Part shown: one piece after another, positions 1-64,000 of the stretch
Numbering within the stretch: position 1 is the first letter of the stretch
How the letters are laid out: every line of letters begins with the position of its first letter
From: Shinella lacus
GTDB taxonomy: Bacteria > Pseudomonadota > Alphaproteobacteria > Rhizobiales > Rhizobiaceae
Direction of reading: 5' to 3'
NCBI RefSeq assembly: GCF_010994755.1
Contig: NZ_WHSB02000011.1
Span: 1 to 64,000, forward strand
DNA: 64,000 nucleotides
The notes under the pieces: generated by a model
Seen by the model: only the letters and a program-made list of their open reading frames with translations
Database searches by the model: none
What the model was told of the DNA's origin: nothing
Program-made: the position numbers and the translations under genes

Positions 1-622
1 TGAACATCAGCTTGAACTGTTCGAGTTCCTTCGCCAGCACCTTGGCCATCGGCCGGTGCACGCGGCCGTGGAAATCGACGCCGATGCCGATATAGGGGCC
101 GACCGCCTCGCGGATCGTCGCGATGGTTTCCACCGCCTTCTCCACCTTGTCCCAGGTATCAACGATCTGCATTTCCTCGCAGCCGTTGAGCTTGATCGCC
201 TTGAACCCGCGGGCGACCACCTCGCGGGCATTGTTGGCGACGTCGGCGGGGCGATCGCCGCCGATCCACGAATAGACCTTGATCCTGTCTCGCACCTGGC
301 CGCCGAGCAGGGCATGGATCGGCTGGCCGTACGCCTTGCCCTTGATGTCCCACAGCGCCTGGTCGATGCCGGCGAGCGCCGACATGTGCACGGCCCCGCC
401 GCGATAGAAGCCGGCGCGGTACATGACCTGCCAATGGTCCTCGATCAGCAGCGGGTCCTTGCCGATGAGGTAATCCGACAGCTCTTCCACAGCGGCCTGC
501 ACGGTCAACGCACGGCCTTCCACCACCGGCTCACCCCAGCCGACGATGCCCTCGTCCGTTTCCACCTTCAGGAACAGCCACCGCGGCGGCACGATATAGG
601 TCGTCAGCTTCGTGATCTTCAT
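1..622 (-). CDS. dgoD: D-galactonate dehydratase, partial (3' end beyond window)
   Basis: Enolase-superfamily (mandelate racemase/muconate lactonizing) enzyme that dehydrates D-galactonate to 2-dehydro-3-deoxy-D-galactonate in the DeLey-Doudoroff galactose route. About 207 N-terminal residues lie in the window. They begin [20 protein letters not shown], close to E. coli DgoD, and include GWGEPVVEG, the capping-domain segment [21 protein letters not shown], the IKLNGCEE strand and the DFHGRV metal-ligand region. The ATG is at 622-620. The active-site remainder is outside the window. It lies just downstream of a GntR regulator on the same strand, which probably controls it. The match is strong for a visible fragment; exact substrate within the family is inferred. 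Confidence 0.9.
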
Positions 623-638
623 GGGTTTCCGTCCCTCG

Positions 639-1394
639 TCAGTGTGTCTTCAAATCGCCGGCATCGCCCATCAGGTGGGAGAGGTCGCGTGCGGCGAGCT
701 CGAGAATGTGGCGCGAGCAGGTTTCCGCCCGCGCGCCATCGCGCAGGCGCAGCGCATCGACGAGCTCGCGGTGCACATCCAGCGCCTCATCGCGCTTGAC
801 CGCCGCGCGGTTGGACGCGTGCAGCGCATAGGAGAGTGCTGCGTGGATGATCGAGGAGAGCTGGTGAAAAACCTTGTTGTGGCTCGCCTTCAGCAGTGTC
901 TCGTGAAAGCGGGCATCGGCGGCGGTGAAGGCTTCCAGGTCCCCCTCCGCATCGCCCATGTCATCGCAGGCCCGTTCCAGGTCGGCGATCTCCTGCGCCG
1001 TGGCACGCGAGGCTGCGAGGAAGGCGGCAGCGGGCTCGACCGTGCGGCGCGCTTCGAGGATCGAGCCGAGCAGTTCTGCCGACAGCACGTCCGGCCCCAT
1101 CCATTCGAGGATCTGCGCGTCGAGCACGTTCCATTCCGCCCGGTCGCAGACGAGCGTACCGACCCGCGGGCGGCCGCGCACGAGACCCTTGGTCTCCAGC
1201 ACCTTCAGCGATTCGCGGATGACAGTGCGGCTGACACCATAGGTCTCGCAAAGGTCGCTTTCGCGTGGCAGAATCGTGCCGGGCGGAAAACGCCCGCCGC
1301 AGATATCCGCGCCGATCGCCGCCGTCACGTTATGGCGCACGCGCGGCCGGCGCGCCGGCGACCGCTGCGCCTGTCTCGTTGCCTTGTCCGCCAA
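639..1394 (-). CDS. GntR-family (FadR/FCD subfamily) transcriptional regulator
   Basis: DNA-binding repressor type with an N-terminal GntR winged helix ([20 protein letters not shown] ... [18 protein letters not shown] ... GTLV) followed by an alpha-helical FCD ligand domain ([38 protein letters not shown]). I chose the TTG at 1394 because GGGAGG sits 4 bases upstream of it. The frame stays open to another TTG at 1430, which would add 12 residues but has no ribosome-binding site. It precedes dgoD with a 16-base gap on the same strand and is divergent from the UxaA-family gene. By analogy with DgoR/UxuR-type regulators it probably senses a sugar acid (inference). Confidence 0.88.
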
Positions 1395-1426
1395 AGTGCC
1401 TCCCGCAAGCCATGCTAAATCATCAT

Positions 1427-1444
1427 ACAATTAATCAACAATTA
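1427..1444. promoter_or_regulatory. Direct repeat in divergent promoter region, candidate GntR operator
   Basis: Two ACAATTA copies (1427-1433 and 1438-1444), 11 bp apart (one helical turn), lie in the AT-rich gap between the GntR regulator and the UxaA-family gene. AT-rich repeats of this kind are common GntR targets; the assignment is inference. Confidence 0.35.
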
Positions 1445-1560
1445 TACGACAAATTGATGGCAACCGCCAAGATGCGCGGCCTCGTCGGTGCGCAAAATTC
1501 CTGATATTGACTTTTGCTGACAGAGTGCATAATGCGCCGAACCCAACCGCAGGAGCCGCC

Positions 1561-3090
1561 ATGCTCGCCGAACTTCCCGCCGTTCTCGTCCTCAATGCGA
1601 AAGACAATGTCGGGGTCGCTCCCGGCAACGTCGATGCCGGGCGGGCGCTCGTCAACGGCGTGACGGCCGCCGAGCGCATACCGCGCGGCCACAAGGTGGC
1701 GCTGGCAGCGATCGCCGAAGGCGCGCCCATCCTGAAATACGGCCAGATCATCGGCTATGCGACGAAGGCGATCCATCCCGGCGAACATGTGCACCTGCAG
1801 AACCTCGCCATTCTCGACGTCGCGCTGAAACACGAATTCTGCGTCGACAACGCCCCGCCGGTGATGGTGCCGGAGGCCGAGCGCCGCACCTTCGAGGGCT
1901 ATGATCGCGGCAACGGCCGCATCGGCACGCGCAACTATATCGGCATCCTCTCCACGGTGAACTGTTCCGCCACGGTCTCGCGTTATGTGGCGGAGCACTA
2001 TGCCCGCAAATTCCGCGAGACCGGTCATGAGAACATCGACGGCGTGGTGGCGCTCACCTATGGCGGCGGCTGTGCGCTTAATCTGAAATCCGAAGGCGGG
2101 CGCATCCTGACGCGCACCTTCAAGGGCTATGCCCGCAACCCGAATTTCGGCGGCATCCTGATGATCGGGCTGGGCTGCGAGACCTTCCAATATGGCCCGC
2201 TCGTCGAAGAGGCCGGGCTGGAGGAGGGAAAGACCTTCCGCAAGATGATGATCCAGGAACAGGGCGGCACGCGCAAGACGATCGAGGCGGCCTGCGCGAT
2301 GATTGACGACATGCTGCCGGATGTCGGCCGCATCCGCCGCTCGCCGCAGCCGCTCTCCGGCATCAGGTTGGCGCTCGAATGCGGCGGTTCGGACGGCTAT
2401 TCCGGCATTTCCGCCAATCCGGCGCTCGGCGTCGCCTCCGACCTCCTGGTCAAGGAAGGTGCGACGACCGTGCTCTCCGAAACGCCGGAAATCTACGGCG
2501 CCGAACACCTTTTGACACGCCGCGCCGCCCGGCCGGAGGTCGCGGAAAAGCTGCTTTCCCGCATCGACTGGTGGCGCGACTACACCGCCAGGAACGATGC
2601 CGAGCTCAACAACAACCCCTCCTTCGGCAATAAGGCCGGCGGCCTCACCACCATTCTTGAAAAGTCGCTCGGCGCCGTCGCCAAGGGCGGCTCCATGCCG
2701 CTCAACGCCGTCTACGAATATGCCGAGGAGGTGACGGAAACGGGCTTCGTCTTCATGGACACGCCGGGCTACGACCCCGCCGCCGTGACCGGCCAGATCG
2801 CCGGCGGCTGCAACCTCGTCGCCTTCACCACCGGCCGCGGCTCGGTCTCCGGCTACAAGCCCGCGCCCTGCATCAAGATCGCCACCAACACGCCGATGTA
2901 CGAGCACATCAAGGAAGACATGGACATCAATTGCGGCACGATCGTCGACGGCACGGAGACGATCGAACAGGCCGGCCGCCGCATCTTCGAATTCGTCATC
3001 GACACCGCCTCCGGCCGCAAGACGGCCAGCGAAGCCTATGACTACGGCGACAACGAATTCGTCCCCTGGCAGGTCGGCGCCATTACCTGA
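1561..3090 (+). CDS. UxaA-family sugar-acid dehydratase (altronate/galactarate dehydratase type)
   Basis: Predicted metal-dependent dehydratase of hexaric or hexonic acids, 509 aa, similar in length to E. coli UxaA (about 495) and GarD (about 523). The N-terminal ~100 residues look like a SAF domain (NAKDNVGVAPGNVDAG, GHKVALAAI, HVHLQNLAI). The main domain follows with GRIGTRNYIGILSTVNCSAT, THGGGCAL-like TYGGGCALN, GLGCET, LECGGSDGYSGISANPALG and a C-terminal INCGTIVDG. ATG 1561 follows AGGAG. An in-frame TTG at 1507 lacks a ribosome-binding site. Its position opposite dgoD and a GntR regulator fits sugar-acid catabolism. Sequence alone does not separate altronate, galactarate and related substrates. 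Confidence 0.85.
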   Translation: MLAELPAVLVLNAKDNVGVAPGNVDAGRALVNGVTAAERIPRGHKVALAAIAEGAPILKYGQIIGYATKAIHPGEHVHLQNLAILDVALKHEFCVDNAPPVMVPEAERRTFEGYDRGNGRIGTRNYIGILSTVNCSATVSRYVAEHYARKFRETGHENIDGVVALTYGGGCALNLKSEGGRILTRTFKGYARNPNFGGILMIGLGCETFQYGPLVEEAGLEEGKTFRKMMIQEQGGTRKTIEAACAMIDDMLPDVGRIRRSPQPLSGIRLALECGGSDGYSGISANPALGVASDLLVKEGATTVLSETPEIYGAEHLLTRRAARPEVAEKLLSRIDWWRDYTARNDAELNNNPSFGNKAGGLTTILEKSLGAVAKGGSMPLNAVYEYAEEVTETGFVFMDTPGYDPAAVTGQIAGGCNLVAFTTGRGSVSGYKPAPCIKIATNTPMYEHIKEDMDINCGTIVDGTETIEQAGRRIFEFVIDTASGRKTASEAYDYGDNEFVPWQVGAIT

Positions 3091-3182
3091 AGCGGCCTCC
3101 AAAACACACCAAGCAACGAGAATAAATCTCCCCTGAAATATCCATTATAAAACAGTGAATTATCAGCAGTTTCAAACCGTTC

Positions 3183-3199
3183 TGGTAATGCCGTTACCA
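3183..3199. promoter_or_regulatory. Inverted repeat TGGTAA-N5-TTACCA, candidate operator
   Basis: A perfect 6-bp inverted repeat with a 5-base centre lies about 72 bp upstream of the TTG start of the secreted Tudor-like protein gene. It has no T-tract, so a protein-binding dyad is more likely than a terminator. No regulator is identified. Confidence 0.35.
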
Positions 3200-3270
3200 A
3201 ACATGCCTGGTGCGGTTTCCCCAGCCATTTTGGTTAGGGAGGACGGGCGAGAGCCCAGAGGAGTACTTTC

Positions 3271-3645
3271 TTGAAGAAACTGGTGATGTTCGTGCTTGCC
3301 GCAGGCCTGTTCTCTTGCGGTAGCGCAATCGCTCACGCCCAGACGAAGGGCGACTGGGTACTCGGAAACTACAAGGGCGCCGGCTACTGGTTCCCGGGGG
3401 TCGTCGAAAAAATCGGCGGTGGCCAGATCACCATTCGCTACGACGATGGCGACCGGGAAACCGTATCGGTCAACGACGTCCGGCCCTACGACTGGATGAT
3501 CGGCATGAAGGTCGAATGCAACTACAAGGGTCAGGGCGAATGGTACGGCGGCACGATCGCGTCGCTGGCCGGCGAGAAGATCGGCATCGCCTATGATGAC
3601 GGCGACAAGGAAACGACCAAGACCGGCCGTTGTCGCACGCAATAA
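3271..3645 (+). CDS. Secreted protein with two Tudor/Agenet-like repeats
   Basis: 124-aa protein of unknown function. A signal peptide (MKKLVMFVLAAGLFSCGSAI, then AHA) predicts export to the periplasm. The mature part is two tandem repeats. Repeat 1 (about residues 28-76) has LGNYKGAGYWFPGVVEKIGG and IRYDDGDRET. Repeat 2 (about 80-118) has ECNYKGQGEWYGGTIASLAG and IAYDDGDKET. This hydrophobic-aromatic-DDGD pattern is typical of Tudor/Agenet small barrels. The start is TTG 3271, supported by GAGGAG about 8 bases upstream. No operon partner; the next gene is convergent. The ligand is unknown. Confidence 0.75.
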   Translation: MKKLVMFVLAAGLFSCGSAIAHAQTKGDWVLGNYKGAGYWFPGVVEKIGGGQITIRYDDGDRETVSVNDVRPYDWMIGMKVECNYKGQGEWYGGTIASLAGEKIGIAYDDGDKETTKTGRCRTQ

Positions 3646-3693
3646 AAGGCTTGGAAAAAGGGGGTGGGTTCGACCTGCCCCCAGATTCGAGCG

Positions 3694-4044
3694 TCACGCG
3701 TGCATGAGGATATTGACGAGCGTGCCGGCGGGATCACGCACGAAGAAGCGCCGCACGCCCCAAGGCTCGTCCGCGGGACCGTATTCGATCGCGTAACCGC
3801 CTTTCAGCGCGGCCTGATAGGCCGCCTCCACATCGTCCACCTCGACCGAAAGGCCCGGCACCGGCGTGCCGGAGCCGCCCTCTGAGGCAAAACTCACCTG
3901 CAAGGGCATGGTGCCGCCGGTGCCGTAGGTGACGATCCAGCCATGGTCCATGAGGAGATCGAGCCCGAGAACGTCGCCGTAGAATTTCGCGACGGCGGCC
4001 GGGTCGGCTGTTTCGACATTCGCGACGATGCGTTTGACCTTCAT
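3694..4044 (-). CDS. VOC superfamily (glyoxalase/bleomycin-resistance fold) protein
   Basis: 116-aa single-module VOC protein. The visible pattern is VKRIVANVETADPAAVAKFY, the YGDVLGLDLL loop, PGLSVEVDDVEAAYQAAL and the C-terminal GVRRFFVRDPAGTLVNIL, matching paired beta-alpha-beta-beta-beta units. These proteins act as small metal-dependent lyases, isomerases, dioxygenases or ligand binders; the substrate is not evident. ATG 4044 has GAGGAGG upstream, and the gene starts 10 bases after the stop of the GntR regulator, so the two probably share a transcript. Confidence 0.85.
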   Translation of the reverse strand: MKVKRIVANVETADPAAVAKFYGDVLGLDLLMDHGWIVTYGTGGTMPLQVSFASEGGSGTPVPGLSVEVDDVEAAYQAALKGGYAIEYGPADEPWGVRRFFVRDPAGTLVNILMHA

Positions 4045-4054
4045 GACGACCTCC

Positions 4055-5104
4055 TCAGCGCGCAATGGGGCTCGCATAGACCGGCATATCCGGCCGGTGC
4101 GCCGCGCGCAGTTCCGCGACGCGCTGGATGACCTTGGGCAGCGATACGGTAATATGGTGTTGCAGGGTCTCGGCGGCACGCGCGCTGTCGTCCACGTCGA
4201 GCGCCCGGAACACCGCGAGATGCTCGGCGATGAAGGGCTCGCTTTCCGGCATGCGGTGCGAGACGCCGATGATGTGCTTGCTGACATTCAGCATGAACCG
4301 CGCGCGGCGCAGCGCGATCAGCAGTTCCCGGTTGGGGCAGTAGCCGAGGCAGGTGATGTGCAGGTCGGTTTCGAGATCGTCCATCGCCGGAACGGAGAGG
4401 TCCGGATAGACCGCCAGCGCCTCCTCCAGCCGATGCGTCATCGCACGACGCTCGGTGGGCGGGATGAAGGGGGCCGCCCGGGTCAGCGCCAGAGGCTCCA
4501 GCGCCACGCGGATATCGTGCAGGTCGCGCATGCGGCTTTCGTCGAGCGGCACCAGCGTCCAGCGCATGCGCTCGTCCTTTTCCACGATGCCGAGCGCTTC
4601 GAGCCGCGTCAGCGCATCGCGCGCCACCTGCCGGCCGACGCCCCGCGCACGCGCCAGCTCCACCTCGTTGATCCGGTGGCGGCCGAAGACGGAGATATGC
4701 ACCATCTCGCGCTCCAGGCTCTCATAGATCGCCTCCCAGCCGGGCGCCTTGCGCAGGCCCGGCGCCTCCTCGTCGAGGCCGAGCATCTCGGCGGTCAGCG
4801 CTACGCGCTTCGGCCCGCTGCGCCCCTGCCCCACGAGGAAACCGCGCCCATCGAAACGCCGGATCGAACCCGCCGCCTCCAGCAGCGCAAAGGCCTGGCG
4901 GACCGGCGTGCGCGTGGAGGCAAAAACGCCGGCGACGGGGCCTTCGAGCAGCAGCGCGCCCCTCGGCAGGCGGCCGGCCGATATGGCTTCGGCCAAGACG
5001 TCGCGAATGCGCAGGTAAAGCGGGCTCTTGTCGAGCGCCGCTTCGGCGCTTTCCGCGCCCGTCTCCGCCAAAACCTGACCCGCTTCGTTCATGGCGCGGA
5101 CCAT
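4055..5104 (-). CDS. GntR-family regulator with two winged-helix domains and an FCD domain
   Basis: 349 aa, about 100 longer than a usual FadR-type regulator. Residues 28-92 form a typical GntR winged helix (VLAEAISAGRLPRGALLLEG, STRTPVRQAFALLEAAGSI, GRGFLVG). Residues about 123-187 repeat the pattern more loosely (YESLEREMVHISVFGRHRIN, ARGVGRQVARDALTRLEALG, WTLVPL). Residues about 190-335 are the helical FCD ligand domain (HDIRVALEPLAL, DLETDLHITCLGY, EHLAVFRAL). ATG 5104 is used. The downstream VOC gene is probably cotranscribed; ilvD is divergent. The effector is unknown. The second winged helix is read from pattern only. Confidence 0.85.
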   Translation of the reverse strand: MVRAMNEAGQVLAETGAESAEAALDKSPLYLRIRDVLAEAISAGRLPRGALLLEGPVAGVFASTRTPVRQAFALLEAAGSIRRFDGRGFLVGQGRSGPKRVALTAEMLGLDEEAPGLRKAPGWEAIYESLEREMVHISVFGRHRINEVELARARGVGRQVARDALTRLEALGIVEKDERMRWTLVPLDESRMRDLHDIRVALEPLALTRAAPFIPPTERRAMTHRLEEALAVYPDLSVPAMDDLETDLHITCLGYCPNRELLIALRRARFMLNVSKHIIGVSHRMPESEPFIAEHLAVFRALDVDDSARAAETLQHHITVSLPKVIQRVAELRAAHRPDMPVYASPIAR

Positions 5105-5300
5105 GGCATGAATGCCTTATGCCGACAACGGTCATGTCCGGCGCCGGCAGGCAGCAAGGAAATTGCGCCGCACTGTCAAAAAATCGTCATTCCTTTCGTG
5201 ACGCGCGGGGCGTTTTGCGCTAGGGAAACCCTCTCAAGGCTCGCAATCCGGCCCTAGAAGGGCCATATGCGAGCAACGTCCTATGTCAAGGAATGGAACC

Positions 5301-7136
5301 ATGCCCGCATACCGCTCCCGAACCACCACCCACGGCCGCAACATGGCCGGTGCCCGCGGCCTCTGGCGCGCGACCGGCATGAAGGATTCGGATTTCGGCA
5401 AGCCGATTATCGCGGTGGTGAACTCCTTTACCCAGTTCGTGCCCGGCCACGTGCACCTGAAGGACCTCGGCCAGCTCGTCGCGCGCGAGATCGAGGCTGC
5501 CGGCGGCGTCGCCAAGGAATTCAACACGATCGCCGTCGACGACGGCATCGCCATGGGCCATGACGGCATGCTCTACTCGCTGCCGTCGCGCGAAATCATC
5601 GCCGACTCGGTCGAGTACATGGTAAACGCGCATTGCGCCGACGCCATGGTCTGCATCTCGAACTGCGACAAGATCACGCCCGGCATGCTGAACGCCGCCA
5701 TGCGCCTCAACATCCCGGCCGTCTTCGTTTCCGGCGGCCCGATGGAGGCCGGCAAGGTCGTGTTGCACGGCAAGACGGTTGCGCTCGACCTCGTGGACGC
5801 CATGGTTGCCGCCGCCGACGACAAGATTTCCGACGAGGACGTCAAGGTCATCGAACGATCGGCCTGTCCGACCTGCGGCTCCTGCTCCGGCATGTTCACG
5901 GCCAATTCGATGAACTGCCTGACCGAAGCCCTCGGCCTGTCGCTGCCCGGCAACGGCTCGACGCTGGCGACGCATGCCGACCGCAAGCGCCTCTTCGTCG
6001 AGGCCGGCCACCTGATCGTCGATCTCGCACGGCGCTATTACGAGCAGGAAGACGAAAGCATCCTGCCGCGTTCGGTCGCCAACAAGCGCGCCTTCGAGAA
6101 CGCCATGTCGCTCGACGTCGCCATGGGCGGCTCGACCAACACCGTGCTGCACATTCTCGCGGCCGCCTATGAAGGCGGCATCGATTTCGACCTCAGCGAC
6201 ATCGACGCGCTGTCGCGTCGTGTGCCCTGCCTCTCCAAGGTCGCCCCCGCCAAGCAGGACGTGCACATGGAAGACGTGCACCGTGCCGGCGGCATCATGC
6301 GCATCCTTGGCGAACTCGACCGCGGCGGCCTCATCCACCGCGACACGCCGACCGTGCATGCCGAAACGCTCGGCCACGCGATCGACCGCTGGGACATCAC
6401 CCGCACCAACAGCGAAACGGTCCGCACCTTCTTCCGCGCGGCGCCGGGCGGCATCCCCACCCAGGTCGCGTTCAGCCAGTCGGCCCGCTGGGACGAACTG
6501 GACACGGACGGCGAAAACGGCGTCATCCGCTCCGTCGAACACCCCTTCTCCAAGGACGGCGGCCTCGCCGTGCTTTCGGGCAACATCGCGCTCGACGGCT
6601 GCATCGTGAAGACGGCGGGCGTCGATGAATCGATCCTGAAGTTCTCCGGCCCGGCAGTGGTCTTCGAAAGCCAGGACGCGGCGGTCAAGGGCATCCTCGC
6701 CAACGAGGTGAAGGCCGGCGACGTCGTGGTCATCCGCTACGAAGGCCCGAAGGGCGGCCCCGGCATGCAGGAAATGCTCTATCCGACGAGCTACCTGAAG
6801 TCGAAGGGCCTCGGAAAGGCCTGCGCGCTCGTCACCGACGGCCGCTTCTCCGGCGGCACCTCGGGCCTGTCGATCGGCCATGCCTCGCCGGAAGCCGCCC
6901 AGGGCGGCACGATCGGCCTCGTGCGCCAGGGCGACCTCATCGAGATCGACATCCCGAACCGTACGATCAACCTCGCGGTTTCGGAGGAAGAGCTGGCCGT
7001 GCGCCGTGCCGAGCAGGACAAGCTCGGCTGGAAGCCGGCGGCACCGCGCAAGCGCAACGTCACGACGGCGCTGAAGGCCTATGCCGCCTTCGCCGCCAGC
7101 GCCGACAAGGGCGCCGTGCGCATCCTGCCGGAATAA
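5301..7136 (+). CDS. ilvD: Dihydroxy-acid dehydratase
   Basis: Cytosolic iron-sulfur enzyme converting 2,3-dihydroxy-isovalerate and -methylvalerate to the 2-oxo acids of valine and isoleucine synthesis. 611 aa, near E. coli IlvD (616). The start [20 protein letters not shown] aligns with E. coli IlvD, so I took ATG 5301 rather than the in-frame ATG 5283. Visible signatures are [22 protein letters not shown] (cluster Cys122), [20 protein letters not shown] (Cys195), GGSTNTVLH and [11 protein letters not shown]. It stands alone, with its own upstream region divergent from the GntR gene. Confidence 0.97.
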
Positions 7137-7144
7137 GCGTTTTG

Positions 7145-7172
7145 CCGGGCGCCAGGTTTCCCTCGCGCCCGG
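7145..7172. terminator. Candidate bidirectional terminator between ilvD and the GFA gene
   Basis: An 8-bp stem (CCGGGCGC / GCGCCCGG, 7145-7152 and 7165-7172) with a 12-base loop lies between convergent genes. It lacks a clear T-run. Confidence 0.35.
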
Positions 7173-7179
7173 TCTCGTC

Positions 7180-7584
7180 TCAGAGATGGCGCGTCTCTTC
7201 CGGCGTGTTCCACCAGGCATTGTTCCGCCCGTCGAAATATTGCACCGGCAGTGCCGCAAGCTCGCTGTGCTCGATATCGTCGAGGCAGGCGACGTTGATC
7301 GAGACATACTCCCCGCCGATCGCCTCGACATAGCCCTTGCCGAAGGGCGACACGCCGCAGGTCTTGCAGAAGTGATGGTGCGCGCTCATCGTGCCGAACT
7401 GGTAGTCGCCGAGATCCGCCTCGTCGCATTGCAGGCGAAAGGCATCCGGCTTGATCTGGGCGCCCCAAGAGCGCTTCTTCGAGCAGATCGAGCAATTGCA
7501 GCGGCCCGTACCGGCGGAAAGGTCGATATCCGCCTCATAGCGGATCTTTCCGCAATGGCAGCTTCCCTTGTAGGTCTTCAACAT
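7180..7584 (-). CDS. GFA/CENP-V family zinc-binding protein
   Basis: 134-aa protein of the glutathione-dependent formaldehyde-activating (GFA) fold. Zinc-ligand cysteines are visible: GSCHCGK (Cys9, Cys11), CNCSIC (Cys29, 31, 34) and FCKTC (Cys73, 76). The C-terminal half has [15 protein letters not shown] and [11 protein letters not shown]. Activity as S-hydroxymethylglutathione synthase is not established for most members, so the function is open. ATG 7584 has GAGGAAA upstream. It is divergent from a MarR regulator whose promoter region holds two dyads, so that regulator probably controls it. Confidence 0.87.
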
Positions 7585-7617
7585 GATGTTTCCTCGCTTG
7601 CGCCACGCGCCCATAAA

Positions 7618-7633
7618 TGACAATATGCTGTCA
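7618..7633. promoter_or_regulatory. Imperfect dyad TGACAATATGCTGTCA, candidate MarR operator copy 1
   Basis: This 16-bp near-palindrome in the GFA/MarR intergenic region shares the TGACA...TGTCA frame with the perfect copy 33 bp downstream (centre to centre). It sits about 35 bp before the GFA start codon on the minus strand. Confidence 0.6.
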
Positions 7634-7650
7634 AATTCACTTTTGCAGAA

Positions 7651-7666
7651 TGACAACATGTTGTCA
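7651..7666. promoter_or_regulatory. Perfect palindrome TGACAACATGTTGTCA, candidate MarR operator copy 2
   Basis: A perfect 16-bp palindrome ends two bases before the MarR ATG at 7669. Its length and symmetry suit a dimeric MarR protein, and its position suggests autorepression. Confidence 0.65.
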
Positions 7667-7668
7667 AT

Positions 7669-8130
7669 ATGAATCCGGATCGCACCCCCGCCGGCGACGC
7701 GTTCGCCGCCTTCGCCATTTCCGTGCTGCGCCTTGCAGGGCACTTGCAGACGGCCGGCGATGCGCTGGCCAAACCCGCCGGACAGACCAGCGCGCGCTGG
7801 CAGGTTCTCGCCGCCGCCGACCATGCGCCGATGTCCGTGGCGGACGCCGGCCGCGCGCTCGGCATGACGCGGCAGGGCGTGCAGCGCGTCGCCGACCTGC
7901 TCGAAAAGGACGGCCTGATCCTCTATGCGGAAAACCCCGCCCACCAGCGCGCCAAGCTGATGGTGCTGACCGAGGCGGGCAAGGTGACGCTCGACGCCAT
8001 CAAGGCCCGCCAGGCCGTCTGGGCCAACGCGCTCGGCGAACTCTTCGATAAAAAGCAGCTCCGCGAAGCAACCGAGACCGTCATCACGGCGTTACAGGCC
8101 GTTGAGAAACAGTCCGTGCCGGACGACTGA
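7669..8130 (+). CDS. MarR-family transcriptional regulator
   Basis: 153-aa dimeric winged-helix regulator. The core reads [40 protein letters not shown] (recognition helix), KDGLIL and the wing [20 protein letters not shown], followed by the C-terminal dimerisation helix. ATG 7669 directly follows a perfect dyad, leaving no room for a ribosome-binding site, so the mRNA may be leaderless. Divergent from the GFA gene; the two dyads between them are the likely targets. The DUF899 gene downstream has its own gap. The inducer is unknown. Confidence 0.9.
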
Positions 8131-8211
8131 AACAAGTCGACGCTTTGACACGGGCGATAAATGTTGATACCAACTTATTTGTCGAAAGCCCGTGAAAGAG
8201 GAGTCCCGAGC

Positions 8212-8946
8212 ATGAGACCGAACCACGAGATCGTATCCCAGGAAGAATGGCTCGCCGCCCGCAAGGCCCTGCTGGCCCTGGAGAAGGAAGAGACGAAGCT
8301 GCGCGACAAGGTGCGCGCCGAGCGCCTCACCCTGCCCTGGGTCAAGGTGGAGAAGGACTACACCTTCGAAACGCCGGAAGGCCGCAGGACGCTGGCGGAA
8401 CTGTTCGACGGGCGCAGCCAGCTCATCGTCTACCACTTCATGTATGGTCCGGACTGGGATGCCGGCTGCCCCGGCTGTTCCTTCATGGCCGACCATATCG
8501 ACGGCATGCTGCCGCATCTCAACAATCACGACGTGACGATGATCGCCGCCGCCCGCGCGCCGCTGGAAAAGCTTGAGGCCTACAAGAAGCGCATGGGCTG
8601 GGAATTCCCCTGGGTCTCGTCCTTCGGCAGCGATTTCAACTTCGACTACCACGTCTCCTTCACCAAGGAGGAGCTGGCGCGCGGCAAGGTGATGTATAAC
8701 TTCCGCGAGACCGACGCCGCCGATGCGCATGACGAGCTTCCGGGCCTCAGCGCCTTCTTCAAGGACGAAGACGGCATCGTCTACCACACCTACTCGGACT
8801 ATGCCCGCGGTGGCGAAGAAGCGCTCGGCACCCTGATGATCCTCGACCGCGCGCCAAAAGGCCGCAACGAGACGGGAACGCTCAGCTTCGTCAAGCGCAA
8901 GGACGAATATGACGATGCGCCGAAGGCGCATTCCTGCTGCGACTAA
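8212..8946 (+). CDS. DUF899 family thioredoxin-like protein
   Basis: 244-aa cytosolic protein of the DUF899 family, a thioredoxin-like fold whose activity is unassigned. Visible features are HEIVSQEEWLAARKALLALE at the N-terminus, LPWVKVEKDYTFETPEG, LIVYHFMYGPDWDAGCPGCS with the CPGC pair at residues 86-89, YHVSFTKEELARGKVMYNF and YHTYSDYARGGEEALGT. It ends in a CCD tail. ATG 8212 has GAGGAGT upstream; an in-frame ATG at 8161 lacks one. The two-domain VOC gene follows 28 bases later and is probably cotranscribed. Confidence 0.88.
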   Translation: MRPNHEIVSQEEWLAARKALLALEKEETKLRDKVRAERLTLPWVKVEKDYTFETPEGRRTLAELFDGRSQLIVYHFMYGPDWDAGCPGCSFMADHIDGMLPHLNNHDVTMIAAARAPLEKLEAYKKRMGWEFPWVSSFGSDFNFDYHVSFTKEELARGKVMYNFRETDAADAHDELPGLSAFFKDEDGIVYHTYSDYARGGEEALGTLMILDRAPKGRNETGTLSFVKRKDEYDDAPKAHSCCD

Positions 8947-8974
8947 GCCCAGAAGACAACGAAGGAACGACGAC

Positions 8975-9751
8975 ATGCACAAGGACTATGGCCGGTTCTG
9001 CTGGTACGAACTGATGACGAACGACGTCGCGGCCGCCGAGCGTTTCTACGCGTCGGTCGTCGGCTGGTCGATCCGCGATTCCGGCATGCCGGATATGAAC
9101 TACCTGCTCGCCTATGCCGGCGACACGCAGATCGCCGGCATGATGGCCTTGCCGGCGGAAGCGAGCGGCATGCCGCCGGCCTGGATGGGCTATATCTTCA
9201 CCGACCGGATCGAGGAGACAGCCCGGGAGATCACCCAAAACGGCGGCTCGGTCATGCGCGAACCGGCCGACATTCCCGGCATCGGCCGCTTCGCCGTCGT
9301 CGCCGATCCGCACGGCGCCGTCTTCTCGCTCTTCGCTACCCAGGACGAGGGTCCGGCCCGGCCCGAAATGATGACGCCCGGCCATGTTGGCTGGAACGAG
9401 CTGATGGCGGGCGACCTCGACACCGCCTGGGAGTTCTATTCGAAGACCTTCGGCTGGACCAAGGACCAGGCCGTCGACATGTCGGAGGCCGGCATGGGCA
9501 CCTACCAGACCTTCGCCGCGGGCGGCGGCAACGCCATCGGCGGCATGATGACCACTCCGCCCGGCATGCCCATGCCGCCCGCCTGGGGCTATTATTTCGT
9601 GGTCGAAGGCCTCGATGCCGCGGGCAAACGGGTCACGGATGGCGGCGGCAGCCTCATGATGGAGCCGATGGAAGTGCCCGGCGGCGCCTGGATCCTCAAT
9701 TGCGTCGACCCGCAGGGCGCCTATTTCTCGCTGGTCTCGATGACTCGCTAG
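8975..9751 (+). CDS. VOC family protein with two glyoxalase-like modules
   Basis: 258 aa built from two VOC modules. Module 1 (about residues 6-120) has FCWYELMTNDVAAAERFYAS, MMALPAEASGMPPAWMGYIF and FAVVADPHGAVFSLF. Module 2 (about 130-255) has VGWNELMAGDLDTAWEFYSK, GMPMPPAWGYYFVVEGLDAA and WILNCVDPQGAYFSLV. The repeated GW(N)ELM ... DP.GA.FSL pattern shows internal duplication, as in the CFP-30/hydroxylase-like VOC proteins. ATG 8975 follows GAAGGA. It follows the DUF899 gene and ends before a hairpin. Substrate unknown. Confidence 0.88.
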   Translation: MHKDYGRFCWYELMTNDVAAAERFYASVVGWSIRDSGMPDMNYLLAYAGDTQIAGMMALPAEASGMPPAWMGYIFTDRIEETAREITQNGGSVMREPADIPGIGRFAVVADPHGAVFSLFATQDEGPARPEMMTPGHVGWNELMAGDLDTAWEFYSKTFGWTKDQAVDMSEAGMGTYQTFAAGGGNAIGGMMTTPPGMPMPPAWGYYFVVEGLDAAGKRVTDGGGSLMMEPMEVPGGAWILNCVDPQGAYFSLVSMTR

Positions 9752-9764
9752 AGCCTGTACCGAG

Positions 9765-9788
9765 GTGGAGCGGCCCCCGCCGCTCCAC
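9765..9788 (+). terminator. Hairpin downstream of the two-domain VOC gene
   Basis: A perfect 9-bp stem GTGGAGCGG / CCGCTCCAC (9765-9773, 9780-9788) with a 6-base loop lies 13 bases after the stop codon. The T-run is poor, so the terminator is probable rather than certain. Confidence 0.5.
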
Positions 9789-9938
9789 GCAGCTTTCACA
9801 AAACCGTCACAGACCCGTCATGACCGAAGGTCATATTGACGACGGTCAGAACCGGGTCTCGCCCCGGCCGCAGGATGCGCTTTCTGGCAGCCGCTATCGG
9901 CATGATCTGTAGCTGCGTATTTTTCAGAAATCATCCCC

Positions 9939-12191
9939 ATGCGTCTTTCCATAAAGCTTTCGCTTGCAGCCCTGCTGCTGGCCGTTATCGCCATTTCCGC
10001 AACCAGCGTCGCGAGCCTCTATCTCAGCGCCAGCCAGTCGACCGAGGCGGCCGTGACGAAGCTCGAAACACTGGCCGACGGCCGGCGCAACGAACTGGCG
10101 CAGTATCTGCAATCGATCGTCAAGGAGACCCGCGACCTCGCCGGCCAGAAGGTCGTCGCCAAGGCGCTCGACGATCTCTCGGGTGAACTCGGCGCGATCG
10201 AAGGCGACCGCGCCGCCGAGCTGCAGCGGCGCTACGGCGGCAAGGCCGATCTGAAATCCGCCGAGATCGACAAGTTCGACCAGATGCATGGCCGCTACCA
10301 CGGCTTCTTCCTGCGGCAGGCGGAGGCGCAGGGTTTCGACGACATGCTGCTCGTCAATCTCAGCGGCGACATCGTCTATTCGCTGAAGAAACACGATGAT
10401 TTCGGCGCGAACCTGACGACCGACGCGCGCTTCGCCGGGACCGGCCTTGCCAAGGTCTTTGCCGAAGCGGCCCCCAGCACGGAAACCGCCATCGTCGCCT
10501 TCGGCGACTACCAGGCCTATGCGCCGGCCGGCCGTGCCATGGCCTTCCTCGCCGCCCCCGTCGCTTCCGTCGCCGGCAAGATCGGCGTGCTCGTCGTGGC
10601 CCTGCCGACCGAGCGCATCGCCGCCCGGCTGAACAATCCGGTCGGCCTCGGCGAGACCGGCGAAGCCATGCTGCTGAACGCCGACGGCACCCTCCTCACC
10701 CGCCCCTCGCATGGCGCGGATAACGACGTGCTCTCAATGCGCATCGCGCCGGAGCTTCTGGCCGCCGATGGCGGCGCGATCGCCAAGGCCACTCTGCCCG
10801 ATCATCGCGGCCGCGAGGTGAAACTCGCCGCCGCCAGCTTCGATTTCCTCGGCCGCACCTGGACCGTCGCCGCCGTCATGGCGTCGAGCGAAGTCTTCGC
10901 CGGCCTCACCCGCCTCATCCACTGGACGCTGCTCGTCTCGCTTTGCGTGCTCGTGGTGACGGCCGCCGTCGGTTTCCTCTTCGCCAGCCGCCTTTCACGC
11001 CCGATCACCGCTCTTGTCTCCGACATGAACCGGCTTGCCGGCGGCGACACGACGATTGCCTGCGATGGCCAGGCGCGCCGCGACGAGATCGGCGACATGG
11101 CGCGCTCCGTGCTCGTCTTCCGCGATGCCGCAATCGAAAAGGAACGCCTGCAACGCGAAACCGCGTCGATCCGCGAGGAGGCCGACAGCGAACGGGCGGC
11201 CCGTGAAAGCGCCAAGCAGGCGGAAGACGCCGAGACCGAGGCGGCCGTGCTGCGCCTGGCAGGCGCGCTGCAGCACCTCGCCCGCGGCGACCTCACGCAG
11301 CGCATCGACACGCCCTTCATGCCCGCGCTCGACCGCATCCGCACGGACTACAACGCCTCCATCGAACGCCTCGCCGAGGCGATGACGACGGTGCGCGTCA
11401 ACACGCACCGCATCCGCGACGATTCCAGCGAAATGCAGGAGGCGCTCGTCCAGCTCTCCAGCCGCACCGAACGGCAGGCCGCCTCCTTGGGCGAGGCCGC
11501 GACGGCGCTTGCCGAAATGACGCAGGCCGTACAGTCCGCCGCCGAGCGCACGACGGTCGCCGAACGCCTCGCCTCCGACACCAAGAAGAGCTCGGCCACC
11601 TCCGAACAGGTCGTCGACAACGTCGTCAGCGCCATCGGCAAGATCGAGACCTCTTCGCACGAGATCGGCAACATCATCGGCGTCATCGACGACATCGCCT
11701 TCCAGACCAACCTTCTGGCGTTGAACGCCGGCGTCGAGGCCGCACGCGCCGGCGAGGCCGGCAAGGGTTTCGCCGTCGTCGCGCAGGAGGTGCGGGAACT
11801 GGCGCAGCGCACGGCCAGTGCGGCGCGCGAGGTGAAGGCGCTGATCACCAAATCAGCCGACGAAGTGGCGCGCGGCGCGGGCCTCGTGCGCGAGACCGGC
11901 AGCGTGCTGCGCGACATCGCCGGCAAGATCAACGCGATCGACACGGAGATCAAGGAGATCGCGCGCGCGGCGCGCGACCAGTCCGTCGGCATCCGCGAGA
12001 TCAACACGACGATCCGCCAGCTCGACGCGGTGACCCAGCAGAATGCCGCGATGGTCGAGGAAAGCAGCGCCGTCACGCACCGCCTTTCCGACGAGTCCGC
12101 CACGCTTGCGCGCCTTGTCGGCCAGTTCGAGACGCCTAGCGAGACGTCCCGCCAACCGGCCGCAAGGCCGCACCTGCGCGCCATCGCCTGA
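9939..12191 (+). CDS. Methyl-accepting chemotaxis protein
   Basis: 750-aa transmembrane chemoreceptor. TM1 is at about residues 5-27. A periplasmic sensor region of about 300 residues with a Cache-like layout follows ([49 protein letters not shown]). TM2 is at about 329-350 and is followed by a HAMP domain ([20 protein letters not shown]). A long helical stretch holds a second HAMP-like [10 protein letters not shown]. The cytoplasmic hairpin tip reads [40 protein letters not shown] and [18 protein letters not shown]. There is no C-terminal NWETF-like pentapeptide for CheR docking. It stands as a single gene; the ligand is not predictable. Confidence 0.94.
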
Positions 12192-12297
12192 TCGACGGTG
12201 ACGGTGGGCAGCGATCCCGCTTGCAATCTCTCTTCGCATTGCACAAACTCTCCTCGATGGCGGCAACAGACCGTCACCGAGGGGAAAAAGAGAGCGC

Positions 12298-15200
12298 ATG
12301 TCGATCAAGGCCGGTATCTACCACCTCACCCATTACAAGTACGACAACCCGGTCCGGCTCGGACCCCAGATCATCCGGCTGAAGCCGGCCGCCCATTCCA
12401 AGACCAAGGTCATCAGCCATTCGCTGAAGGTTTCACCGGCAAACCATTTCGTGAACCTCCAGCAGGACCCCTACGGCAACTATCTCGCCCGCTACGTCTT
12501 TCCCGATCCGGTGACCGAGCTGAAGATCGAGGTCGATCTCGTCGCCGACATGACGGTCTACAATCCCTTCGACTTCTTCATCGAGGAGGAGGCCGAGCAC
12601 TGGCCCTTCGATTATCCGGAGGATCTGCGCGAAGACCTGAAGATTTATCGCGCACCCGAGCCCATGGACCCGGCGCTCGAAGCCTATATGAAGACGATCG
12701 ACCGCTCGCGCCGGCGCACGCTGGACATGGTCGTCGCCCTCAATGCGCAGGTCCAGCAGTCAGTCGGCTACGTCATCCGCATGGAGCCCGGCGTGCAGAC
12801 GCCGCAGGAGACGCTGACGACGGCGCTCGGTTCGTGCCGCGATTCGAGCTGGCTGCTGGTGCAGATCCTGCGCAATCTCGGCTTCGCCGCCCGCTTCGTC
12901 TCCGGTTATCTCATCCAGCTCAGCCCGGACCTCAAGGCGCTGGACGGCCCCTCCGGCACGGAGGTCGACTTCACCGACCTGCATGCCTGGTGCGAGGTCT
13001 ATCTCCCGGGCGCCGGTTGGATCGGCCTCGACCCGACGTCGGGGCTGCTCACCGGCGAAAGCCACATCCCGCTCGCCGCCACCCCGCACTTTCGCAATGC
13101 TGCACCGATCAGCGGCGGTTATTTCGGCGAGGCGAACACCGAATTCGATTTCGCGATGACGGTACAGCGTGTCGCCGAGCACCCGCGCATCACCAAGCCT
13201 TTCTCCGACGAGAGCTGGGAGGCGCTGAATGCGCTGGGCCGCAAGGTCGACACCGTGCTTTCGGACAACGACGTGCGCCTCACCATGGGCGGCGAGCCGA
13301 CCTTCGTCTCCATCGACGATTTCGAATCGGAGGAATGGAACACCGCCGCCGTCGGCCCGACCAAGCGCGAGAAGGCCGACGAGCTGATCCGGCGCCTGCG
13401 CGAGCGTTTCGCGCCCGGCGGCTTCCTGCATTACGGTCAGGGCAAGTGGTATCCCGGTGAAAGCCTGCCGCGCTGGACCTTCTCGCTCTACTGGCGCAAG
13501 GACGGCAAGCCGATCTGGCACAACCCGGACCTGATCGCCACGGAGGGTGCCGACACCGAGGTCACCGAAAAACAGGCCGAGGCGCTTCTCGCCGGCATCG
13601 CCGCGGAGCTTGAGATCGAGCCCGACATGATCATCCCCGCCTTCGAGGACCCGGCGGAATGGATCATCAAGGAAGGCAGCCTGCCGGAGAATGTCGACCC
13701 GTCGAACTCCAAGCTCGAAAGCCCGGAAGAGCGGGCGCGCATCGCCAAGGTCTTCGAGCGCGGCCTGACGACCGCGACCGGCTACATCCTGCCGGTGCAG
13801 GCATGGAACGCCAAGGCCGGCGGGCGGCGCTGGGTGAGCGAGCGGTGGCGCACCCGCCGCGGCAAGATCTTCCTCATTCCCGGCGATTCGCCGATCGGCT
13901 TTCGCATGCCGCTCGGCACCCTGCCCTACGTGCCGCCGTCGCAATATCCCTACATCCACCAGGCCGATCCTTCGATCCCGCGGGAGCCGCTGCCCGACTA
14001 CAGCGCCCCGGCGAGGACCCTGGCGCAGGCATCGCTCCGCGCGAGCGAGCCTCAGCAGGACCGCAACGAACAGAACATCGCCGGATCGACGGGTGACATC
14101 CGTGGCGCCGTGCGCACCGCTCTCAGCGTTGAACCGCGCGACGGCCGCCTGTGCGTCTTCATGCCACCCGTCGAGCGCATCGAGGACTATCTCGACCTGA
14201 TCGCCGCCGCCGAAAAAGCTGCAGCCGATCTCGGCCTGCCGGTCCATATCGAAGGCTATGCGCCGCCGCACGACGAGCGCATCAACGTCATGCGGGTCGC
14301 CCCCGATCCGGGCGTCATCGAGGTCAATATCCACCCCGCCGCCAACTGGCAGGACTGCGTGGACATCACCACCGCAGCCTACGAGGAGGCCCGCCTCACC
14401 CGGCTCGGCGCCGACAAGTTCATGATCGACGGCCGCCACACCGGTACGGGCGGCGGCAACCATGTCGTCGTCGGCGGCGACAACCCGAACAACAGCCCGT
14501 TCCTGCGCCGGCCGGATCTGCTGAAGAGCCTCATCCTGCACTGGCAGCGGCATCCGTCGCTCTCCTATCTCTTCTCGGGCATGTTCATCGGCCCGACCAG
14601 CCAGGCGCCGCGCATCGACGAAGCACGGCACGACACGCTCTACGAGATGGAAATCGCCTTCGCGCAGGTCCCGCCGCCAGGCCAAGGTGCTGCCCCCCTG
14701 CCCTGGCTCGTCGATCGCCTGTTCCGCAACCTCCTCACCGACGGCACCGGCAACACGCACCGCTCGGAAATCTGCATCGACAAGCTGTTCTCGCCGGACG
14801 GCCCGACCGGCCGCCTCGGCCTCGTCGAGTTCCGCGGTTTCGAAATGCCGCCGAATGCCCGCATGAGCCTTGCCCAGCAATTGCTGATCCGCGCCCTCAT
14901 CGCCCGCTTCTGGCAGAACCCGGCGGATGGCGGCTTCGTGCGCTGGGGCACCACGCTGCACGATCGTTTCATGCTGCCGCACTATGTCTGGCAGGACTTC
15001 CTCGACGTGCTGGCGGACCTCAAGACGAACGGCTTCGACCTCAAGTCCGAATGGTTCGCCGCCCAGCTCGAATTCCGCTTCCCCTTCTGTGGCGAGGTCG
15101 AATATGAGGGCGCCAACCTGGAAGTGCGCCAGGCGCTGGAACCCTGGCATGTCATGGGCGAACAGGGCGCGGTCGGCGGCACCGTGCGCTATGTCGATTC

Positions 15201-15627
15201 GTCCGTCGAACGCCTCCAGGTGAAGCTGGAGACCGCCAATCCGGAACGCTACACCGTCGCCTGCAACGGCAGGCCGGTTCCGCTGCGCTCGACCGGCACC
15301 AAGGGCGTCTCCGTCGCCGGCGTGCGCTACAAGGCCTGGCAGCCCGCCTCCGGCCTGCATCCGGCACTGCCCGTCAACACACCGCTTACATTTGACATTT
15401 ATGATACATGGTCGCGGCGGGCGATCGGGGGCTGCATCTACCACGTTGCCCATCCGGGCGGACGCAGCTATGACACCTTCCCGGTGAACGGAAACGAGGC
15501 TGAAGCGCGCCGGCTGGCGCGATTCGAGCCCTGGGGGCACAGGGCGGGCGGCTATACGCTGTGGCCGGAACCACCGTCGGCGGATTTCCCGCTGACGCTG
15601 GATCTGCGCCGGCCGTCCGGCATTTAG
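12298..15627 (+). CDS. Transglutaminase-DUF2126 fusion protein (predicted amidoligase-system component)
   Basis: 1109-aa cytosolic protein. Residues 1-90 are a bacterial transglutaminase N-terminal domain ([20 protein letters not shown]). Residues about 150-260 are the transglutaminase core with an intact triad: Cys180 ([10 protein letters not shown]), His229 ([18 protein letters not shown]) and Asp245. Residues about 270-1105 are the DUF2126 region, with [17 protein letters not shown] (Glu675) and [12 protein letters not shown] (His722), which resembles the glutamine-synthetase-like ligase fold. ATG 12298 follows GAGGGGA. The next gene starts 21 bases after its stop. The family is known to co-occur with ATP-grasp/alpha-E and transglutaminase genes in predicted peptide-synthesis or protein-modification systems; the product is unknown. 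Confidence 0.88.
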
Positions 15628-15648
15628 CCCTCCATTGGAGTACAGGAA

Positions 15649-18057
15649 TTGAAGACCACGAGTGTGGAGGCAGAACGCGTCAAGGCCGGTACGGCGCAAA
15701 AGCCGACGCGCGCCTATGCACCGCCTCCGGGCGTCGCCGACGAGATGGTCGATACGAACGGCGAAGTACGCCCGGTCTGGCGGCATTTTCTCGCAGCACT
15801 CGGCAAGATGGACGAGACCGAGCTTGCCGGCCGCTTCGCCCGTGCCGACCGCTACCTGCGCGATGCCGGCGTCTTCTACCGGGCCTATGGCAAGGAGGCC
15901 GGCGCCGAGCGCGCCTGGCCGCTCTCCCACATTCCCGTGCTCATCGACGACGCCGAGTGGGAAACCCTGTCGCGCGGCCTCATCCAGCGGGCGGAACTGC
16001 TGGAGGCGGTCGTCGCCGACATCTACGGCAAGAACGAGCTCGTTGCCAACGGCCTGCTGCCACCGGCCCTCGTCGCCTCCAACAGCGAATTCCTGCGTCC
16101 GCTCGTCGGCGTGCAGCCCGCCGGCAAACATTTCCTGCACTTCGTTTCCTTCGAGATCGGCCGCGGGCCGGACGGCAACTGGTGGGTGCTCTCCGACCGC
16201 ACGCAGGCACCATCGGGCGCCGGCTTCGCGGTGGAAAACCGCGTGGCGACGACGCGCGCCTTCTCCGATGTCTTCGCGGAAACCCACGTCCACCGCCTCG
16301 CCGGCTTCTTCGGCGCCTTCCGCAGCACGCTGCAGGGCAACAAATCCGCGGAAGACCGCATCGCGGTCCTGACGCCGGGCCTCGCCAACGAGACCTATTT
16401 CGAACACGCCTATATTGCCCGCTATCTCGGCTTCATGCTGCTGGAAGGCGAGGACCTGACGGTCGTCGGCGGCAAGGTCATGGTGCGCACCGTTGCCGGC
16501 CTCAAGCCGGTCGGCGTGCTCTGGCGCCGCCTCGATGCCTCCTTTGCCGATCCGCTGGAGTTGAACCAGAATTCCCATATCGGCACGCCCGGCATCGTCG
16601 AGGCGCTGCGCTCCGGCTCCGTCAGCATCGTCAACGCGCTCGGTGCCGGGGTCGTCGAGACCCGCGCCATGCTTGCCTTCCTGCCGAACATCTGTCGCCA
16701 ACTGCTCGGCGAGGACCAGATGCTGCCGTCCGTCGCCACCTGGTGGTGCGGCCAGAAGAGCGAACGCGAGCACGTCGCGGCCAATATCGAGCGCATGGTC
16801 ATCGGCCCGGCCTATTCGACCCGCCCCTTCTTCGACGACAACGAGCAGTCCGTGCTCGGCTCCTCGCTGCGTGACACGGCAAAACAGTCGATCGCCGAAT
16901 GGCTGGCGACGGATGGCGTGAAACTGGTCGGGCAGGAAGCGGTGACGCTGTCCACCACGCCCGCCTTCGTCGATGGCAAGCTCGTGCCGCGGCCGATGTC
17001 GCTGCGCGTCTTCGCCGCCCGCACGCGAAGCGGATGGCAGATCATGCCCGGCGGCTTTGCCCGCATCGGCGCCGGCGACAACGTCGCAGCGATCGCCATG
17101 CAGGAGGGCGGCTCGGCGGCGGATGTCTGGATCGTCAGCCGCAAGCCGGTCGAGCGCACCTCGCTGCTGCCGGCCGAGGAGATGTTTACCCGCAACATGC
17201 CCGGCAGCCTGCCGAGCCGCGCGGCCGACAACCTCTTCTGGCTCGGCCGCTATATCGAGCGGGCGGAAGGCGCGCTGCGCGTGCTGCGCGCCTGGCATGG
17301 CCGCTACGCCGAATATGCCAATCCCGAACAGCCGCTGCTGAAGGATGTCAGTGACTATCTCGACGCACTTGGCATCGACACGGCGGAAGCCATGCCGACG
17401 AGCCTGATCCGCAGCATCGACAGCGCCGTCTTCTCCGCCGGCAACATCCGCGACCGTTTTTCGCCGGACGGCTGGCTGGCGCTGAACGACCTGTCGAAGA
17501 CCGCCCGCCGCTTCCATGTCAGCGTCCAGCCCGGCGACGATGCCACGCGCGCCATGACCGTGCTCCTGCGCAAGCTCGCGGGCTTCGCCGGCCTCGTGCA
17601 CGAAAACATGTACCGCTTCACCGGCTGGCGCTTCCTCTCGATCGGCCGCTATCTCGAACGCGGCCTGCACATGACGCGCCTGCTCGGCCACATGTCTGGC
17701 GAGGATGCCCCCGACGGCGCACTCGACATGTTGCTGGAGATCGGCGACAGCGTGATGACCCATCGCCGCCGCTATAATGTGGCGACGGCGCGGCTGACGG
17801 TCACCGACCTCCTGGCGCTCGACGCCCTCAACCCCCGCTCGATCCTCTATCAACTGAACGAGATCAAGAATGAGGTCGAGCAACTGCCGAACGCCTATGC
17901 CAATGGCCAGATGTCGCCGTTCTACCGCGAAGCCATGCGGCTTCACGCCGGGCTGGCGGTGATGACGCCGGAAACCATGACGGATGCGGTCTACAAGCGT
18001 TTCGAGACCGAACTCGAAAAGCTGTCCGACATCCTCGCCCAGACTTATCTGAGCTGA
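15649..18057 (+). CDS. Circularly permuted ATP-grasp / alpha-E fusion protein (DUF404-DUF403)
   Basis: 802-aa predicted ATP-dependent carboxylate-amine ligase. Residues about 60-500 are the circularly permuted ATP-grasp module (SDRTQAPSGAGFAVENR at about 182-198, LTPGLANETYFEHAYIARYL, LLEGEDLTVVGGKVMVRTVA, WRRLDASFADPLELN, TWWCGQ). Residues about 512-800 are the all-helical alpha-E domain (LPSRAADNLFWLGRYIERAE, FAGLVHENMYRFTGWRFLSI, SVMTHRRRYNVATARLTVTD). In many genomes these are separate genes; here they are fused. The TTG start at 15649 follows GGAGTACAGG. Middle gene of the three-gene cluster with 21- and 16-base gaps, so very probably an operon. The amide formed is unknown. Confidence 0.9.
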   Translation: MKTTSVEAERVKAGTAQKPTRAYAPPPGVADEMVDTNGEVRPVWRHFLAALGKMDETELAGRFARADRYLRDAGVFYRAYGKEAGAERAWPLSHIPVLIDDAEWETLSRGLIQRAELLEAVVADIYGKNELVANGLLPPALVASNSEFLRPLVGVQPAGKHFLHFVSFEIGRGPDGNWWVLSDRTQAPSGAGFAVENRVATTRAFSDVFAETHVHRLAGFFGAFRSTLQGNKSAEDRIAVLTPGLANETYFEHAYIARYLGFMLLEGEDLTVVGGKVMVRTVAGLKPVGVLWRRLDASFADPLELNQNSHIGTPGIVEALRSGSVSIVNALGAGVVETRAMLAFLPNICRQLLGEDQMLPSVATWWCGQKSEREHVAANIERMVIGPAYSTRPFFDDNEQSVLGSSLRDTAKQSIAEWLATDGVKLVGQEAVTLSTTPAFVDGKLVPRPMSLRVFAARTRSGWQIMPGGFARIGAGDNVAAIAMQEGGSAADVWIVSRKPVERTSLLPAEEMFTRNMPGSLPSRAADNLFWLGRYIERAEGALRVLRAWHGRYAEYANPEQPLLKDVSDYLDALGIDTAEAMPTSLIRSIDSAVFSAGNIRDRFSPDGWLALNDLSKTARRFHVSVQPGDDATRAMTVLLRKLAGFAGLVHENMYRFTGWRFLSIGRYLERGLHMTRLLGHMSGEDAPDGALDMLLEIGDSVMTHRRRYNVATARLTVTDLLALDALNPRSILYQLNEIKNEVEQLPNAYANGQMSPFYREAMRLHAGLAVMTPETMTDAVYKRFETELEKLSDILAQTYLS

Positions 18058-18073
18058 GCGGGGAGGAGACGCT

Positions 18074-18967
18074 GTGACCATGCTCTACGACGTCAACCTC
18101 CAGATCAGCTATCTCTACGACACGCCGGTTTCCGGCGGGCGCCATATCGTGCGCGTGCTGCCGCTGTCCATCGGCGGCCGCCAGCGGCTGGTCGCCGGCA
18201 CGGTCGGCGTCAATCCCGGCCCCGGCGAGCGGGTCGACCACAACGACTTCTTCGAAAACCCGATGAGCTCGATCCTCTTTCGCAATGCGCACGAGCGGCT
18301 GGACATCCGCATGCAGGCCCGCGTCCATGTGGACATGCCGGAGCCGGCGGCCGATTTTTCGCCGCGCGTCGCCGACCTGCCAGAGGATATCGCCAATTAC
18401 TGGTCGCTCGATGCCGGTTCGCCCCATCACTATACCGGCGCCAGCCCGCGGCTGAAGGATTGCCCAGAGATCGCTGAATACGCCCGCGCCATCGCCAAGC
18501 CGGACATGACGATCCGCGCCATCGCGACCGCCGTCTGCGCCCGCATCCACAAGGATTTCACCTACGATCCGAAGGCGACGAACGTCGACACCACCCCACG
18601 CGAGGCCTTCAAGCTGAAGCGCGGCGTCTGCCAGGATTTCACCCATGTGATGATCGTGGCGCTGAGAAGCCTCGGCATTCCCGCCGGCTATGTCAGCGGG
18701 TTCCTGCGCACCATTCCGCCTGCGGGCAAGGAGCGGCTGGAGGGGGCGGACGCCATGCATGCCTGGGTACGCTTCTGGTGCGGCCGGGTGAATGGCTGGT
18801 TGGAGCTCGACCCGACCAACAACATCCCCGCCGGCACCGACCATATCGTCGTCGCATATGGCCGGGACTACGCCGACGTCGCCCCCGTCATCGGGATCCT
18901 GAAAGGCTATGGCCAGCACAAGACGACCCAGGCCGTGGACGTCATCCCGGTGCGCCAGACCGCGTGA
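18074..18967 (+). CDS. Transglutaminase-like cysteine protease family protein
   Basis: 297 aa. The N-terminal transglutaminase beta domain (LYDVNLQISYLYDTPVSGGR, HIVRVLPLSIGGRQR) is followed by a transglutaminase core with an intact triad: Cys186 (KRGVCQDFTHVMI), His229 (AMHAWVRFW) and Asp246 (WLELDPTNNI). Such bacterial enzymes act as peptidases or amide-transfer enzymes. GTG 18074 is 5 bases after GGAGGAG; ATG 18080, two codons in, is an equally plausible start. Last gene of the cluster with the DUF2126 and ATP-grasp/alpha-E genes, suggesting it matures or cleaves the product (inference). Confidence 0.9.
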   Translation: MTMLYDVNLQISYLYDTPVSGGRHIVRVLPLSIGGRQRLVAGTVGVNPGPGERVDHNDFFENPMSSILFRNAHERLDIRMQARVHVDMPEPAADFSPRVADLPEDIANYWSLDAGSPHHYTGASPRLKDCPEIAEYARAIAKPDMTIRAIATAVCARIHKDFTYDPKATNVDTTPREAFKLKRGVCQDFTHVMIVALRSLGIPAGYVSGFLRTIPPAGKERLEGADAMHAWVRFWCGRVNGWLELDPTNNIPAGTDHIVVAYGRDYADVAPVIGILKGYGQHKTTQAVDVIPVRQTA

Positions 18968-19108
18968 AATCCCGTTTGGAAACAACGGGAAAAGCCGGAA
19001 CTGCGGGATCGGCGCAATTTTACGAAAACTATACCACGCACCCGAACCGTTAAATAACACTTCGCTGCTAGTTTCGCCCCACATTATGAAGATGCTGGGT
19101 GAACGCTC

Positions 19109-20374
19109 ATGACGAAGAATACGGAAAAACGCTCCTGGCTCTCCCGCCTCCTGCGGGACCGCCGCGGTAATTTCGGAATGATGACGGCCCTCGTCTTCCC
19201 GGTCATGCTGGCGGCCGGCGGCGTCGCCGTGGACCTTACAAAGATGGTCATGGTCAAGGCCGAGTTGCAGGACGCGACCGACGCGGCCGCCCTCGCCGCC
19301 GCCTCCGCACTTGCCAATGACGGCAAGACCGCTGCGCAGGCGAAGGAAATCGGTATGCGCTTCCTCAAGAGCCAGATGACGACCGGCGGTAGCGTGGATG
19401 CCGAAGGGGACCAGAAGGAAAAGGATAAGGACAAGAACGACTTCTCGTCCTCCACCGTCATCGACATCAAAGAGACGGCCCTGGCCAACAACAGCAAGTC
19501 GTTCCAGGTGGATGTGGCGACGGCCTACACGCTGGAGTTCAACCCCTTCACGCGTCTTCTTGGTCAGAAATCGATCAAGATGAATGCGAAAAGCACGGCG
19601 GAAAGCGGTACAGCCCAGAAGAAGAGTGCGATTTCCATGTACCTCGTGCTGGACCGCTCGGGCTCTATGTCCTTCAAAACGGATGACATTGCGAGCCAGA
19701 TCCTCCCCTGCCAGAACTGGACAGAAAGCAACTGGGGAAAAGTCGTTCTCCCGACTGTTCCCTGCTACACACGCAAGATCGCCGCCCTGAAGAAGGCTGT
19801 GGCGAGCCTCGTGACCGTCTTCAACACGCTCGATCCCGAGCAGAAATACGTCCGCACCGGCGCCATCTCCTATAACGACGATACGCAGAGCGAATCCAAG
19901 CTGGCCTGGGGAACGAAAGGCGCGTCCGACTACGTCAACGCCCTTCCGGAACAGCCGACCGGTGGCACGGATTCACATGAGGCTTTCGCCACGGCGGTCG
20001 CTAAAATAGCGCCTGCGAACAAGAACAAGGAAACCGAGATTGGCGCACACAAGGACAAGAATGGCCAGGTGCCCATCAAGTATATCATCTTCATGACGGA
20101 TGGTGAAAACACCAGCTATGACGGCTACGCTTCCACGTCGCAGGCTAAGAAATCCGACGACGAAACAAGAGCCTCGTGTGTAGAAGCCCGCGACGCCGGC
20201 GTGATCGTCTACACCGTCGCTTTCATGGCGCCGACGCGCGGCCAGACGCTGCTCAGGGAGTGCGCTACGACGCCAGCCAACTATTTCCAGGCTGAGAACA
20301 TGACCGCTCTCATCGCCGCGTTCAAGGCAATCGGCGAAAGTGCAGCCGCCATGGCGTCCCGCCTGACCAAGTAA
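19109..20374 (+). CDS. TadG-like pilus-assembly protein with von Willebrand factor A domain
   Basis: 421-aa membrane-anchored protein. Residues about 15-60 form the TadE/TadG N-terminus (RDRRGNFGMMTALVFPVMLA then AAGGVAVDLTKMVMVKAELQ, followed by DATDAAALAAASAL) with one transmembrane helix. A charged linker (DQKEKDKDKNDF) precedes a VWA domain starting at about 175 with an intact MIDAS motif D182-R-S184-G-S186, plus FMTDGEN near 330. Such proteins are linked to Flp pilus or cell-envelope functions in rhizobia. It stands alone, away from a tad cluster, and ends at a strong terminator. Start ATG 19109. Confidence 0.88.
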   Translation: MTKNTEKRSWLSRLLRDRRGNFGMMTALVFPVMLAAGGVAVDLTKMVMVKAELQDATDAAALAAASALANDGKTAAQAKEIGMRFLKSQMTTGGSVDAEGDQKEKDKDKNDFSSSTVIDIKETALANNSKSFQVDVATAYTLEFNPFTRLLGQKSIKMNAKSTAESGTAQKKSAISMYLVLDRSGSMSFKTDDIASQILPCQNWTESNWGKVVLPTVPCYTRKIAALKKAVASLVTVFNTLDPEQKYVRTGAISYNDDTQSESKLAWGTKGASDYVNALPEQPTGGTDSHEAFATAVAKIAPANKNKETEIGAHKDKNGQVPIKYIIFMTDGENTSYDGYASTSQAKKSDDETRASCVEARDAGVIVYTVAFMAPTRGQTLLRECATTPANYFQAENMTALIAAFKAIGESAAAMASRLTK

Positions 20375-20399
20375 ACCGCAAAACCATCGCGAAAACGGA

Positions 20400-20428
20400 C
20401 CCGCTGCGCATTGCGCGGCGGGTTTTTT
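20400..20428 (+). terminator. Rho-independent terminator after the TadG-like gene
   Basis: A GC-rich stem CCCGCTGCGC / GCGCGGCGGG with one bulge and an ATT loop is followed by six T (20423-20428), 25 bases after the stop codon. Confidence 0.85.
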
Positions 20429-20578
20429 AGCATGTTCGGCGTGTTTCAGGCATGTCGAAAATGCATGTGGCCTTTCTTGAAAAGGCGTATTGCAAGCGCT
20501 TCGGATAGATGCATAAATTGATTTAAACGCGACTTTCGCGAGAACGACGCACCAAATGCGAGGGGACAAAAGTTCACC

Positions 20579-23038
20579 ATGATGAACCGGGTTACCAACA
20601 ACGATCTCGCCCCGGCCCTCCGATCTTCGGACCGAGAACAACTCGCCACCGAACTTCTGGAGCGCCTCAAATACCGTATCGGGAAAGACCCGAAAGTGGC
20701 CAAGCCCCATGATTGGCTGACGGCCGCGATCCTGGTGGCGCGCGACCGCATCACCGACAAGTGGATGGACTCCACCCGCCGCACCTACGCGACGGGCGCG
20801 AAGCGCGTCTACTACCTGTCGCTCGAATTCCTCATCGGCCGCCTGATGCGCGACGCGATGACCAATATCGGCATCATGGACGAGATGCGCCATGCGCTCG
20901 CCTCCCTCGGCGTCGATATCGATATCATCGCCGAGCTGGAGCCGGATGCGGCCCTCGGCAATGGCGGTCTCGGCCGTCTCGCCGCCTGTTTCATGGAGAG
21001 CATGGCGACGGTTGACGTACCCGCCTACGGCTACGGCATCCGTTACGTGCACGGCCTCTTCCGCCAGCAGATGGCGGACGGCTGGCAGGTCGAGCTGCCG
21101 GAAACCTGGCTCGCCCACGGCAATGCCTGGGAATTCGAACGCCGCGAAAGCTCCTACGAAATCGGCTTCGGCGGCGCCGTCGAGACGATCAATATCGGCG
21201 AGGACAAGCAGCGTTTCGTCTGGAAGCCGGCCGAGCGCGTCATCGCGACCGCCTTCGACACGCCGGCCGTCGGCTGGCGGGGCAAGCGCGTCAACACGCT
21301 GCGCCTGTGGGCCGCCAACCCGATCGACCCGATCCTGCTCGACGCCTTCAACGCCGGCGATCACATCGGTGCGCTCAAGGAGAGCAACAGGGCGGAAAGC
21401 CTGACGCGCGTGCTCTATCCGGCCGACGCCACGCCCGCCGGCCAGGAACTGCGCCTGCGCCAGGAATTCTTCTTCTGCTCCGCCTCGCTGCAGGACATCC
21501 TGCGCCGCCATCTCCAGCAATATCCGGACTTCACGTCCCTGCCGGACGCCGTCGCGATCCAGCTCAACGACACGCACCCGGCCATTTCCGTGGTTGAACT
21601 CGTGCGCCTGCTGATGGATGTCCACGGGCTGGATTTCGACGTCGCCTGGGATATCGGCCGCCGCACCTTCTCCTACACCAACCATACGCTGCTGCCCGAA
21701 GCGCTGGAAAGCTGGCCGGTGCCGCTGCTCGAACGGCTGCTGCCGCGGCATATGCAGATCGTCTATGCGATCAATGCCAAGATCCTCGTCGAAGCCCGCA
21801 AGGAAAAGGGTTTCGAAGACCAGCGCATCCGCAGCATCTCGCTGATCGAGGAATCCGGCGAGCGCCGCGTGCGCATGGGCAACCTCGCCTTCGTCGGCTC
21901 GCACTCGATCAACGGCGTGTCGGCGCTGCACACCGAGCTGATGAAGGAAACGGTCTTCGCCGACCTGCACAAGCTCTATCCGAACCGCATCAACAACAAG
22001 ACGAACGGCATCACGCCGCGCCGCTGGCTGATGCAGTGCAATCCGGGCCTGTTCAACCTGATCCGCGAATCGATCGGCGAAGCCTTCATGGACGACGCCG
22101 AGGCACTGAAGGCGCTCGACGCCTTCGCCGACAAGAAGGATTTCCAGGAGCGTTTCGCGGCGATCAAGCGGGAGAACAAGAACCGCCTCGCCAATCTGGT
22201 CGGCAGCCGAATGGGGGTCCGCATCGATCCCGCCGCGATGTTCGACATCCAGATCAAGCGCATTCACGAATACAAGCGCCAGCTCCTCAACATCATCGAG
22301 GCGGTGGCGCTTTACGACCAGATCCGCTCGCATCCGGAACTCGACTGGGTGCCGCGCGTAAAACTCTTCGCGGGCAAGGCGGCGCCGAGCTACCACAATG
22401 CCAAGCTGATCATCAAGCTCGCCAACGACGTGGCGCGCGTGATCAACAACGACCCCTCCGTGCGCGGCCTGCTCAAGGTCGTCTTCGTGCCGAACTACAA
22501 TGTCTCGCTCGCCGAGATCATGGTGCCCGCCGCCGACCTCTCGGAGCAGATTTCGACCGCCGGCATGGAAGCGTCGGGAACCGGAAACATGAAGTTCGCG
22601 TTGAACGGTGCACTGACCATCGGCACGCTCGACGGCGCCAATGTCGAGATGCGTGACCATGTCGGCGAGGAGAACATCGTGATTTTCGGCATGACGGCGG
22701 AAGAAGTGGCGAAGGTGAGGGCCGAAGGGCACAATCCGCGCGCCATCATCGAGCAGTCGAAGGAGCTGTCGCAGGCGCTCGCCGCGATTTCCTCCGGCGT
22801 CTTCTCGCCGGATGACCGCAACCGCTTCACCGGCCTCGTCGACGGCATCTACAATCACGACTGGTTCATGGTGGCGGCCGATTTCGATGCCTATTCCAAG
22901 GCCCAGCGCGATGTCGACGCCATCTGGCTCGACAAGACGGCCTGGTACTCCAAGACCGTGCGCAACACGGCCCGCATGGGCTGGTTCTCGTCCGACCGCA
23001 CCATTCGCCAATACGCCAAGGAAATCTGGAGAGCCTGA
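20579..23038 (+). CDS. glgP: Glycogen phosphorylase
   Basis: PLP enzyme that releases glucose-1-phosphate from glycogen ends; 819 aa, typical length. Signatures are YLSLEFLIGRLMRDAMTNIG, GNGGLGRLAACFMESMAT, KVFFVPNYNVS-like KVVFVPNYNVSLAE and EASGTGNMKFALNGALTIGT, with the PLP lysine at about Lys672. ATG 20579 follows GAGGGGA. It opens the glycogen operon and its stop overlaps the glgB start by one base (TGATG), indicating translational coupling. Confidence 0.97.
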   Translation: MMNRVTNNDLAPALRSSDREQLATELLERLKYRIGKDPKVAKPHDWLTAAILVARDRITDKWMDSTRRTYATGAKRVYYLSLEFLIGRLMRDAMTNIGIMDEMRHALASLGVDIDIIAELEPDAALGNGGLGRLAACFMESMATVDVPAYGYGIRYVHGLFRQQMADGWQVELPETWLAHGNAWEFERRESSYEIGFGGAVETINIGEDKQRFVWKPAERVIATAFDTPAVGWRGKRVNTLRLWAANPIDPILLDAFNAGDHIGALKESNRAESLTRVLYPADATPAGQELRLRQEFFFCSASLQDILRRHLQQYPDFTSLPDAVAIQLNDTHPAISVVELVRLLMDVHGLDFDVAWDIGRRTFSYTNHTLLPEALESWPVPLLERLLPRHMQIVYAINAKILVEARKEKGFEDQRIRSISLIEESGERRVRMGNLAFVGSHSINGVSALHTELMKETVFADLHKLYPNRINNKTNGITPRRWLMQCNPGLFNLIRESIGEAFMDDAEALKALDAFADKKDFQERFAAIKRENKNRLANLVGSRMGVRIDPAAMFDIQIKRIHEYKRQLLNIIEAVALYDQIRSHPELDWVPRVKLFAGKAAPSYHNAKLIIKLANDVARVINNDPSVRGLLKVVFVPNYNVSLAEIMVPAADLSEQISTAGMEASGTGNMKFALNGALTIGTLDGANVEMRDHVGEENIVIFGMTAEEVAKVRAEGHNPRAIIEQSKELSQALAAISSGVFSPDDRNRFTGLVDGIYNHDWFMVAADFDAYSKAQRDVDAIWLDKTAWYSKTVRNTARMGWFSSDRTIRQYAKEIWRA

Positions 23039-25251
23039 TGACCGCACCGCCGAAAAAAGGCACGACGGACCAACCGTCAGAGCTTCTGGCAAAAGCGGAC
23101 ATCGATGCAATTTTGGAAAGCCGGCACTGGGATCCGTTCGCAGTGCTCGGCCCCCATCCGGCGGGCGAAAAATATATCGCCCGCTGCTTCTTGCCGGGTG
23201 CCACCGAAGTCACCGCCGAGACATTGGCGGGCAAGGAGATCGGCGCGCTCGCCCAGGTCGATCCGGCCGGCATCTTCGCCGGCGAGGTTTCCCTCAAGAA
23301 ACTCCAGCCGATCCGCTATCGCGCCCGCAACGAGGGCGGCGACTGGGTGGTGATCGACCCCTATAGTTTCGGACCGGTGCTCGGCCCGATGGACGACTAT
23401 TATATTCGCGAAGGCTCGCATCTGCGCCTTTTCGATAAACTGGGCGCTCATCCGATGACGCTCGACGGCATAGAAGGCTTCCATTTCGCCGTCTGGGCGC
23501 CGAATGCCAAGCGCGTCTCGGTCGTCGGCAATTTCAACGAATGGGACGGGCGGCGCAACGCGATGCGCCTGCGCCGTGACACCGGCATCTGGGAAATCTT
23601 CCTGCCCGGCATTACCGAAGGCCACGCCTATAAATACGAGATCGTCGGCATCAATGGCGAGGTCCTGCCGCTGAAGGCCGACCCCTTCGCCCGCCGCTCG
23701 GAACTGCGCCCCAACAACGCCTCGATGACCACCGGGCCGATCGCCCAGGAATGGGAAGACGAGGCGCATCTCAAGCATTGGGCGACCGCGGACGCGCGCC
23801 GCCAGCCGATCTCGATCTACGAGGTGCATGCCGCGTCCTGGCAGCGCCACGGCGACGGGGCCATGCTGACCTGGGACGAGCTCGCCGACCGGCTGATCCC
23901 CTACTGCGTCGACATGGGATTTTCCCATATCGAGTTCCTGCCGATCACCGAATATCCCTTCGACCCGTCCTGGGGCTACCAGACGACCGGCCTCTATTCG
24001 CCGACCGCCCGCTTCGGCGAGCCGGAAGGCTTCGCCCGCTTCGTCAACGGCTGCCACAAGGTCGGCATCGGCGTCATTCTCGACTGGGTGCCGGCGCATT
24101 TCCCGACGGATGCGCATGGTCTGCGCCAGTTCGATGGCACCGCACTCTACGAACACGAGGACCCGCGCCAAGGTTTTCACCCGGACTGGAACACGGCGAT
24201 CTACAATTTCGGCCGCGCCGAAGTGCTCGCCTACCTCATTAACAACGCGCTCTACTGGTCGGAAAAGTTCCACCTCGACGGGCTGCGCGTCGATGCCGTC
24301 GCCTCGATGCTCTACCTCGACTATTCGCGCAAACACGGCGAATGGGTCCCGAACGAATATGGCGGCAACGAGAACCTGGAGGCGGTCCGCTTCCTGCAAT
24401 CGATGAACGCCCATGTCTATGCCGCCCATCCCGGCATCCTGACAATCGCGGAAGAGTCCACTTCCTGGCCGAAGGTTTCGGCGCCAGTGCATGACGGCGG
24501 CCTCGGCTTCGGCTTCAAGTGGAACATGGGCTTCATGCACGATACGCTGCAATATCTGTCGCGCGAGCCAGTGCACCGCAAGTTCCACCACAACGACATG
24601 ACCTTCGGCCTACTCTATGCCTTTACGGAGAATTTCGTGCTGCCGCTGTCCCACGACGAGGTGGTGCACGGCAAGGGCTCGCTGATCGCCAAGATGGCGG
24701 GCGACGACTGGCAGAAATTCGCGAATCTGCGCGCCTATTACGGCTTCATGTGGGGGTATCCCGGCAAGAAGCTGCTGTTCATGGGCCAGGAATTCGCGCA
24801 ATGGCAGGAATGGAGCGAGGAAAAGTCGCTCGACTGGAACCTGCTCGAATATCCGCTGCACGAGGGCATGCGCCGGCTGGTGCGCGACCTGAACGGCACC
24901 TACCGCCGCAAGGCCGCGTTGCATGCGCGCGACTGCGAAGGCGACGGCTTCGAATGGCTGATCGCCGACGATCGCGAAAACTCGGTCTTCGCCTGGCTGC
25001 GCAAGGCGCCGGGCGAAAAGATGATCGCCGTCGTCACCAACTTCACACCGGTCTACCGCGAGAACTACGGGGTGCCGTTGCCGGTGGAGGGCCGGTGGCG
25101 CGAAATCCTCAACACCGATGCCGAAATCTACGGCGGCAGTGGCAAGGGGAATGGCGGGGCCGTTCAGGCCAAGAAACAGGCAAATGGAAGAATCTCAGCC
25201 GCCATCACGCTGCCCCCGCTGGCAACGCTGATGCTGGAACTGGACGCGTAA
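23038..25251 (+). CDS. glgB: 1,4-alpha-glucan branching enzyme
   Basis: GH13 enzyme adding alpha-1,6 branches to glycogen; 737 aa. An N-terminal CBM48 pair (HWDPFAVLGPHP; FHFAVWAPNAKRVSVVGNFN) precedes the catalytic barrel with LRVDAVASML (nucleophile Asp419), IAEESTSWP (acid/base Glu472) and LPLSHDEVVHGKGSL. It overlaps the glgP stop by one base. The C-terminal tail carries a short Gly/Lys-rich insert (GGSGKGNGGAVQAKKQ) before the final beta-domain strand. glgC follows 24 bases later. Confidence 0.97.
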   Translation: MTAPPKKGTTDQPSELLAKADIDAILESRHWDPFAVLGPHPAGEKYIARCFLPGATEVTAETLAGKEIGALAQVDPAGIFAGEVSLKKLQPIRYRARNEGGDWVVIDPYSFGPVLGPMDDYYIREGSHLRLFDKLGAHPMTLDGIEGFHFAVWAPNAKRVSVVGNFNEWDGRRNAMRLRRDTGIWEIFLPGITEGHAYKYEIVGINGEVLPLKADPFARRSELRPNNASMTTGPIAQEWEDEAHLKHWATADARRQPISIYEVHAASWQRHGDGAMLTWDELADRLIPYCVDMGFSHIEFLPITEYPFDPSWGYQTTGLYSPTARFGEPEGFARFVNGCHKVGIGVILDWVPAHFPTDAHGLRQFDGTALYEHEDPRQGFHPDWNTAIYNFGRAEVLAYLINNALYWSEKFHLDGLRVDAVASMLYLDYSRKHGEWVPNEYGGNENLEAVRFLQSMNAHVYAAHPGILTIAEESTSWPKVSAPVHDGGLGFGFKWNMGFMHDTLQYLSREPVHRKFHHNDMTFGLLYAFTENFVLPLSHDEVVHGKGSLIAKMAGDDWQKFANLRAYYGFMWGYPGKKLLFMGQEFAQWQEWSEEKSLDWNLLEYPLHEGMRRLVRDLNGTYRRKAALHARDCEGDGFEWLIADDRENSVFAWLRKAPGEKMIAVVTNFTPVYRENYGVPLPVEGRWREILNTDAEIYGGSGKGNGGAVQAKKQANGRISAAITLPPLATLMLELDA

Positions 25252-25275
25252 AAAATCGACTGTCGGGAGGACACT

Positions 25276-26538
25276 ATGGAGCAAAAGCGGATTCAACCCC
25301 TCGCCCGTGACGCGATGGCCTATGTTCTTGCCGGCGGCCGAGGAAGCCGCCTGAAGGAACTGACCGACCGGCGCGCCAAGCCCGCCGTCTATTTCGGCGG
25401 CAAGGCGCGCATCATCGACTTCGCGCTGTCGAATGCGCTGAATTCCGGCATCCGCCGCATCGGCGTCGCCACGCAGTACAAGGCGCATTCGCTGATCCGC
25501 CACCTGCAGCGCGGCTGGAACTTCTTCCGCCCCGAGCGAAACGAAAGCTTCGACATCCTGCCGGCCAGCCAGCGCGTGTCCGAGACGCAATGGTACGAGG
25601 GCACCGCAGACGCCGTCTACCAGAACATCGACATCATCGAGGACCACGGCGTCGAGTATATGGTGATCCTGGCGGGCGACCATATCTATAAAATGGACTA
25701 CGAGCTGATGCTCCAGCAGCACGTCGATTCCGGCGCGCAGGTCACCATCGGCTGCCTCGAAGTGCCGCGCATGGAGGCGACCGGCTTCGGCGTCATGCAT
25801 GTCGACGAGAAGGACCAGATCATTGCCTTCGTCGAGAAGCCGGCCGATCCGCCGGGCATTCCCGGCCAGCCGGACCTGGCGCTCGCCTCCATGGGCATCT
25901 ACGTCTTCCACACCAAGTTCCTGATGGACCTGTTGCGCCGCGACGCCGCCGACCCGACGTCGAGCCGCGATTTCGGCAAGGACATCATTCCCTATATCGT
26001 CCAGCACGGCAAAGCCGTCGCCCACCGCTTCGCCTCCTCCTGCGTGCGCTCCGATTTCGAGCGCGAGGCCTATTGGCGCGACGTCGGCACGATCGATGCC
26101 TATTGGCAGGCCAACATCGACCTCACGGACATCGCCCCGGAACTCGACATCTACGACAGCACCTGGCCGATTTGGACCTTCGCCGAGATCAAGCCGCCGG
26201 CAAAGTTCGTGCATGACGACGAAAACCGGCGCGGCTCGGCGATCTCCTCGCTGGTTTCGGGCGATTGCATCATCTCCGGTTCGACGCTGCACCGCAGCCT
26301 GCTCTTCACCGGCGTGCGCGCCAATTCCTTCTCCAGGCTGGAGGGCGCGGTCGTTCTGCCCGATGTCAGGATCGGCCGGCACGCGAACCTCAAGAATGTC
26401 GTGATCGACCGCGGCGTCATCATTCCCGAGGGCCTCGTCGTCGGCGAGGACCCGGAAGCCGACGCCCGGCGGTTCCGCCGGTCGAGCGGCGGCATCTGCC
26501 TCATCACCCAACCGATGATCGACAAGCTGGAGCAGTAG
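25276..26538 (+). CDS. glgC: Glucose-1-phosphate adenylyltransferase
   Basis: Makes ADP-glucose from glucose-1-phosphate and ATP, the committed step of glycogen synthesis; 420 aa. The N-terminal nucleotidyltransferase has [52 protein letters not shown] and the sugar-phosphate lysine region [10 protein letters not shown]. The C-terminus is a left-handed beta-helix ([12 protein letters not shown]-like segment, [16 protein letters not shown]). ATG 25276 follows GGGAGGA. Allosteric control by fructose-6-phosphate or pyruvate is typical of the rhizobial enzyme and inferred here. Confidence 0.97.
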
Positions 26539-26546
26539 TCGTCCTG

Positions 26547-29658
<3,112 letters not shown>

Positions 29659-29659
29659 G

Positions 29660-31630
29660 ATGACCACCGCCCCCTCCTTCGCACCGGGCGCAACGCTCTC
29701 CGGCGACGGAGTGGAGTTCGCGGTCTATTCGCACGATGCCGGCCGCGTCGAGCTCTGCCTGTTCGACACGGACGGCAACACGGAACTCGCCCGTCTCACC
29801 ATGGGGCGGGACGAAAACGGCTTCCACCGCGTCTTCGTCGAGGGGGCGACCGCCGGCACGCGCTACGGGTTTCGCGCCGAAGGCGTCTATTCGCCCGATC
29901 ACGGCCTGTGGTTCGATCCGGCAAAGCTGCTCGTCGATCCCTACGCCAAGGAACTCGACCGCCCCTTCGTGCATGACGGCAGGCTCACCGTCTTCGGCAC
30001 GGACACGACGGACATCGTGCCGAAGGCGATCGTCACCCGCGACCGGCCGGTCACGGTAAAACCGCCGATCTTCCGCCCCGGCGGCTTCGTCTACGAGGTC
30101 GCCGTGCGCAGTTTCACCATGCTGCATCCGGACGTGCCGGAGGCAATGCGCGGCACGGTCGGCGCCCTCGCCCACCCCGCCGTTCTCGCCCATCTCAAGC
30201 GCCTCGGCGTCGATGCGGTCGAGCTGATGCCGATCACCGCCTGGATCGACGAGCGCCACCTGCCGCCGCTCGGCCTGTCCAATAGCTGGGGTTACAATCC
30301 GATTGCCCTGATGGCGCTCGATCCGCGCCTCGTGCCCGGCGGCATGCAGGAACTCGCCGATACTGTCGCGGCGCTCAGGGCGGAAAACATCGGCGTCGTC
30401 CTCGACCTCGTCTTCAACCATTCCGGCGAAAGCGACCGCCACGGCGCCACGCTCTCCATGCGCGGCCTCGACAACCTCACCTATTACCGCCATGTGCCGG
30501 GCCAGCCCGGCGAGCTGATCAACGACACCGGCTGCGGCAACACCATTGCCGGCGAGCACCCGGTCGTGCGCCAGCTTGTGCTCGACAGCCTGCGCCATTT
30601 TGTGCGCCATGCCGGCGTCGACGGCTTCCGCTTCGACCTCGCCACCATTCTCGGCCGCGAGGCGGACGGTTTTTCCGCCCGGTCCGCGCTGCTCTCCGAA
30701 ATCTGCGCCGATCCGCTCCTGAAGGACCGCGTGCTCATTGCCGAACCCTGGGATATCGGCCCCGGTGGCTACCAGCTCGGCAATTTCCCGGCACCGTTCC
30801 TCGAATGGAACGACCGCTACCGCGACGACACGCGCACCTTCTGGCGCGGCGACAGCCACCGGCTGGGTGCCTTCGTCACCGCCTTTGCCGGCTCCTCCGA
30901 CATCTTCTCCCGCCACGGCGGCGAGGCGACGCGCAGCGTCAACTTCCTCGCCGCCCATGACGGCTTCACGCTGATGGACCTCGTTTCCAACACGGTGAAG
31001 CACAACGAGGCGAACGGCGAAGACAACCGCGACGGCCACAACGAGAACCATTCCTGGAACAACGGCGCCGAGGGCGCGACGAACGACGGCGCGGTGCTCT
31101 CCGCCCGCCGTGCGGACGTGAAGGCGCTGCTTTCCAGCCTCTTCCTCTCGCGCGGCACCGTGATGCTGACGGCCGGTGACGAGGGCGGGCGCAGCCAGCA
31201 GGGCAACAACAATGCCTATTGCCAGGACAATGCCATCACCTGGATGCACTGGGACCAGCTGGACGAAGGCCTGATCGAGCACACCGGCATGCTCTCGGCC
31301 ATCCGTAAGCGTTTTCCGGCCCTTGGCGAAACGACCTTCTGGAGCGGTGTCGGCGATGTCGACTGGCGAACGCTCGCCGGCACGCCGATGACGGCCGGCG
31401 ACTGGGAGGCGCCGTTTGCCGGAACATTGCTTGCCATCCTCAAGACGCCCGACCTACAACAGCAGCGGATCGTCCATCTCGCGATCGCCATCAACCGGAC
31501 GCACGGCGAGCAGGCGCTCGCCTTGCCACCACCGGAGGGGCGCGACTGGACGAGCCTGCTTTCCGCCAACCATCCCGCGATCGGCATGCTTCATTCACGC
31601 ACCGTCGAGATTTTTGTCGAAAAGCACTGA
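29660..31630 (+). CDS. glgX: Glycogen debranching enzyme
   Basis: GH13 isoamylase-type enzyme hydrolysing alpha-1,6 branches of phosphorylase-limit glycogen; 656 aa. An N-terminal CBM48 (GATLSGDGVEFAVYSHDAGR) precedes the barrel with VYEVAVRSFTMLHPDVPEAM, VLDLVFNHSGE, GFRFDLATILGRE (nucleophile Asp), IAEPWDIGPGGYQLGNFP and NFLAAHDGFTLMDLVSNTVK. The ATG at 29660 starts one base after the pgm TGA, so it is the sixth gene of the operon. About 656 aa matches E. coli GlgX (657). Confidence 0.96.
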   Translation: MTTAPSFAPGATLSGDGVEFAVYSHDAGRVELCLFDTDGNTELARLTMGRDENGFHRVFVEGATAGTRYGFRAEGVYSPDHGLWFDPAKLLVDPYAKELDRPFVHDGRLTVFGTDTTDIVPKAIVTRDRPVTVKPPIFRPGGFVYEVAVRSFTMLHPDVPEAMRGTVGALAHPAVLAHLKRLGVDAVELMPITAWIDERHLPPLGLSNSWGYNPIALMALDPRLVPGGMQELADTVAALRAENIGVVLDLVFNHSGESDRHGATLSMRGLDNLTYYRHVPGQPGELINDTGCGNTIAGEHPVVRQLVLDSLRHFVRHAGVDGFRFDLATILGREADGFSARSALLSEICADPLLKDRVLIAEPWDIGPGGYQLGNFPAPFLEWNDRYRDDTRTFWRGDSHRLGAFVTAFAGSSDIFSRHGGEATRSVNFLAAHDGFTLMDLVSNTVKHNEANGEDNRDGHNENHSWNNGAEGATNDGAVLSARRADVKALLSSLFLSRGTVMLTAGDEGGRSQQGNNNAYCQDNAITWMHWDQLDEGLIEHTGMLSAIRKRFPALGETTFWSGVGDVDWRTLAGTPMTAGDWEAPFAGTLLAILKTPDLQQQRIVHLAIAINRTHGEQALALPPPEGRDWTSLLSANHPAIGMLHSRTVEIFVEKH

Positions 31631-31659
31631 TCTTCATTACCCGGACAAACCGCCTCGCT

Positions 31660-31710
31660 AAAGCATGTCGCGCAAAAGTGTGCCGCGGTTTTGCGACAAC
31701 GACATGCGAG
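31660..31710. repeat. Rhizobial palindromic intergenic repeat (RPE-like)
   Basis: Outer arms GCATGTCG (31663-31670) and CGACATGC (31700-31707), plus inner arms CGCAAAA (31671-31677) and TTTTGCG (31689-31695), form a nested imperfect hairpin. The arms and the GTGTG...CGG centre match an interspersed palindromic element common in Rhizobium and Agrobacterium genomes. It lies between glgX and the MaoC gene, where it may stabilise or end the glg transcript. Confidence 0.75.
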
Positions 31711-31751
31711 ACGCAAAAGCCGGGGCGCGAATCAAGCGGCGGGAAAGCCAA

Positions 31752-32240
31752 ATGCCAGCACATATCCACCTGAAGGACATCGATGCCCTCGTCGGCACGG
31801 AGATCGGCCTGTCGCGCTGGTTCACCGTCGACCAGACCATGATCGACCGTTTCGCCGGGGCGACGGAAGACCATCAGTTCATCCACACCGACCCCGTGCG
31901 CGCGGCGGCGGAAACGCCCTTCGGCGGCACGATCGCGCACGGTTTCCTGACGCTCTCGCTGCTCTCCGCGATGAACTACGATTGCGTGCCGCGCATCATC
32001 GAGCAGACGATGGGCATCAATTACGGTTTCGAAAAAGTGCGCTTCATGACGCCGGTGAAAAGCGGCGCGCGAGTGCGCGGCCGTTTCATGCTGGCAGAAG
32101 CCCGCTTCCGCGGCGCCGGCATGGTAACGATCCGCTATGACGTGACCGTCGAAATCGAGGACGAGCGCAAGCCCGCGCTCACCGCCGACTGGATCACCAT
32201 CATCCAGTTCGACCCGAAAGACCGGCCGGAGCATGTCTAA
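31752..32240 (+). CDS. MaoC-family (R)-hydratase-like protein
   Basis: 162-aa single hot-dog domain protein. The catalytic hydratase pattern is visible as FAGATEDHQFIHTDP (Asp/His dyad) followed by TPFGGTIAHGFLTLSLLSAM. MaoC enzymes hydrate trans-2-enoyl-CoA to (R)-3-hydroxyacyl-CoA. ATG 31752 follows GGGAAAG; the open frame upstream to 31665 lies in the palindromic repeat. Its last 8 bases overlap the DUF2332 gene start. The CoA substrate is unknown. Confidence 0.9.
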   Translation: MPAHIHLKDIDALVGTEIGLSRWFTVDQTMIDRFAGATEDHQFIHTDPVRAAAETPFGGTIAHGFLTLSLLSAMNYDCVPRIIEQTMGINYGFEKVRFMTPVKSGARVRGRFMLAEARFRGAGMVTIRYDVTVEIEDERKPALTADWITIIQFDPKDRPEHV

Positions 32241-33300
32241 GGCCGGCAGCCCGGTCATCAGGGCATCTTTCGATGATCAGGCCGCCGCCTGCGCCGCCCT
32301 CGGCTCGCCCTTCACCGCCCGCCTGTGCAGGCTTCTCGGCGCACGACTCGATGAGGAAAATGCCGTCGGCCGGCGCGTCCTCGCCTGGCCCGGAGATCCC
32401 TCCGGAAAACACGACGCCCTCGCCCTTCGGCTTGCCGGCGCGCTGCATGCGCTGGTCCTTGCCGGCACAAACCCCACGCTTGCCGCCTGTTATCCGCCCG
32501 CCGAGGTTTCGGACGATGCCCTGTGGGCGGCCTGCCGCAACGCCTTCGAAACCGACGAGGCCTTCCTTCTCGAACGGCTCCTGTCGCCGCCGCAAACCAA
32601 CGAAGTCCGCCGGTCAGGCGCCCTCCTGTCGGGTTTCCTCACCATCGCCGCCCTCTTCGGCAAGCCGCTCGTCCTGTCGGAAGTCGGCGCCAGCGCCGGC
32701 CTGAACCTGCAATGGGATCGCTACACCTACCGGCTCGGTCAATCGAGCTGGGCGATCGAGAATTCCGATATCCTCATTGCCCCCGACTGGTCCGGCCCCG
32801 AGCCCGAAATGGCGAACATACAAGTAATCGACAGGGCTGGGTGCGATCTCCGGCCGATCGACCCGGCCGATGCGCAGGAACGGCTGCGGCTCCTCTCCTA
32901 TATCTGGGCCGACCAGGCGGACCGGATCGAGCGGACGGGCAAAAGCCTGGCCCTTGCCGCGGAAAGACCGCTTCCCATCGAGCAGGCCGATGCCGTGGAA
33001 TGGCTGGAGCGGCGGCTTTCGACGCCCTTTGCAGGCGCCGTGCACGTCGTCTACCACTCGATCGTCTGGCAATACTTGCCGGCCGAAAAGCGTGAAGCCG
33101 GCCGGCGCGTCCTTGAGGCCGCGGGTGCCAAAGCGACCGGGGATGCGCCGCTCGCACACCTCCAGATGGAGGCCGACGACCAGCCGAAGGATGGCGCCGC
33201 GCTGACATTGCAGGTCTGGCCCTCTGGCCGCAAGGCGATGATCGGCCGCGCCGATTTTCACGGCCGATGGGTGCGCTGGTTCGGATGGCCGAAACCGTGA
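32233..33300 (+). CDS. DUF2332 family protein
   Basis: 355-aa protein of a family without assigned function. Recognisable blocks are FDDQAAACAALGSPFTARLC (start), TNEVRRSGALLSGFLTIAAL, LVLSEVGASAGLNLQWDRYT (which resembles a nucleotide or SAM-binding GASAGLN turn) and VHVVYHSIVWQYLP near residue 275. The start overlaps the MaoC gene by 8 bases, so they are cotranscribed. It converges on soxG. Confidence 0.85.
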   Translation: MSKAGSPVIRASFDDQAAACAALGSPFTARLCRLLGARLDEENAVGRRVLAWPGDPSGKHDALALRLAGALHALVLAGTNPTLAACYPPAEVSDDALWAACRNAFETDEAFLLERLLSPPQTNEVRRSGALLSGFLTIAALFGKPLVLSEVGASAGLNLQWDRYTYRLGQSSWAIENSDILIAPDWSGPEPEMANIQVIDRAGCDLRPIDPADAQERLRLLSYIWADQADRIERTGKSLALAAERPLPIEQADAVEWLERRLSTPFAGAVHVVYHSIVWQYLPAEKREAGRRVLEAAGAKATGDAPLAHLQMEADDQPKDGAALTLQVWPSGRKAMIGRADFHGRWVRWFGWPKP

Positions 33301-33310
33301 GAGCCACCGC

Positions 33311-33330
33311 TGGGCCTGGTTAGAGGCCCA
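33311..33330. terminator. Candidate bidirectional terminator between DUF2332 gene and soxG
   Basis: A 7-bp stem TGGGCCT / AGGCCCA with a 6-base loop lies at the convergent 3' ends and includes the soxG stop. There is no T-run. Confidence 0.3.
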
Positions 33331-33868
33331 CGTCCTCCGCGCCTTCCGCGAGAAGGCCGAAGGTATAGGGCGAAAACGAGCGCCAGCATTCGACACGATA
33401 ATCGTCTTCGCCCGTGCGCAACAGCACGATCTCGATCTTGCCGAGCACCGTGCGGGCAGCCGCACCGACCGGGAAGATCGCGTTGCCGAGGTCGAGCGGG
33501 CAGGCGCTAGCGATCGCGCCGGCCGCTTGCGGGCCGGAGACGAGCACGGCCGTGTTGCGGTGGGAGACGTCCGTCGCCGAATGCAGCACGCCGGAGCTTG
33601 CGGCCGCCGCCATCAGGTCCGCGCCGTTTTCGTCGATCAGCAGCCATTCGTCCGGGCCGAGCCAGAGCGCGTGGCGGCCGTTGGCCGAGGCCGAAGTTTT
33701 CGGTCGCGTCGGCAGCGTCAGGCCGAAGGCGGCCGACAGCGCGCCGAGCGCGTCCGTGCCGGCACGCAGCGACAGGCGGGTTGCGGGGCCGGCGGGCGTG
33801 ACGCGCGCGCCGGCGGAGCCACCATGACGGCCGGCGAGCGGCGCCTTGCGAAGTGCTTGATCAGCCAT
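33320..33868 (-). CDS. soxG: Sarcosine oxidase gamma subunit
   Basis: 182-aa small subunit of heterotetrameric sarcosine oxidase, which oxidises sarcosine to glycine and passes the methyl group to tetrahydrofolate. The family pattern includes LPTRPKTSANGRHALWLGPDE (split by SA), WLLIDENG, THR-like ATDVSHRNTAVLVSGP, ACPLDLGNAIFPVGAAARTV and YRVECWRSFSPYTFGLL. It starts at ATG 33868, overlapping the soxA stop by 8 bases. Last gene of the operon. Confidence 0.93.
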   Translation of the reverse strand: MADQALRKAPLAGRHGGSAGARVTPAGPATRLSLRAGTDALGALSAAFGLTLPTRPKTSASANGRHALWLGPDEWLLIDENGADLMAAAASSGVLHSATDVSHRNTAVLVSGPQAAGAIASACPLDLGNAIFPVGAAARTVLGKIEIVLLRTGEDDYRVECWRSFSPYTFGLLAEGAEDVGL

Positions 33869-36854
33869 TGAGGCGTGCTCCTTCCTTGTCGATGAAGACC
33901 ATGTCGCTGACCTCGACCGCGATGGTGCGGTCGGGCATCGGCACGTAGAGCGTCTGGCCGAGGCGGGCCTGACCGCCGGCGACGAGCGCCATGGCGATCG
34001 ACCGGCCGCAATTTTCCGACCAGTAGGACGAGGTGACGTGGCCGAGCATTTTCATCGGTTTCGGCTCGTTCGGATCGGCGACGATCTGCGCGCCCTCCTC
34101 CAGAACCACGTTCGGATCCTTCGTCAGAAGGCCGACAAGCTGCTTGCGGCCTTCCTTCACCAGATCCGGCCGCTTCAGGCCGCGGATGCCGACGAAATCC
34201 GTCTTCTTCTTGGAGACGGCCCAGCTGAGGCTGGCATCGTGCGGCGTGACCGTGCCGTCCGTATCCTGGCCGACGATGATGTAGCCCTTTTCGGCGCGCA
34301 GCACGTGCATGGTCTCGGTGCCGTAGGCGCAGGCGCCGAGCGGTTCGGCCCGTGCCCAGATCGCTTCCAGCACGGACTGGCCATAATCGGCCGGCACGTT
34401 GACTTCGAAGCCGGCTTCACCGGTGAACGACATGCGGAACAGCCGGGTCGGCACGCCGCAGATCTTGCCTTCGCGCACGCTCATATGCGGGAAGGCCTCG
34501 TTGGAAATGTCGATGCCCTCGACGAGCGGCTCGATGATCTCGCGCGCCTTCGGCCCCTGCACGGCGATGACCGCCCACTGTTCGGTGGTGGAAGTGAGCC
34601 AAACCTTGAGATGCGGGAATTCCGTCTGGAGATAGTCTTCCATGTGGTTCATGACGCGCGGCGCACCGCCCGTCGTGGTGGTCACGTGGAAGCGGTCCTC
34701 GGCCAGGCGGCCGACGACGCCGTCGTCATAGACGAAGCCGTCCTCGCGCAGCATGATGCCGTAGCGGCAGCGGCCGGGCTTCAGCGTATCCCAGGCGTTG
34801 GTATACATGAGGTTGAGGAACTCGGCGGCATCCGGGCCGACCACCTCGATCTTGCCGAGCGTCGAGGCATCGAAGACGCCGGCGGCATTGCGCACCGTGC
34901 GGCACTCGCGGTTGACCGCGTCGTGCATCGTCTCGCCGGAGCGCGGATAATACCAGGCACGTTTCCAGTTGCCGACATCCTCGAAGACGGCGCCCTGCGC
35001 CTCCTCCCAGGCATGCAGCGGCGTCTTGCGCGCCGGATCGAACAGGTCTCCGCGCGAATGGCTGATCAGCGTGCCGAAGGTGACCGGCGTATAAGGCGCA
35101 CGGAAGGTGGTGAGGCCGATCTTCGGGATTTCGCGGTTTAGCACTTCCGAGGCGATGGCGAGACCATGGATGTTGGAAAGCTTGCCCTGGTCGGTCGCCA
35201 TGCCGTTGGTGGTGAAGCGCTTGATATGCTCGATCGAGTGCATGCCCTCGCGCACGGCAAGGCGGATGTCCTTGGCGCAGACGTCGTTCTGGAAGTCGAC
35301 GAAGGCCTTGACGGTCGTATCGACGCCAGCCCCCTCGCCCGCGCCGGCCATGCCGCCGGTCCATTCGAAGGCGTTTTCGCCCCGAAGCTCGACCTTGCCG
35401 CCGCCCTCGTTGCCGGTGGCGCGCGCCATCAGCTCGCCCGCGGCCAGCGATTCCTCGATGGTCGCCTGAAGGCCGTCCGTGCCGTTGCACGAGCCGACGG
35501 AAAGGCAATCCTGCGCATAGGTGCCCGGCAGGAAGCGGCCGGAGGCGGCATCATAGGCAACCTTGCCGCGCGACTGCGAGAAGAGGTGCACAGAAGGCGT
35601 CCAGCCGGCCGACATCAGCAGCGCATCGACCGGGATGGCCCGCGCCGAGCCGCCGCCGTTGCGGGCGACCGAGATGGAGGAGACGCGGAGCTTCCCCTTG
35701 GTATCGACGACCGAATGGCCGACGAGCACTTCGATGCCGAGCTTGCGGGCTTCGGCGAGAACAGCCTCGCCGGGCTTGTCGCGATTGTCGACGATGGCGG
35801 CGATGGTGACGCCGGCACGCTTCAGGTCGAAGGCGGCTTCATAGGCCGAATCGCTCGCCGTATAGACGCCGACCTTGCGGCCGACGGCGACGCCGAAATG
35901 GTTGAGATAGGTGCGCGCCGCCGACGCCAGCATGATGCCCGGCCGGTCGTTGTTGGCGAACACCATGTGGCGCTCGATCGAGCCGGTGGCGAGGATGACG
36001 CGCTTGGCGCGGACCTGCCACATGCGTTCGCGCGGCAGCTTCTTGTCGGGACGCGCGAGGTGATCCGTGACGCGTTCGACGAGCGCGACGAAATTGTGGT
36101 TGTAATAGCCGAAGGCCGTCGTGCGGGTGAGAACGGTAACGTTCTCCATCGCCTTCAGCTTCGCGGCCGTCGCCTGCGCCCAGGCATAGCCGCTCTGGCC
36201 GTCGATGGTGACCGACGTGTCGTAGTGCAGCGCACCGCCGACTTCCGGCTGCTCGTCACAGAGGATGACGCGGGCGCCGGTTTCCGCGGCTGCAAGCGCT
36301 GCCGAAAGGCCGGCAACGCCGCCGCCGGCGACCAGCACGTCGCAATAGGCGTAGCGGCTGGCATAGTGGTCCGGGTCCTCTTCCGTCGGTGCGACGCCGA
36401 GGCCGGCGGCCTTGCGGATGAAGGGTTCATAGACCTTTTCCCAGGCGGCCTTCGGCCACATGAAGGTCTTGTAGTAGAAGCCGGCCGCGAAGAAGGGCGA
36501 CAGTAGGTTGTTGATGCCGCCGATATCGAAGGACAGCGACGGCCAGCGGTTCTGCGATTCGACCTTCATGCCGTCGAAGACTTCCTGCACCGGCGCGCGC
36601 ACGTTCGGCTGGCGGCGGGCGGCATCGCGGGAGACGTCGATCAGCGCATTCGGCTCTTCGGGACCTGCCGAAAGAATGCCGCGCGGGCGATGGTACTTGA
36701 ACGAGCGGCCGACGAGGTGCACACCGTTGGCGAGCAGCGCGGAGGCAACCGTGTCACCCTCCAACGCCTGGTAGGTCTTTCCGTCGAAAGTGAAACGCGC
36801 CGTCCTGGCGGGCGTCAGCCGGCCCTGACCGGCAATGCGATTAGCACCGCTCAT
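33861..36854 (-). CDS. soxA: Sarcosine oxidase alpha subunit
   Basis: 997-aa subunit holding the NAD-binding and folate-binding parts of heterotetrameric sarcosine oxidase. The N-terminus has a 2Fe-2S-ferredoxin-like domain without cluster (FTFDGKTYQALEGDTVASAL). Residues about 165-440 are a nucleotide-binding module (VLVAGGGVAGLSAALAAAET, VILATGSIERHMVF). The C-terminal ~380 residues are a GCV_T-like aminomethyltransferase domain (DASTLGKIEVVGPDAAEFLN, VLRAEKGYIIVGQDTDGTVT). It overlaps soxD by 4 bases (ATGA). Confidence 0.96.
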   Translation of the reverse strand: MSGANRIAGQGRLTPARTARFTFDGKTYQALEGDTVASALLANGVHLVGRSFKYHRPRGILSAGPEEPNALIDVSRDAARRQPNVRAPVQEVFDGMKVESQNRWPSLSFDIGGINNLLSPFFAAGFYYKTFMWPKAAWEKVYEPFIRKAAGLGVAPTEEDPDHYASRYAYCDVLVAGGGVAGLSAALAAAETGARVILCDEQPEVGGALHYDTSVTIDGQSGYAWAQATAAKLKAMENVTVLTRTTAFGYYNHNFVALVERVTDHLARPDKKLPRERMWQVRAKRVILATGSIERHMVFANNDRPGIMLASAARTYLNHFGVAVGRKVGVYTASDSAYEAAFDLKRAGVTIAAIVDNRDKPGEAVLAEARKLGIEVLVGHSVVDTKGKLRVSSISVARNGGGSARAIPVDALLMSAGWTPSVHLFSQSRGKVAYDAASGRFLPGTYAQDCLSVGSCNGTDGLQATIEESLAAGELMARATGNEGGGKVELRGENAFEWTGGMAGAGEGAGVDTTVKAFVDFQNDVCAKDIRLAVREGMHSIEHIKRFTTNGMATDQGKLSNIHGLAIASEVLNREIPKIGLTTFRAPYTPVTFGTLISHSRGDLFDPARKTPLHAWEEAQGAVFEDVGNWKRAWYYPRSGETMHDAVNRECRTVRNAAGVFDASTLGKIEVVGPDAAEFLNLMYTNAWDTLKPGRCRYGIMLREDGFVYDDGVVGRLAEDRFHVTTTTGGAPRVMNHMEDYLQTEFPHLKVWLTSTTEQWAVIAVQGPKAREIIEPLVEGIDISNEAFPHMSVREGKICGVPTRLFRMSFTGEAGFEVNVPADYGQSVLEAIWARAEPLGACAYGTETMHVLRAEKGYIIVGQDTDGTVTPHDASLSWAVSKKKTDFVGIRGLKRPDLVKEGRKQLVGLLTKDPNVVLEEGAQIVADPNEPKPMKMLGHVTSSYWSENCGRSIAMALVAGGQARLGQTLYVPMPDRTIAVEVSDMVFIDKEGARLNG

Positions 36855-37195
36855 TTCGCGGTTCCTTCCGTGGCTTCATAGGTTTCGACGGTTTTCTCGG
36901 TGGCGGGGGCGTTGCCTGAAAGATCGGGCTTCGGCTCGCCGGCCTTGTAGCTCATCACGAACTTGTCGCTCACCGTGTCGCGCGCCGCATTGAAGAAGCG
37001 GCCGCAGCCATGGATATGGCGCCAGCGCTCGAAGATCAGGCCCTTCGGGTTGTCGCGCAGGAAGAAGAACTCCTGGAACTCCTCGTCGGTGATGTCGGCC
37101 ATGTTGGTCGGCCGGGCGATGTGCGCGTCGCCACCGTGGCGGAATTCGAGCTCCGAGCGCTCTTCCTCGCAGTAGGGGCAGTAGATCAGCAGCAT
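36851..37195 (-). CDS. soxD: Sarcosine oxidase delta subunit
   Basis: 114-aa zinc-binding small subunit. The N-terminus MLLIYCPYCEEERSELEFRH has the CxxC pair of the zinc site, followed by FFLRDNPKGLIFERW and HIHGCGRFFNAARDT with the other ligands. It starts at ATG 37195, 13 bases after the stop of the YebY-like gene, and overlaps soxA by 4 bases. Confidence 0.95.
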   Translation of the reverse strand: MLLIYCPYCEEERSELEFRHGGDAHIARPTNMADITDEEFQEFFFLRDNPKGLIFERWRHIHGCGRFFNAARDTVSDKFVMSYKAGEPKPDLSGNAPATEKTVETYEATEGTAK

Positions 37196-37208
37196 TGTTT
37201 CCTACCTG

Positions 37209-37607
37209 TTAAAGCTCTGGACCCGTCACGAACGTGCCTGGGTCCTGGTCGCAAAGTCGTCGGCCCATGGTGACGAAGGGGGCAAGCCGGTAAATCAGCT
37301 GCTTGGTGTCGTCATAGGGGGCCAGAACGTCCGTCATTCCCAGATTGGCAATACTCATCGCAAAGAGATCGACATCGATGTTGAAGGCGCGGTTTGAGTC
37401 CGTTTCATCCGGAACGAAATAGATCGTCCGTTGACCCAATATCCTTATGCAACTCAACATCCCGCTCTCGGCGACGAATGGCCATTCCTTCTCGCCCGCT
37501 GCCTTCTGGATCTTCTGAAACCGAAAATCTCCCGGTGTCGGGATGATATCGCCGATCGGCAGGACACCGGCCGTCATCAGAAATCCGGCGAGCAGCGCGC
37601 CGTTCAT
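37209..37607 (-). CDS. YebY/DUF2511-like secreted protein inside the sox operon
   Basis: 132-aa small protein of unknown function. It has a short hydrophobic N-terminus (MNGALLAGFLMTAGVLPIGD) suggesting export. Two segments line up with E. coli YebY (DUF2511): GEKEWPFVAESGMLSC against KDKWAFNREEVMLTC, and LAPFVTMGRRLC against LAPFIERAEKLC, so two cysteines are conserved and may form a disulfide. ATG 37607 overlaps the soxB TGA (TGATG), so it is translationally coupled; soxD follows 13 bases on. The gene looks visibly less GC-biased than its neighbours. A role in sarcosine oxidation is not indicated by the family; alignment was by eye. Confidence 0.7.
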   Translation of the reverse strand: MNGALLAGFLMTAGVLPIGDIIPTPGDFRFQKIQKAAGEKEWPFVAESGMLSCIRILGQRTIYFVPDETDSNRAFNIDVDLFAMSIANLGMTDVLAPYDDTKQLIYRLAPFVTMGRRLCDQDPGTFVTGPEL

Positions 37608-38860
37608 CAATGGGCGACCGCCGCCGCCGCTGCCTCGTCGATCAGGCGGCCCGTGCGGAAGCGATCGAGCGTCAGGCCGGAAGCCAGCTTGTGCGGCTCA
37701 CCCTTCGCGATGAGATGCGCGAAGAGATGCGCCGAACCGGGCGTCGCCTTGAAGCCGCCGGTGCCCCAGCCGCAGTTGACGAAGAGGTTCTTCACCGGCG
37801 TGACACCCTGGATCGCCGAACGGTCCGGCGTGTTGTCGGTGATGCCGCCCCACTGGCGCATCATCTTGACGCGGCGGAACATCGGGAAGAGTTCGCAGAT
37901 GGCGTCGAGTGTATGCGTGATGATCTGGAGACCGCCGGTCTGGGAGTAGGAGTTGTACTGGTCCGTACCGGCGCCGATGACAAGCTCGCCCTTGTCCGAC
38001 TGCGAAATATAGGCATGCACCGTGTTGGACATGACGACGCAGGGGAAGATCGGCTTCATCGGCTCGGACACCAGCGCCTGGAGCGGCACGGAATGCAGCG
38101 GCAGCTTGACGTCGGCCATCGACAGGATGACCGAGTTGTGGCCGGACGCCGACACCGCGACCTTCTTGGCACCGATGAAGCCCTTGGAGGTCTCGACGCC
38201 GGTCACAGCGCCGTCCGGCCCGCGGCGGATGCCCTTGACCTCGCAGTTCTGGATGACATGCACGCCGCGATCGGATGCCGCACGGGCATAACCCCAGGCG
38301 ACGGCATCGTGGCGGGCGGTGCCGCCGCGGCGCTGGAGGGCAGCACCGTTGATCGGGTAGCGGGCGCTCGCCGAAATATCGAGCGGCGGGCAGAATTCCT
38401 TCGCCTGCTGCGGCGTCAGCCATTCGTTGTCGATGCCGTGCAGGCGGTTGGCATGGATGTGGCGGCTGAAGGACTGCTTGTCGTGCACATTGTGCGACAG
38501 CATCATCACGCCGCGCGGCGAATACATGACGTTGTAGTTGAGATCCTGGCTCAGCCCTTCCCAGAGCTTCAGCGAGTGCTCGTAGATGTCCATGCTCTCG
38601 TCATAGAGATAGTTCGAGCGGATGATGGTCGTGTTGCGGCCGGTATTGCCGCCGCCGAGCCAGCCCTTCTCGATGACAGCGACATTGGTGATGCCGTGCT
38701 CCTTGGCGAGGTAATAGGCAGCACCCAGGCCATGGCCGCCGCCGCCGATGATGATCACATCATAGTCCTTGCGCGGCTCGGGCGAGGTCCATTGCGCCTC
38801 CCAACCCTTGTGGCCGCGCATCGCCTCGCGGGCGACGGCGAAAACCGAATATTTGCGCAT
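37607..38860 (-). CDS. soxB: Sarcosine oxidase beta subunit
   Basis: 417-aa flavoprotein subunit that oxidises sarcosine and carries the covalent FMN and FAD. The N-terminus gives the dinucleotide fold (DVIIIGGGGHGLGAAYYLAK, then VIEKGWLGGGNTGRNTTIIR). Further on are YSPRGVMMLSHN, VLHVIQNCEVKG-like VHVIQNCEVKGIRRG and the C-terminal VNCGWGTGGFKATPGSAHLF. ATG 38860 is used; only a weak ribosome-binding site precedes it. First gene of the minus-strand operon soxB-(YebY-like)-soxD-soxA-soxG. Confidence 0.95.
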   Translation of the reverse strand: MRKYSVFAVAREAMRGHKGWEAQWTSPEPRKDYDVIIIGGGGHGLGAAYYLAKEHGITNVAVIEKGWLGGGNTGRNTTIIRSNYLYDESMDIYEHSLKLWEGLSQDLNYNVMYSPRGVMMLSHNVHDKQSFSRHIHANRLHGIDNEWLTPQQAKEFCPPLDISASARYPINGAALQRRGGTARHDAVAWGYARAASDRGVHVIQNCEVKGIRRGPDGAVTGVETSKGFIGAKKVAVSASGHNSVILSMADVKLPLHSVPLQALVSEPMKPIFPCVVMSNTVHAYISQSDKGELVIGAGTDQYNSYSQTGGLQIITHTLDAICELFPMFRRVKMMRQWGGITDNTPDRSAIQGVTPVKNLFVNCGWGTGGFKATPGSAHLFAHLIAKGEPHKLASGLTLDRFRTGRLIDEAAAAAVAH

Positions 38861-39189
38861 CCCAAGTCCTCAACGTCTCGCCGGCATCGGCCGGCTGTTT
38901 CCTGCCCCGATAGAAAGCAAATCTTGCGCGCGGACGCCGTATCCTTTGCGACGCATTCGGGCGCACCTTGTACCACATGCGACATGAGCCCCGCCGAAGC
39001 TTTTTCCCGGCGTTTGTGAGGGCCACGCGCAAATATCCTTAACATCGCGGCGCGCAAGGCTGGACTTTCCCGTGGCGATCTGGTATCCGACGCGCCAATT
39101 GCCAGCCTGTTGGGCTGCGCGACCGCAATCTATTTGCCTGGCGACCTGTGCTCGCCCGGGCTTACAACGAACAAAGGAACGGGATTCTC
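38861..39189. other. Intergenic region between divergent soxB and rpsU
   Basis: 329 bases without a convincing gene. It must hold the promoter of the sox operon (minus) and that of rpsU (plus). I saw no clear dyad, riboswitch or tRNA; short open frames here are GC-rich shadows. Confidence 0.5.
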
Positions 39190-39420
39190 GTGCAGGTACT
39201 TGTCCGCGACAACAACGTTGATCAGGCTCTCCGCGCTCTCAAGAAGAAGATGCAGCGCGAAGGTATTTTCCGTGAAATGAAGATGCGCGACTTTTATGAA
39301 AAGCCGTCGCAGAAGCGTGCGCGTGAGAAGGCTGAAGCCGTTCGTCGCGTCCGCAAGCTGGCCCGCAAGCGCGCTCAGCGCGAAGCCGGCGGCGTCAGCG
39401 CTCGTCCGAGCGCCCGTTAA
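39190..39420 (+). CDS. rpsU: 30S ribosomal protein S21
   Basis: 76-aa basic ribosomal protein acting in translation initiation. The sequence [20 protein letters not shown] then [20 protein letters not shown] and basic [20 protein letters not shown] is the alphaproteobacterial S21 pattern. The family starts at this MQVLVRDN point, so GTG 39190 with AGGAACGGG upstream is preferred over the in-frame TTG/ATG positions up to 39148. A terminator follows. Confidence 0.96.
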
Positions 39421-39456
39421 TCGGCCGTCATTTCGACGTTTTCGGATGCAAGACCG

Positions 39457-39489
39457 GGCGGGGGCGAACATTTCGCCGCCGCCTTTTTT
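39457..39489 (+). terminator. Rho-independent terminator after rpsU
   Basis: A 12-bp stem with one mismatch (39457-39468 with 39472-39483, loop CAT) is followed by six T. Confidence 0.85.
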
Positions 39490-39639
39490 GACGTGACCGG
39501 ATGTTTTTTCACCATTGTGAAAGACTTCCCATGCAATTCCGGGCGCTTCCGCTACGCTCCTTCGCCGGAACTGCTTTCAAGGCGTAGCGTTTTTCTTCGC
39601 GCATGAGGCGCGGTAGAAGCCCACTTTGAGGATTCGCAC

Positions 39640-40554
39640 TTGGACATGGCTGCATCGACCGGGTTCCGGACTGACCGCATTTCTCTTTCGGCACCCCGCG
39701 CCGTCCACATTCGCCGCTCCCTGATGGCTGCCGTCGCCGCCACCTCGTTTGCTCTGCTTCTGTCCGGCTGCCAGTCGACCACGTCCACCGACGTGCTGAA
39801 GGTCGAGCGCGCGCAGGGCTCGGAAGAAAACATCTCGTCGCTTTCGGCCGTCATCGCCGCCAACCCGCAGGACCCGGAAGCCTATAACGTGCGCGGTTCG
39901 GCCTATGGCCGCGCCGGCCAGCACCGCCGGGCGCTTGAAGACTTCAACCGCGCAATCGAGCTCAACCCGCGCTTCTACCAAGCCTATGCCAACCGCGCGC
40001 TCGTGCAGCGCAGCCTCGGCGAACAGGCGCAGGCAGCGGCCGACTACAACATGGCGCTGCAGCTCAACCCGAACTACGACGTCGCCTATATCGGCCGCGG
40101 CAATCTCTATCGCCAGGCCGGCCGTCTCGACGACGCGTTCAGCGACTTCAACCGCGCCATCCAGCTCGATACGACCGATCCGCGCGCCTATCACAATCGC
40201 GGCCTGATCTATCAGGCTCGTCGCCAGCACGATCCGGCGATCGAGGATTTCTCCAAGGCGATCTCGCTCTCGCCGAACTCGGCCGAACCCTATAACGGCC
40301 GCGGCATTTCCTATGCCGCGCAGGGCGACGACGACAACGCGTTCTCGGATTTCAACACGGCGATCAACCTCGACGGCAAGCTTGCCGAATCCTGGGCGAA
40401 CCAGGCGCTGATCTACGAGCGCCGCGGCGAGATGGCGCGCGCCGCCAAGTCCTATTCGCACGCGCTGAAGCTCGACCCGAACTACACGCCGGCCAAGGAC
40501 GGCCTCGCCCGCACCCGCGGCGCCGTCGCAACCGCCGCCAAGCAGCCGGCCTGA
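39640..40554 (+). CDS. Tetratricopeptide-repeat lipoprotein (NlpI-like)
   Basis: 304 aa. A basic N-terminus and hydrophobic stretch end in the lipobox LLLSGC, so the mature protein is probably lipid-anchored. At least six TPR units follow from about residue 78 (PEAYNVRGSAYGRAGQHRRA, FYQAYANRALVQRSLGEQAQ, YDVAYIGRGNLYRQAGRLDD, PRAYHNRGLIYQARRQHDPA, AEPYNGRGISYAAQGDDDNA, AESWANQALIYERRGEMARA). TTG 39640 is favoured by TGAGGA 7 bases upstream; ATG 39646 is two codons in. Such proteins scaffold periplasmic or envelope complexes; partners are unknown. Confidence 0.9.
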   Translation: MDMAASTGFRTDRISLSAPRAVHIRRSLMAAVAATSFALLLSGCQSTTSTDVLKVERAQGSEENISSLSAVIAANPQDPEAYNVRGSAYGRAGQHRRALEDFNRAIELNPRFYQAYANRALVQRSLGEQAQAAADYNMALQLNPNYDVAYIGRGNLYRQAGRLDDAFSDFNRAIQLDTTDPRAYHNRGLIYQARRQHDPAIEDFSKAISLSPNSAEPYNGRGISYAAQGDDDNAFSDFNTAINLDGKLAESWANQALIYERRGEMARAAKSYSHALKLDPNYTPAKDGLARTRGAVATAAKQPA

Positions 40555-40575
40555 TCCAGAAAAAACATCACAAAC

Positions 40576-40606
40576 AAAAAGCCCGCGATCATCTCGCGGG
40601 CTTTTT
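40576..40606 (+). terminator. Rho-independent terminator after the TPR lipoprotein gene
   Basis: A perfect 8-bp stem GCCCGCGA / TCGCGGGC (40581-40588, 40594-40601) is flanked by five A and five T, so it can work in both directions. Confidence 0.9.
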
Positions 40607-40632
40607 GTTGATGGACCTCGCCTCACCCTCTA

Positions 40633-40715
40633 CCGTCATCCTCGGCCTTGAGCCGAGGATCCACATCCGCGGCGTGCCGGTGAATGGATGCTCGGGTCAA
40701 GCCCGAGCATGACGA
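40633..40715. repeat. RIME1-like intergenic mosaic element
   Basis: Two perfect hairpins, ATCCTCGGC / GCCGAGGAT (40638-40660) and ATGCTCGGG / CCCGAGCAT (40688-40710), are enclosed by outer arms CGTCAT and ATGACG. The two-palindrome layout and sequence match the Rhizobium-specific intergenic mosaic elements, which are dispersed in rhizobial genomes. Confidence 0.8.
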
Positions 40716-40757
40716 AGGAGTGGTGGCCGGGCTTTTTCGTTTCAGGCTTTTGCCAGA

Positions 40758-42158
40758 TCAGTGGTTCATCGCCTTGACGATGTCGTCGGTCATCTTCTTG
40801 GCGTCGCCGAGCAGCATCATCGTGCCGTCCTTGTAGAACAGCGTGTTGTCGATGCCGGCATAGCCAGAGCCGAGCGAGCGCTTGACGAAGAGGCAGGTCT
40901 TGGCCTTGTCGACGTCGAGGATCGGCATGCCGTAGATCGGCGACGATTTATCGTCGCGTGCCGCCGGGTTGGTCACGTCGTTGGCGCCGATAACATAGGC
41001 GACGTCGGCCTGGGCGAATTCCGAGTTGATGTCTTCCAGCTCGAACACTTCGTCATAGGGCACGTTCGCTTCGGCAAGCAGCACGTTCATGTGGCCGGGC
41101 ATGCGACCCGCGACCGGATGGATCGCGTACTTCACCTCGACGCCGTTCTTCTTCAGCGCATCGGCGAGTTCACGCACGGCATGCTGCGCCTGCGCCACCG
41201 CCATGCCGTAGCCCGGCACGATGATGACCTTGGAAGCATTGGCCATCAGGAAGGCCGCGTCGTCGGCGGAGCCCTGCTTGACCGTACGCTGCACGCCATC
41301 ATCGCTGGCCGCGGCACCACTGTCGCCACCGAAGCCGCCAAGAATGACGGAGATGAACGAGCGGTTCATGCCCTTGCACATGATGTAGGACAGGATCGCA
41401 CCAGAGGAGCCCACCAGCGCGCCGGTGATGATGAGCGCGAGGTTGCCGAGCGTGAAGCCGATGCCGGCCGCAGCCCAACCCGAATAGGAGTTGAGCATCG
41501 AGACGACGACGGGCATGTCGGCGCCGCCGATCGGCACGATGAGCAGCACGCCGAGCGCCAGCGCCAGGATGACGATCAGCCAGAAGTCGAAATGGCTTTC
41601 CGACAGAGTCAGGCCGACGATGAAAAAGACGATCGCGGCGAGCAGCACAATGTTGATGACATGCCGGTAGGGCAGCATGATCGGCTTGCCGGACATGCGC
41701 CCGTCGAGCTTCAGGAAGGCGATGATCGAGCCGGTGAAGGTGATCGCGCCGATTGCGGCACCCAGCGCCATTTCGATGAGCGCCTGGCCGTGGATTTCGC
41801 CGACCTGACCGAGGCCGAAGGAGACCGGCGAATAGAGCGCGGCCGCAGCCACCAGCACGGCGGCAAGGCCGACGAGCGAGTGGAAGCCGGCGACGAGCTG
41901 CGGCATCGAGGTCATCGGGATCGAGCGGGCGATATAGGCGCCCGCACCGCCGCCGATGGCAAGGCCGAGCACGATGAGCACCAGGCCGCCGAAGGACGGC
42001 GTTGCCAGGAGCAACGTCGTGCCGATGGCGATGCCCATGCCGACCATGCCGAGCGTATTGCCGCGGCGGCTGGTCGTCGGATGCGACAGGCCGCGCAGTG
42101 CCATGATGAAGAGTACCCCGGAGACGAGGTAGAGGAAGGCTGCGAAATTTGCGTTCAT
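40758..42158 (-). CDS. pntB: NAD(P) transhydrogenase subunit beta
   Basis: 466-aa integral membrane subunit of the proton-translocating transhydrogenase that reduces NADP+ with NADH. About nine hydrophobic helices span residues 5-260, followed by the NADP-binding domain III (KVIIVPGYGMAVAQAQHAVR, HPVAGRMPGHMNVLLAEANV, VIGANDVTNPAARDDKSSPI). ATG 42158 starts MNANFAAFLYLVSG; the frame upstream overlaps pntAB and is not used. Last of three transhydrogenase genes, 10 bases after pntAB. Confidence 0.96.
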   Translation of the reverse strand: MNANFAAFLYLVSGVLFIMALRGLSHPTTSRRGNTLGMVGMGIAIGTTLLLATPSFGGLVLIVLGLAIGGGAGAYIARSIPMTSMPQLVAGFHSLVGLAAVLVAAAALYSPVSFGLGQVGEIHGQALIEMALGAAIGAITFTGSIIAFLKLDGRMSGKPIMLPYRHVINIVLLAAIVFFIVGLTLSESHFDFWLIVILALALGVLLIVPIGGADMPVVVSMLNSYSGWAAAGIGFTLGNLALIITGALVGSSGAILSYIMCKGMNRSFISVILGGFGGDSGAAASDDGVQRTVKQGSADDAAFLMANASKVIIVPGYGMAVAQAQHAVRELADALKKNGVEVKYAIHPVAGRMPGHMNVLLAEANVPYDEVFELEDINSEFAQADVAYVIGANDVTNPAARDDKSSPIYGMPILDVDKAKTCLFVKRSLGSGYAGIDNTLFYKDGTMMLLGDAKKMTDDIVKAMNH

Positions 42159-42168
42159 CGGGCCGGCC

Positions 42169-42579
42169 TCACTTCTCTTTTTTCTTGTACATCGCCAGCA
42201 TGCGCTGGGTGACCAGGAAGCCGCCAAAGATATTGACGGAGGCGAGGATCAGCGCGACGAAGCCGAAGCCGGTCGCCACACCCGAGAGCGAGATGCCGAC
42301 AGCGAGCAGCGCGCCGACGACGATGACCGAGGAGATGGCGTTGGTGACGGCCATCAGCGGCGTGTGCAGCGCGGGCGTTACCGACCAGACGACGTAATAG
42401 CCGACGAAGATCGACAGCACGAAGATCGCAAGCCGGAAGACGAAGGGGTCGATTGCCCCGCCCGAGACGCCATGTGCCGCAGCGGCGGCCGCGTCTGGCA
42501 GATAGTCGGAGGCCGTGCGCACGGCTTCCACGGCGCGTTCCAGATCGGTGATCGCCTTGTCCAGAAGTTCGTTTGCCAT
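42169..42579 (-). CDS. pntAB: NAD(P) transhydrogenase subunit alpha, membrane part (alpha2)
   Basis: 136-aa membrane subunit carrying the three or four helices ([60 protein letters not shown]) that in E. coli are fused to PntA. It ends [12 protein letters not shown] 42579 overlaps the pntAA TGA, indicating translational coupling; a GTG one codon upstream is the alternative. The split alpha subunit is the usual alphaproteobacterial form. Confidence 0.94.
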
Positions 42580-43733
42580 CACTTGCCCTCCCCTAGCTGA
42601 ACGGCACCGCCGAAGTTCGGATGCACCACGGCGCCGCCGTGGCTCAGCATCGTCGCCTTGACGAGTTCATCCTCGACATTGACCGAGACCGATTTCTTCT
42701 CCTTGTCGACCATCGTTTCGAGGAAGGTCAGCAGGTTCTTGGCGTAAAGCGCGGAGGCGGAAGCGGCAATGCGGCCCGGCACGTTGAGATAGCCGATGAC
42801 CTTGACGCCCTCGACCTCGGCGACCCTGCCGGCCTCGGAGCCTTCGATATTGCCGCCGCGTTCGACCGCGAGGTCGACGGCGATGGAGCCGTTGCGCATG
42901 GCCGACAGCATCTGGCGCGTCACGAGACGCGGCGCCGGGCGGCCGGGAATGAGCGCGGTGGTGATGACGATGTCCTGCTTGGCGATGTGGTCGGCAACGA
43001 GTGCCGCCTGCTTCGCCTGGTATTCGCGGGACATTTCCTTGGCATAACCGCCGGCGGTTTCGGCGGCCTTGAACTCATCGTCCTCGACGGCGATGAATTT
43101 TGCGCCGAGCGAGGCGACCTGCTCCTTGGCGGCGGGACGAACGTCCGTCGCGGAAACGGCGGCACCGAGGCGGCGCGCGGTGGCGATCGCCTGGAGGCCG
43201 GCGACGCCGGCGCCCATGACGAAGACCTTGGCGGCCGGCACGGTGCCGGCGGCGGTCATCATCATCGGCATGGCGCGGTCGAATTCATGGGCGGCGTCGA
43301 TGACCGCCTGGTAGCCGGCAAGGTTTGCCTGCGAGGACAGGATGTCCATCGACTGGGCGCGCGTGATGCGCGGCATCAGTTCCATGGCAAAGGCGGTGAG
43401 ACCGGCATTCGCCATCTCGGCGATGGCGGCTTCGTTGCCGTAGGGGTCCATGATGGCGATGACGATGGCGCCGGACTTGTAGCCGGCGATCTCCGACGAG
43501 GTCGGGCGACGCACCTTGAGGATGACATCCGCCGATTTCGCCTCTTCCGGCCCGACGATGCGGGCACCGGCGGCCTCGTAATCCGCATCCAGGATGCGGG
43601 ACTTGAGACCTGCGCCGGCTTCCACCAGCACCTCCAGCCCCAAACCCTTCATTTTCTTGATCGTTTCAACGGAACCCGCAACGCGGCCTTCCGCCGGATC
43701 ACTTTCCCTTGCCACAAAAATACACTGACTCAA
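42579..43733 (-). CDS. pntAA: NAD(P) transhydrogenase subunit alpha, NAD-binding part (alpha1)
   Basis: 384-aa soluble NAD(H)-binding subunit (domain I). It shows the alanine dehydrogenase/PNT N-terminal fold ([20 protein letters not shown]) and the Rossmann segment [20 protein letters not shown] then [20 protein letters not shown], plus the mobile-loop region [22 protein letters not shown] 43733 is the start, supported by GGGAGGA about 7 bases upstream; no ATG is near. First transhydrogenase gene. Confidence 0.95.
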
Positions 43734-43818
43734 ACCGTGGTCCTCCCCCCGAGACTGGCCGTGTTAAAGCGCGACGCCGGATGGCGCCGCCACCAAACCG
43801 CAAATGCGGTTGTTCAGA

Positions 43819-44043
43819 TCAACGCAGCAGGAAGAAGCCGGCGACGTTGAGAATGATGAACAGAAGCACCGCGCTGAAGAAACCAGCGCTGGTGAAGAAA
43901 CCGGCCGCCATGGCGATCAGCAGGGCGACGCAGAACAGCGTGCCGTACTTGGCTGCACCGATGAAGAAATTATAGGTCTTCTCGTGCTCGGGATAATCCA
44001 TCGGAGCGCCCATTTCGACCGGTCCGGAATGATGTTCAGCCAT
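43819..44043 (-). CDS. Small aa3-type cytochrome oxidase subunit IV-like protein
   Basis: 74-aa membrane protein with an acidic/His N-terminus (MAEHHSGPVEMGAPMDYPEH), EKTYNFFIGAAKYGTL and hydrophobic helices (LFCVALLIAMAAGFFTSAGF, SAVLLFIILNVAGFFLL). This matches the alphaproteobacterial aa3-type oxidase subunit IV family, commonly encoded just upstream of pntAA. ATG 44043 has AGGAG 9 bases upstream; the GTG at 44049 is too close to it. Function with an oxidase is inferred from the family; no oxidase gene is nearby. Confidence 0.85.
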   Translation of the reverse strand: MAEHHSGPVEMGAPMDYPEHEKTYNFFIGAAKYGTLFCVALLIAMAAGFFTSAGFFSAVLLFIILNVAGFFLLR

Positions 44044-44244
44044 AGTCACCTTCTCCTAAGCAACCACGCCCGCGAGACGGAAAACTCCACCCGATGAGCG
44101 CTTAATACAGGCCGGAACCCGAAGTTCCGGCGATTCCCTCAGGCGCGACAAGCGCGCGTCTTTCAGGCCTTACACAATGGATCGGCAAAGCGCAACGGCA
44201 TGGAAGGTGAGAGCGTTCGACCTGTAACGTTTCCGAAACAGAAC

Positions 44245-44270
44245 GGGCCGGTTTCTTGCGAAACCGGCCC
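44245..44270 (-). terminator. Hairpin downstream of the FeeM-like gene
   Basis: A perfect 11-bp stem GGGCCGGTTTC / GAAACCGGCCC with a TTGC loop lies 23 bases after the stop of the FeeM-like gene. The T-run is weak. Confidence 0.65.
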
Positions 44271-44293
44271 GGCATGCGACATCAGAACGCAAG

Positions 44294-45067
44294 TTATCCG
44301 GCGTAGGCGCCGCCGGAAAGCTGGATCCGCTCGCCGCCGAAATGGGCGCGGCGCGCAGTCGGGCGCACCGTCAGCGGGCTGAACGGCAGGTCGTCGCCGC
44401 GGGCGAACATCATGCGGCGCTCATAGGGCTCCGACTTGAAGAAGGGGAAGCGCTGGTACAGCGACGGCAGCGTCTCCTTGACGTTGGTCGCCAGCAGCAT
44501 CAGGTCGATGATGAACTTGCCCTGGTTGCTCTTCGGCGAGGCGACGAAATCGGCATCGAAGACGCGCTTGTAGAAGGCCGCATGGGCGGGCTTCACCATC
44601 TGCACACAGCGATCCGTCTGGAAATAATCCGTCGCCATCGTGGCGATACGTAGCGTCAGATACGGAATGGCCGGCATCTCGCTCCAGATTTCCGGGTCCG
44701 CCGCAAGGCGCACCGGGTCGATCAGCGACATGCCGGCGTCGAGGAAGGCGTTGATCTCGTCAGGGAAGACCTTGCCGGACGAGGTGACGCGATGGTCCGG
44801 CGTCACATGGTGCAGGCGCACCGTCGAAATCAGCCGCTCCTCATAATAGATGCCGAAGACATAGGCGTGGCTGTCGAAATCGGAATCATCGATGAGAACC
44901 GACTGTTCGCCCAGATGCATCACGGCGCCGGCCTTGTAGGCCTTGTAGCGGATGCGGGCGACGTCTTCCATGTCCTCGCCCGTCTCGACGCGGCGGTACT
45001 CGATCTTGTCGAGCAGTCCCAGAAGCTTGTCCGAAAAGCGATTGGTCGCCGTCTCTACGCTGGCCAT
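44294..45067 (-). CDS. FeeM-like N-acyl amino acid synthase
   Basis: 257-aa acyltransferase with a GNAT/LuxI-like fold. Visible pattern: IEYRRVETGEDMEDVARIRY then KAYKAGAVM at the N-terminus, VFGIYYEERLISTVRLHHVT (central strand that also occurs in autoinducer synthases), FPDEINAFLDAG, PVRLAADPEIWSEMPAIPYL, LRIATMATDYFQTDRCVQMV and KPAHAAFYKRVFDAD. FeeM-type enzymes join an acyl-ACP fatty acid to an amino acid such as tyrosine. No acyl carrier gene is next to it. ATG 45067 opens the gene; AT-rich DNA with two dyads lies upstream. The product is not known. Confidence 0.8.
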   Translation of the reverse strand: MASVETATNRFSDKLLGLLDKIEYRRVETGEDMEDVARIRYKAYKAGAVMHLGEQSVLIDDSDFDSHAYVFGIYYEERLISTVRLHHVTPDHRVTSSGKVFPDEINAFLDAGMSLIDPVRLAADPEIWSEMPAIPYLTLRIATMATDYFQTDRCVQMVKPAHAAFYKRVFDADFVASPKSNQGKFIIDLMLLATNVKETLPSLYQRFPFFKSEPYERRMMFARGDDLPFSPLTVRPTARRAHFGGERIQLSGGAYAG

Positions 45068-45161
45068 AGTCCCCGTATCCCCGATTGAAAAACACCGGCA
45101 GCCACCGCGCTGCCTTACCTACAATCGCCGATATAAGACAATTTGTGTAAAATACCATTCA

Positions 45162-45213
45162 TTAACCTTAATATATGGTTAACGCTAAATTTGAATAAGC
45201 TGATATAGCTTAT
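45162..45213. promoter_or_regulatory. Two dyads in the AT-rich region upstream of the FeeM-like gene
   Basis: TTAACC-N9-GGTTAA (45162-45182) and ATAAGCT-N5-AGCTTAT (45195-45213) lie about 95-145 bp upstream of the start codon, between this gene and the end of the GGDEF-EAL gene. Operator function is inferred from symmetry only. Confidence 0.4.
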
Positions 45214-45250
45214 CGACTTTGCACGTCACGGAAAAAAGCGGCGGGAAGGA

Positions 45251-47560
45251 TCAGGCGACGCGGCGGCCGCGACGGCGGGGTTCGCCGGGTTTGCGGGCAA
45301 GCGTCTCGTAGAGATCGCGCAGCGCATCGGGCGACATGGGGGCCGCGAAAACGTAACCCTGGACAAGATCGGCGCACTGGTACTTGTTGATAAGGGCGAG
45401 TTGCTCGCGCGTCTCCACCCCCTCCACCACGATCCGCAGCCCCAGTTCGCGCGACAGGTTCACCGTGCCGCGCAGGAGCTGGAAGCGGCGCGGGTCCTCG
45501 CCGATATTGCGCACGAAGGACCGGTCGATCTTGATGACGTCGAGCGGCAGCTGGTCGAGATAGCTGAGGCTCGAATAGCCGGTACCGAAATCGTCGATGG
45601 CAATGGTGATGCCGCGGGCGCGAAGCTCCTGCAGGATCGCCTGCACCTTGACCGGCTCCTCCATGAGGCAGCTTTCGGTGACTTCCAGGTGCAGCCGGTG
45701 CGGCGCGAGCCCGCCTGCCGCCAGCGCCTCGGCGACGAGATCGATGATGCTGGTGCCACGAAGGTCCTGCACGGAGAGATTGACCGAAACGCCCATATGC
45801 TCCGGCCAGGTCGCGCAATCGGCGCAGGCCCGCATGATCATGAAGCGGGTGATTTCGGAGACGATGCCCATCTCTTCGGCGATCTGGATGAACACGTTCG
45901 GCGGCACCGGCCCCCGTTCCGGATGCGTCCAGCGCGACAGCGCCTCGCAGCATTCGATGCGCGAACCATCCGGCACGAACATCGGCTGGTAGGCGACGGA
46001 AAGCGTGTTGGTGGCGAGCGCCTCGCGCAGGTCGTCCTTCAGCTTCTGGCGGTCGATGTAGCGCGCGTCCATCTCCTGCTCGAAGACGGTGACGCTGCCC
46101 TTGGCGCGCGACTTGGTCTCGAACAGCGCGAGATCGGCGCGGATCTGCATTTCCTCCAGCCGGAAATCGCCGCTCGGCACCATCACGCAGCCGGCGCTGA
46201 AGGAAACGAGGAAGGTCATGCCGTCGAATTCGTAAGTGCCGCCCAGCTGCTCATGGAAGCGGCGCATGCGCGCTTCGAGGTCGCGGCGGTTGCTTTCGTT
46301 CGGGAAGAACAGGATGAACTCGTCACCCATCAGGTGGCCGGCGATCACCTTGTCGCCGGCAAGCCGGCGCAGCCGCTCGGCAATGGCACAGAGCAGCCGG
46401 TCGCCGGTAACGTGGCCCTTCATGTCGTTGACATGCTTGAAGTCGTCGATGTCGAGAACCATGAAGCCGACCATGCCGGGCTTCTTGCGATCGGCAAGCG
46501 CCTCCTGCACGAGATCGGAGAAGTAGGTGCGGTTCGGCAGGCCGGTGAGGCTGTCGTAGCGCACCATGTGCAGGATCTTGTTTTCCGCCCGCACGCGCGC
46601 GGTCACGTCTTCGAAAATCAGCACGGCGCCGCCGTTCTCGCGCGGGGAAGCGGTGAATTCGAGATAGAGGCCGTCCGTAACCTGCACGAGCGCGCGGGAC
46701 CGCTCGCCCTTCAGAAGCTCGTCGAGCTGGCGCAGGATCGCCCTGCTCTGGTCGGCATTCAGGAAGGTATTGCGCACGCCGAAACGCAGGACCACGTCGA
46801 GGTGACAATCCTTCAAGCGCTCCTGATTGCCGAGATGCAGAAGCTCGCAGGCGCGACGGTTGGCGACGAGAATGCGGTGGTCCGCATCGAGCATGAACAG
46901 GCCGTGCGGCATGTTGTTGAGCGCCGTGTCGAAACGATCGGCGATGATCGAAACCTCGCGCGTCGCCAGCACGTTCTTATAGAGGAATTCGCGCACGCCG
47001 TTCGCCATCATGCGCGTCGTCATCACGAAGGGCAGGATGAGGACCGCCAGCACCGCGTGATAGAAGTCCCCCAGGCCGAGGAAGCCCACCACCATCGGGA
47101 AGCAGGCGGAGAAGGTCATATAATCGACCGCCCGCTTCGAGCCGCAATTGCGCCCGACGACGGAGACCATGGTGGCAAGCGTCACCGCGATCGTGGCGAG
47201 TTCGGCAAAACTGTCGCGGCTGAAGAGCAGACTGTAGCCGCAGGCGGTGCCGAGCGCCATCGTCGTGCCGACGGCACCGAGATTGTACCAGTTCTCCCAA
47301 TAGCGGATGCCGTCCATGTCGAGGGCGTCCTGGTCCACCCGGTCGAAGTGGCGCATGCCGACGGCGCGCAGCGACCAGATGAGCACGACGAGCCCGCTCC
47401 AGGCGAGGAAAAACGGGTCGGCGGTTTTTGCGTATACGAAAGAGAACGTGATGACATGCGAAATCATGCCCACGAAAAGGGTCTGGCGGTTCCCGTACAG
47501 CGAGCTGACGAACGACAGGTAGACATCGGCCGGCAGTGTGTTTTGACCCTTATCCTTCAT
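45251..47560 (-). CDS. Membrane GGDEF-EAL protein, degenerate GGDEF motif
   Basis: 769-aa cyclic-di-GMP signalling protein. Several hydrophobic helices (about residues 25-195) are followed by a PAS-like domain (about 205-320, FDTALNNMPHGLFMLDADHR), a GGDEF domain (about 335-500, DSLTGLPNRTYFSDLV, LDIDDFKHVNDMKGH) and an EAL domain (about 515-755). The GGDEF signature reads GHLMGDEF, with Met for the first Gly, which usually weakens cyclase activity. The EAL side keeps CEALSRW, VNLSVQDL, LEVTESCLM, IAIDDFGTGYSSLSYL, IKIDRSFV and VVEGVET, so phosphodiesterase activity is likely. It ends in a basic tail (PRRRGRRVA). Start ATG 47560. Confidence 0.93.
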   Translation of the reverse strand: MKDKGQNTLPADVYLSFVSSLYGNRQTLFVGMISHVITFSFVYAKTADPFFLAWSGLVVLIWSLRAVGMRHFDRVDQDALDMDGIRYWENWYNLGAVGTTMALGTACGYSLLFSRDSFAELATIAVTLATMVSVVGRNCGSKRAVDYMTFSACFPMVVGFLGLGDFYHAVLAVLILPFVMTTRMMANGVREFLYKNVLATREVSIIADRFDTALNNMPHGLFMLDADHRILVANRRACELLHLGNQERLKDCHLDVVLRFGVRNTFLNADQSRAILRQLDELLKGERSRALVQVTDGLYLEFTASPRENGGAVLIFEDVTARVRAENKILHMVRYDSLTGLPNRTYFSDLVQEALADRKKPGMVGFMVLDIDDFKHVNDMKGHVTGDRLLCAIAERLRRLAGDKVIAGHLMGDEFILFFPNESNRRDLEARMRRFHEQLGGTYEFDGMTFLVSFSAGCVMVPSGDFRLEEMQIRADLALFETKSRAKGSVTVFEQEMDARYIDRQKLKDDLREALATNTLSVAYQPMFVPDGSRIECCEALSRWTHPERGPVPPNVFIQIAEEMGIVSEITRFMIMRACADCATWPEHMGVSVNLSVQDLRGTSIIDLVAEALAAGGLAPHRLHLEVTESCLMEEPVKVQAILQELRARGITIAIDDFGTGYSSLSYLDQLPLDVIKIDRSFVRNIGEDPRRFQLLRGTVNLSRELGLRIVVEGVETREQLALINKYQCADLVQGYVFAAPMSPDALRDLYETLARKPGEPRRRGRRVA

Positions 47561-48014
47561 GGACTAGGCACTCCCTTGACGAGAGAGGGTTACCGACCAA
47601 AATTTAATGAATGATTTCGGGAAATTACCCAATAACGAGGGTATAGTCCGCCATAATTGCACGCAAGTTCAACCGGTGGAAGTGGTATTCAACCCAATAT
47701 TGCAATATTGCCGGTTTTGGCCGGCAAAGTTCAACCTGGCATGAGTAAACGACGCAACTTCCTGACTCCACTGCGACACAGTATTGCGTGAAAGGGGAGT
47801 GAGAAAAACCTTTTGTACAATCGCTGTTTGCAAGCCTTTGGTTAACGACCTGTCGCTGTAAGACTATCAAATATCATCACGCAAGGACAGAGCCTCCAAC
47901 CCGCCTACCGCCTGAAACAGCGCTTCCGTCGTCATTTCGCCCGAAAGGGGGAATTGACTGGGACGGGATTTGATAGCAAATCCTCAATTGGTATTTCTTT
48001 TTCCGGAGCCCATC
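47561..48014. other. AT-rich intergenic region with clustered repeats
   Basis: 454 bases between divergent GGDEF-EAL and amidotransferase genes. It contains three TTCAACC copies (47668-47674, 47688-47694, 47730-47736), two back-to-back CAATATTG palindromes (47695-47710) and a hairpin TTGCCGG-N6-CCGGCAA (47708-47727). I find no convincing gene; it probably holds both promoters. Confidence 0.55.
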
Positions 48015-48824
48015 ATGTCGAAACCCGTCGTCGCCATTCCCGCCGATATCAGGGAAATCGAAGGCAACGTCTGGCAGGCCACCCCGAACCAGTATGTGCG
48101 CGCCGCCGTCAAGGGCGCCAACGTGACCGTCTTCCTCGTGCCGGCGCTCGAAACGGACAACGATTTCGACGGCATCCTGGACCGGGTGGACGGGCTTCTG
48201 GTCAGCGGGTCGCGCACCAACGTGCACCCCTCGCTCTATGGCCGGGAAGCAACCGAGGCGGAAGGCCCCTATGATCCCGCGCGCGACGCGACGAGCCTGC
48301 CGCTCATCCGCCGGGCACTGGAGCGCGGCATTCCGCTGCTCGCCATCTGCCGCGGCATCCAGGAGCTGAACGTCGTGCTCGGCGGCACGCTCGCCAACGA
48401 GATCCAGGAACAGCCGGGCATGTGGGACCACCGCAAACCGGACACGCCGGTGCTCGACGTCGCCTACGGCATCCGCCAGACGGTCACCGTCAAGGAAGGA
48501 AGCTGCCTGGCCGCAGTCGTCGGCGCCGGCGCGGTGCAGGTGAACTCGCTGCACCGGCAGGCGATCTCCGAGATCGCGCCGCGCCTGGCCGTGGAAGCGG
48601 TCGCCGAAGACGGCACGATCGAAGCCGTCTCCGTCATCGGCGCCAAGGCCTTCGCGGTCGGCGTGCAGTGGCATCCGGAATATTGGGTCGGCTCCGACCA
48701 GCCGTCGAACAGCCTGTTTGCCGCTTTCGGCGAAGCGGTGCGTGACTATGCCGCCGCCAAGCAGGGCGTCGCCCGTCCTGCCGAGGCGGACGTGCTGGCC
48801 TTCGGCTCGGTCAAGTCCGCCTGA
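48015..48824 (+). CDS. Class I glutamine amidotransferase, gamma-glutamyl-GABA hydrolase (PuuD) type
   Basis: 269-aa cytosolic peptidase C26-family enzyme. The triad is visible: Cys112 (LLAICRGIQELNVVLGG), His221 and Glu223 (VGVQWHPEYW). The family hydrolyses gamma-glutamyl conjugates, as PuuD does in putrescine breakdown. ATG 48015 has CCGGAG upstream; the frame is open to 47970 without a ribosome-binding site. It converges on the MFS gene with a 14-base overlap of coding ends. No other puu gene is nearby, so the substrate is inferred from family only. Confidence 0.88.
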   Translation: MSKPVVAIPADIREIEGNVWQATPNQYVRAAVKGANVTVFLVPALETDNDFDGILDRVDGLLVSGSRTNVHPSLYGREATEAEGPYDPARDATSLPLIRRALERGIPLLAICRGIQELNVVLGGTLANEIQEQPGMWDHRKPDTPVLDVAYGIRQTVTVKEGSCLAAVVGAGAVQVNSLHRQAISEIAPRLAVEAVAEDGTIEAVSVIGAKAFAVGVQWHPEYWVGSDQPSNSLFAAFGEAVRDYAAAKQGVARPAEADVLAFGSVKSA

Positions 48825-49998
48825 TCGCATCCCGCGACCAGAGAGCGAGCGCGGCGAGGCTGAAGGCCGCGCCGGCGATGCACACGCCCGTCCAGCCGAA
48901 GTGCGCATAACTCGTCGTCGACGTAATCGCGCCAAGTGCGCTGCCGGCCGAATAGAACACCATGTAGCCGCCGACGAGGCGGCTTCGTGCTTCCGGGCGC
49001 CGGGCGAAGATCAGGCTCTGGTTGGTGACATGCACTGCCTGCACCGCGAAATCGAGAGCCACGACACCCAGCGCGAAGACGACGAGCGAGCGGGGAAGAA
49101 ACCCGATCGCCAGCCACGACAGGCAGAGCAGCGCCAGCGAAAACCCCGTCGTCCGTTCCGCAAAACCCCGATCGGCGAGGCGCCCGGCGCTGCCTGCCGC
49201 AAGCGCTCCGGCCAGTCCCGCAAGGCCGAAGAGGCCGATCTGCGTGTGGGACAGCGAAAAAGGCGCGGCGCTGAGCGGCAGCACCATCGCGGTCCAGAGC
49301 GTGCTGAAGCTCGCGAAGATCAGGAAGGCGAGGCCGGCGCGCAGGCGCAGCACCGCCTCCTGCCAGAAGAGAAGCGGGATCGATTTCAGCACCGCTGCAT
49401 AACGCTCGGAGCTGCCGACGGGAATGTCGCGCGGCAGGACGCGGACGAGCAGCATGCCCAGGACCAGCATGAGGCCGGCGGAAGAGAAATAGACCACCCG
49501 CCACCCTCCGATATCCGCCAGCACGCCGGCGACGAACCGTGCGGTCAGGATGCCGACCACCACGCCGCTCGTCACCAGCCCCACAGCCTGCCCCCGCTCC
49601 GCCGGCCGCGCCAATGTCGCGCTCAACGCCACCAGCACCTGCACCACGACGGCCAGCAGTCCCACCACGATCATGCCGGCAAACAGCGCGAAAACATTGG
49701 GCGCACTGCCGATGGCGGCCAGCGCGATGGCGGAAAGCAGCGTCTGGGCGACGATGAGCTCGCGGCGATCGACGAGGTCGCCAAGCGGGACGATGAAGAC
49801 GAGGCCCGCCGCATACCCCACCTGCGTCAGCGCCACAACGAAGCCCACGGCGCCCGGCGATATGCCGAACGTCGCCGCGATCGTGTCGAGCAGCGGCTGC
49901 GCATAATAGATATTCGCGACGCTGGCGCCGCAGGTAAAGGCAAAGACCAGCAGCGTCCAGCGCGGCAGGGCCTGTTGGGTGGCGGTCGTCGCATCCAT
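48811..49998 (-). CDS. Major facilitator superfamily transporter
   Basis: 395-aa inner-membrane transporter with about 12 helices. The start reads LPRWTLLVFAFTCGASVANI then YYAQPLLDTIAATFGISPGA. The conserved MFS loop between helices 2 and 3 is visible as VPLGDLVDRRELIV. It resembles the drug/arabinose-efflux branch near YbjG/YtbD-type proteins; the substrate is unknown. Divergent from an HxlR regulator that probably controls it. Its 3' end overlaps the amidotransferase gene. Confidence 0.9.
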   Translation of the reverse strand: MDATTATQQALPRWTLLVFAFTCGASVANIYYAQPLLDTIAATFGISPGAVGFVVALTQVGYAAGLVFIVPLGDLVDRRELIVAQTLLSAIALAAIGSAPNVFALFAGMIVVGLLAVVVQVLVALSATLARPAERGQAVGLVTSGVVVGILTARFVAGVLADIGGWRVVYFSSAGLMLVLGMLLVRVLPRDIPVGSSERYAAVLKSIPLLFWQEAVLRLRAGLAFLIFASFSTLWTAMVLPLSAAPFSLSHTQIGLFGLAGLAGALAAGSAGRLADRGFAERTTGFSLALLCLSWLAIGFLPRSLVVFALGVVALDFAVQAVHVTNQSLIFARRPEARSRLVGGYMVFYSAGSALGAITSTTSYAHFGWTGVCIAGAAFSLAALALWSRDAIRRT

Positions 49999-50012
49999 GA
50001 TCGGTCTCCAGT

Positions 50013-50072
50013 CATCAAGTCCTATAATGAGACCACTTGCGACGAGCGCATTCCAGTTCTATTTTAAGACCA
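50013..50072. promoter_or_regulatory. Candidate HxlR-binding half-sites between MFS and HxlR genes
   Basis: The AGACC motif occurs three times in the divergent promoter region: inverted at 50013-50017 and direct at 50030-50034 and 50067-50071. HxlR regulators often bind next to their own gene; the site is inferred. Confidence 0.3.
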
Positions 50073-50095
50073 GTTTAATGTCAGGAAAGCAGACG

Positions 50096-50530
50096 ATGAA
50101 GCGCAAGAGTTTTCGCGAAGCGGAGTGCCCCGTCGCGCGCACGCTGGATGCGATCGGCGACTGGTGGTCGCTGCTGATCGTGCGCGACGCCTTCGACGGC
50201 ATCCGGCGTTTCGGCGCGTTCCAGCAGAATCTTGGCATCGCCAAGGGCATGCTGAGCACGCGCCTGCGCGATCTCGTGGAAGCCGGTGTTCTCGACCTCG
50301 CACCCGCATCTGATGGCAGCGCCTACCAGGAATATGTGCTGACCGAGAAGGGCCGCGGCCTGTTTCTCGTCATCGTGTCGCTGCGGCAATGGGGGGAAGA
50401 CAACCTCTATCGCGACGGCGAAAAGCGTTCCGTTCTGGTGGATGAGGCAACGCGTTTGCCGGTCTCGCGGCTCACGCTGCATGCGTTCGATGGGCGCCGG
50501 CTTGAATGGGCGGATACGCGGCTGATCTAG
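50096..50530 (+). CDS. HxlR-family winged-helix transcriptional regulator
   Basis: 144 aa. The family hallmark is visible: CPVARTLDAIGDWWSLLIVR, DAFDGIRRFGAFQQNLGIAK, GMLSTRLRDLVEAGVL, then the wing YQEYVLTEKGRGL. ATG 50096 follows AGGAA by about 9 bases; an ATG at 50078 is an alternative. Divergent from the MFS transporter, its likely target. Its end overlaps the convergent Inh-like gene by 4 bases. The effector is unknown. Confidence 0.92.
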   Translation: MKRKSFREAECPVARTLDAIGDWWSLLIVRDAFDGIRRFGAFQQNLGIAKGMLSTRLRDLVEAGVLDLAPASDGSAYQEYVLTEKGRGLFLVIVSLRQWGEDNLYRDGEKRSVLVDEATRLPVSRLTLHAFDGRRLEWADTRLI

Positions 50531-50934
50531 TCAGCGGAAATCATCGTGACCATGGCATCGGCGGGTTCGACCGCCTCATAGGCGAGCCCGTCGCCATCGA
50601 CCACGGTGAGGATCGCCTCGCCCCGCGCGTCGGCGACAACCACCGTGCCGTCGCCATTGCTGATCCAGGTGCGCGCCGCCGAGAGGCCCGGCCAGACGGC
50701 CTCGCAATCCCCATTCGCCGTAAAACGTTCGCTGCGGCTGGAAATCCTGGTGCCGCGCTCGGCCAGGCAGGCGGTGTTCGCCACCACGTTGGAGATCGTA
50801 TAGCTGTGGCCCGCGGTCTGTGCCGGAATGGAATTCGAGATCACCGGATCGATCGCCGGCGTCTCATGGCTGACCACGCTCCAGAGACCCAGCGACAAAA
50901 CGCCGGCCGCGGCGGCAATCATCAGCGTCTTCAT
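50527..50934 (-). CDS. Secreted protein resembling AprI/Inh metalloprotease inhibitors
   Basis: 135 aa with a signal peptide (MKTLMIAAAAGVLSLGLWSV) and two cysteines in the mature part (NTACLAERG, NGDCEAVWPG). The pattern DCEAVWPGLSAARTWISNGD then GTVVVADARGEAILTVVDGD, ending AYEAVEPADAM, fits the C-terminal half of the AprI/Inh beta-barrel (C...W...G..V...DA.G). Members bind secreted proteases or, in Brucella Omp19, act as inhibitors. No protease gene is adjacent, so the function is tentative. ATG 50934 follows AGGAGA. Confidence 0.55.
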   Translation of the reverse strand: MKTLMIAAAAGVLSLGLWSVVSHETPAIDPVISNSIPAQTAGHSYTISNVVANTACLAERGTRISSRSERFTANGDCEAVWPGLSAARTWISNGDGTVVVADARGEAILTVVDGDGLAYEAVEPADAMVTMISAD

Positions 50935-51015
50935 GGGGTCTCCTTTCGGCTCGTTCCGACGCACAAAGCATGCGCCCGCAAACTTGCCGAAAGGTTAATG
51001 AAGGCTTTCCAGACC

Positions 51016-51984
51016 TTACCCGGCTTTTCGCGTAAAGGGCGTTTCCGGCACCGGCGTCACCGCCGTTCCGCGCTCGAACCAGGTGAAAAGATTGTCCGCC
51101 ACGAGATCGGCCATGGCATCGCGCGTCGCAACCGAGGCCGAAGCGACATGCGGCAACAGCGAGACGTTCGGCAGATCGAGCAGCGCCTGCGGCACATGCG
51201 GCTCGTCATAGAACACATCGAGGCCGGCCGCCGCGATGACGCCATCCTTCAGCGCCGCCGCAAGGGCCGCCTCGTCAACCGTCCAGCCGCGCCCGACATT
51301 GATCAGCACGCCATTGGAGCCGAGCGCCTGAAGGATTTCCGCATCGATCGTGCGGTGTGTCTCCGGCGTCTTCGGCACAATGGCGATGAGGATATCGACC
51401 GCCCCGGCAAGCTCCGCCAGCGACGGATAATAGGCATAGGGCACGCCCTCGCGCGGACGGCGCGTGTGGTAGGCGATGTCGATGCCGAAACCTTTCAGCC
51501 GTTCGGCGATGGCCATGCCGATGCGCCCGAGCCCGTAGATGCCGGCCTTGCGGCCGCGCAGGCTGAGCGGCGTCAGCGGAAAGGCGCCGTCGCGCACCCA
51601 GCGCCCCTCGCGCAGCCAGCTCTCGGCCTGCGGGAAACGGCGCACGGTGTTGAGCAGCAGGCCAATCGCCGTGTCCGCGACCTCGTCGTTCAGCACATCC
51701 GGCGTATTGGTGACGACGATTGCGCGCGCGGCAGCCGCCGTCACATCGATCCCGTCATACCCGACGCCGAAGCTCGCGATGATTTCCAGCCCCGGCAGAT
51801 GTTCGATCAGCGCCGCACCACAGCCGCCGGAGACGGCGATGCCGGAAATGCTCGCGGCTTCCGAACGGGCCAGCAATGTGGGGTCCGGCCGCTCGATGCG
51901 CACGACATCGAAGGCCTCCGTGATGCGATCGAGCACCCGCTCGCGGATCGTGCCCGGCACGAGAATGCGTGTCTTGGCCGCCAT
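51016..51984 (-). CDS. D-isomer-specific 2-hydroxyacid dehydrogenase
   Basis: 322-aa NAD(P)-dependent enzyme, probably a glyoxylate/hydroxypyruvate reductase type. It has the nucleotide motif GIYGLGRIGMAIAERLKGFG, catalytic Arg in INVGRGWTVDEAAL, Glu in GLDVFYDEPHVP and His in LLPHVASAS. The basic residues after the nucleotide fold (AYHTRRPRE) suggest NADPH preference (inference). ATG 51984. The LacI regulator gene ends 29 bases before its start on the same strand, suggesting control of or co-transcription with it. Confidence 0.9.
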   Translation of the reverse strand: MAAKTRILVPGTIRERVLDRITEAFDVVRIERPDPTLLARSEAASISGIAVSGGCGAALIEHLPGLEIIASFGVGYDGIDVTAAAARAIVVTNTPDVLNDEVADTAIGLLLNTVRRFPQAESWLREGRWVRDGAFPLTPLSLRGRKAGIYGLGRIGMAIAERLKGFGIDIAYHTRRPREGVPYAYYPSLAELAGAVDILIAIVPKTPETHRTIDAEILQALGSNGVLINVGRGWTVDEAALAAALKDGVIAAAGLDVFYDEPHVPQALLDLPNVSLLPHVASASVATRDAMADLVADNLFTWFERGTAVTPVPETPFTRKAG

Positions 51985-52013
51985 GGCAAAACCTCCCTGC
52001 TGTCTGAAATGCC

Positions 52014-53042
52014 TCAGCCTTCCGGATGCGGCTTCAGCGGTCCGGTGGATTGCCGGATGCGCATTTCCGGCTTGATGAGGTGGATGCCGTCCGGCTCGTG
52101 GCTGCCCGAAAGCTTGTCGAGCAGCGCGCGTGCGGCGTTGCGCCCGACCTCGGACTGGCCGTTCCAGACGGTGGTGAGCGCGGGCGTGGCGATGGCCGCC
52201 TCTTCGAGGTCGTCGTAACCGGTGACGGAAACGTCGCGGCCGGGCACGAGGCCGGCGCGGGCGATGCCGTTCATCAGGCCGATCGCCACGAGGTCGTTCC
52301 AGCAGACGGCCGCCGTCGGCTTCTGCGGCAGCGAGAGGAAATGCACCGCCGCCTCGAAACCGCCCTGCTTGGTGCGGGGGCCGGGAATGCGGAGACTCGG
52401 ATCGACCTCTATATTCGCCTTGCGCAGCGCGTTGACATAACCCTGGTAGCGGTCGCGGCCTGTCGACGTCTGGTCCGTGCCGCCCACCATGGCGATGGTG
52501 CGGTGGCCAAGGCCGATCAGGTGATTGGTGGCAAGCGAAATGCCATAGCTGTCATCGCCGCGGAAAATCGGCACGTCCAGCCCCTCGATGGAGCGCGCGA
52601 TGAGGATGGCCGGCATGCCATTGTCCTCGGCAAGCTGGATATCCTCCGGCGGCGTGCCGATGGCCGGCGACATGATGACGCCGTCGCCGCCGAGCTGCAG
52701 CAGCGTCTCGACGAAATTGCGCTGCTTCTCGACCGAATCGTAATGGTTGGAGAGGATGAAGGTCTGCCGGTCGCGATCGAGCTCGCTTTCGATGGCCTTC
52801 AGGATTTCCGCGTAGAACGGGTTCATGATGTCGTGCACGACGACGCCGATGATGCCCGAGCGGGATGTTCGCAGGCTCGCAGCGCGGCGATTGTAGATAT
52901 AGCCGAGCGCGCGGGCCTGTTCCTTGATGCGATCCCGGGTCGAGGCCGCGACGAGCGGACTGTCCCTCAGCGCAAGCGATACCGTCGCCGTGGAAACGCC
53001 GAGCGTCTCCGCGATGGTGGAAAGCTTGATTTTCTGGGCCAC
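52014..53042 (-). CDS. LacI-family transcriptional regulator
   Basis: 342 aa. The N-terminal helix-turn-helix and hinge read KLSTIAETLGVSTATVSLAL then RDSPLVAASTRDRIKEQARA. The periplasmic-binding-like ligand domain follows (GIIGVVVHDIMNPFYAEILK, GDDSYGISLATNHLIGLGHR, DLVAIGLMNGIARAGLVPGR, DVSVTGYDDLEEA). The start is GTG 53042, preceded by GGAGGGG. Two AAAC-N-GTTT palindromes lie just upstream, suggesting autoregulation. The ligand is probably a sugar or related metabolite. Confidence 0.93.
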   Translation of the reverse strand: MAQKIKLSTIAETLGVSTATVSLALRDSPLVAASTRDRIKEQARALGYIYNRRAASLRTSRSGIIGVVVHDIMNPFYAEILKAIESELDRDRQTFILSNHYDSVEKQRNFVETLLQLGGDGVIMSPAIGTPPEDIQLAEDNGMPAILIARSIEGLDVPIFRGDDSYGISLATNHLIGLGHRTIAMVGGTDQTSTGRDRYQGYVNALRKANIEVDPSLRIPGPRTKQGGFEAAVHFLSLPQKPTAAVCWNDLVAIGLMNGIARAGLVPGRDVSVTGYDDLEEAAIATPALTTVWNGQSEVGRNAARALLDKLSGSHEPDGIHLIKPEMRIRQSTGPLKPHPEG

Positions 53043-53067
53043 GACCCCTCCCCAGACGATGCGTTTA

Positions 53068-53089
53068 AAACCGTTTATTTAAACAGTTT
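53068..53089. promoter_or_regulatory. Paired AAAC-N-GTTT palindromes, candidate LacI operator
   Basis: AAACCGTTT (53068-53076) and AAACAGTTT (53081-53089) lie 26-47 bp upstream of the LacI start and together form a 20-bp near-dyad. The second copy touches the stop codon of the MarR gene. The form fits LacI/GalR-type sites. Confidence 0.55.
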
Positions 53090-53624
53090 AAATGTCCTCG
53101 GCAACAGGCTTTTCGCCGTTGCGTGGGCCATCCGGCAGGTTGGCGTGGAGGTTCTCGTCCATGGTGCGCAGCAGCTTGAGCAGCTGGCGCACATCCTTTT
53201 CGCTCAAGCCCTCGGCCGCCTGCTCTTCGCTGAGCCGCCCGGCTTCGGTGATCGTCTCGACGGTGGCGCGGCCAGACTCAGTGAGGTGCACGACGGTGAG
53301 CCGCCCGTCGGTCTCGTCCGGGCGGCGTTCGACGAAGCCCTGCGCCTCCAGGCGGCCGATCGTGCGCGTCATGGTCGGCGCCTTGACGCCGAGGCGGGTG
53401 GCGAGCGCACCGGCGGTCAGCCCCCCCTCCTCCGAAAGCGCGAGGATCACGCCGTCCTGTCCGGCATAGAGCCCGGTCGCCAGAAGATTGCGCGACAGCA
53501 CCGTGCGCATGGAGCGGGCGGCATTGACGACCGCGGCGGCAAGGCCGGCACCCGAGACGTCATCGTGCGACTTCTTCTTCTTGCTCTTCTTCGCGTCCTT
53601 GCCGTCCTTGTGCTTCTTGCCCAT
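53088..53624 (-). CDS. MarR-family transcriptional regulator with lysine-rich N-terminus
   Basis: 178 aa. The first ~22 residues are strongly basic (MGKKHKDGKDAKKSKKKKSH), unusual for MarR proteins. The winged helix follows: LYAGQDGVILALSEEGGLTA, GALATRLGVKAPTMTRTIGR, LEAQGFVERRPDETDGRLTV. ATG 53624 follows GGAGAGGCGATCG. The frame upstream to 53840 overlaps the divergent creatininase gene and is not used. Whether it controls that gene or the LacI gene downstream is unknown. Confidence 0.88.
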   Translation of the reverse strand: MGKKHKDGKDAKKSKKKKSHDDVSGAGLAAAVVNAARSMRTVLSRNLLATGLYAGQDGVILALSEEGGLTAGALATRLGVKAPTMTRTIGRLEAQGFVERRPDETDGRLTVVHLTESGRATVETITEAGRLSEEQAAEGLSEKDVRQLLKLLRTMDENLHANLPDGPRNGEKPVAEDI

Positions 53625-53726
53625 CGATCGCCTCTCCCAAGTGCCGGATCGCCCTTGCGTCGCGGGCCCCGCCTTCATATGACTCAGGTTACAGGCGCGC
53701 GGCAAGTCAGGATCGGAGTGGAAGGA

Positions 53727-54518
53727 ATGGCGCATCCCAAGATGCGATGGACCGAAAACGATCTGGACCTGCCGCCGGAAGCGCGCGCGGACTGGATCGC
53801 CGTCCTGCCGCTCGGCGCCCATGAAGGCCACGGCCCGCATTTACCGCTCGAGACCGACACGCTGATCGCCGAGGGCGTCGCCTCCCGGCTGATGGCCGTG
53901 CTGCCGGCGCACCTGCCCGTCACCTTCCTTCCCGTCGAGCCGGTCGGCTATTCGCCCGAACATCTCGACGTGCCGGGCACGCGCTCGCTCGATTATGCCG
54001 AGGCCATCGAGCGCTGGCTTGCGATAGCCGGAGACCTGCGCCCCTTCGGCATCCGCAAGCTGGTGCTGCTCAATGCCCATGGCGGCAATTCCCCGCTGAT
54101 GACGATCGTCGCGACCGAGGCGCGCATCCGCTTCGACATGCTCGTCGTCGCGACCGCCTGGACCCGCTTCGGCCAGCCCGACGGATGGATCACGCCGGAA
54201 GACAAGGCGATCGACATCCATGGCGGCGACATCGAGACCTCCGTCATGCTCGCGCTTCATCCCGAAGTCGTCCACATGGAGAAGGCGGAGCGCTTCGGCT
54301 CGCGCCAGGCGGAATTCGCCGCCCGCTTCGCGCATCTGCGCGCCTACGGGCCGCATGCCTTCGGCTGGAAGATGTCCGATCTCAACCCGAAGGGTGTTGC
54401 GGGCGATGCCAGTGCGGCGACCGCGGAAAAGGGCGAGCGGCTGCTCATGCATGCCGTGCGCGGCCTCGTCGCCCTCCTCGAAGACGTCGCCGCCTTCGAT
54501 GTGAAGACGCTGGACTAA
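53727..54518 (+). CDS. Creatininase-family amidohydrolase
   Basis: 263-aa metal-dependent enzyme. The metal-site pattern LPLGAHEGHGPHLPLETD gives Glu33, His35 and Asp44 as candidate ligands, with NAHGGN (His118) and DIHGGDIETSVML (Glu) completing the set. The family includes creatininase, formamidopyrimidine hydrolases and mycofactocin MftE; the substrate is not evident. ATG 53727 follows GGAGTGGAAGGA; an in-frame ATG at 53679 lacks a ribosome-binding site. A very long open frame upstream is an antisense shadow of the LacI and MarR genes. Divergent from the MarR gene. Confidence 0.88.
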   Translation: MAHPKMRWTENDLDLPPEARADWIAVLPLGAHEGHGPHLPLETDTLIAEGVASRLMAVLPAHLPVTFLPVEPVGYSPEHLDVPGTRSLDYAEAIERWLAIAGDLRPFGIRKLVLLNAHGGNSPLMTIVATEARIRFDMLVVATAWTRFGQPDGWITPEDKAIDIHGGDIETSVMLALHPEVVHMEKAERFGSRQAEFAARFAHLRAYGPHAFGWKMSDLNPKGVAGDASAATAEKGERLLMHAVRGLVALLEDVAAFDVKTLD

Positions 54519-54647
54519 AAAACGCTGTTTTGCGTCCGGAATTGCGTAGCGACAAAGACCCGATCGCATTTGCGCTGGCCCGTTCGATCTCCTATATCAG
54601 ACGCCAACCGGACGTCTCAGCCGTCCCCGCAATCGCTCGAGGTTCCC

Positions 54648-55766
54648 ATGACCGAAACAGCCCTCCCGAAGCCCATTCCCGTCACCGTGCTCACCGGCTA
54701 TCTCGGCGCCGGCAAGACGACGCTGCTCAACCGCATCCTCACCGGCAATCACGGCAAGCGATATGCCGTCATCGTCAACGAATTCGGCGAGATCGGCATC
54801 GACAACGACCTGATCGTCGAATCCGACGAGGAAATCTACGAGATGAACAACGGCTGCATCTGCTGCACCGTGCGCGGCGACCTGATCCGCGTGGTGGAAG
54901 GCCTGATGCGCCGCCCCGGCCGCTTCGACGCCATCATCGTCGAGACCACCGGCCTTGCCGATCCAGTGCCGGTCGCCCAGACCTTCTTCATGGACGACGA
55001 CGTGCGCCAGAAGACCGAGCTCGACGCGGTCGTGGCACTGGTCGATGCGAAGCACCTGCCGCTGCGCCTGAAGGACAGCCGCGAGGCGGAAGACCAGATC
55101 GCCTTTGCCGACGTCGTGCTGATCAACAAGACCGACCTCGTGAGCCCCGAAGAGCTGGCGCGCATCGAGGCCACCGTTCGCGTGATCAACCCGTCCGCCC
55201 GCATCCACCGCACGACCCGCTCGGAAATCGACCTCACCAAGGTTCTGGACCAGGGCGCGTTCAACCTGGAGCGTGCGCTCGAAAACGATCCGCACTTCCT
55301 CGACCACGATGCGCCGGACCATGTCTGCGGCCCGGATTGCGGCCACGACCATCATCACCATGGTCACGACCACGATCATGCGCACCACCACCATGATCAC
55401 GACCATCACCACCACGACCATGACCACCATCACCACGACCACGGCGTCTCGCCGATCCATGACGTGACGGTGCAGTCGATCTCGCTGCGCGGCGGCGAGA
55501 TGAACCCGGACCGCTTCTTCCCCTGGATCCAGAAGATCACCCAGACCGACGGCCCGAACATCCTGCGCCTCAAGGGCATCATCGCCTTTGCCGGCGATGA
55601 CGAGCGGTACGTCGTGCAAGGCGTGCACATGATCGTCGAAGGCGATCACCAGCGCGCCTGGAAGGACGGCGAGAAGCGCGAAAGCCGCTTGGTCTTCATC
55701 GGCCGCGATCTTGATCGCGAAAAGATTGAACGAACCTTCAAGGCCTGCGAGGCACAGACCCAATAA
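54648..55766 (+). CDS. CobW/COG0523-family GTPase with His-rich metal-binding loop
   Basis: 372-aa G3E-family GTPase, predicted metal chaperone. The Walker A is [18 protein letters not shown] (about 14-31), the switch/metal motif [10 protein letters not shown] gives C70-x-C72-C73, [10 protein letters not shown] follows, and the guanine-specificity NKTD is at about 160-163. Residues about 225-266 form a loop with about two dozen His alternating with Asp, between CGPDC and the C-terminal CobW domain ([20 protein letters not shown]). The His loop points to zinc handling (inference). ATG 54648. Its stop overlaps the WD40 gene start (TAATG). Confidence 0.93.
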
Positions 55767-56755
55767 TGCCGACTGTCGCTCCTCTTGATCTCGACGACCA
55801 CGTCGTCGCGGCCGCCTTTCTTGGTGACGTGCCGTTCTTCGCCTCCGCCTCCGGCGCCATCAACCGTCTCGACCATGGTCACAAGGTCACCGAGGCGCAT
55901 GATGGCCTGCTTGCCTGCGTGCGCGACGAAGCGAACGACACGCTGATCACCGGCGGTGAAGACGGCAAGGTAATGCGCATTGCCGCCGACGGCAGCGTGA
56001 GCCTTGTCGCCGAAGTGCCGCGCAAGTGGATCTCCATCGTCGCCGCCGGGCCGCAGGGCGCGGTCGGCTTCGCGGAGGGCCGCACGGCCCGCGTTAGGCT
56101 TGCGGATGGCACGATCAAGGAGTTCGTGGAGGCACGCTCCGTCGAAGGCGTGGCCTTCGCGCCGAAGGGGCTGCGGATCGGCCTGGCGCGCTACAATGGT
56201 GCGTCTTTACATTGGGTGGCGATGGCCGCCCAGCCCGTCGATCTCGAATGGAAAGGCGCCCATACCGGCATCACCTTCTCGCCGGACGGCCGCTTCGTCG
56301 TCACCAGCATGCAGGAAAACGCGCTGCACGGCTGGAAGCTCGACTCGAAGCCCGGCGGCGATACCCGCCACATGCGCATGACCGGCTATCCGGCGAAGGT
56401 GAAGTCGCTCTCCTGGTCGGCGAAGGGCAAGTGGCTCGCCTCGTCCGGCGCGCCGGCCGCGATCGTCTGGCCTTTCTCCGCGAAAGACGGCCCGATGGGC
56501 AAGCCGCCGCTGGAACTCGGCACGCGCAGCGACGTGATGGTCACGGCCGTCGCCTGCCATCCGGCGGAAGAGGTGGTCGCCATCGGCTATTCGGATGGCA
56601 TGGTTCTCGCCGCCCGTTTCGCCGACAGCCGCGAAGTGCTGCTGCGCCGCCCCGGCAAGGGCGCCATCACCTCGATCGCCTGGAGCAAGAGCGGCAAGCT
56701 CATCGCCTTCGCCAGCGAAGCCGGCGATTGCGGCGTCGTCGACATCGCGGGATAA
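55766..56755 (+). CDS. WD40-repeat protein coupled to the CobW GTPase
   Basis: 329-aa predicted beta-propeller without signal peptide. Repeats are visible as GINRLDHGHKV-like AINRLDHGHKVTEAHDGLLA, DTLITGGEDGKVMRIAADGS, WKGAHTGITFSPDGRFVVTS, VKSLSWSAKGKWLASSGAPA, VTAVACHPAEEVVAIGYSDG and ITSIAWSKSGKLIAFASEAG. ATG 55766 overlaps the stop of the CobW gene by one base, so they are cotranslated. It may scaffold the metal chaperone or its client; no enzyme motif is visible. Confidence 0.88.
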   Translation: MPTVAPLDLDDHVVAAAFLGDVPFFASASGAINRLDHGHKVTEAHDGLLACVRDEANDTLITGGEDGKVMRIAADGSVSLVAEVPRKWISIVAAGPQGAVGFAEGRTARVRLADGTIKEFVEARSVEGVAFAPKGLRIGLARYNGASLHWVAMAAQPVDLEWKGAHTGITFSPDGRFVVTSMQENALHGWKLDSKPGGDTRHMRMTGYPAKVKSLSWSAKGKWLASSGAPAAIVWPFSAKDGPMGKPPLELGTRSDVMVTAVACHPAEEVVAIGYSDGMVLAARFADSREVLLRRPGKGAITSIAWSKSGKLIAFASEAGDCGVVDIAG

Positions 56756-56820
56756 CGGCATAAACCCGGAAGAGCGGCGCTCTCCCGGGCCCACGGACCG
56801 CAAGGGTGGGGATGGTACGG

Positions 56821-57114
56821 TCAGTGTTTGCGCTTCTTGCAGCCGCAATCGCTGCCGCCGAGAATGCCGAGCGTGTTGCCATTGAGGATGCCCGACAGGG
56901 TGCCGTTGAGCACGCCGTTCAGAACCTTGTTGTTGTCGTTGTCCGTCAGGATATCGCCGATGCCGAGCCCGACGCTCGGGGCGATGACGATGCCGCCCGT
57001 CTTGTTGCCGTTCAGAATGCCGAGGCCGCTGAGAAGGCCGCCGGCGGACGCCTGGCTGGCGCCGGCAAATGCGAAGATGGTTGCAATGAGGATGGTGGTG
57101 CGGGTCTTGCTCAT
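56821..57114 (-). CDS. Small secreted Gly/Asn-rich repeat protein
   Basis: 97 aa, not recognised. A signal peptide (MSKTRTTILIATIFAFAGAS then QASA) is followed by a mature chain with repeated L-N-G units (LSGLGILNGNKTGG, NKVLNGVLNGTLSG, ILNGNTLGILGG) and a basic Cys pair tail (DCGCKKRKH). The repeated pattern suggests a small solenoid or self-assembling surface protein, but this is speculation. ATG 57114 follows GGAGAGAG. It is divergent from the beta-barrel protein gene across 249 bases of AT-rich DNA. Confidence 0.7.
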   Translation of the reverse strand: MSKTRTTILIATIFAFAGASQASAGGLLSGLGILNGNKTGGIVIAPSVGLGIGDILTDNDNNKVLNGVLNGTLSGILNGNTLGILGGSDCGCKKRKH

Positions 57115-57363
57115 GTTCTCTCTCCTTCGGTTGTGTACCTCGGTGGTACGCAACTGAAGGTAATATAAGCGCCGATTTACTCAACCGGATTTCCCAATCG
57201 TAGCAAATAGTTAACCATAACATAGACAAGTTTAACGATCTGATACCAATCACAACTCATAATAGATAAAATCGCAATATCGGCGCGAAATTCAATCATT
57301 GAGAGAAATTTTAACCATGCAACTCTAGGATTCTGTTCCATTAACAGACAGGAACAGGATCCG
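57115..57363. other. AT-rich divergent promoter region
   Basis: 249 bases clearly richer in A and T than the surroundings, between the small repeat protein and the beta-barrel gene. TTAACCAT occurs twice (near 57211 and 57311). I see no gene or terminator; it probably carries both promoters and could bind an AT-preferring regulator such as MucR (inference). Confidence 0.4.
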
Positions 57364-58530
57364 ATGCGCTTCCTTCGTGGCTTCATTTGCACGGCTCTGG
57401 CGCTTGCCGGATACAACCCGGCTTCTGCAGACTCAACCATCGATTACAAGGTGGGCGGCGGCTGGACCTCGAATATTTTCCAGGACCCGAGCAACATTTC
57501 GGCCGCTTTCAGCGAGGCGAAGCTCGGTTTGCGGGGCAGCCTAGCGCTGGAAGACTCCCATCTCGCCTATGCCCTGAGCGCCGCTATACGTCGCGTGCCA
57601 AAGTATCGTTTCGCCGACCAGCGCATCGTGGGCCTGGAGCTCGGCTACAGCCATGATCTCAGCAAGACGGTAAAACTCACATTGAAGGGTGGCGTCGAGC
57701 ATCGGCGCACCGGCGACATTTTTCTCGATCTGCCCGGCGCGCTGATCGGCTACCGCAAGGCGGACGTCGTCGCCACCGCCAGCGCCGGAATCACGGTCGA
57801 CCGCTGGGGCGGCCGCAACCACCTGACTGCGACCGTCTCCAAGCTCGACCGCGGCAAGGCGCATTTCACGCTACGCGGCCTGAAGCCGACCCAGCTCGAA
57901 GCGGGCTATACCCTGTTCGACGTAACCGGCGGCCATATCCGCCCGCTCTTCGGCGGCGAGGTGGGCGCCACGCTGCAATATCGCGCAAGCCAGATCACCA
58001 GCTCAGAACGCCGCGCCTTCGAGCGTTTCCCGGCCGAAATGCTGCGCGGTTCGCTCGCCTATGGCCGCGTCTTCGGCAAGAGCCTGACTCTGATGGCCGA
58101 GGCCGGCGTGGTGGGCGTGCAAAGCCCCTATCTCGGCAAGACGGTGGAACGCGCGCGGCCCTTCCTGAAAGGCGAGCTGACCTGGCAGCTCCCGCATCAG
58201 GCCGTGCTGAAGGCGAAGCTCACGCGCGACATCCAGCTTGGCGATATCGACGATTCTCTCGGCGAAGACGTGCGCACGGTCGGCCTCTCGCTGGAAAAGG
58301 CGCTGACGGAAAAGCTGAAACTCGCGCTCGCCTATGAGCAGGCCTATAGCGACTGGCTCTATTACGACTATCGCACGCGCACGAAATCGATCTCGGCGAC
58401 GCTGAGCTATGCATTTTCCAAGAGCGCCACCGCCTCGCTGGAATACAGCCACCTCGTGCGCCGCGAAAACGACAAGGCCGCCGACTTCGAGGTCGACGGC
58501 CTTGCGGCACGGTTTTCAGGCTCGTTCTGA
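57364..58530 (+). CDS. Predicted outer-membrane beta-barrel protein
   Basis: 388 aa. A signal peptide (MRFLRGFICTALALAGYNPA then SA) precedes many amphipathic alternating strands (IDYKVGGGWTSNIFQ, LELGYSHDLSKTVKLTLKGG, VGATLQYRASQI, RGSLAYGRVFGKSLTLMAEA, LKLALAYEQAYSDWLYYDYR, KSISATLSYAF, ASLEYSHLVRR). It ends in Phe (ARFSGSF), the usual C-terminal signal for barrel insertion. The function is not recognised; it resembles the large rhizobial DUF-type barrels associated with surface polysaccharide. ATG 57364 follows ACAGGA. Confidence 0.8.
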   Translation: MRFLRGFICTALALAGYNPASADSTIDYKVGGGWTSNIFQDPSNISAAFSEAKLGLRGSLALEDSHLAYALSAAIRRVPKYRFADQRIVGLELGYSHDLSKTVKLTLKGGVEHRRTGDIFLDLPGALIGYRKADVVATASAGITVDRWGGRNHLTATVSKLDRGKAHFTLRGLKPTQLEAGYTLFDVTGGHIRPLFGGEVGATLQYRASQITSSERRAFERFPAEMLRGSLAYGRVFGKSLTLMAEAGVVGVQSPYLGKTVERARPFLKGELTWQLPHQAVLKAKLTRDIQLGDIDDSLGEDVRTVGLSLEKALTEKLKLALAYEQAYSDWLYYDYRTRTKSISATLSYAFSKSATASLEYSHLVRRENDKAADFEVDGLAARFSGSF

Positions 58531-58534
58531 ACCT

Positions 58535-58981
58535 TCACCACTCCAGCTCGACCTGGGGCCGGCCGTTCGAGGTTTTCTCGGTCGTGCGCCCCGTCTCGTC
58601 GACGGTGCAGTTCACCCGCTGGCGGAAGGCGGAGAAGCTGTCGAAGGTCACCACGTCCACCGGCTCGTCGAAATGCAGCGTCATGCGGTAGCGGCCGGGC
58701 TGGCTGGTCAGGGCCTGCACGCCGAGGATTTCGGCGTCGAAGGGCTGGCCGAGATAGTGCCCGCGCACGCGCGAGCCGAGCATCCACGGATTGAACGGCG
58801 GCCGGTTGCCGACGACGGCATGCAGCGTGTTCCAGTCGCGAAAACCGTATTGCGCGGCGATGAGTTCCAGTGCGCGGGAATGGGAAATCGCCTGGTCGTC
58901 TTCGGCGAAACGCGCACGCAGCCGCTTCGCCTGGTCTTTCAGGGCATCGAGGGATGGTAGGGGCGTCGATGTTGGACGCAT
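58535..58981 (-). CDS. Glyoxalase-superfamily protein with N-terminal helical segment
   Basis: 148 aa. The N-terminus PSLDALKDQAKRLRARFAED then ISHSRALELIAAQYGFRDWN, followed by TLHAVVGNRPP, is a short helical unit shared by a rhizobial family. The C-terminal part has VRGHYLGQPFDAEILGVQAL, RYRMTLHFDEPVDVVTFDSF and TVDETGRTTEKTSNGRPQVE, a glyoxalase-like beta pattern. ATG 58981 follows GGAGATC. It converges on the beta-barrel gene with a 4-base gap. Function unknown. Confidence 0.8.
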   Translation of the reverse strand: MRPTSTPLPSLDALKDQAKRLRARFAEDDQAISHSRALELIAAQYGFRDWNTLHAVVGNRPPFNPWMLGSRVRGHYLGQPFDAEILGVQALTSQPGRYRMTLHFDEPVDVVTFDSFSAFRQRVNCTVDETGRTTEKTSNGRPQVELEW

Positions 58982-59219
58982 GTCGGATCTCCAGTGTCTG
59001 CATGCGTCATTTCGGAGGGAGCCCGCATTGCCACCGGTTTGCATGCATGATGCTGGAAGACCGATCGTCATTCAGAGAGACTTCACCAAAGCTAACGCTC
59101 GCGGACGGCAGGGGCTCTCACCCTGCCCCGCACATAAGGCTTCGCGCGCCGCCTGTCAAATGGCGGGCTCTTGCATCGCCGGCTGAGGCATGGGAGCAAT
59201 CGCAGCGGGAGGAACCACC

Positions 59220-59855
59220 ATGACCCTCGTCACCCTGCTTGCCTTCGCCGCCGTCGCCTTCATCGGCATCGCCACACCTGGTCCCACCGTCCTGCTCGCG
59301 CTCACCAACGGTTCGCGCTACGGGATCAGCCGTGCACTGCCCGGCATGGTCGGCGCCGTGCTGTCAGATTTCGTGCTGATCGGCGCCGTCGCACTCGGCC
59401 TCGGCGCGCTTCTCGCCGCGTCCGAATTCTGGTTCACTGTCGTCAAATGGCTGGGTGCGGCCTATCTCGCCTTCCTCGGCATCCAGATGCTGCGCTCCAC
59501 CGGCACCCTCCGCCGTGCCCTCGACGACACACAGGCCGCCGGCCGCACGACAGCGCGGGCGATCTTCTCGAAGAGCCTGCTGGTCGCCGTCACCAATCCC
59601 AAGGGTTACCTGTTCTTCTCGGCCTTCCTGCCGCAGTTCATCGACCCGTCAGCCCCGCAGACGCAGCAATATGCCCTGCTCGCGCTGGTCTTCGCGGCCA
59701 TCGATTTCGTCGTGATGTTCGGTTATGCGGCGCTGGGCTCGCAAGCCGTGCGCCTGCTCAAGACATCCGGTGCCGCCTGGCTCGACCGCATCTGCGGCGG
59801 TGCGCTGCTGGCGCTTGCCGGCTCGCTCGCCTTCTATCGTCGCGCCGCGAGCTGA
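59220..59855 (+). CDS. LysE/RhtB-family amino acid exporter
   Basis: 211-aa inner-membrane exporter with about six helices. Family signatures are GIATPGPTVLLALTNGSRYG at the N-terminus, KWLGAAYLAFLGIQMLRS and FSKSLLVAVTNPKGYLFFSA then FLPQFIDP. Such proteins export amino acids or homoserine lactone-like compounds. ATG 59220 follows GGGAGGA; an in-frame ATG at 59190 lacks one. Its last base abuts the serine hydrolase gene on the other strand. Confidence 0.93.
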   Translation: MTLVTLLAFAAVAFIGIATPGPTVLLALTNGSRYGISRALPGMVGAVLSDFVLIGAVALGLGALLAASEFWFTVVKWLGAAYLAFLGIQMLRSTGTLRRALDDTQAAGRTTARAIFSKSLLVAVTNPKGYLFFSAFLPQFIDPSAPQTQQYALLALVFAAIDFVVMFGYAALGSQAVRLLKTSGAAWLDRICGGALLALAGSLAFYRRAAS

Positions 59856-60872
59856 TCAGCTCTCGGCGGTGCCGATGATCTTGGCCAGGAGATCATGCAG
59901 GTCGTCGCGGTAGCCGGAACGGGCGGACGGGTCGCCCTCGTCGGAGGTCATGGCAACCGTCAGGCCGAGGTCCGGCACGATGTAGAGCATCTGGCCGCCG
60001 AAGCCCCAGGCATAACGCACCGTCTTGCCGCCGATGACCCGCTCGAACCAGCCATAGCCATAGCCGTCGTTGGAAAAGCGCGAGTTCGTGCGCGACTGCC
60101 AGGATTGGCGGACCCAATCCTCCGGCACAAGCTGTGTGCCATCCGCGGTGCGCCCGCCATTGCGGTAGAGTTCGCCGAAGGCCAGCAGCGAGCGCGCGCT
60201 CATCGCCATCTGGTTGCCACCGAGATAAATACCCTGCGGATCACGATCCCAGGCGCCGATGCGGAACCCCTCAAGCGGACCGAGCCAGTCGCGGGCAAGC
60301 GCCAGCGTCGACTTGCCGCCGACCTTCGTCAGGATCGCCGAGAGAAGATGCGTCGAGCCGGTGGAATAGAGCATCGCCCCGCCCGGCTCATCGGCGAAGG
60401 GCATGGCGAGTGCGGCGCGCACCCAGTTGCGGCTCGCGACCCAGCGGCCGTAATTGCCGCCGGAGGTGCGCTCCAGCCCCGCCTGCATGGAGAGCAGGTT
60501 GCCGATGGTGATGCGGTCGAGCCGCGGATCGCGCTCCGCCGGCAGGTCGCTGGCGAGGATGGGCGCGATCGGCTGGTCGACGCCTTCGAGCAGGCCCTTG
60601 GAAATGGCAATGCCGACAAGCGCCGAGATGATCGACTTCGACGCCGATTTGATGTTCGCGCTCTCGGCCGGCGTATGGCCGCCATAACCGCGCTCGGCGA
60701 CGATCTTGCCGTCACGCGCGACGACGACCGCCTTCAGCTGTGACAGCGAGGCGGCCGCAGACAGCGTCTCGGCGATCGTCTGCACCGGCTGGGCGATAAC
60801 GGGTTCCTGCGCGCGGGCGCCGGCGAGCGGCAATGCCAAGGCAAGACCGATAATGAAAAGCTGCTTCCTCAT
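59856..60872 (-). CDS. Exported serine hydrolase (beta-lactamase/class C fold)
   Basis: 338 aa. The signal peptide MRKQLFIIGLALALPLAGAR then AQ sends it to the periplasm. The SxxK motif is S76-A-S-K79 (NIKSASKSIISALVG), the tyrosine motif is MLYSTGSTHLLSAIL and the C-terminal box is WGFGGQMLYIVPDLGLTVAM. The family includes 6-aminohexanoate-dimer hydrolase, esterases and D-aminopeptidases; substrate unknown. ATG 60872 was chosen for its clean signal peptide; ATG 60908 adds 12 residues. Confidence 0.88.
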   Translation of the reverse strand: MRKQLFIIGLALALPLAGARAQEPVIAQPVQTIAETLSAAASLSQLKAVVVARDGKIVAERGYGGHTPAESANIKSASKSIISALVGIAISKGLLEGVDQPIAPILASDLPAERDPRLDRITIGNLLSMQAGLERTSGGNYGRWVASRNWVRAALAMPFADEPGGAMLYSTGSTHLLSAILTKVGGKSTLALARDWLGPLEGFRIGAWDRDPQGIYLGGNQMAMSARSLLAFGELYRNGGRTADGTQLVPEDWVRQSWQSRTNSRFSNDGYGYGWFERVIGGKTVRYAWGFGGQMLYIVPDLGLTVAMTSDEGDPSARSGYRDDLHDLLAKIIGTAES

Positions 60873-60973
60873 GGGAAGGCAGATAGGCGACGGGCGGCGC
60901 GATTTCATGGCCGATGGCCGGGCTTCACGTAGTGTTGAAAACCCGTGTGCACCGGCCATGAACGGCTCGATCC

Positions 60974-61651
60974 TCAGAAGCGGTAGGTTACGCCGGCGCC
61001 GACCAGCCAGGGATTGAGCTTCACCTTGCCCGTCAGCGGGGTGCCATTGAGGTCGACCTTCCATTTCGGTTCGAGAAAGATCTTCTTCACGTCGAAGTTC
61101 ATGCCCCAATGATCGTCCAGCATGTAATCGAAACCGACCTGCAGGGCGGCGCCGACCTTGTTCTCGATATCGAGCTTGGAAAAATCGCCCGAGCCGGACT
61201 GGTTGTAGAAGAATGTATAGTTCACGCCCGCGCCGACATAGGGCTTGAAGGCGCCGAAATCGGTGAAATGGTATTGCAGCGTCAGCGTCGGCGGCAGCAG
61301 CCAGGCCTTGCCCACCCTGCCGAGCCCGGCGATCGAGCCGGCCGCATCGACATGCGCATAGGTCGTACCAAGAATGAGTTCTGCTGCGATGTTGTCTGTG
61401 AAAAAATAGGAGATATCGAGCTCCGGAATGACCGTATCCGAATAGGAGAGGTCGGAACCGGCAATCCCGTTCACGGCGCCCGAATCGTTCGTGATGATGC
61501 CGAGGCCGCGCACGCGGATCTGCCAGGGGCTGTGCGCCGCGAGGTCGATCGTCGCCTCCGGCGGCGCCATGCGCTCTTCGAGGTCCGCCGCAAAGGCCCC
61601 GTTGCCCACTAGCACCAGCCCGGCGGCAAGCCCCATCCATTTCCCAATCAT
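60974..61651 (-). CDS. ompW: OmpW-family outer membrane protein
   Basis: 225-aa eight-stranded barrel. The signal peptide (MIGKWMGLAAGLVLVGNGAF then AA) is followed by SPWQIRVRGLGIITNDSGAV, IPELDISYFFTDNIAAELIL then GTTYAHVDA, KAWLLPPTLTLQYHFTDFGA then FKPYVGAGVNYTFFY, and the terminal LNPWLVGAGVTYRF ending in Phe. OmpW channels carry small hydrophobic compounds and in E. coli are induced under low oxygen. ATG 61651 follows AGGAGAGA. An FNR/FixK-like box lies 60-73 bases upstream, with a -10-like CATAGT at the right spacing. Confidence 0.92.
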   Translation of the reverse strand: MIGKWMGLAAGLVLVGNGAFAADLEERMAPPEATIDLAAHSPWQIRVRGLGIITNDSGAVNGIAGSDLSYSDTVIPELDISYFFTDNIAAELILGTTYAHVDAAGSIAGLGRVGKAWLLPPTLTLQYHFTDFGAFKPYVGAGVNYTFFYNQSGSGDFSKLDIENKVGAALQVGFDYMLDDHWGMNFDVKKIFLEPKWKVDLNGTPLTGKVKLNPWLVGAGVTYRF

Positions 61652-61681
61652 ATCGTCTCTCCTGATCGTCTTTGCGGAGCG

Positions 61682-61724
61682 ACTATGGAGCCGGCGGAAG
61701 AGGCCCGCCCTTGAGATGGATCAA
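61682..61724 (-). promoter_or_regulatory. FNR/FixK-type box and -10 element upstream of ompW
   Basis: TTGAGATGGATCAA (61711-61724) matches the FNR/FixK consensus TTGAT-N4-ATCAA at 9 of 10 defined bases. On the minus strand CATAGT (61687-61682) lies where a -10 element would be if the box were centred at -41.5, the class II activation position, putting the start of transcription near 61676. Confidence 0.65.
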
Positions 61725-61733
61725 ACGGCGACG

Positions 61734-61760
61734 AGATCGGTGCGAAATTCGCACCGATCT
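61734..61760. promoter_or_regulatory. Perfect 27-bp palindrome between the GNAT gene and ompW
   Basis: Arms AGATCGGTGCGAA (61734-61746) and TTCGCACCGATCT (61748-61760) are perfectly complementary around one central base. It could be an operator or, as RNA, the terminator of the GNAT gene 50 bases upstream on the minus strand. No T-run follows and a one-base centre makes a poor RNA loop, so I favour a DNA dyad. Confidence 0.5.
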
Positions 61761-61809
61761 TGACAATTTCACAATTAAAACAATGACAAGCGTCAAATCC
61801 GGCCTGAAC

Positions 61810-62400
61810 TCAGGCCGCCTTGCGCATCTCCGTGCCGGCCAGGCGGCGGCCGCTCGCAACGAGCATGCCGGCAACGCCGTCGAGCCAGCCGTCCTTCAGC
61901 TCCAGCGCCAGGAAGCGCCGGCGCTCGAACGGGCCGGGCATGACGAGGTGCTGCGCCTTGTCGGCAAAGAAGCCGAAGCGCTCGTAGTATTCCGGATCGC
62001 CGACGAGCAGCACCGCGCCATGGCCGCGGCCACGCGCCTCGGTGATGGCAGCCCGCATCAGCGCGCCGCCGATGCCCTTGCCCTCATGCTCGCAATCGAC
62101 GGCGAGCGGGCCGAGCAGCAGCGCCGGCACGGCATTGCCGTCGGAATCGACGCCCGCCTCGACATTCCACAGGCGGACGGTGCCGATGACGTGGCCATCC
62201 GGGTCGCGGGCAACGAGTGCCAAGCCTTCCGCAGCCACGCGGCCGCGGCGGATCTTTTCCGAGGATTTACGGAAACGCCCCTCGCCCATGACGCGGTCAA
62301 GCAAACGCTCGCGCGCGACGACGTCGCCGGCATTTTCCCGGTCGATAGTGAAAGCGGCATGCGCGAAGAACGCGCGGACAGAATCAAGAACAGTGGCCAT
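61810..62400 (-). CDS. GNAT-family N-acetyltransferase
   Basis: 196 aa. The acetyl-CoA-binding motif A is visible as LLLGPLAVDCEHEGKGIGGA then LMRAAITEARGRGHGAVLLV, followed by the GDPEYYERFGF motif typical of the YhbS-like branch. Such enzymes acetylate small molecules or protein termini; substrate unknown. ATG 62400 follows GGGAGG. It lies downstream of odc2 on the same strand with a strong hairpin between them. Confidence 0.9.
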   Translation of the reverse strand: MATVLDSVRAFFAHAAFTIDRENAGDVVARERLLDRVMGEGRFRKSSEKIRRGRVAAEGLALVARDPDGHVIGTVRLWNVEAGVDSDGNAVPALLLGPLAVDCEHEGKGIGGALMRAAITEARGRGHGAVLLVGDPEYYERFGFFADKAQHLVMPGPFERRRFLALELKDGWLDGVAGMLVASGRRLAGTEMRKAA

Positions 62401-62459
62401 CGTTGGGCCTCCCGAACTCAAAACCGATTCAAACGGTATCTGGAAGGAATTGTGAATTT

Positions 62460-62486
62460 GGCGCTCCCGCTCGAAACGGGAGCGCC
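62460..62486 (-). terminator. Hairpin terminator downstream of odc2
   Basis: A perfect 10-bp GC-rich stem GGCGCTCCCG / CGGGAGCGCC (62460-62469, 62477-62486) with a 7-base loop lies 7 bases after the odc2 stop. The following minus-strand bases (AAATTC) give only a weak T-run. Confidence 0.65.
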
Positions 62487-62493
62487 GGTAGAT

Positions 62494-63627
62494 TTAGATG
62501 ACGTAGGCCTTGAGCGGCTCGAAGCCGTTGAAGGCGACGGCCGAATAGGTCGTCGTATAGGCGCCGGTGCCCTCGATCAGAACCTCGTCGCCGATCGAAA
62601 GGGTGATCGGCAGCGGATACATGTTCTTCTCGTACATCACGTCGGCCGAATCGCAGGTCGGGCCGGCGAGCACGCAGGGCTCCATCTCGTCCTGATCGCG
62701 CGCGGTGCGGATCGGGTAGCGGATCGCCTCGTCCATGGTTTCGGCGAGGCCGCCGAACTTGCCGATGTCGAGGAAGACCCAGCGGTGGTTGTCGTTGTCC
62801 GACTTCTTCGAGACGAGAACGACTTCCGCCTTGATCACACCCGCATTGCCGACCATGCCGCGGCCCGGCTCGATGATGGTTTCCGGGATCTGGTTGCCGA
62901 AGTGCTTCTTCAGCGCACCGAAGATCGCCTTGCCATAGGCTTCGGCAGACGGAACGTCGCGCAGGTACTTCGTCGGGAAGCCGCCGCCCATGTTGACCAT
63001 CTTGAGTTCGATGCCCTGCTTGGCAAGCTGCACGAAGACGCGCTTGGCATCGGCAAGAGCCGAATCCCAGGCATCGACCTTGGTCATCTGTGAGCCGACA
63101 TGGAACGACACGCCATAGGAGACGAGACCGTTCTGGTGGGCGTAGACGAGCACGTCGACGGCCATCTGCGGCACGCAGCCGAACTTGCGCGACAGCGGCC
63201 ATTCGGCACCTTCACCATCCGTGAGCACGCGGCAGAACACGCGCGCACCGGGAGCGGCACGGCCGATCTTCTCGACTTCCTCATGGCTGTCGACGGCGAA
63301 GAGCGAAACGCCGAGCGCATGCGCCTTGGCGACGTCGCGTTCCTTCTTGATCGTGTTGCCGAAGGAGATGCGGCTCGGGGTGGCACCGGCATCGAGCGCC
63401 ATTTCGATTTCGGCGACGGACGCGCAATCGAAGTTGGAGCCCATGGAGGCGAGCAGGCGCAGGACTTCCGGCGCCGGGTTTGCCTTGACGGCATAATAGA
63501 TCGAGCTGTCGGGCAGCGCGTGGCGGAAAGCCTTGAAATTGTCACGCACGACATCGAGGTCGACCACGAGGCACGGGCCGTCGGGACGTCGGGTGTTCAG
63601 GAAGTCGATAATACGTGCAGTTGCCAT
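62494..63627 (-). CDS. odc2: Ornithine/lysine decarboxylase (fold type III)
   Basis: 377-aa PLP enzyme decarboxylating ornithine to putrescine and, in rhizobial Odc2, lysine to cadaverine, feeding polyamine synthesis. The alanine-racemase-like barrel begins MATARIIDFLNTRRPDGPCL; the PLP lysine is Lys48 (YYAVKANPAPEVLRLL). Further signatures are DCASVAEIEMAL, VSFHVGSQ, NMGGGFPTKY, IIEPGRGMVGNAG and the second-active-site loop LAGPTCDSADVMYEKN with Cys325. ATG 63627 has GGGGAA 8 bases upstream; ATG 63642 is an alternative. A long structured leader precedes it. Confidence 0.95.
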   Translation of the reverse strand: MATARIIDFLNTRRPDGPCLVVDLDVVRDNFKAFRHALPDSSIYYAVKANPAPEVLRLLASMGSNFDCASVAEIEMALDAGATPSRISFGNTIKKERDVAKAHALGVSLFAVDSHEEVEKIGRAAPGARVFCRVLTDGEGAEWPLSRKFGCVPQMAVDVLVYAHQNGLVSYGVSFHVGSQMTKVDAWDSALADAKRVFVQLAKQGIELKMVNMGGGFPTKYLRDVPSAEAYGKAIFGALKKHFGNQIPETIIEPGRGMVGNAGVIKAEVVLVSKKSDNDNHRWVFLDIGKFGGLAETMDEAIRYPIRTARDQDEMEPCVLAGPTCDSADVMYEKNMYPLPITLSIGDEVLIEGTGAYTTTYSAVAFNGFEPLKAYVI

Positions 63628-63960
63628 TTCGGTATTCCCCATATCCAGGTTGCTCCGGGAAGCCCGGAGGACAAAGGGCAGAATGCAAGCACGCTTTGGA
63701 ACCAGCCGGTGGAGACCCCGGAACCAAACGTGCGCATCATGCGCGATCGGTGAACCGAAGCCCGCCTAGGCTTCAATTCGGCTTTGTCTGCCTTGGATTG
63801 GCGGGAAAACCCGACCGCACGTCCGGCAATGAAGGTGTGCCTCTTCAGTAACCCCGGCTGTTGGAAAGCCGGCAGACACCAGAAAGGCCCGCACCGTCGT
63901 TGCTTCAAGATGTCCTCGCTCTTCCGGTTGGCCGGAGAAACGACTGGAGGGGTTAATTCC
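63628..63960 (-). ncRNA. Long structured leader of odc2, probable speF RNA motif
   Basis: More than 330 bases upstream of odc2 contain no convincing gene but several stems on the minus strand: GAAGCC / GGGCTTC (63758-63775 region), GCGCA-TGA-TGCGC (63732-63744), and CCGGC / GCCGG (near 63855-63872). The alphaproteobacterial speF motif is a known long conserved leader of ornithine decarboxylase genes. Position, length and structure fit, but I could not match the conserved bases, and ends are approximate. Confidence 0.55.
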
Positions 63961-64000
63961 AGGTACCTTACCGAGTTCCTCACCAAATCGAGGGTCGGCG

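Follow-up and report, generated by a model that had tools for sequence, protein, structure and literature searches.

Positions 12298-18967 of the window (the whole stretch of 64,000 nucleotides of DNA that was analysed) carry three adjacent genes from a soil-type bacterium, here called A, B and C, all on the + strand and separated by gaps of 21 and 16 bases. Gene A (12298..15627, +; ATG start) encodes a protein of 1109 amino acids, in which a transglutaminase-like N-terminal part (PF08379, residues 7-83; PF01841, residues 132-246) is followed by a DUF2126 domain (PF09899, residues 278-1104). The DUF2126 match reaches 1340.7 bits against a curated cut-off of 27 and covers positions 2-826 of the 826 in the profile. 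Gene B (15649..18057, +; TTG start; 802 amino acids) is a fusion of a circularly permuted (CP) ATP-grasp domain (CP_ATPgrasp_2, PF14403; residues 96-473; 460.6 bits, curated cut-off 32) with an all-helical Alpha-E domain (PF04168; residues 521-801; 204.3 bits). Gene C (18074..18967, +; GTG start) specifies a transglutaminase-like protein of 297 amino acids with Bact_transglu_N and Transglut_core domains. Both gene A and gene C match PF08379 and PF01841 and have a Cys-His-Asp triad. No NCBIfam model matched any of the three proteins. Tight spacing and this same domain content had been claimed by a first-pass annotation made from the sequence alone; the Pfam profile search bore out the domains, and the three-gene observation as a whole (genes, spacing, domains, triads and motifs) is confirmed.

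The two triads lie where they had been predicted, intact and conserved. The one in the transglutaminase core of gene A (12691..13035, +; located by Pfam and alignment) is kept in nearly all of the 117 rows aligned (C180 in 116, with one gap; H229 and D245 in 117), and that of gene C in nearly all of 106 (C186 in 105, H229 in 105, D246 in 104, the remainder being gaps); these sets correspond to about 115 and 104 distinct proteins, as the window protein occurs twice in each and one contig is double (L061 = L094).

Of the 80 named alphaproteobacterial loci, 71 have the order A-B-C, which also occurs on a plasmid of an acidobacterium. This recurrence indicates that the cluster is more than a chance assembly. 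Independent conservation of the genes, which the first-pass annotation had listed as evidence against its interpretation, is found in part: four alphaproteobacterial genomes apparently have DUF2126 without the fused gene, and the fused gene apparently occurs without DUF2126 in 4 of 150 genomes (one of them only 74% complete). Phage records gave no match to the DUF2126 part.

Residue loss in the ATP-grasp domain of gene B

Stand-alone CP ATP-grasps carry a set of residues comprising E-x-N, a Lys, GGYG and DDK. E-x-N and Lys/GGYG are the presumed metal and nucleotide ligands. Gene B lacks this set. The window protein has S-D-R in place of E-x-N, G in the Lys column, no GGYG, and ETR in place of DDK. 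The stretch SDRTQAPSG (16192..16218, +) aligns with EDN.R.PSG of the stand-alone relatives, the presumed metal site; VIGPAYSTRPFFDDNEQSVLG (16798..16860, +) aligns with their VVK...SGGYG, the presumed nucleotide-binding Lys and Gly-rich loop. All four elements are present in 27/27 stand-alone rows, whereas among 108 fused rows E-x-N, GGYG and DDK are found in none and the Lys in 6. A plain string search gave, for EDN and GGYG alike, 27 stand-alone versus 0 fused rows. Rows were assigned to the two kinds by frame length, independently of the residues scored; the 108 fused rows come down to 107 distinct sequences, and the named alphaproteobacterial set contributed 72 of these. In the tree, the fused ATP-grasp domain is set apart by a single split with a support of 100/100. 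The domain is under purifying selection, with dN/dS values of 0.18, 0.21 and 0.22 in three pairs.

Judged from its sequence, the fused domain (15934..17067, +) appears to be a maintained pseudo-ATP-grasp that has lost its ATP site. Counting against this interpretation, unusual ATP-grasps could bind ATP in another way. The first-pass annotation had credited the cluster with two ligase-like modules, a claim that is not supported, since the domain is without the residues kept in every stand-alone relative examined; it had also named structure models without ATP-binding residues as a finding that would overturn it, and at the sequence level these residues are indeed missing. We caution against naming gene B proteins ligases in annotation.

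The Alpha-E domain (17209..18051, +), with its E-R motifs E537/R538 and E670/R671, keeps the residues common to stand-alone Alpha-E proteins and looks intact beside the pseudo-ATP-grasp: of 71 fused rows, 70 have E537 and all have R538, and of 25 stand-alone rows, all have E537 and 24 have R538. A Foldseek search with Alpha-E returned no match at E <= 0.001 among 223; no PDB fold is recognisable for it. The fusion, from which physical cooperation of the two domains had been proposed, does place Alpha-E beside an ATP-grasp fold, but no recognisable ATP site lies next to it. We see somewhat less than an even chance that this CP ATP-grasp subfamily, fused to Alpha-E in all rows examined, gave up the use of ATP a single time and has since persisted as a pseudo-ligase with an obligate partner, docking substrate or positioning Alpha-E for DUF2126; Alpha-E may then be the part of the system as a whole that acts as catalyst or carrier. 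On such a reading, only one of the cluster's two ligases would be alive, and the cluster would depend on the active ATP-grasp encoded elsewhere.

Alternatively, the domain could have been converted rather than inactivated, with D-R-x-Q-x-P-S-G in place of E-D-N-x-R-x-P-S-G forming a new site for a metal-free nucleotide, for a phosphorylated or charged substrate, or for another reaction. This seems unlikely to us. The D-R-like motif is present in 104 of 108 fused rows and in none of 27 stand-alone rows, and no other stretch measured in the fused kind is as well conserved (mean 0.86, versus 0.60 overall, with the former Lys/Gly loop at 0.44); however, conservation alone is compatible with new catalysis, with binding and with a structural role, and the position opposite the former Glu is variable (G in 44, A in 31 and S in 22 of the 108).

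DUF2126 as the remaining ligase candidate

The DUF2126 domain (13129..15609, +) contains, as first described, the motifs EVN (residues 675-677 of gene A) and GGGNH (residues 718-722). Residues E333, E675, N677, H722, R772, H821, R822, E824, D828, E844, R846 and E849 are invariant in all 117 rows. A Foldseek search with a model of the domain (pLDDT 73.9) gave 296 matches; the 50 listed all belong, by their titles, to the glutamine synthetase superfamily, although the matches are weak, none attaining E <= 0.001 (the best has E = 1.1e-3 and a large rmsd). The invariant candidate site and the uniformity of these fold matches agree with the earlier suggestion of a glutamine-synthetase-like ligase and leave DUF2126 as the cluster's remaining ligase candidate. 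Profile-profile comparison of DUF2126 with the glutamine synthetases of its own genome (E = 0.17) and with that genome's GCS2 protein (E = 0.38) was not significant; the comparison set included one wrong frame (row L168, 96 amino acids). The sole stretch aligned between DUF2126 and glutamine synthetase placed EVN and GGGNH opposite E and G-S-G-M-H segments, which is suggestive but not significant. Neither DUF2126 nor Alpha-E is known to have an enzyme activity. A search of the open-licence literature found none for either family and no mention of DUF2126 by name.

Membership of PafA and Dop in the same superfamily raises the possibility of a pupylation-like system, in which DUF2126 would add or remove a protein tag and the transglutaminases would act as tag proteases. 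Dop structures do occur among the 50 listed fold matches, and tagging is discussed in a paper on the Anbu operon (PMC6376114). YbdK and glutamine synthetase outrank Dop among the matches listed, however, and when the ORFs of 112 loci (frames of at least 60 amino acids) are clustered, the 45 largest clusters include no conserved small tag-like gene. We rate this scenario as rather improbable. These clusters comprise genes A-C, overlapping frames, the Alpha-E of the stand-alone kind (22 loci) and neighbours bound to a lineage (the largest from 29 alphaproteobacterial loci); there is no conserved fourth gene or precursor peptide among them. Least credible is the original proposal, in which DUF2126 and the fused ATP-grasp would both be active ligases and the two transglutaminases would trim their amide-linked product, a metabolite or tag: Pfam still recognises the ATP-grasp at 460.6 bits and parts of the pocket are kept (such as FLDP Asp in 108, YRR Arg in 97 and ENR Asn in 98 of 109 rows), but no fused row has E-x-N or GGYG and only the 6 mentioned have the Lys.

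A possible accessory module on an Anbu-type core, and related systems

In a sample of 150 genomes, a stand-alone ATP-grasp frame is present in 46 of 46 genomes with DUF2126 versus 36 of 104 others, counts that are phylogenetically non-independent. At 21 of 36 fetched DUF2126 loci, the same stretch (<=20 kb) also includes the stand-alone gene; the Shinella genome has an intact-looking core ATP-grasp on another contig (C33). We give an even chance to the interpretation that the window cluster is an accessory amide-bond module atop an Anbu-type core system of stand-alone CP ATP-grasp, Alpha-E and transglutaminase, whose genes are on another contig. The core ATP-grasp, using ATP, would produce a peptide or conjugate with an amide linkage; DUF2126, as a putative glutamine-synthetase-like carboxylate-amine ligase, would add or alter a further amide bond on this product, and the DUF2126-fused transglutaminase domain and the separate transglutaminase would cleave or transfer its amides. 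Gene B would serve as a non-catalytic platform keeping substrate or Alpha-E beside DUF2126. The core genes on the first genome contig have no Anbu gene beside them, which counts against the accessory-module interpretation. Taken as a whole, the first-pass interpretation is partly supported. The link of the DUF2126, Anbu, Alpha-E and ATP-grasp families to peptide synthesis is more than 15 years old and still lacks a product. Once the module expected to use ATP is told apart from the one expected not to, the loose picture of two ligases and two proteases becomes testable.

Clusters of this kind are already known. Iyer et al. 2009 (Mol Biosyst 5:1636) reportedly described combinations of DUF2126, transglutaminase and CP ATP-grasp-Alpha-E and predicted that they serve to make or modify peptides. 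The window cluster has the same families and is one of many, with nothing unusual in its gene content. The first-pass annotation had mentioned a prediction of this kind from comparative genomics, and other papers do cite Iyer et al. 2009 for it. Inactive, degenerate or pseudo-ATP-grasps were not found as a topic in the open-licence literature. The CP ATP-grasp structure 3n6x, named as a putative glutathionylspermidine synthase, aligns with gene B over 466 residues (E = 2e-70); EDN, Lys and SGGYG are present in 3n6x, whereas gene B is without them. For the YbdK/glutamine synthetase/Dop superfamily, the likeness to the DUF2126 model is one of fold, weak but uniform, with no significant sequence or profile similarity.

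The Anbu operon, according to PMC5666114 and PMC6376114, consists of ATP-grasp, Alpha-E, transglutaminase and Anbu genes. ATP turnover is known in print only for the ATP-grasp of this operon in Yersinia bercovieri, which frees phosphate from ATP (PMC6376114) and, to go by the operon description, is probably of the stand-alone kind. Anbu was considered as a member of the window cluster and rejected, no PF00227 match being found near it; among the matches listed, the genome has one (C8:15935), presumably HslV. At least two sample genomes (G030, G053) do have a weak PF00227 match, situated between DUF2126 and the fused gene, which indicates that a link between Anbu and the cluster exists elsewhere. 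As described, the operon shares the ATP-grasp, Alpha-E and transglutaminase families with the window cluster, but its ATP-grasp is separate, whereas that of the window cluster is fused and without the canonical residues; the window cluster also includes DUF2126 and has no Anbu gene.

Gene cluster and its neighbourhood

Three genes on the + strand, spaced by 21 and 16 bases, make up the cluster: gene A (12298-15627), carrying Pfam transglutaminase N, transglutaminase core and DUF2126 domains; gene B (15649-18057, TTG start), joining a type 2 circularly permuted (CP) ATP-grasp to Alpha-E; and gene C (18074-18967, GTG start), with transglutaminase N and core domains. The coordinates, motifs and transglutaminase triads given by the first-pass annotation are correct. 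Within its 7.04-Mb genome the window corresponds to contig C4; among named relatives, the closest DUF2126 proteins are from Rhizobium strains (best identities 87, 85 and 83%).

Gene order was compared across named alphaproteobacterial loci, using the 80 best among at least 575 relatives. The transglutaminase part is attached to DUF2126 in all 80. A fused gene of the gene B type lies directly downstream on the same strand in 72, and gene C is additionally present in 71. As to the eight loci without an adjacent fused gene, the contig end is reached in three (L105, L133, L156), one genome carries a fused gene elsewhere (L109), and four genomes show only the stand-alone kind, a separate CP ATP-grasp gene (L117, L119, L123, L139; all drafts, the L123 contig stopping shortly past DUF2126). 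The A-B-C order also occurs on a plasmid of the acidobacterium Granulicella. On an Acidithiobacillus plasmid, DUF2126 adjoins a stand-alone ATP-grasp and Alpha-E, the transglutaminase part being a separate frame.

A methyl-accepting chemotaxis protein gene (dCache, HAMP and MCP domains; 9939-12191, +) ends 106 bases upstream of gene A. Downstream of gene C lie a TadE/G-like protein gene with a VWA domain (19109-20374, +), which accompanies the cluster in 17 of 112 loci, exclusively in Alphaproteobacteria, and glycogen genes (20579-29658, +) for phosphorylase, branching enzyme, a GlgC-type nucleotidyltransferase and phosphoglucomutase. A 1773-aa open frame (12760-18081, - strand) overlaps genes A and B over most of their length in antisense; similar minus-strand frames recur in relatives, and this one is most probably a shadow frame such as arises in GC-rich coding DNA.

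The ATP-grasp domain of gene B

ATP-grasp rows were sorted by frame length (above 700 aa, fused; below 650 aa, stand-alone). Removal of one misassigned and one out-of-frame row left 27 stand-alone rows and 108 fused ones, of which 107 are distinct. By origin, 72 of the fused rows belong to the named alphaproteobacterial set, 34 to other genomes and the window, and two to plasmids. Four elements, presumed metal and ATP binding residues as in other ATP-grasp enzymes, separate the two kinds: E-x-N, a Lys, GGYG and DDK are each present in 27/27 stand-alone rows, as against 0/108 (Glu alone in one), 6/108, 0/108 and 0/108 fused rows, respectively. A plain string search agrees, and the solved stand-alone relative 3n6x also carries the stand-alone residues. 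Gene B itself reads SDR in place of E-x-N and ETR in place of DDK, has Gly where the Lys would align, and lacks the Gly loop. The assignment of these residues as ligands is supported by the Yersinia bercovieri ATP-grasp from the Anbu operon, which, according to PMC6376114, liberates phosphate from ATP, with data that by its authors' account cannot separate ligation from hydrolysis.

Substitution rates against three Rhizobium relatives indicate that the domain is not in decay: dN/dS for residues 96-473 is 0.18, 0.21 and 0.22, near the values for Alpha-E (0.13-0.16) and DUF2126 (0.14-0.16; transglutaminase part, 0.14-0.19) and below those for gene C (0.32-0.37). Among the segments measured in the fused kind, conservation is lowest at the former Lys/Gly loop (mean 0.44 vs 0.60 overall) and highest at the former metal site, which now reads D-R-x-Q-x-P-S-G (mean 0.86).

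In a tree of 73 rows, one branch with 100/100 support divides 45 fused from 27 stand-alone rows; fused rows L055 and L056 have very long branches. The remaining row, the stand-alone orphan L173 (genome G069, contig C1), was assigned to neither group. It branches among stand-alone rows and has a partly altered loop: EDN and DDK are kept, and SGPRN replaces SGGYG. Perhaps this protein lost its ATP site independently.

Alpha-E and DUF2126

Residue counts indicate that the Alpha-E of the fused kind is conserved. Each of R534, Y535, E537, R538, R544, R601, G648, G666, E670, R671, P729 and R730 occurs in no fewer than 70 of the 71 fused rows; in the stand-alone rows all are found in 25/25 except R534 (23/25), Y535 (21/25) and R538 (24/25). 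The structure model is all helical (pLDDT 92.2) and gave no PDB match at E <= 0.001.

Twelve candidate residues of DUF2126 are unchanged in 117/117 rows. Model quality is middling (pLDDT 73.9, pTM 0.79), and none of its 296 PDB matches reached E <= 0.001, the best among those listed being YbdK (1.1e-3). By title, all 50 matches listed are glutamine synthetases, YbdK-type ligases, GmaS, bifunctional glutathione synthetase or Dop; in a profile comparison, similarity of DUF2126 to glutamine synthetases was not significant. DUF2126 is a probable glutamine-synthetase-like enzyme. The cluster is best seen as combining one ligase (DUF2126), a pseudo-ligase to which Alpha-E is fused, and a pair of transglutaminase-like hydrolases or transferases.

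Relation to the Anbu-type core system

The window's genome has one DUF2126 and two Alpha-E, the second on contig C33 in the row stand-alone ATP-grasp, Alpha-E, transglutaminase. Two neighbouring transglutaminase-like frames (L038, contig C1, 6474-8493) lie away from both clusters. Of 150 genomes sampled from the phylum, 46 carry DUF2126, spread over 19 of the numbered families, and 83 a CP ATP-grasp above the cut-off. As read from these matches, a stand-alone ATP-grasp frame is present in 46/46 DUF2126 genomes vs 36/104 others (Fisher p = 2e-16, a value that ignores kinship and overstates the association because the sampled genomes are related). Of the 36 DUF2126 loci retrieved, 21 contain the stand-alone ATP-grasp within the same stretch.

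In 40 of the 46, the contig with DUF2126 also holds a full-length fused gene, no more than about 6 kb away. One of the other six has a cut-off piece, and no fused gene was seen in G036, G064 and G076, nor in G049 and G097, where the contig ends. The converse, a fused gene but no DUF2126, is the case in four genomes (G024, G114, G126 and G149, the last 74% complete). That the fused gene is sometimes absent while DUF2126 and the core persist fits an auxiliary role. The best reading has the cluster acting together with the ATP-grasp/Alpha-E/transglutaminase core.

A Sinorhizobium meliloti association study names a regulatory region beside a COG2308 gene (CP ATP-grasp, fused or stand-alone) as one of its nodule competition candidates. 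In L174 (G030) and L053-like loci, at G030 C65:26096 and G053 C41:3800, a weak proteasome-family match, probably Anbu, has the fused gene on one side and DUF2126 on the other, an arrangement that physically joins the DUF2126/fused-gene cluster with the Anbu system.
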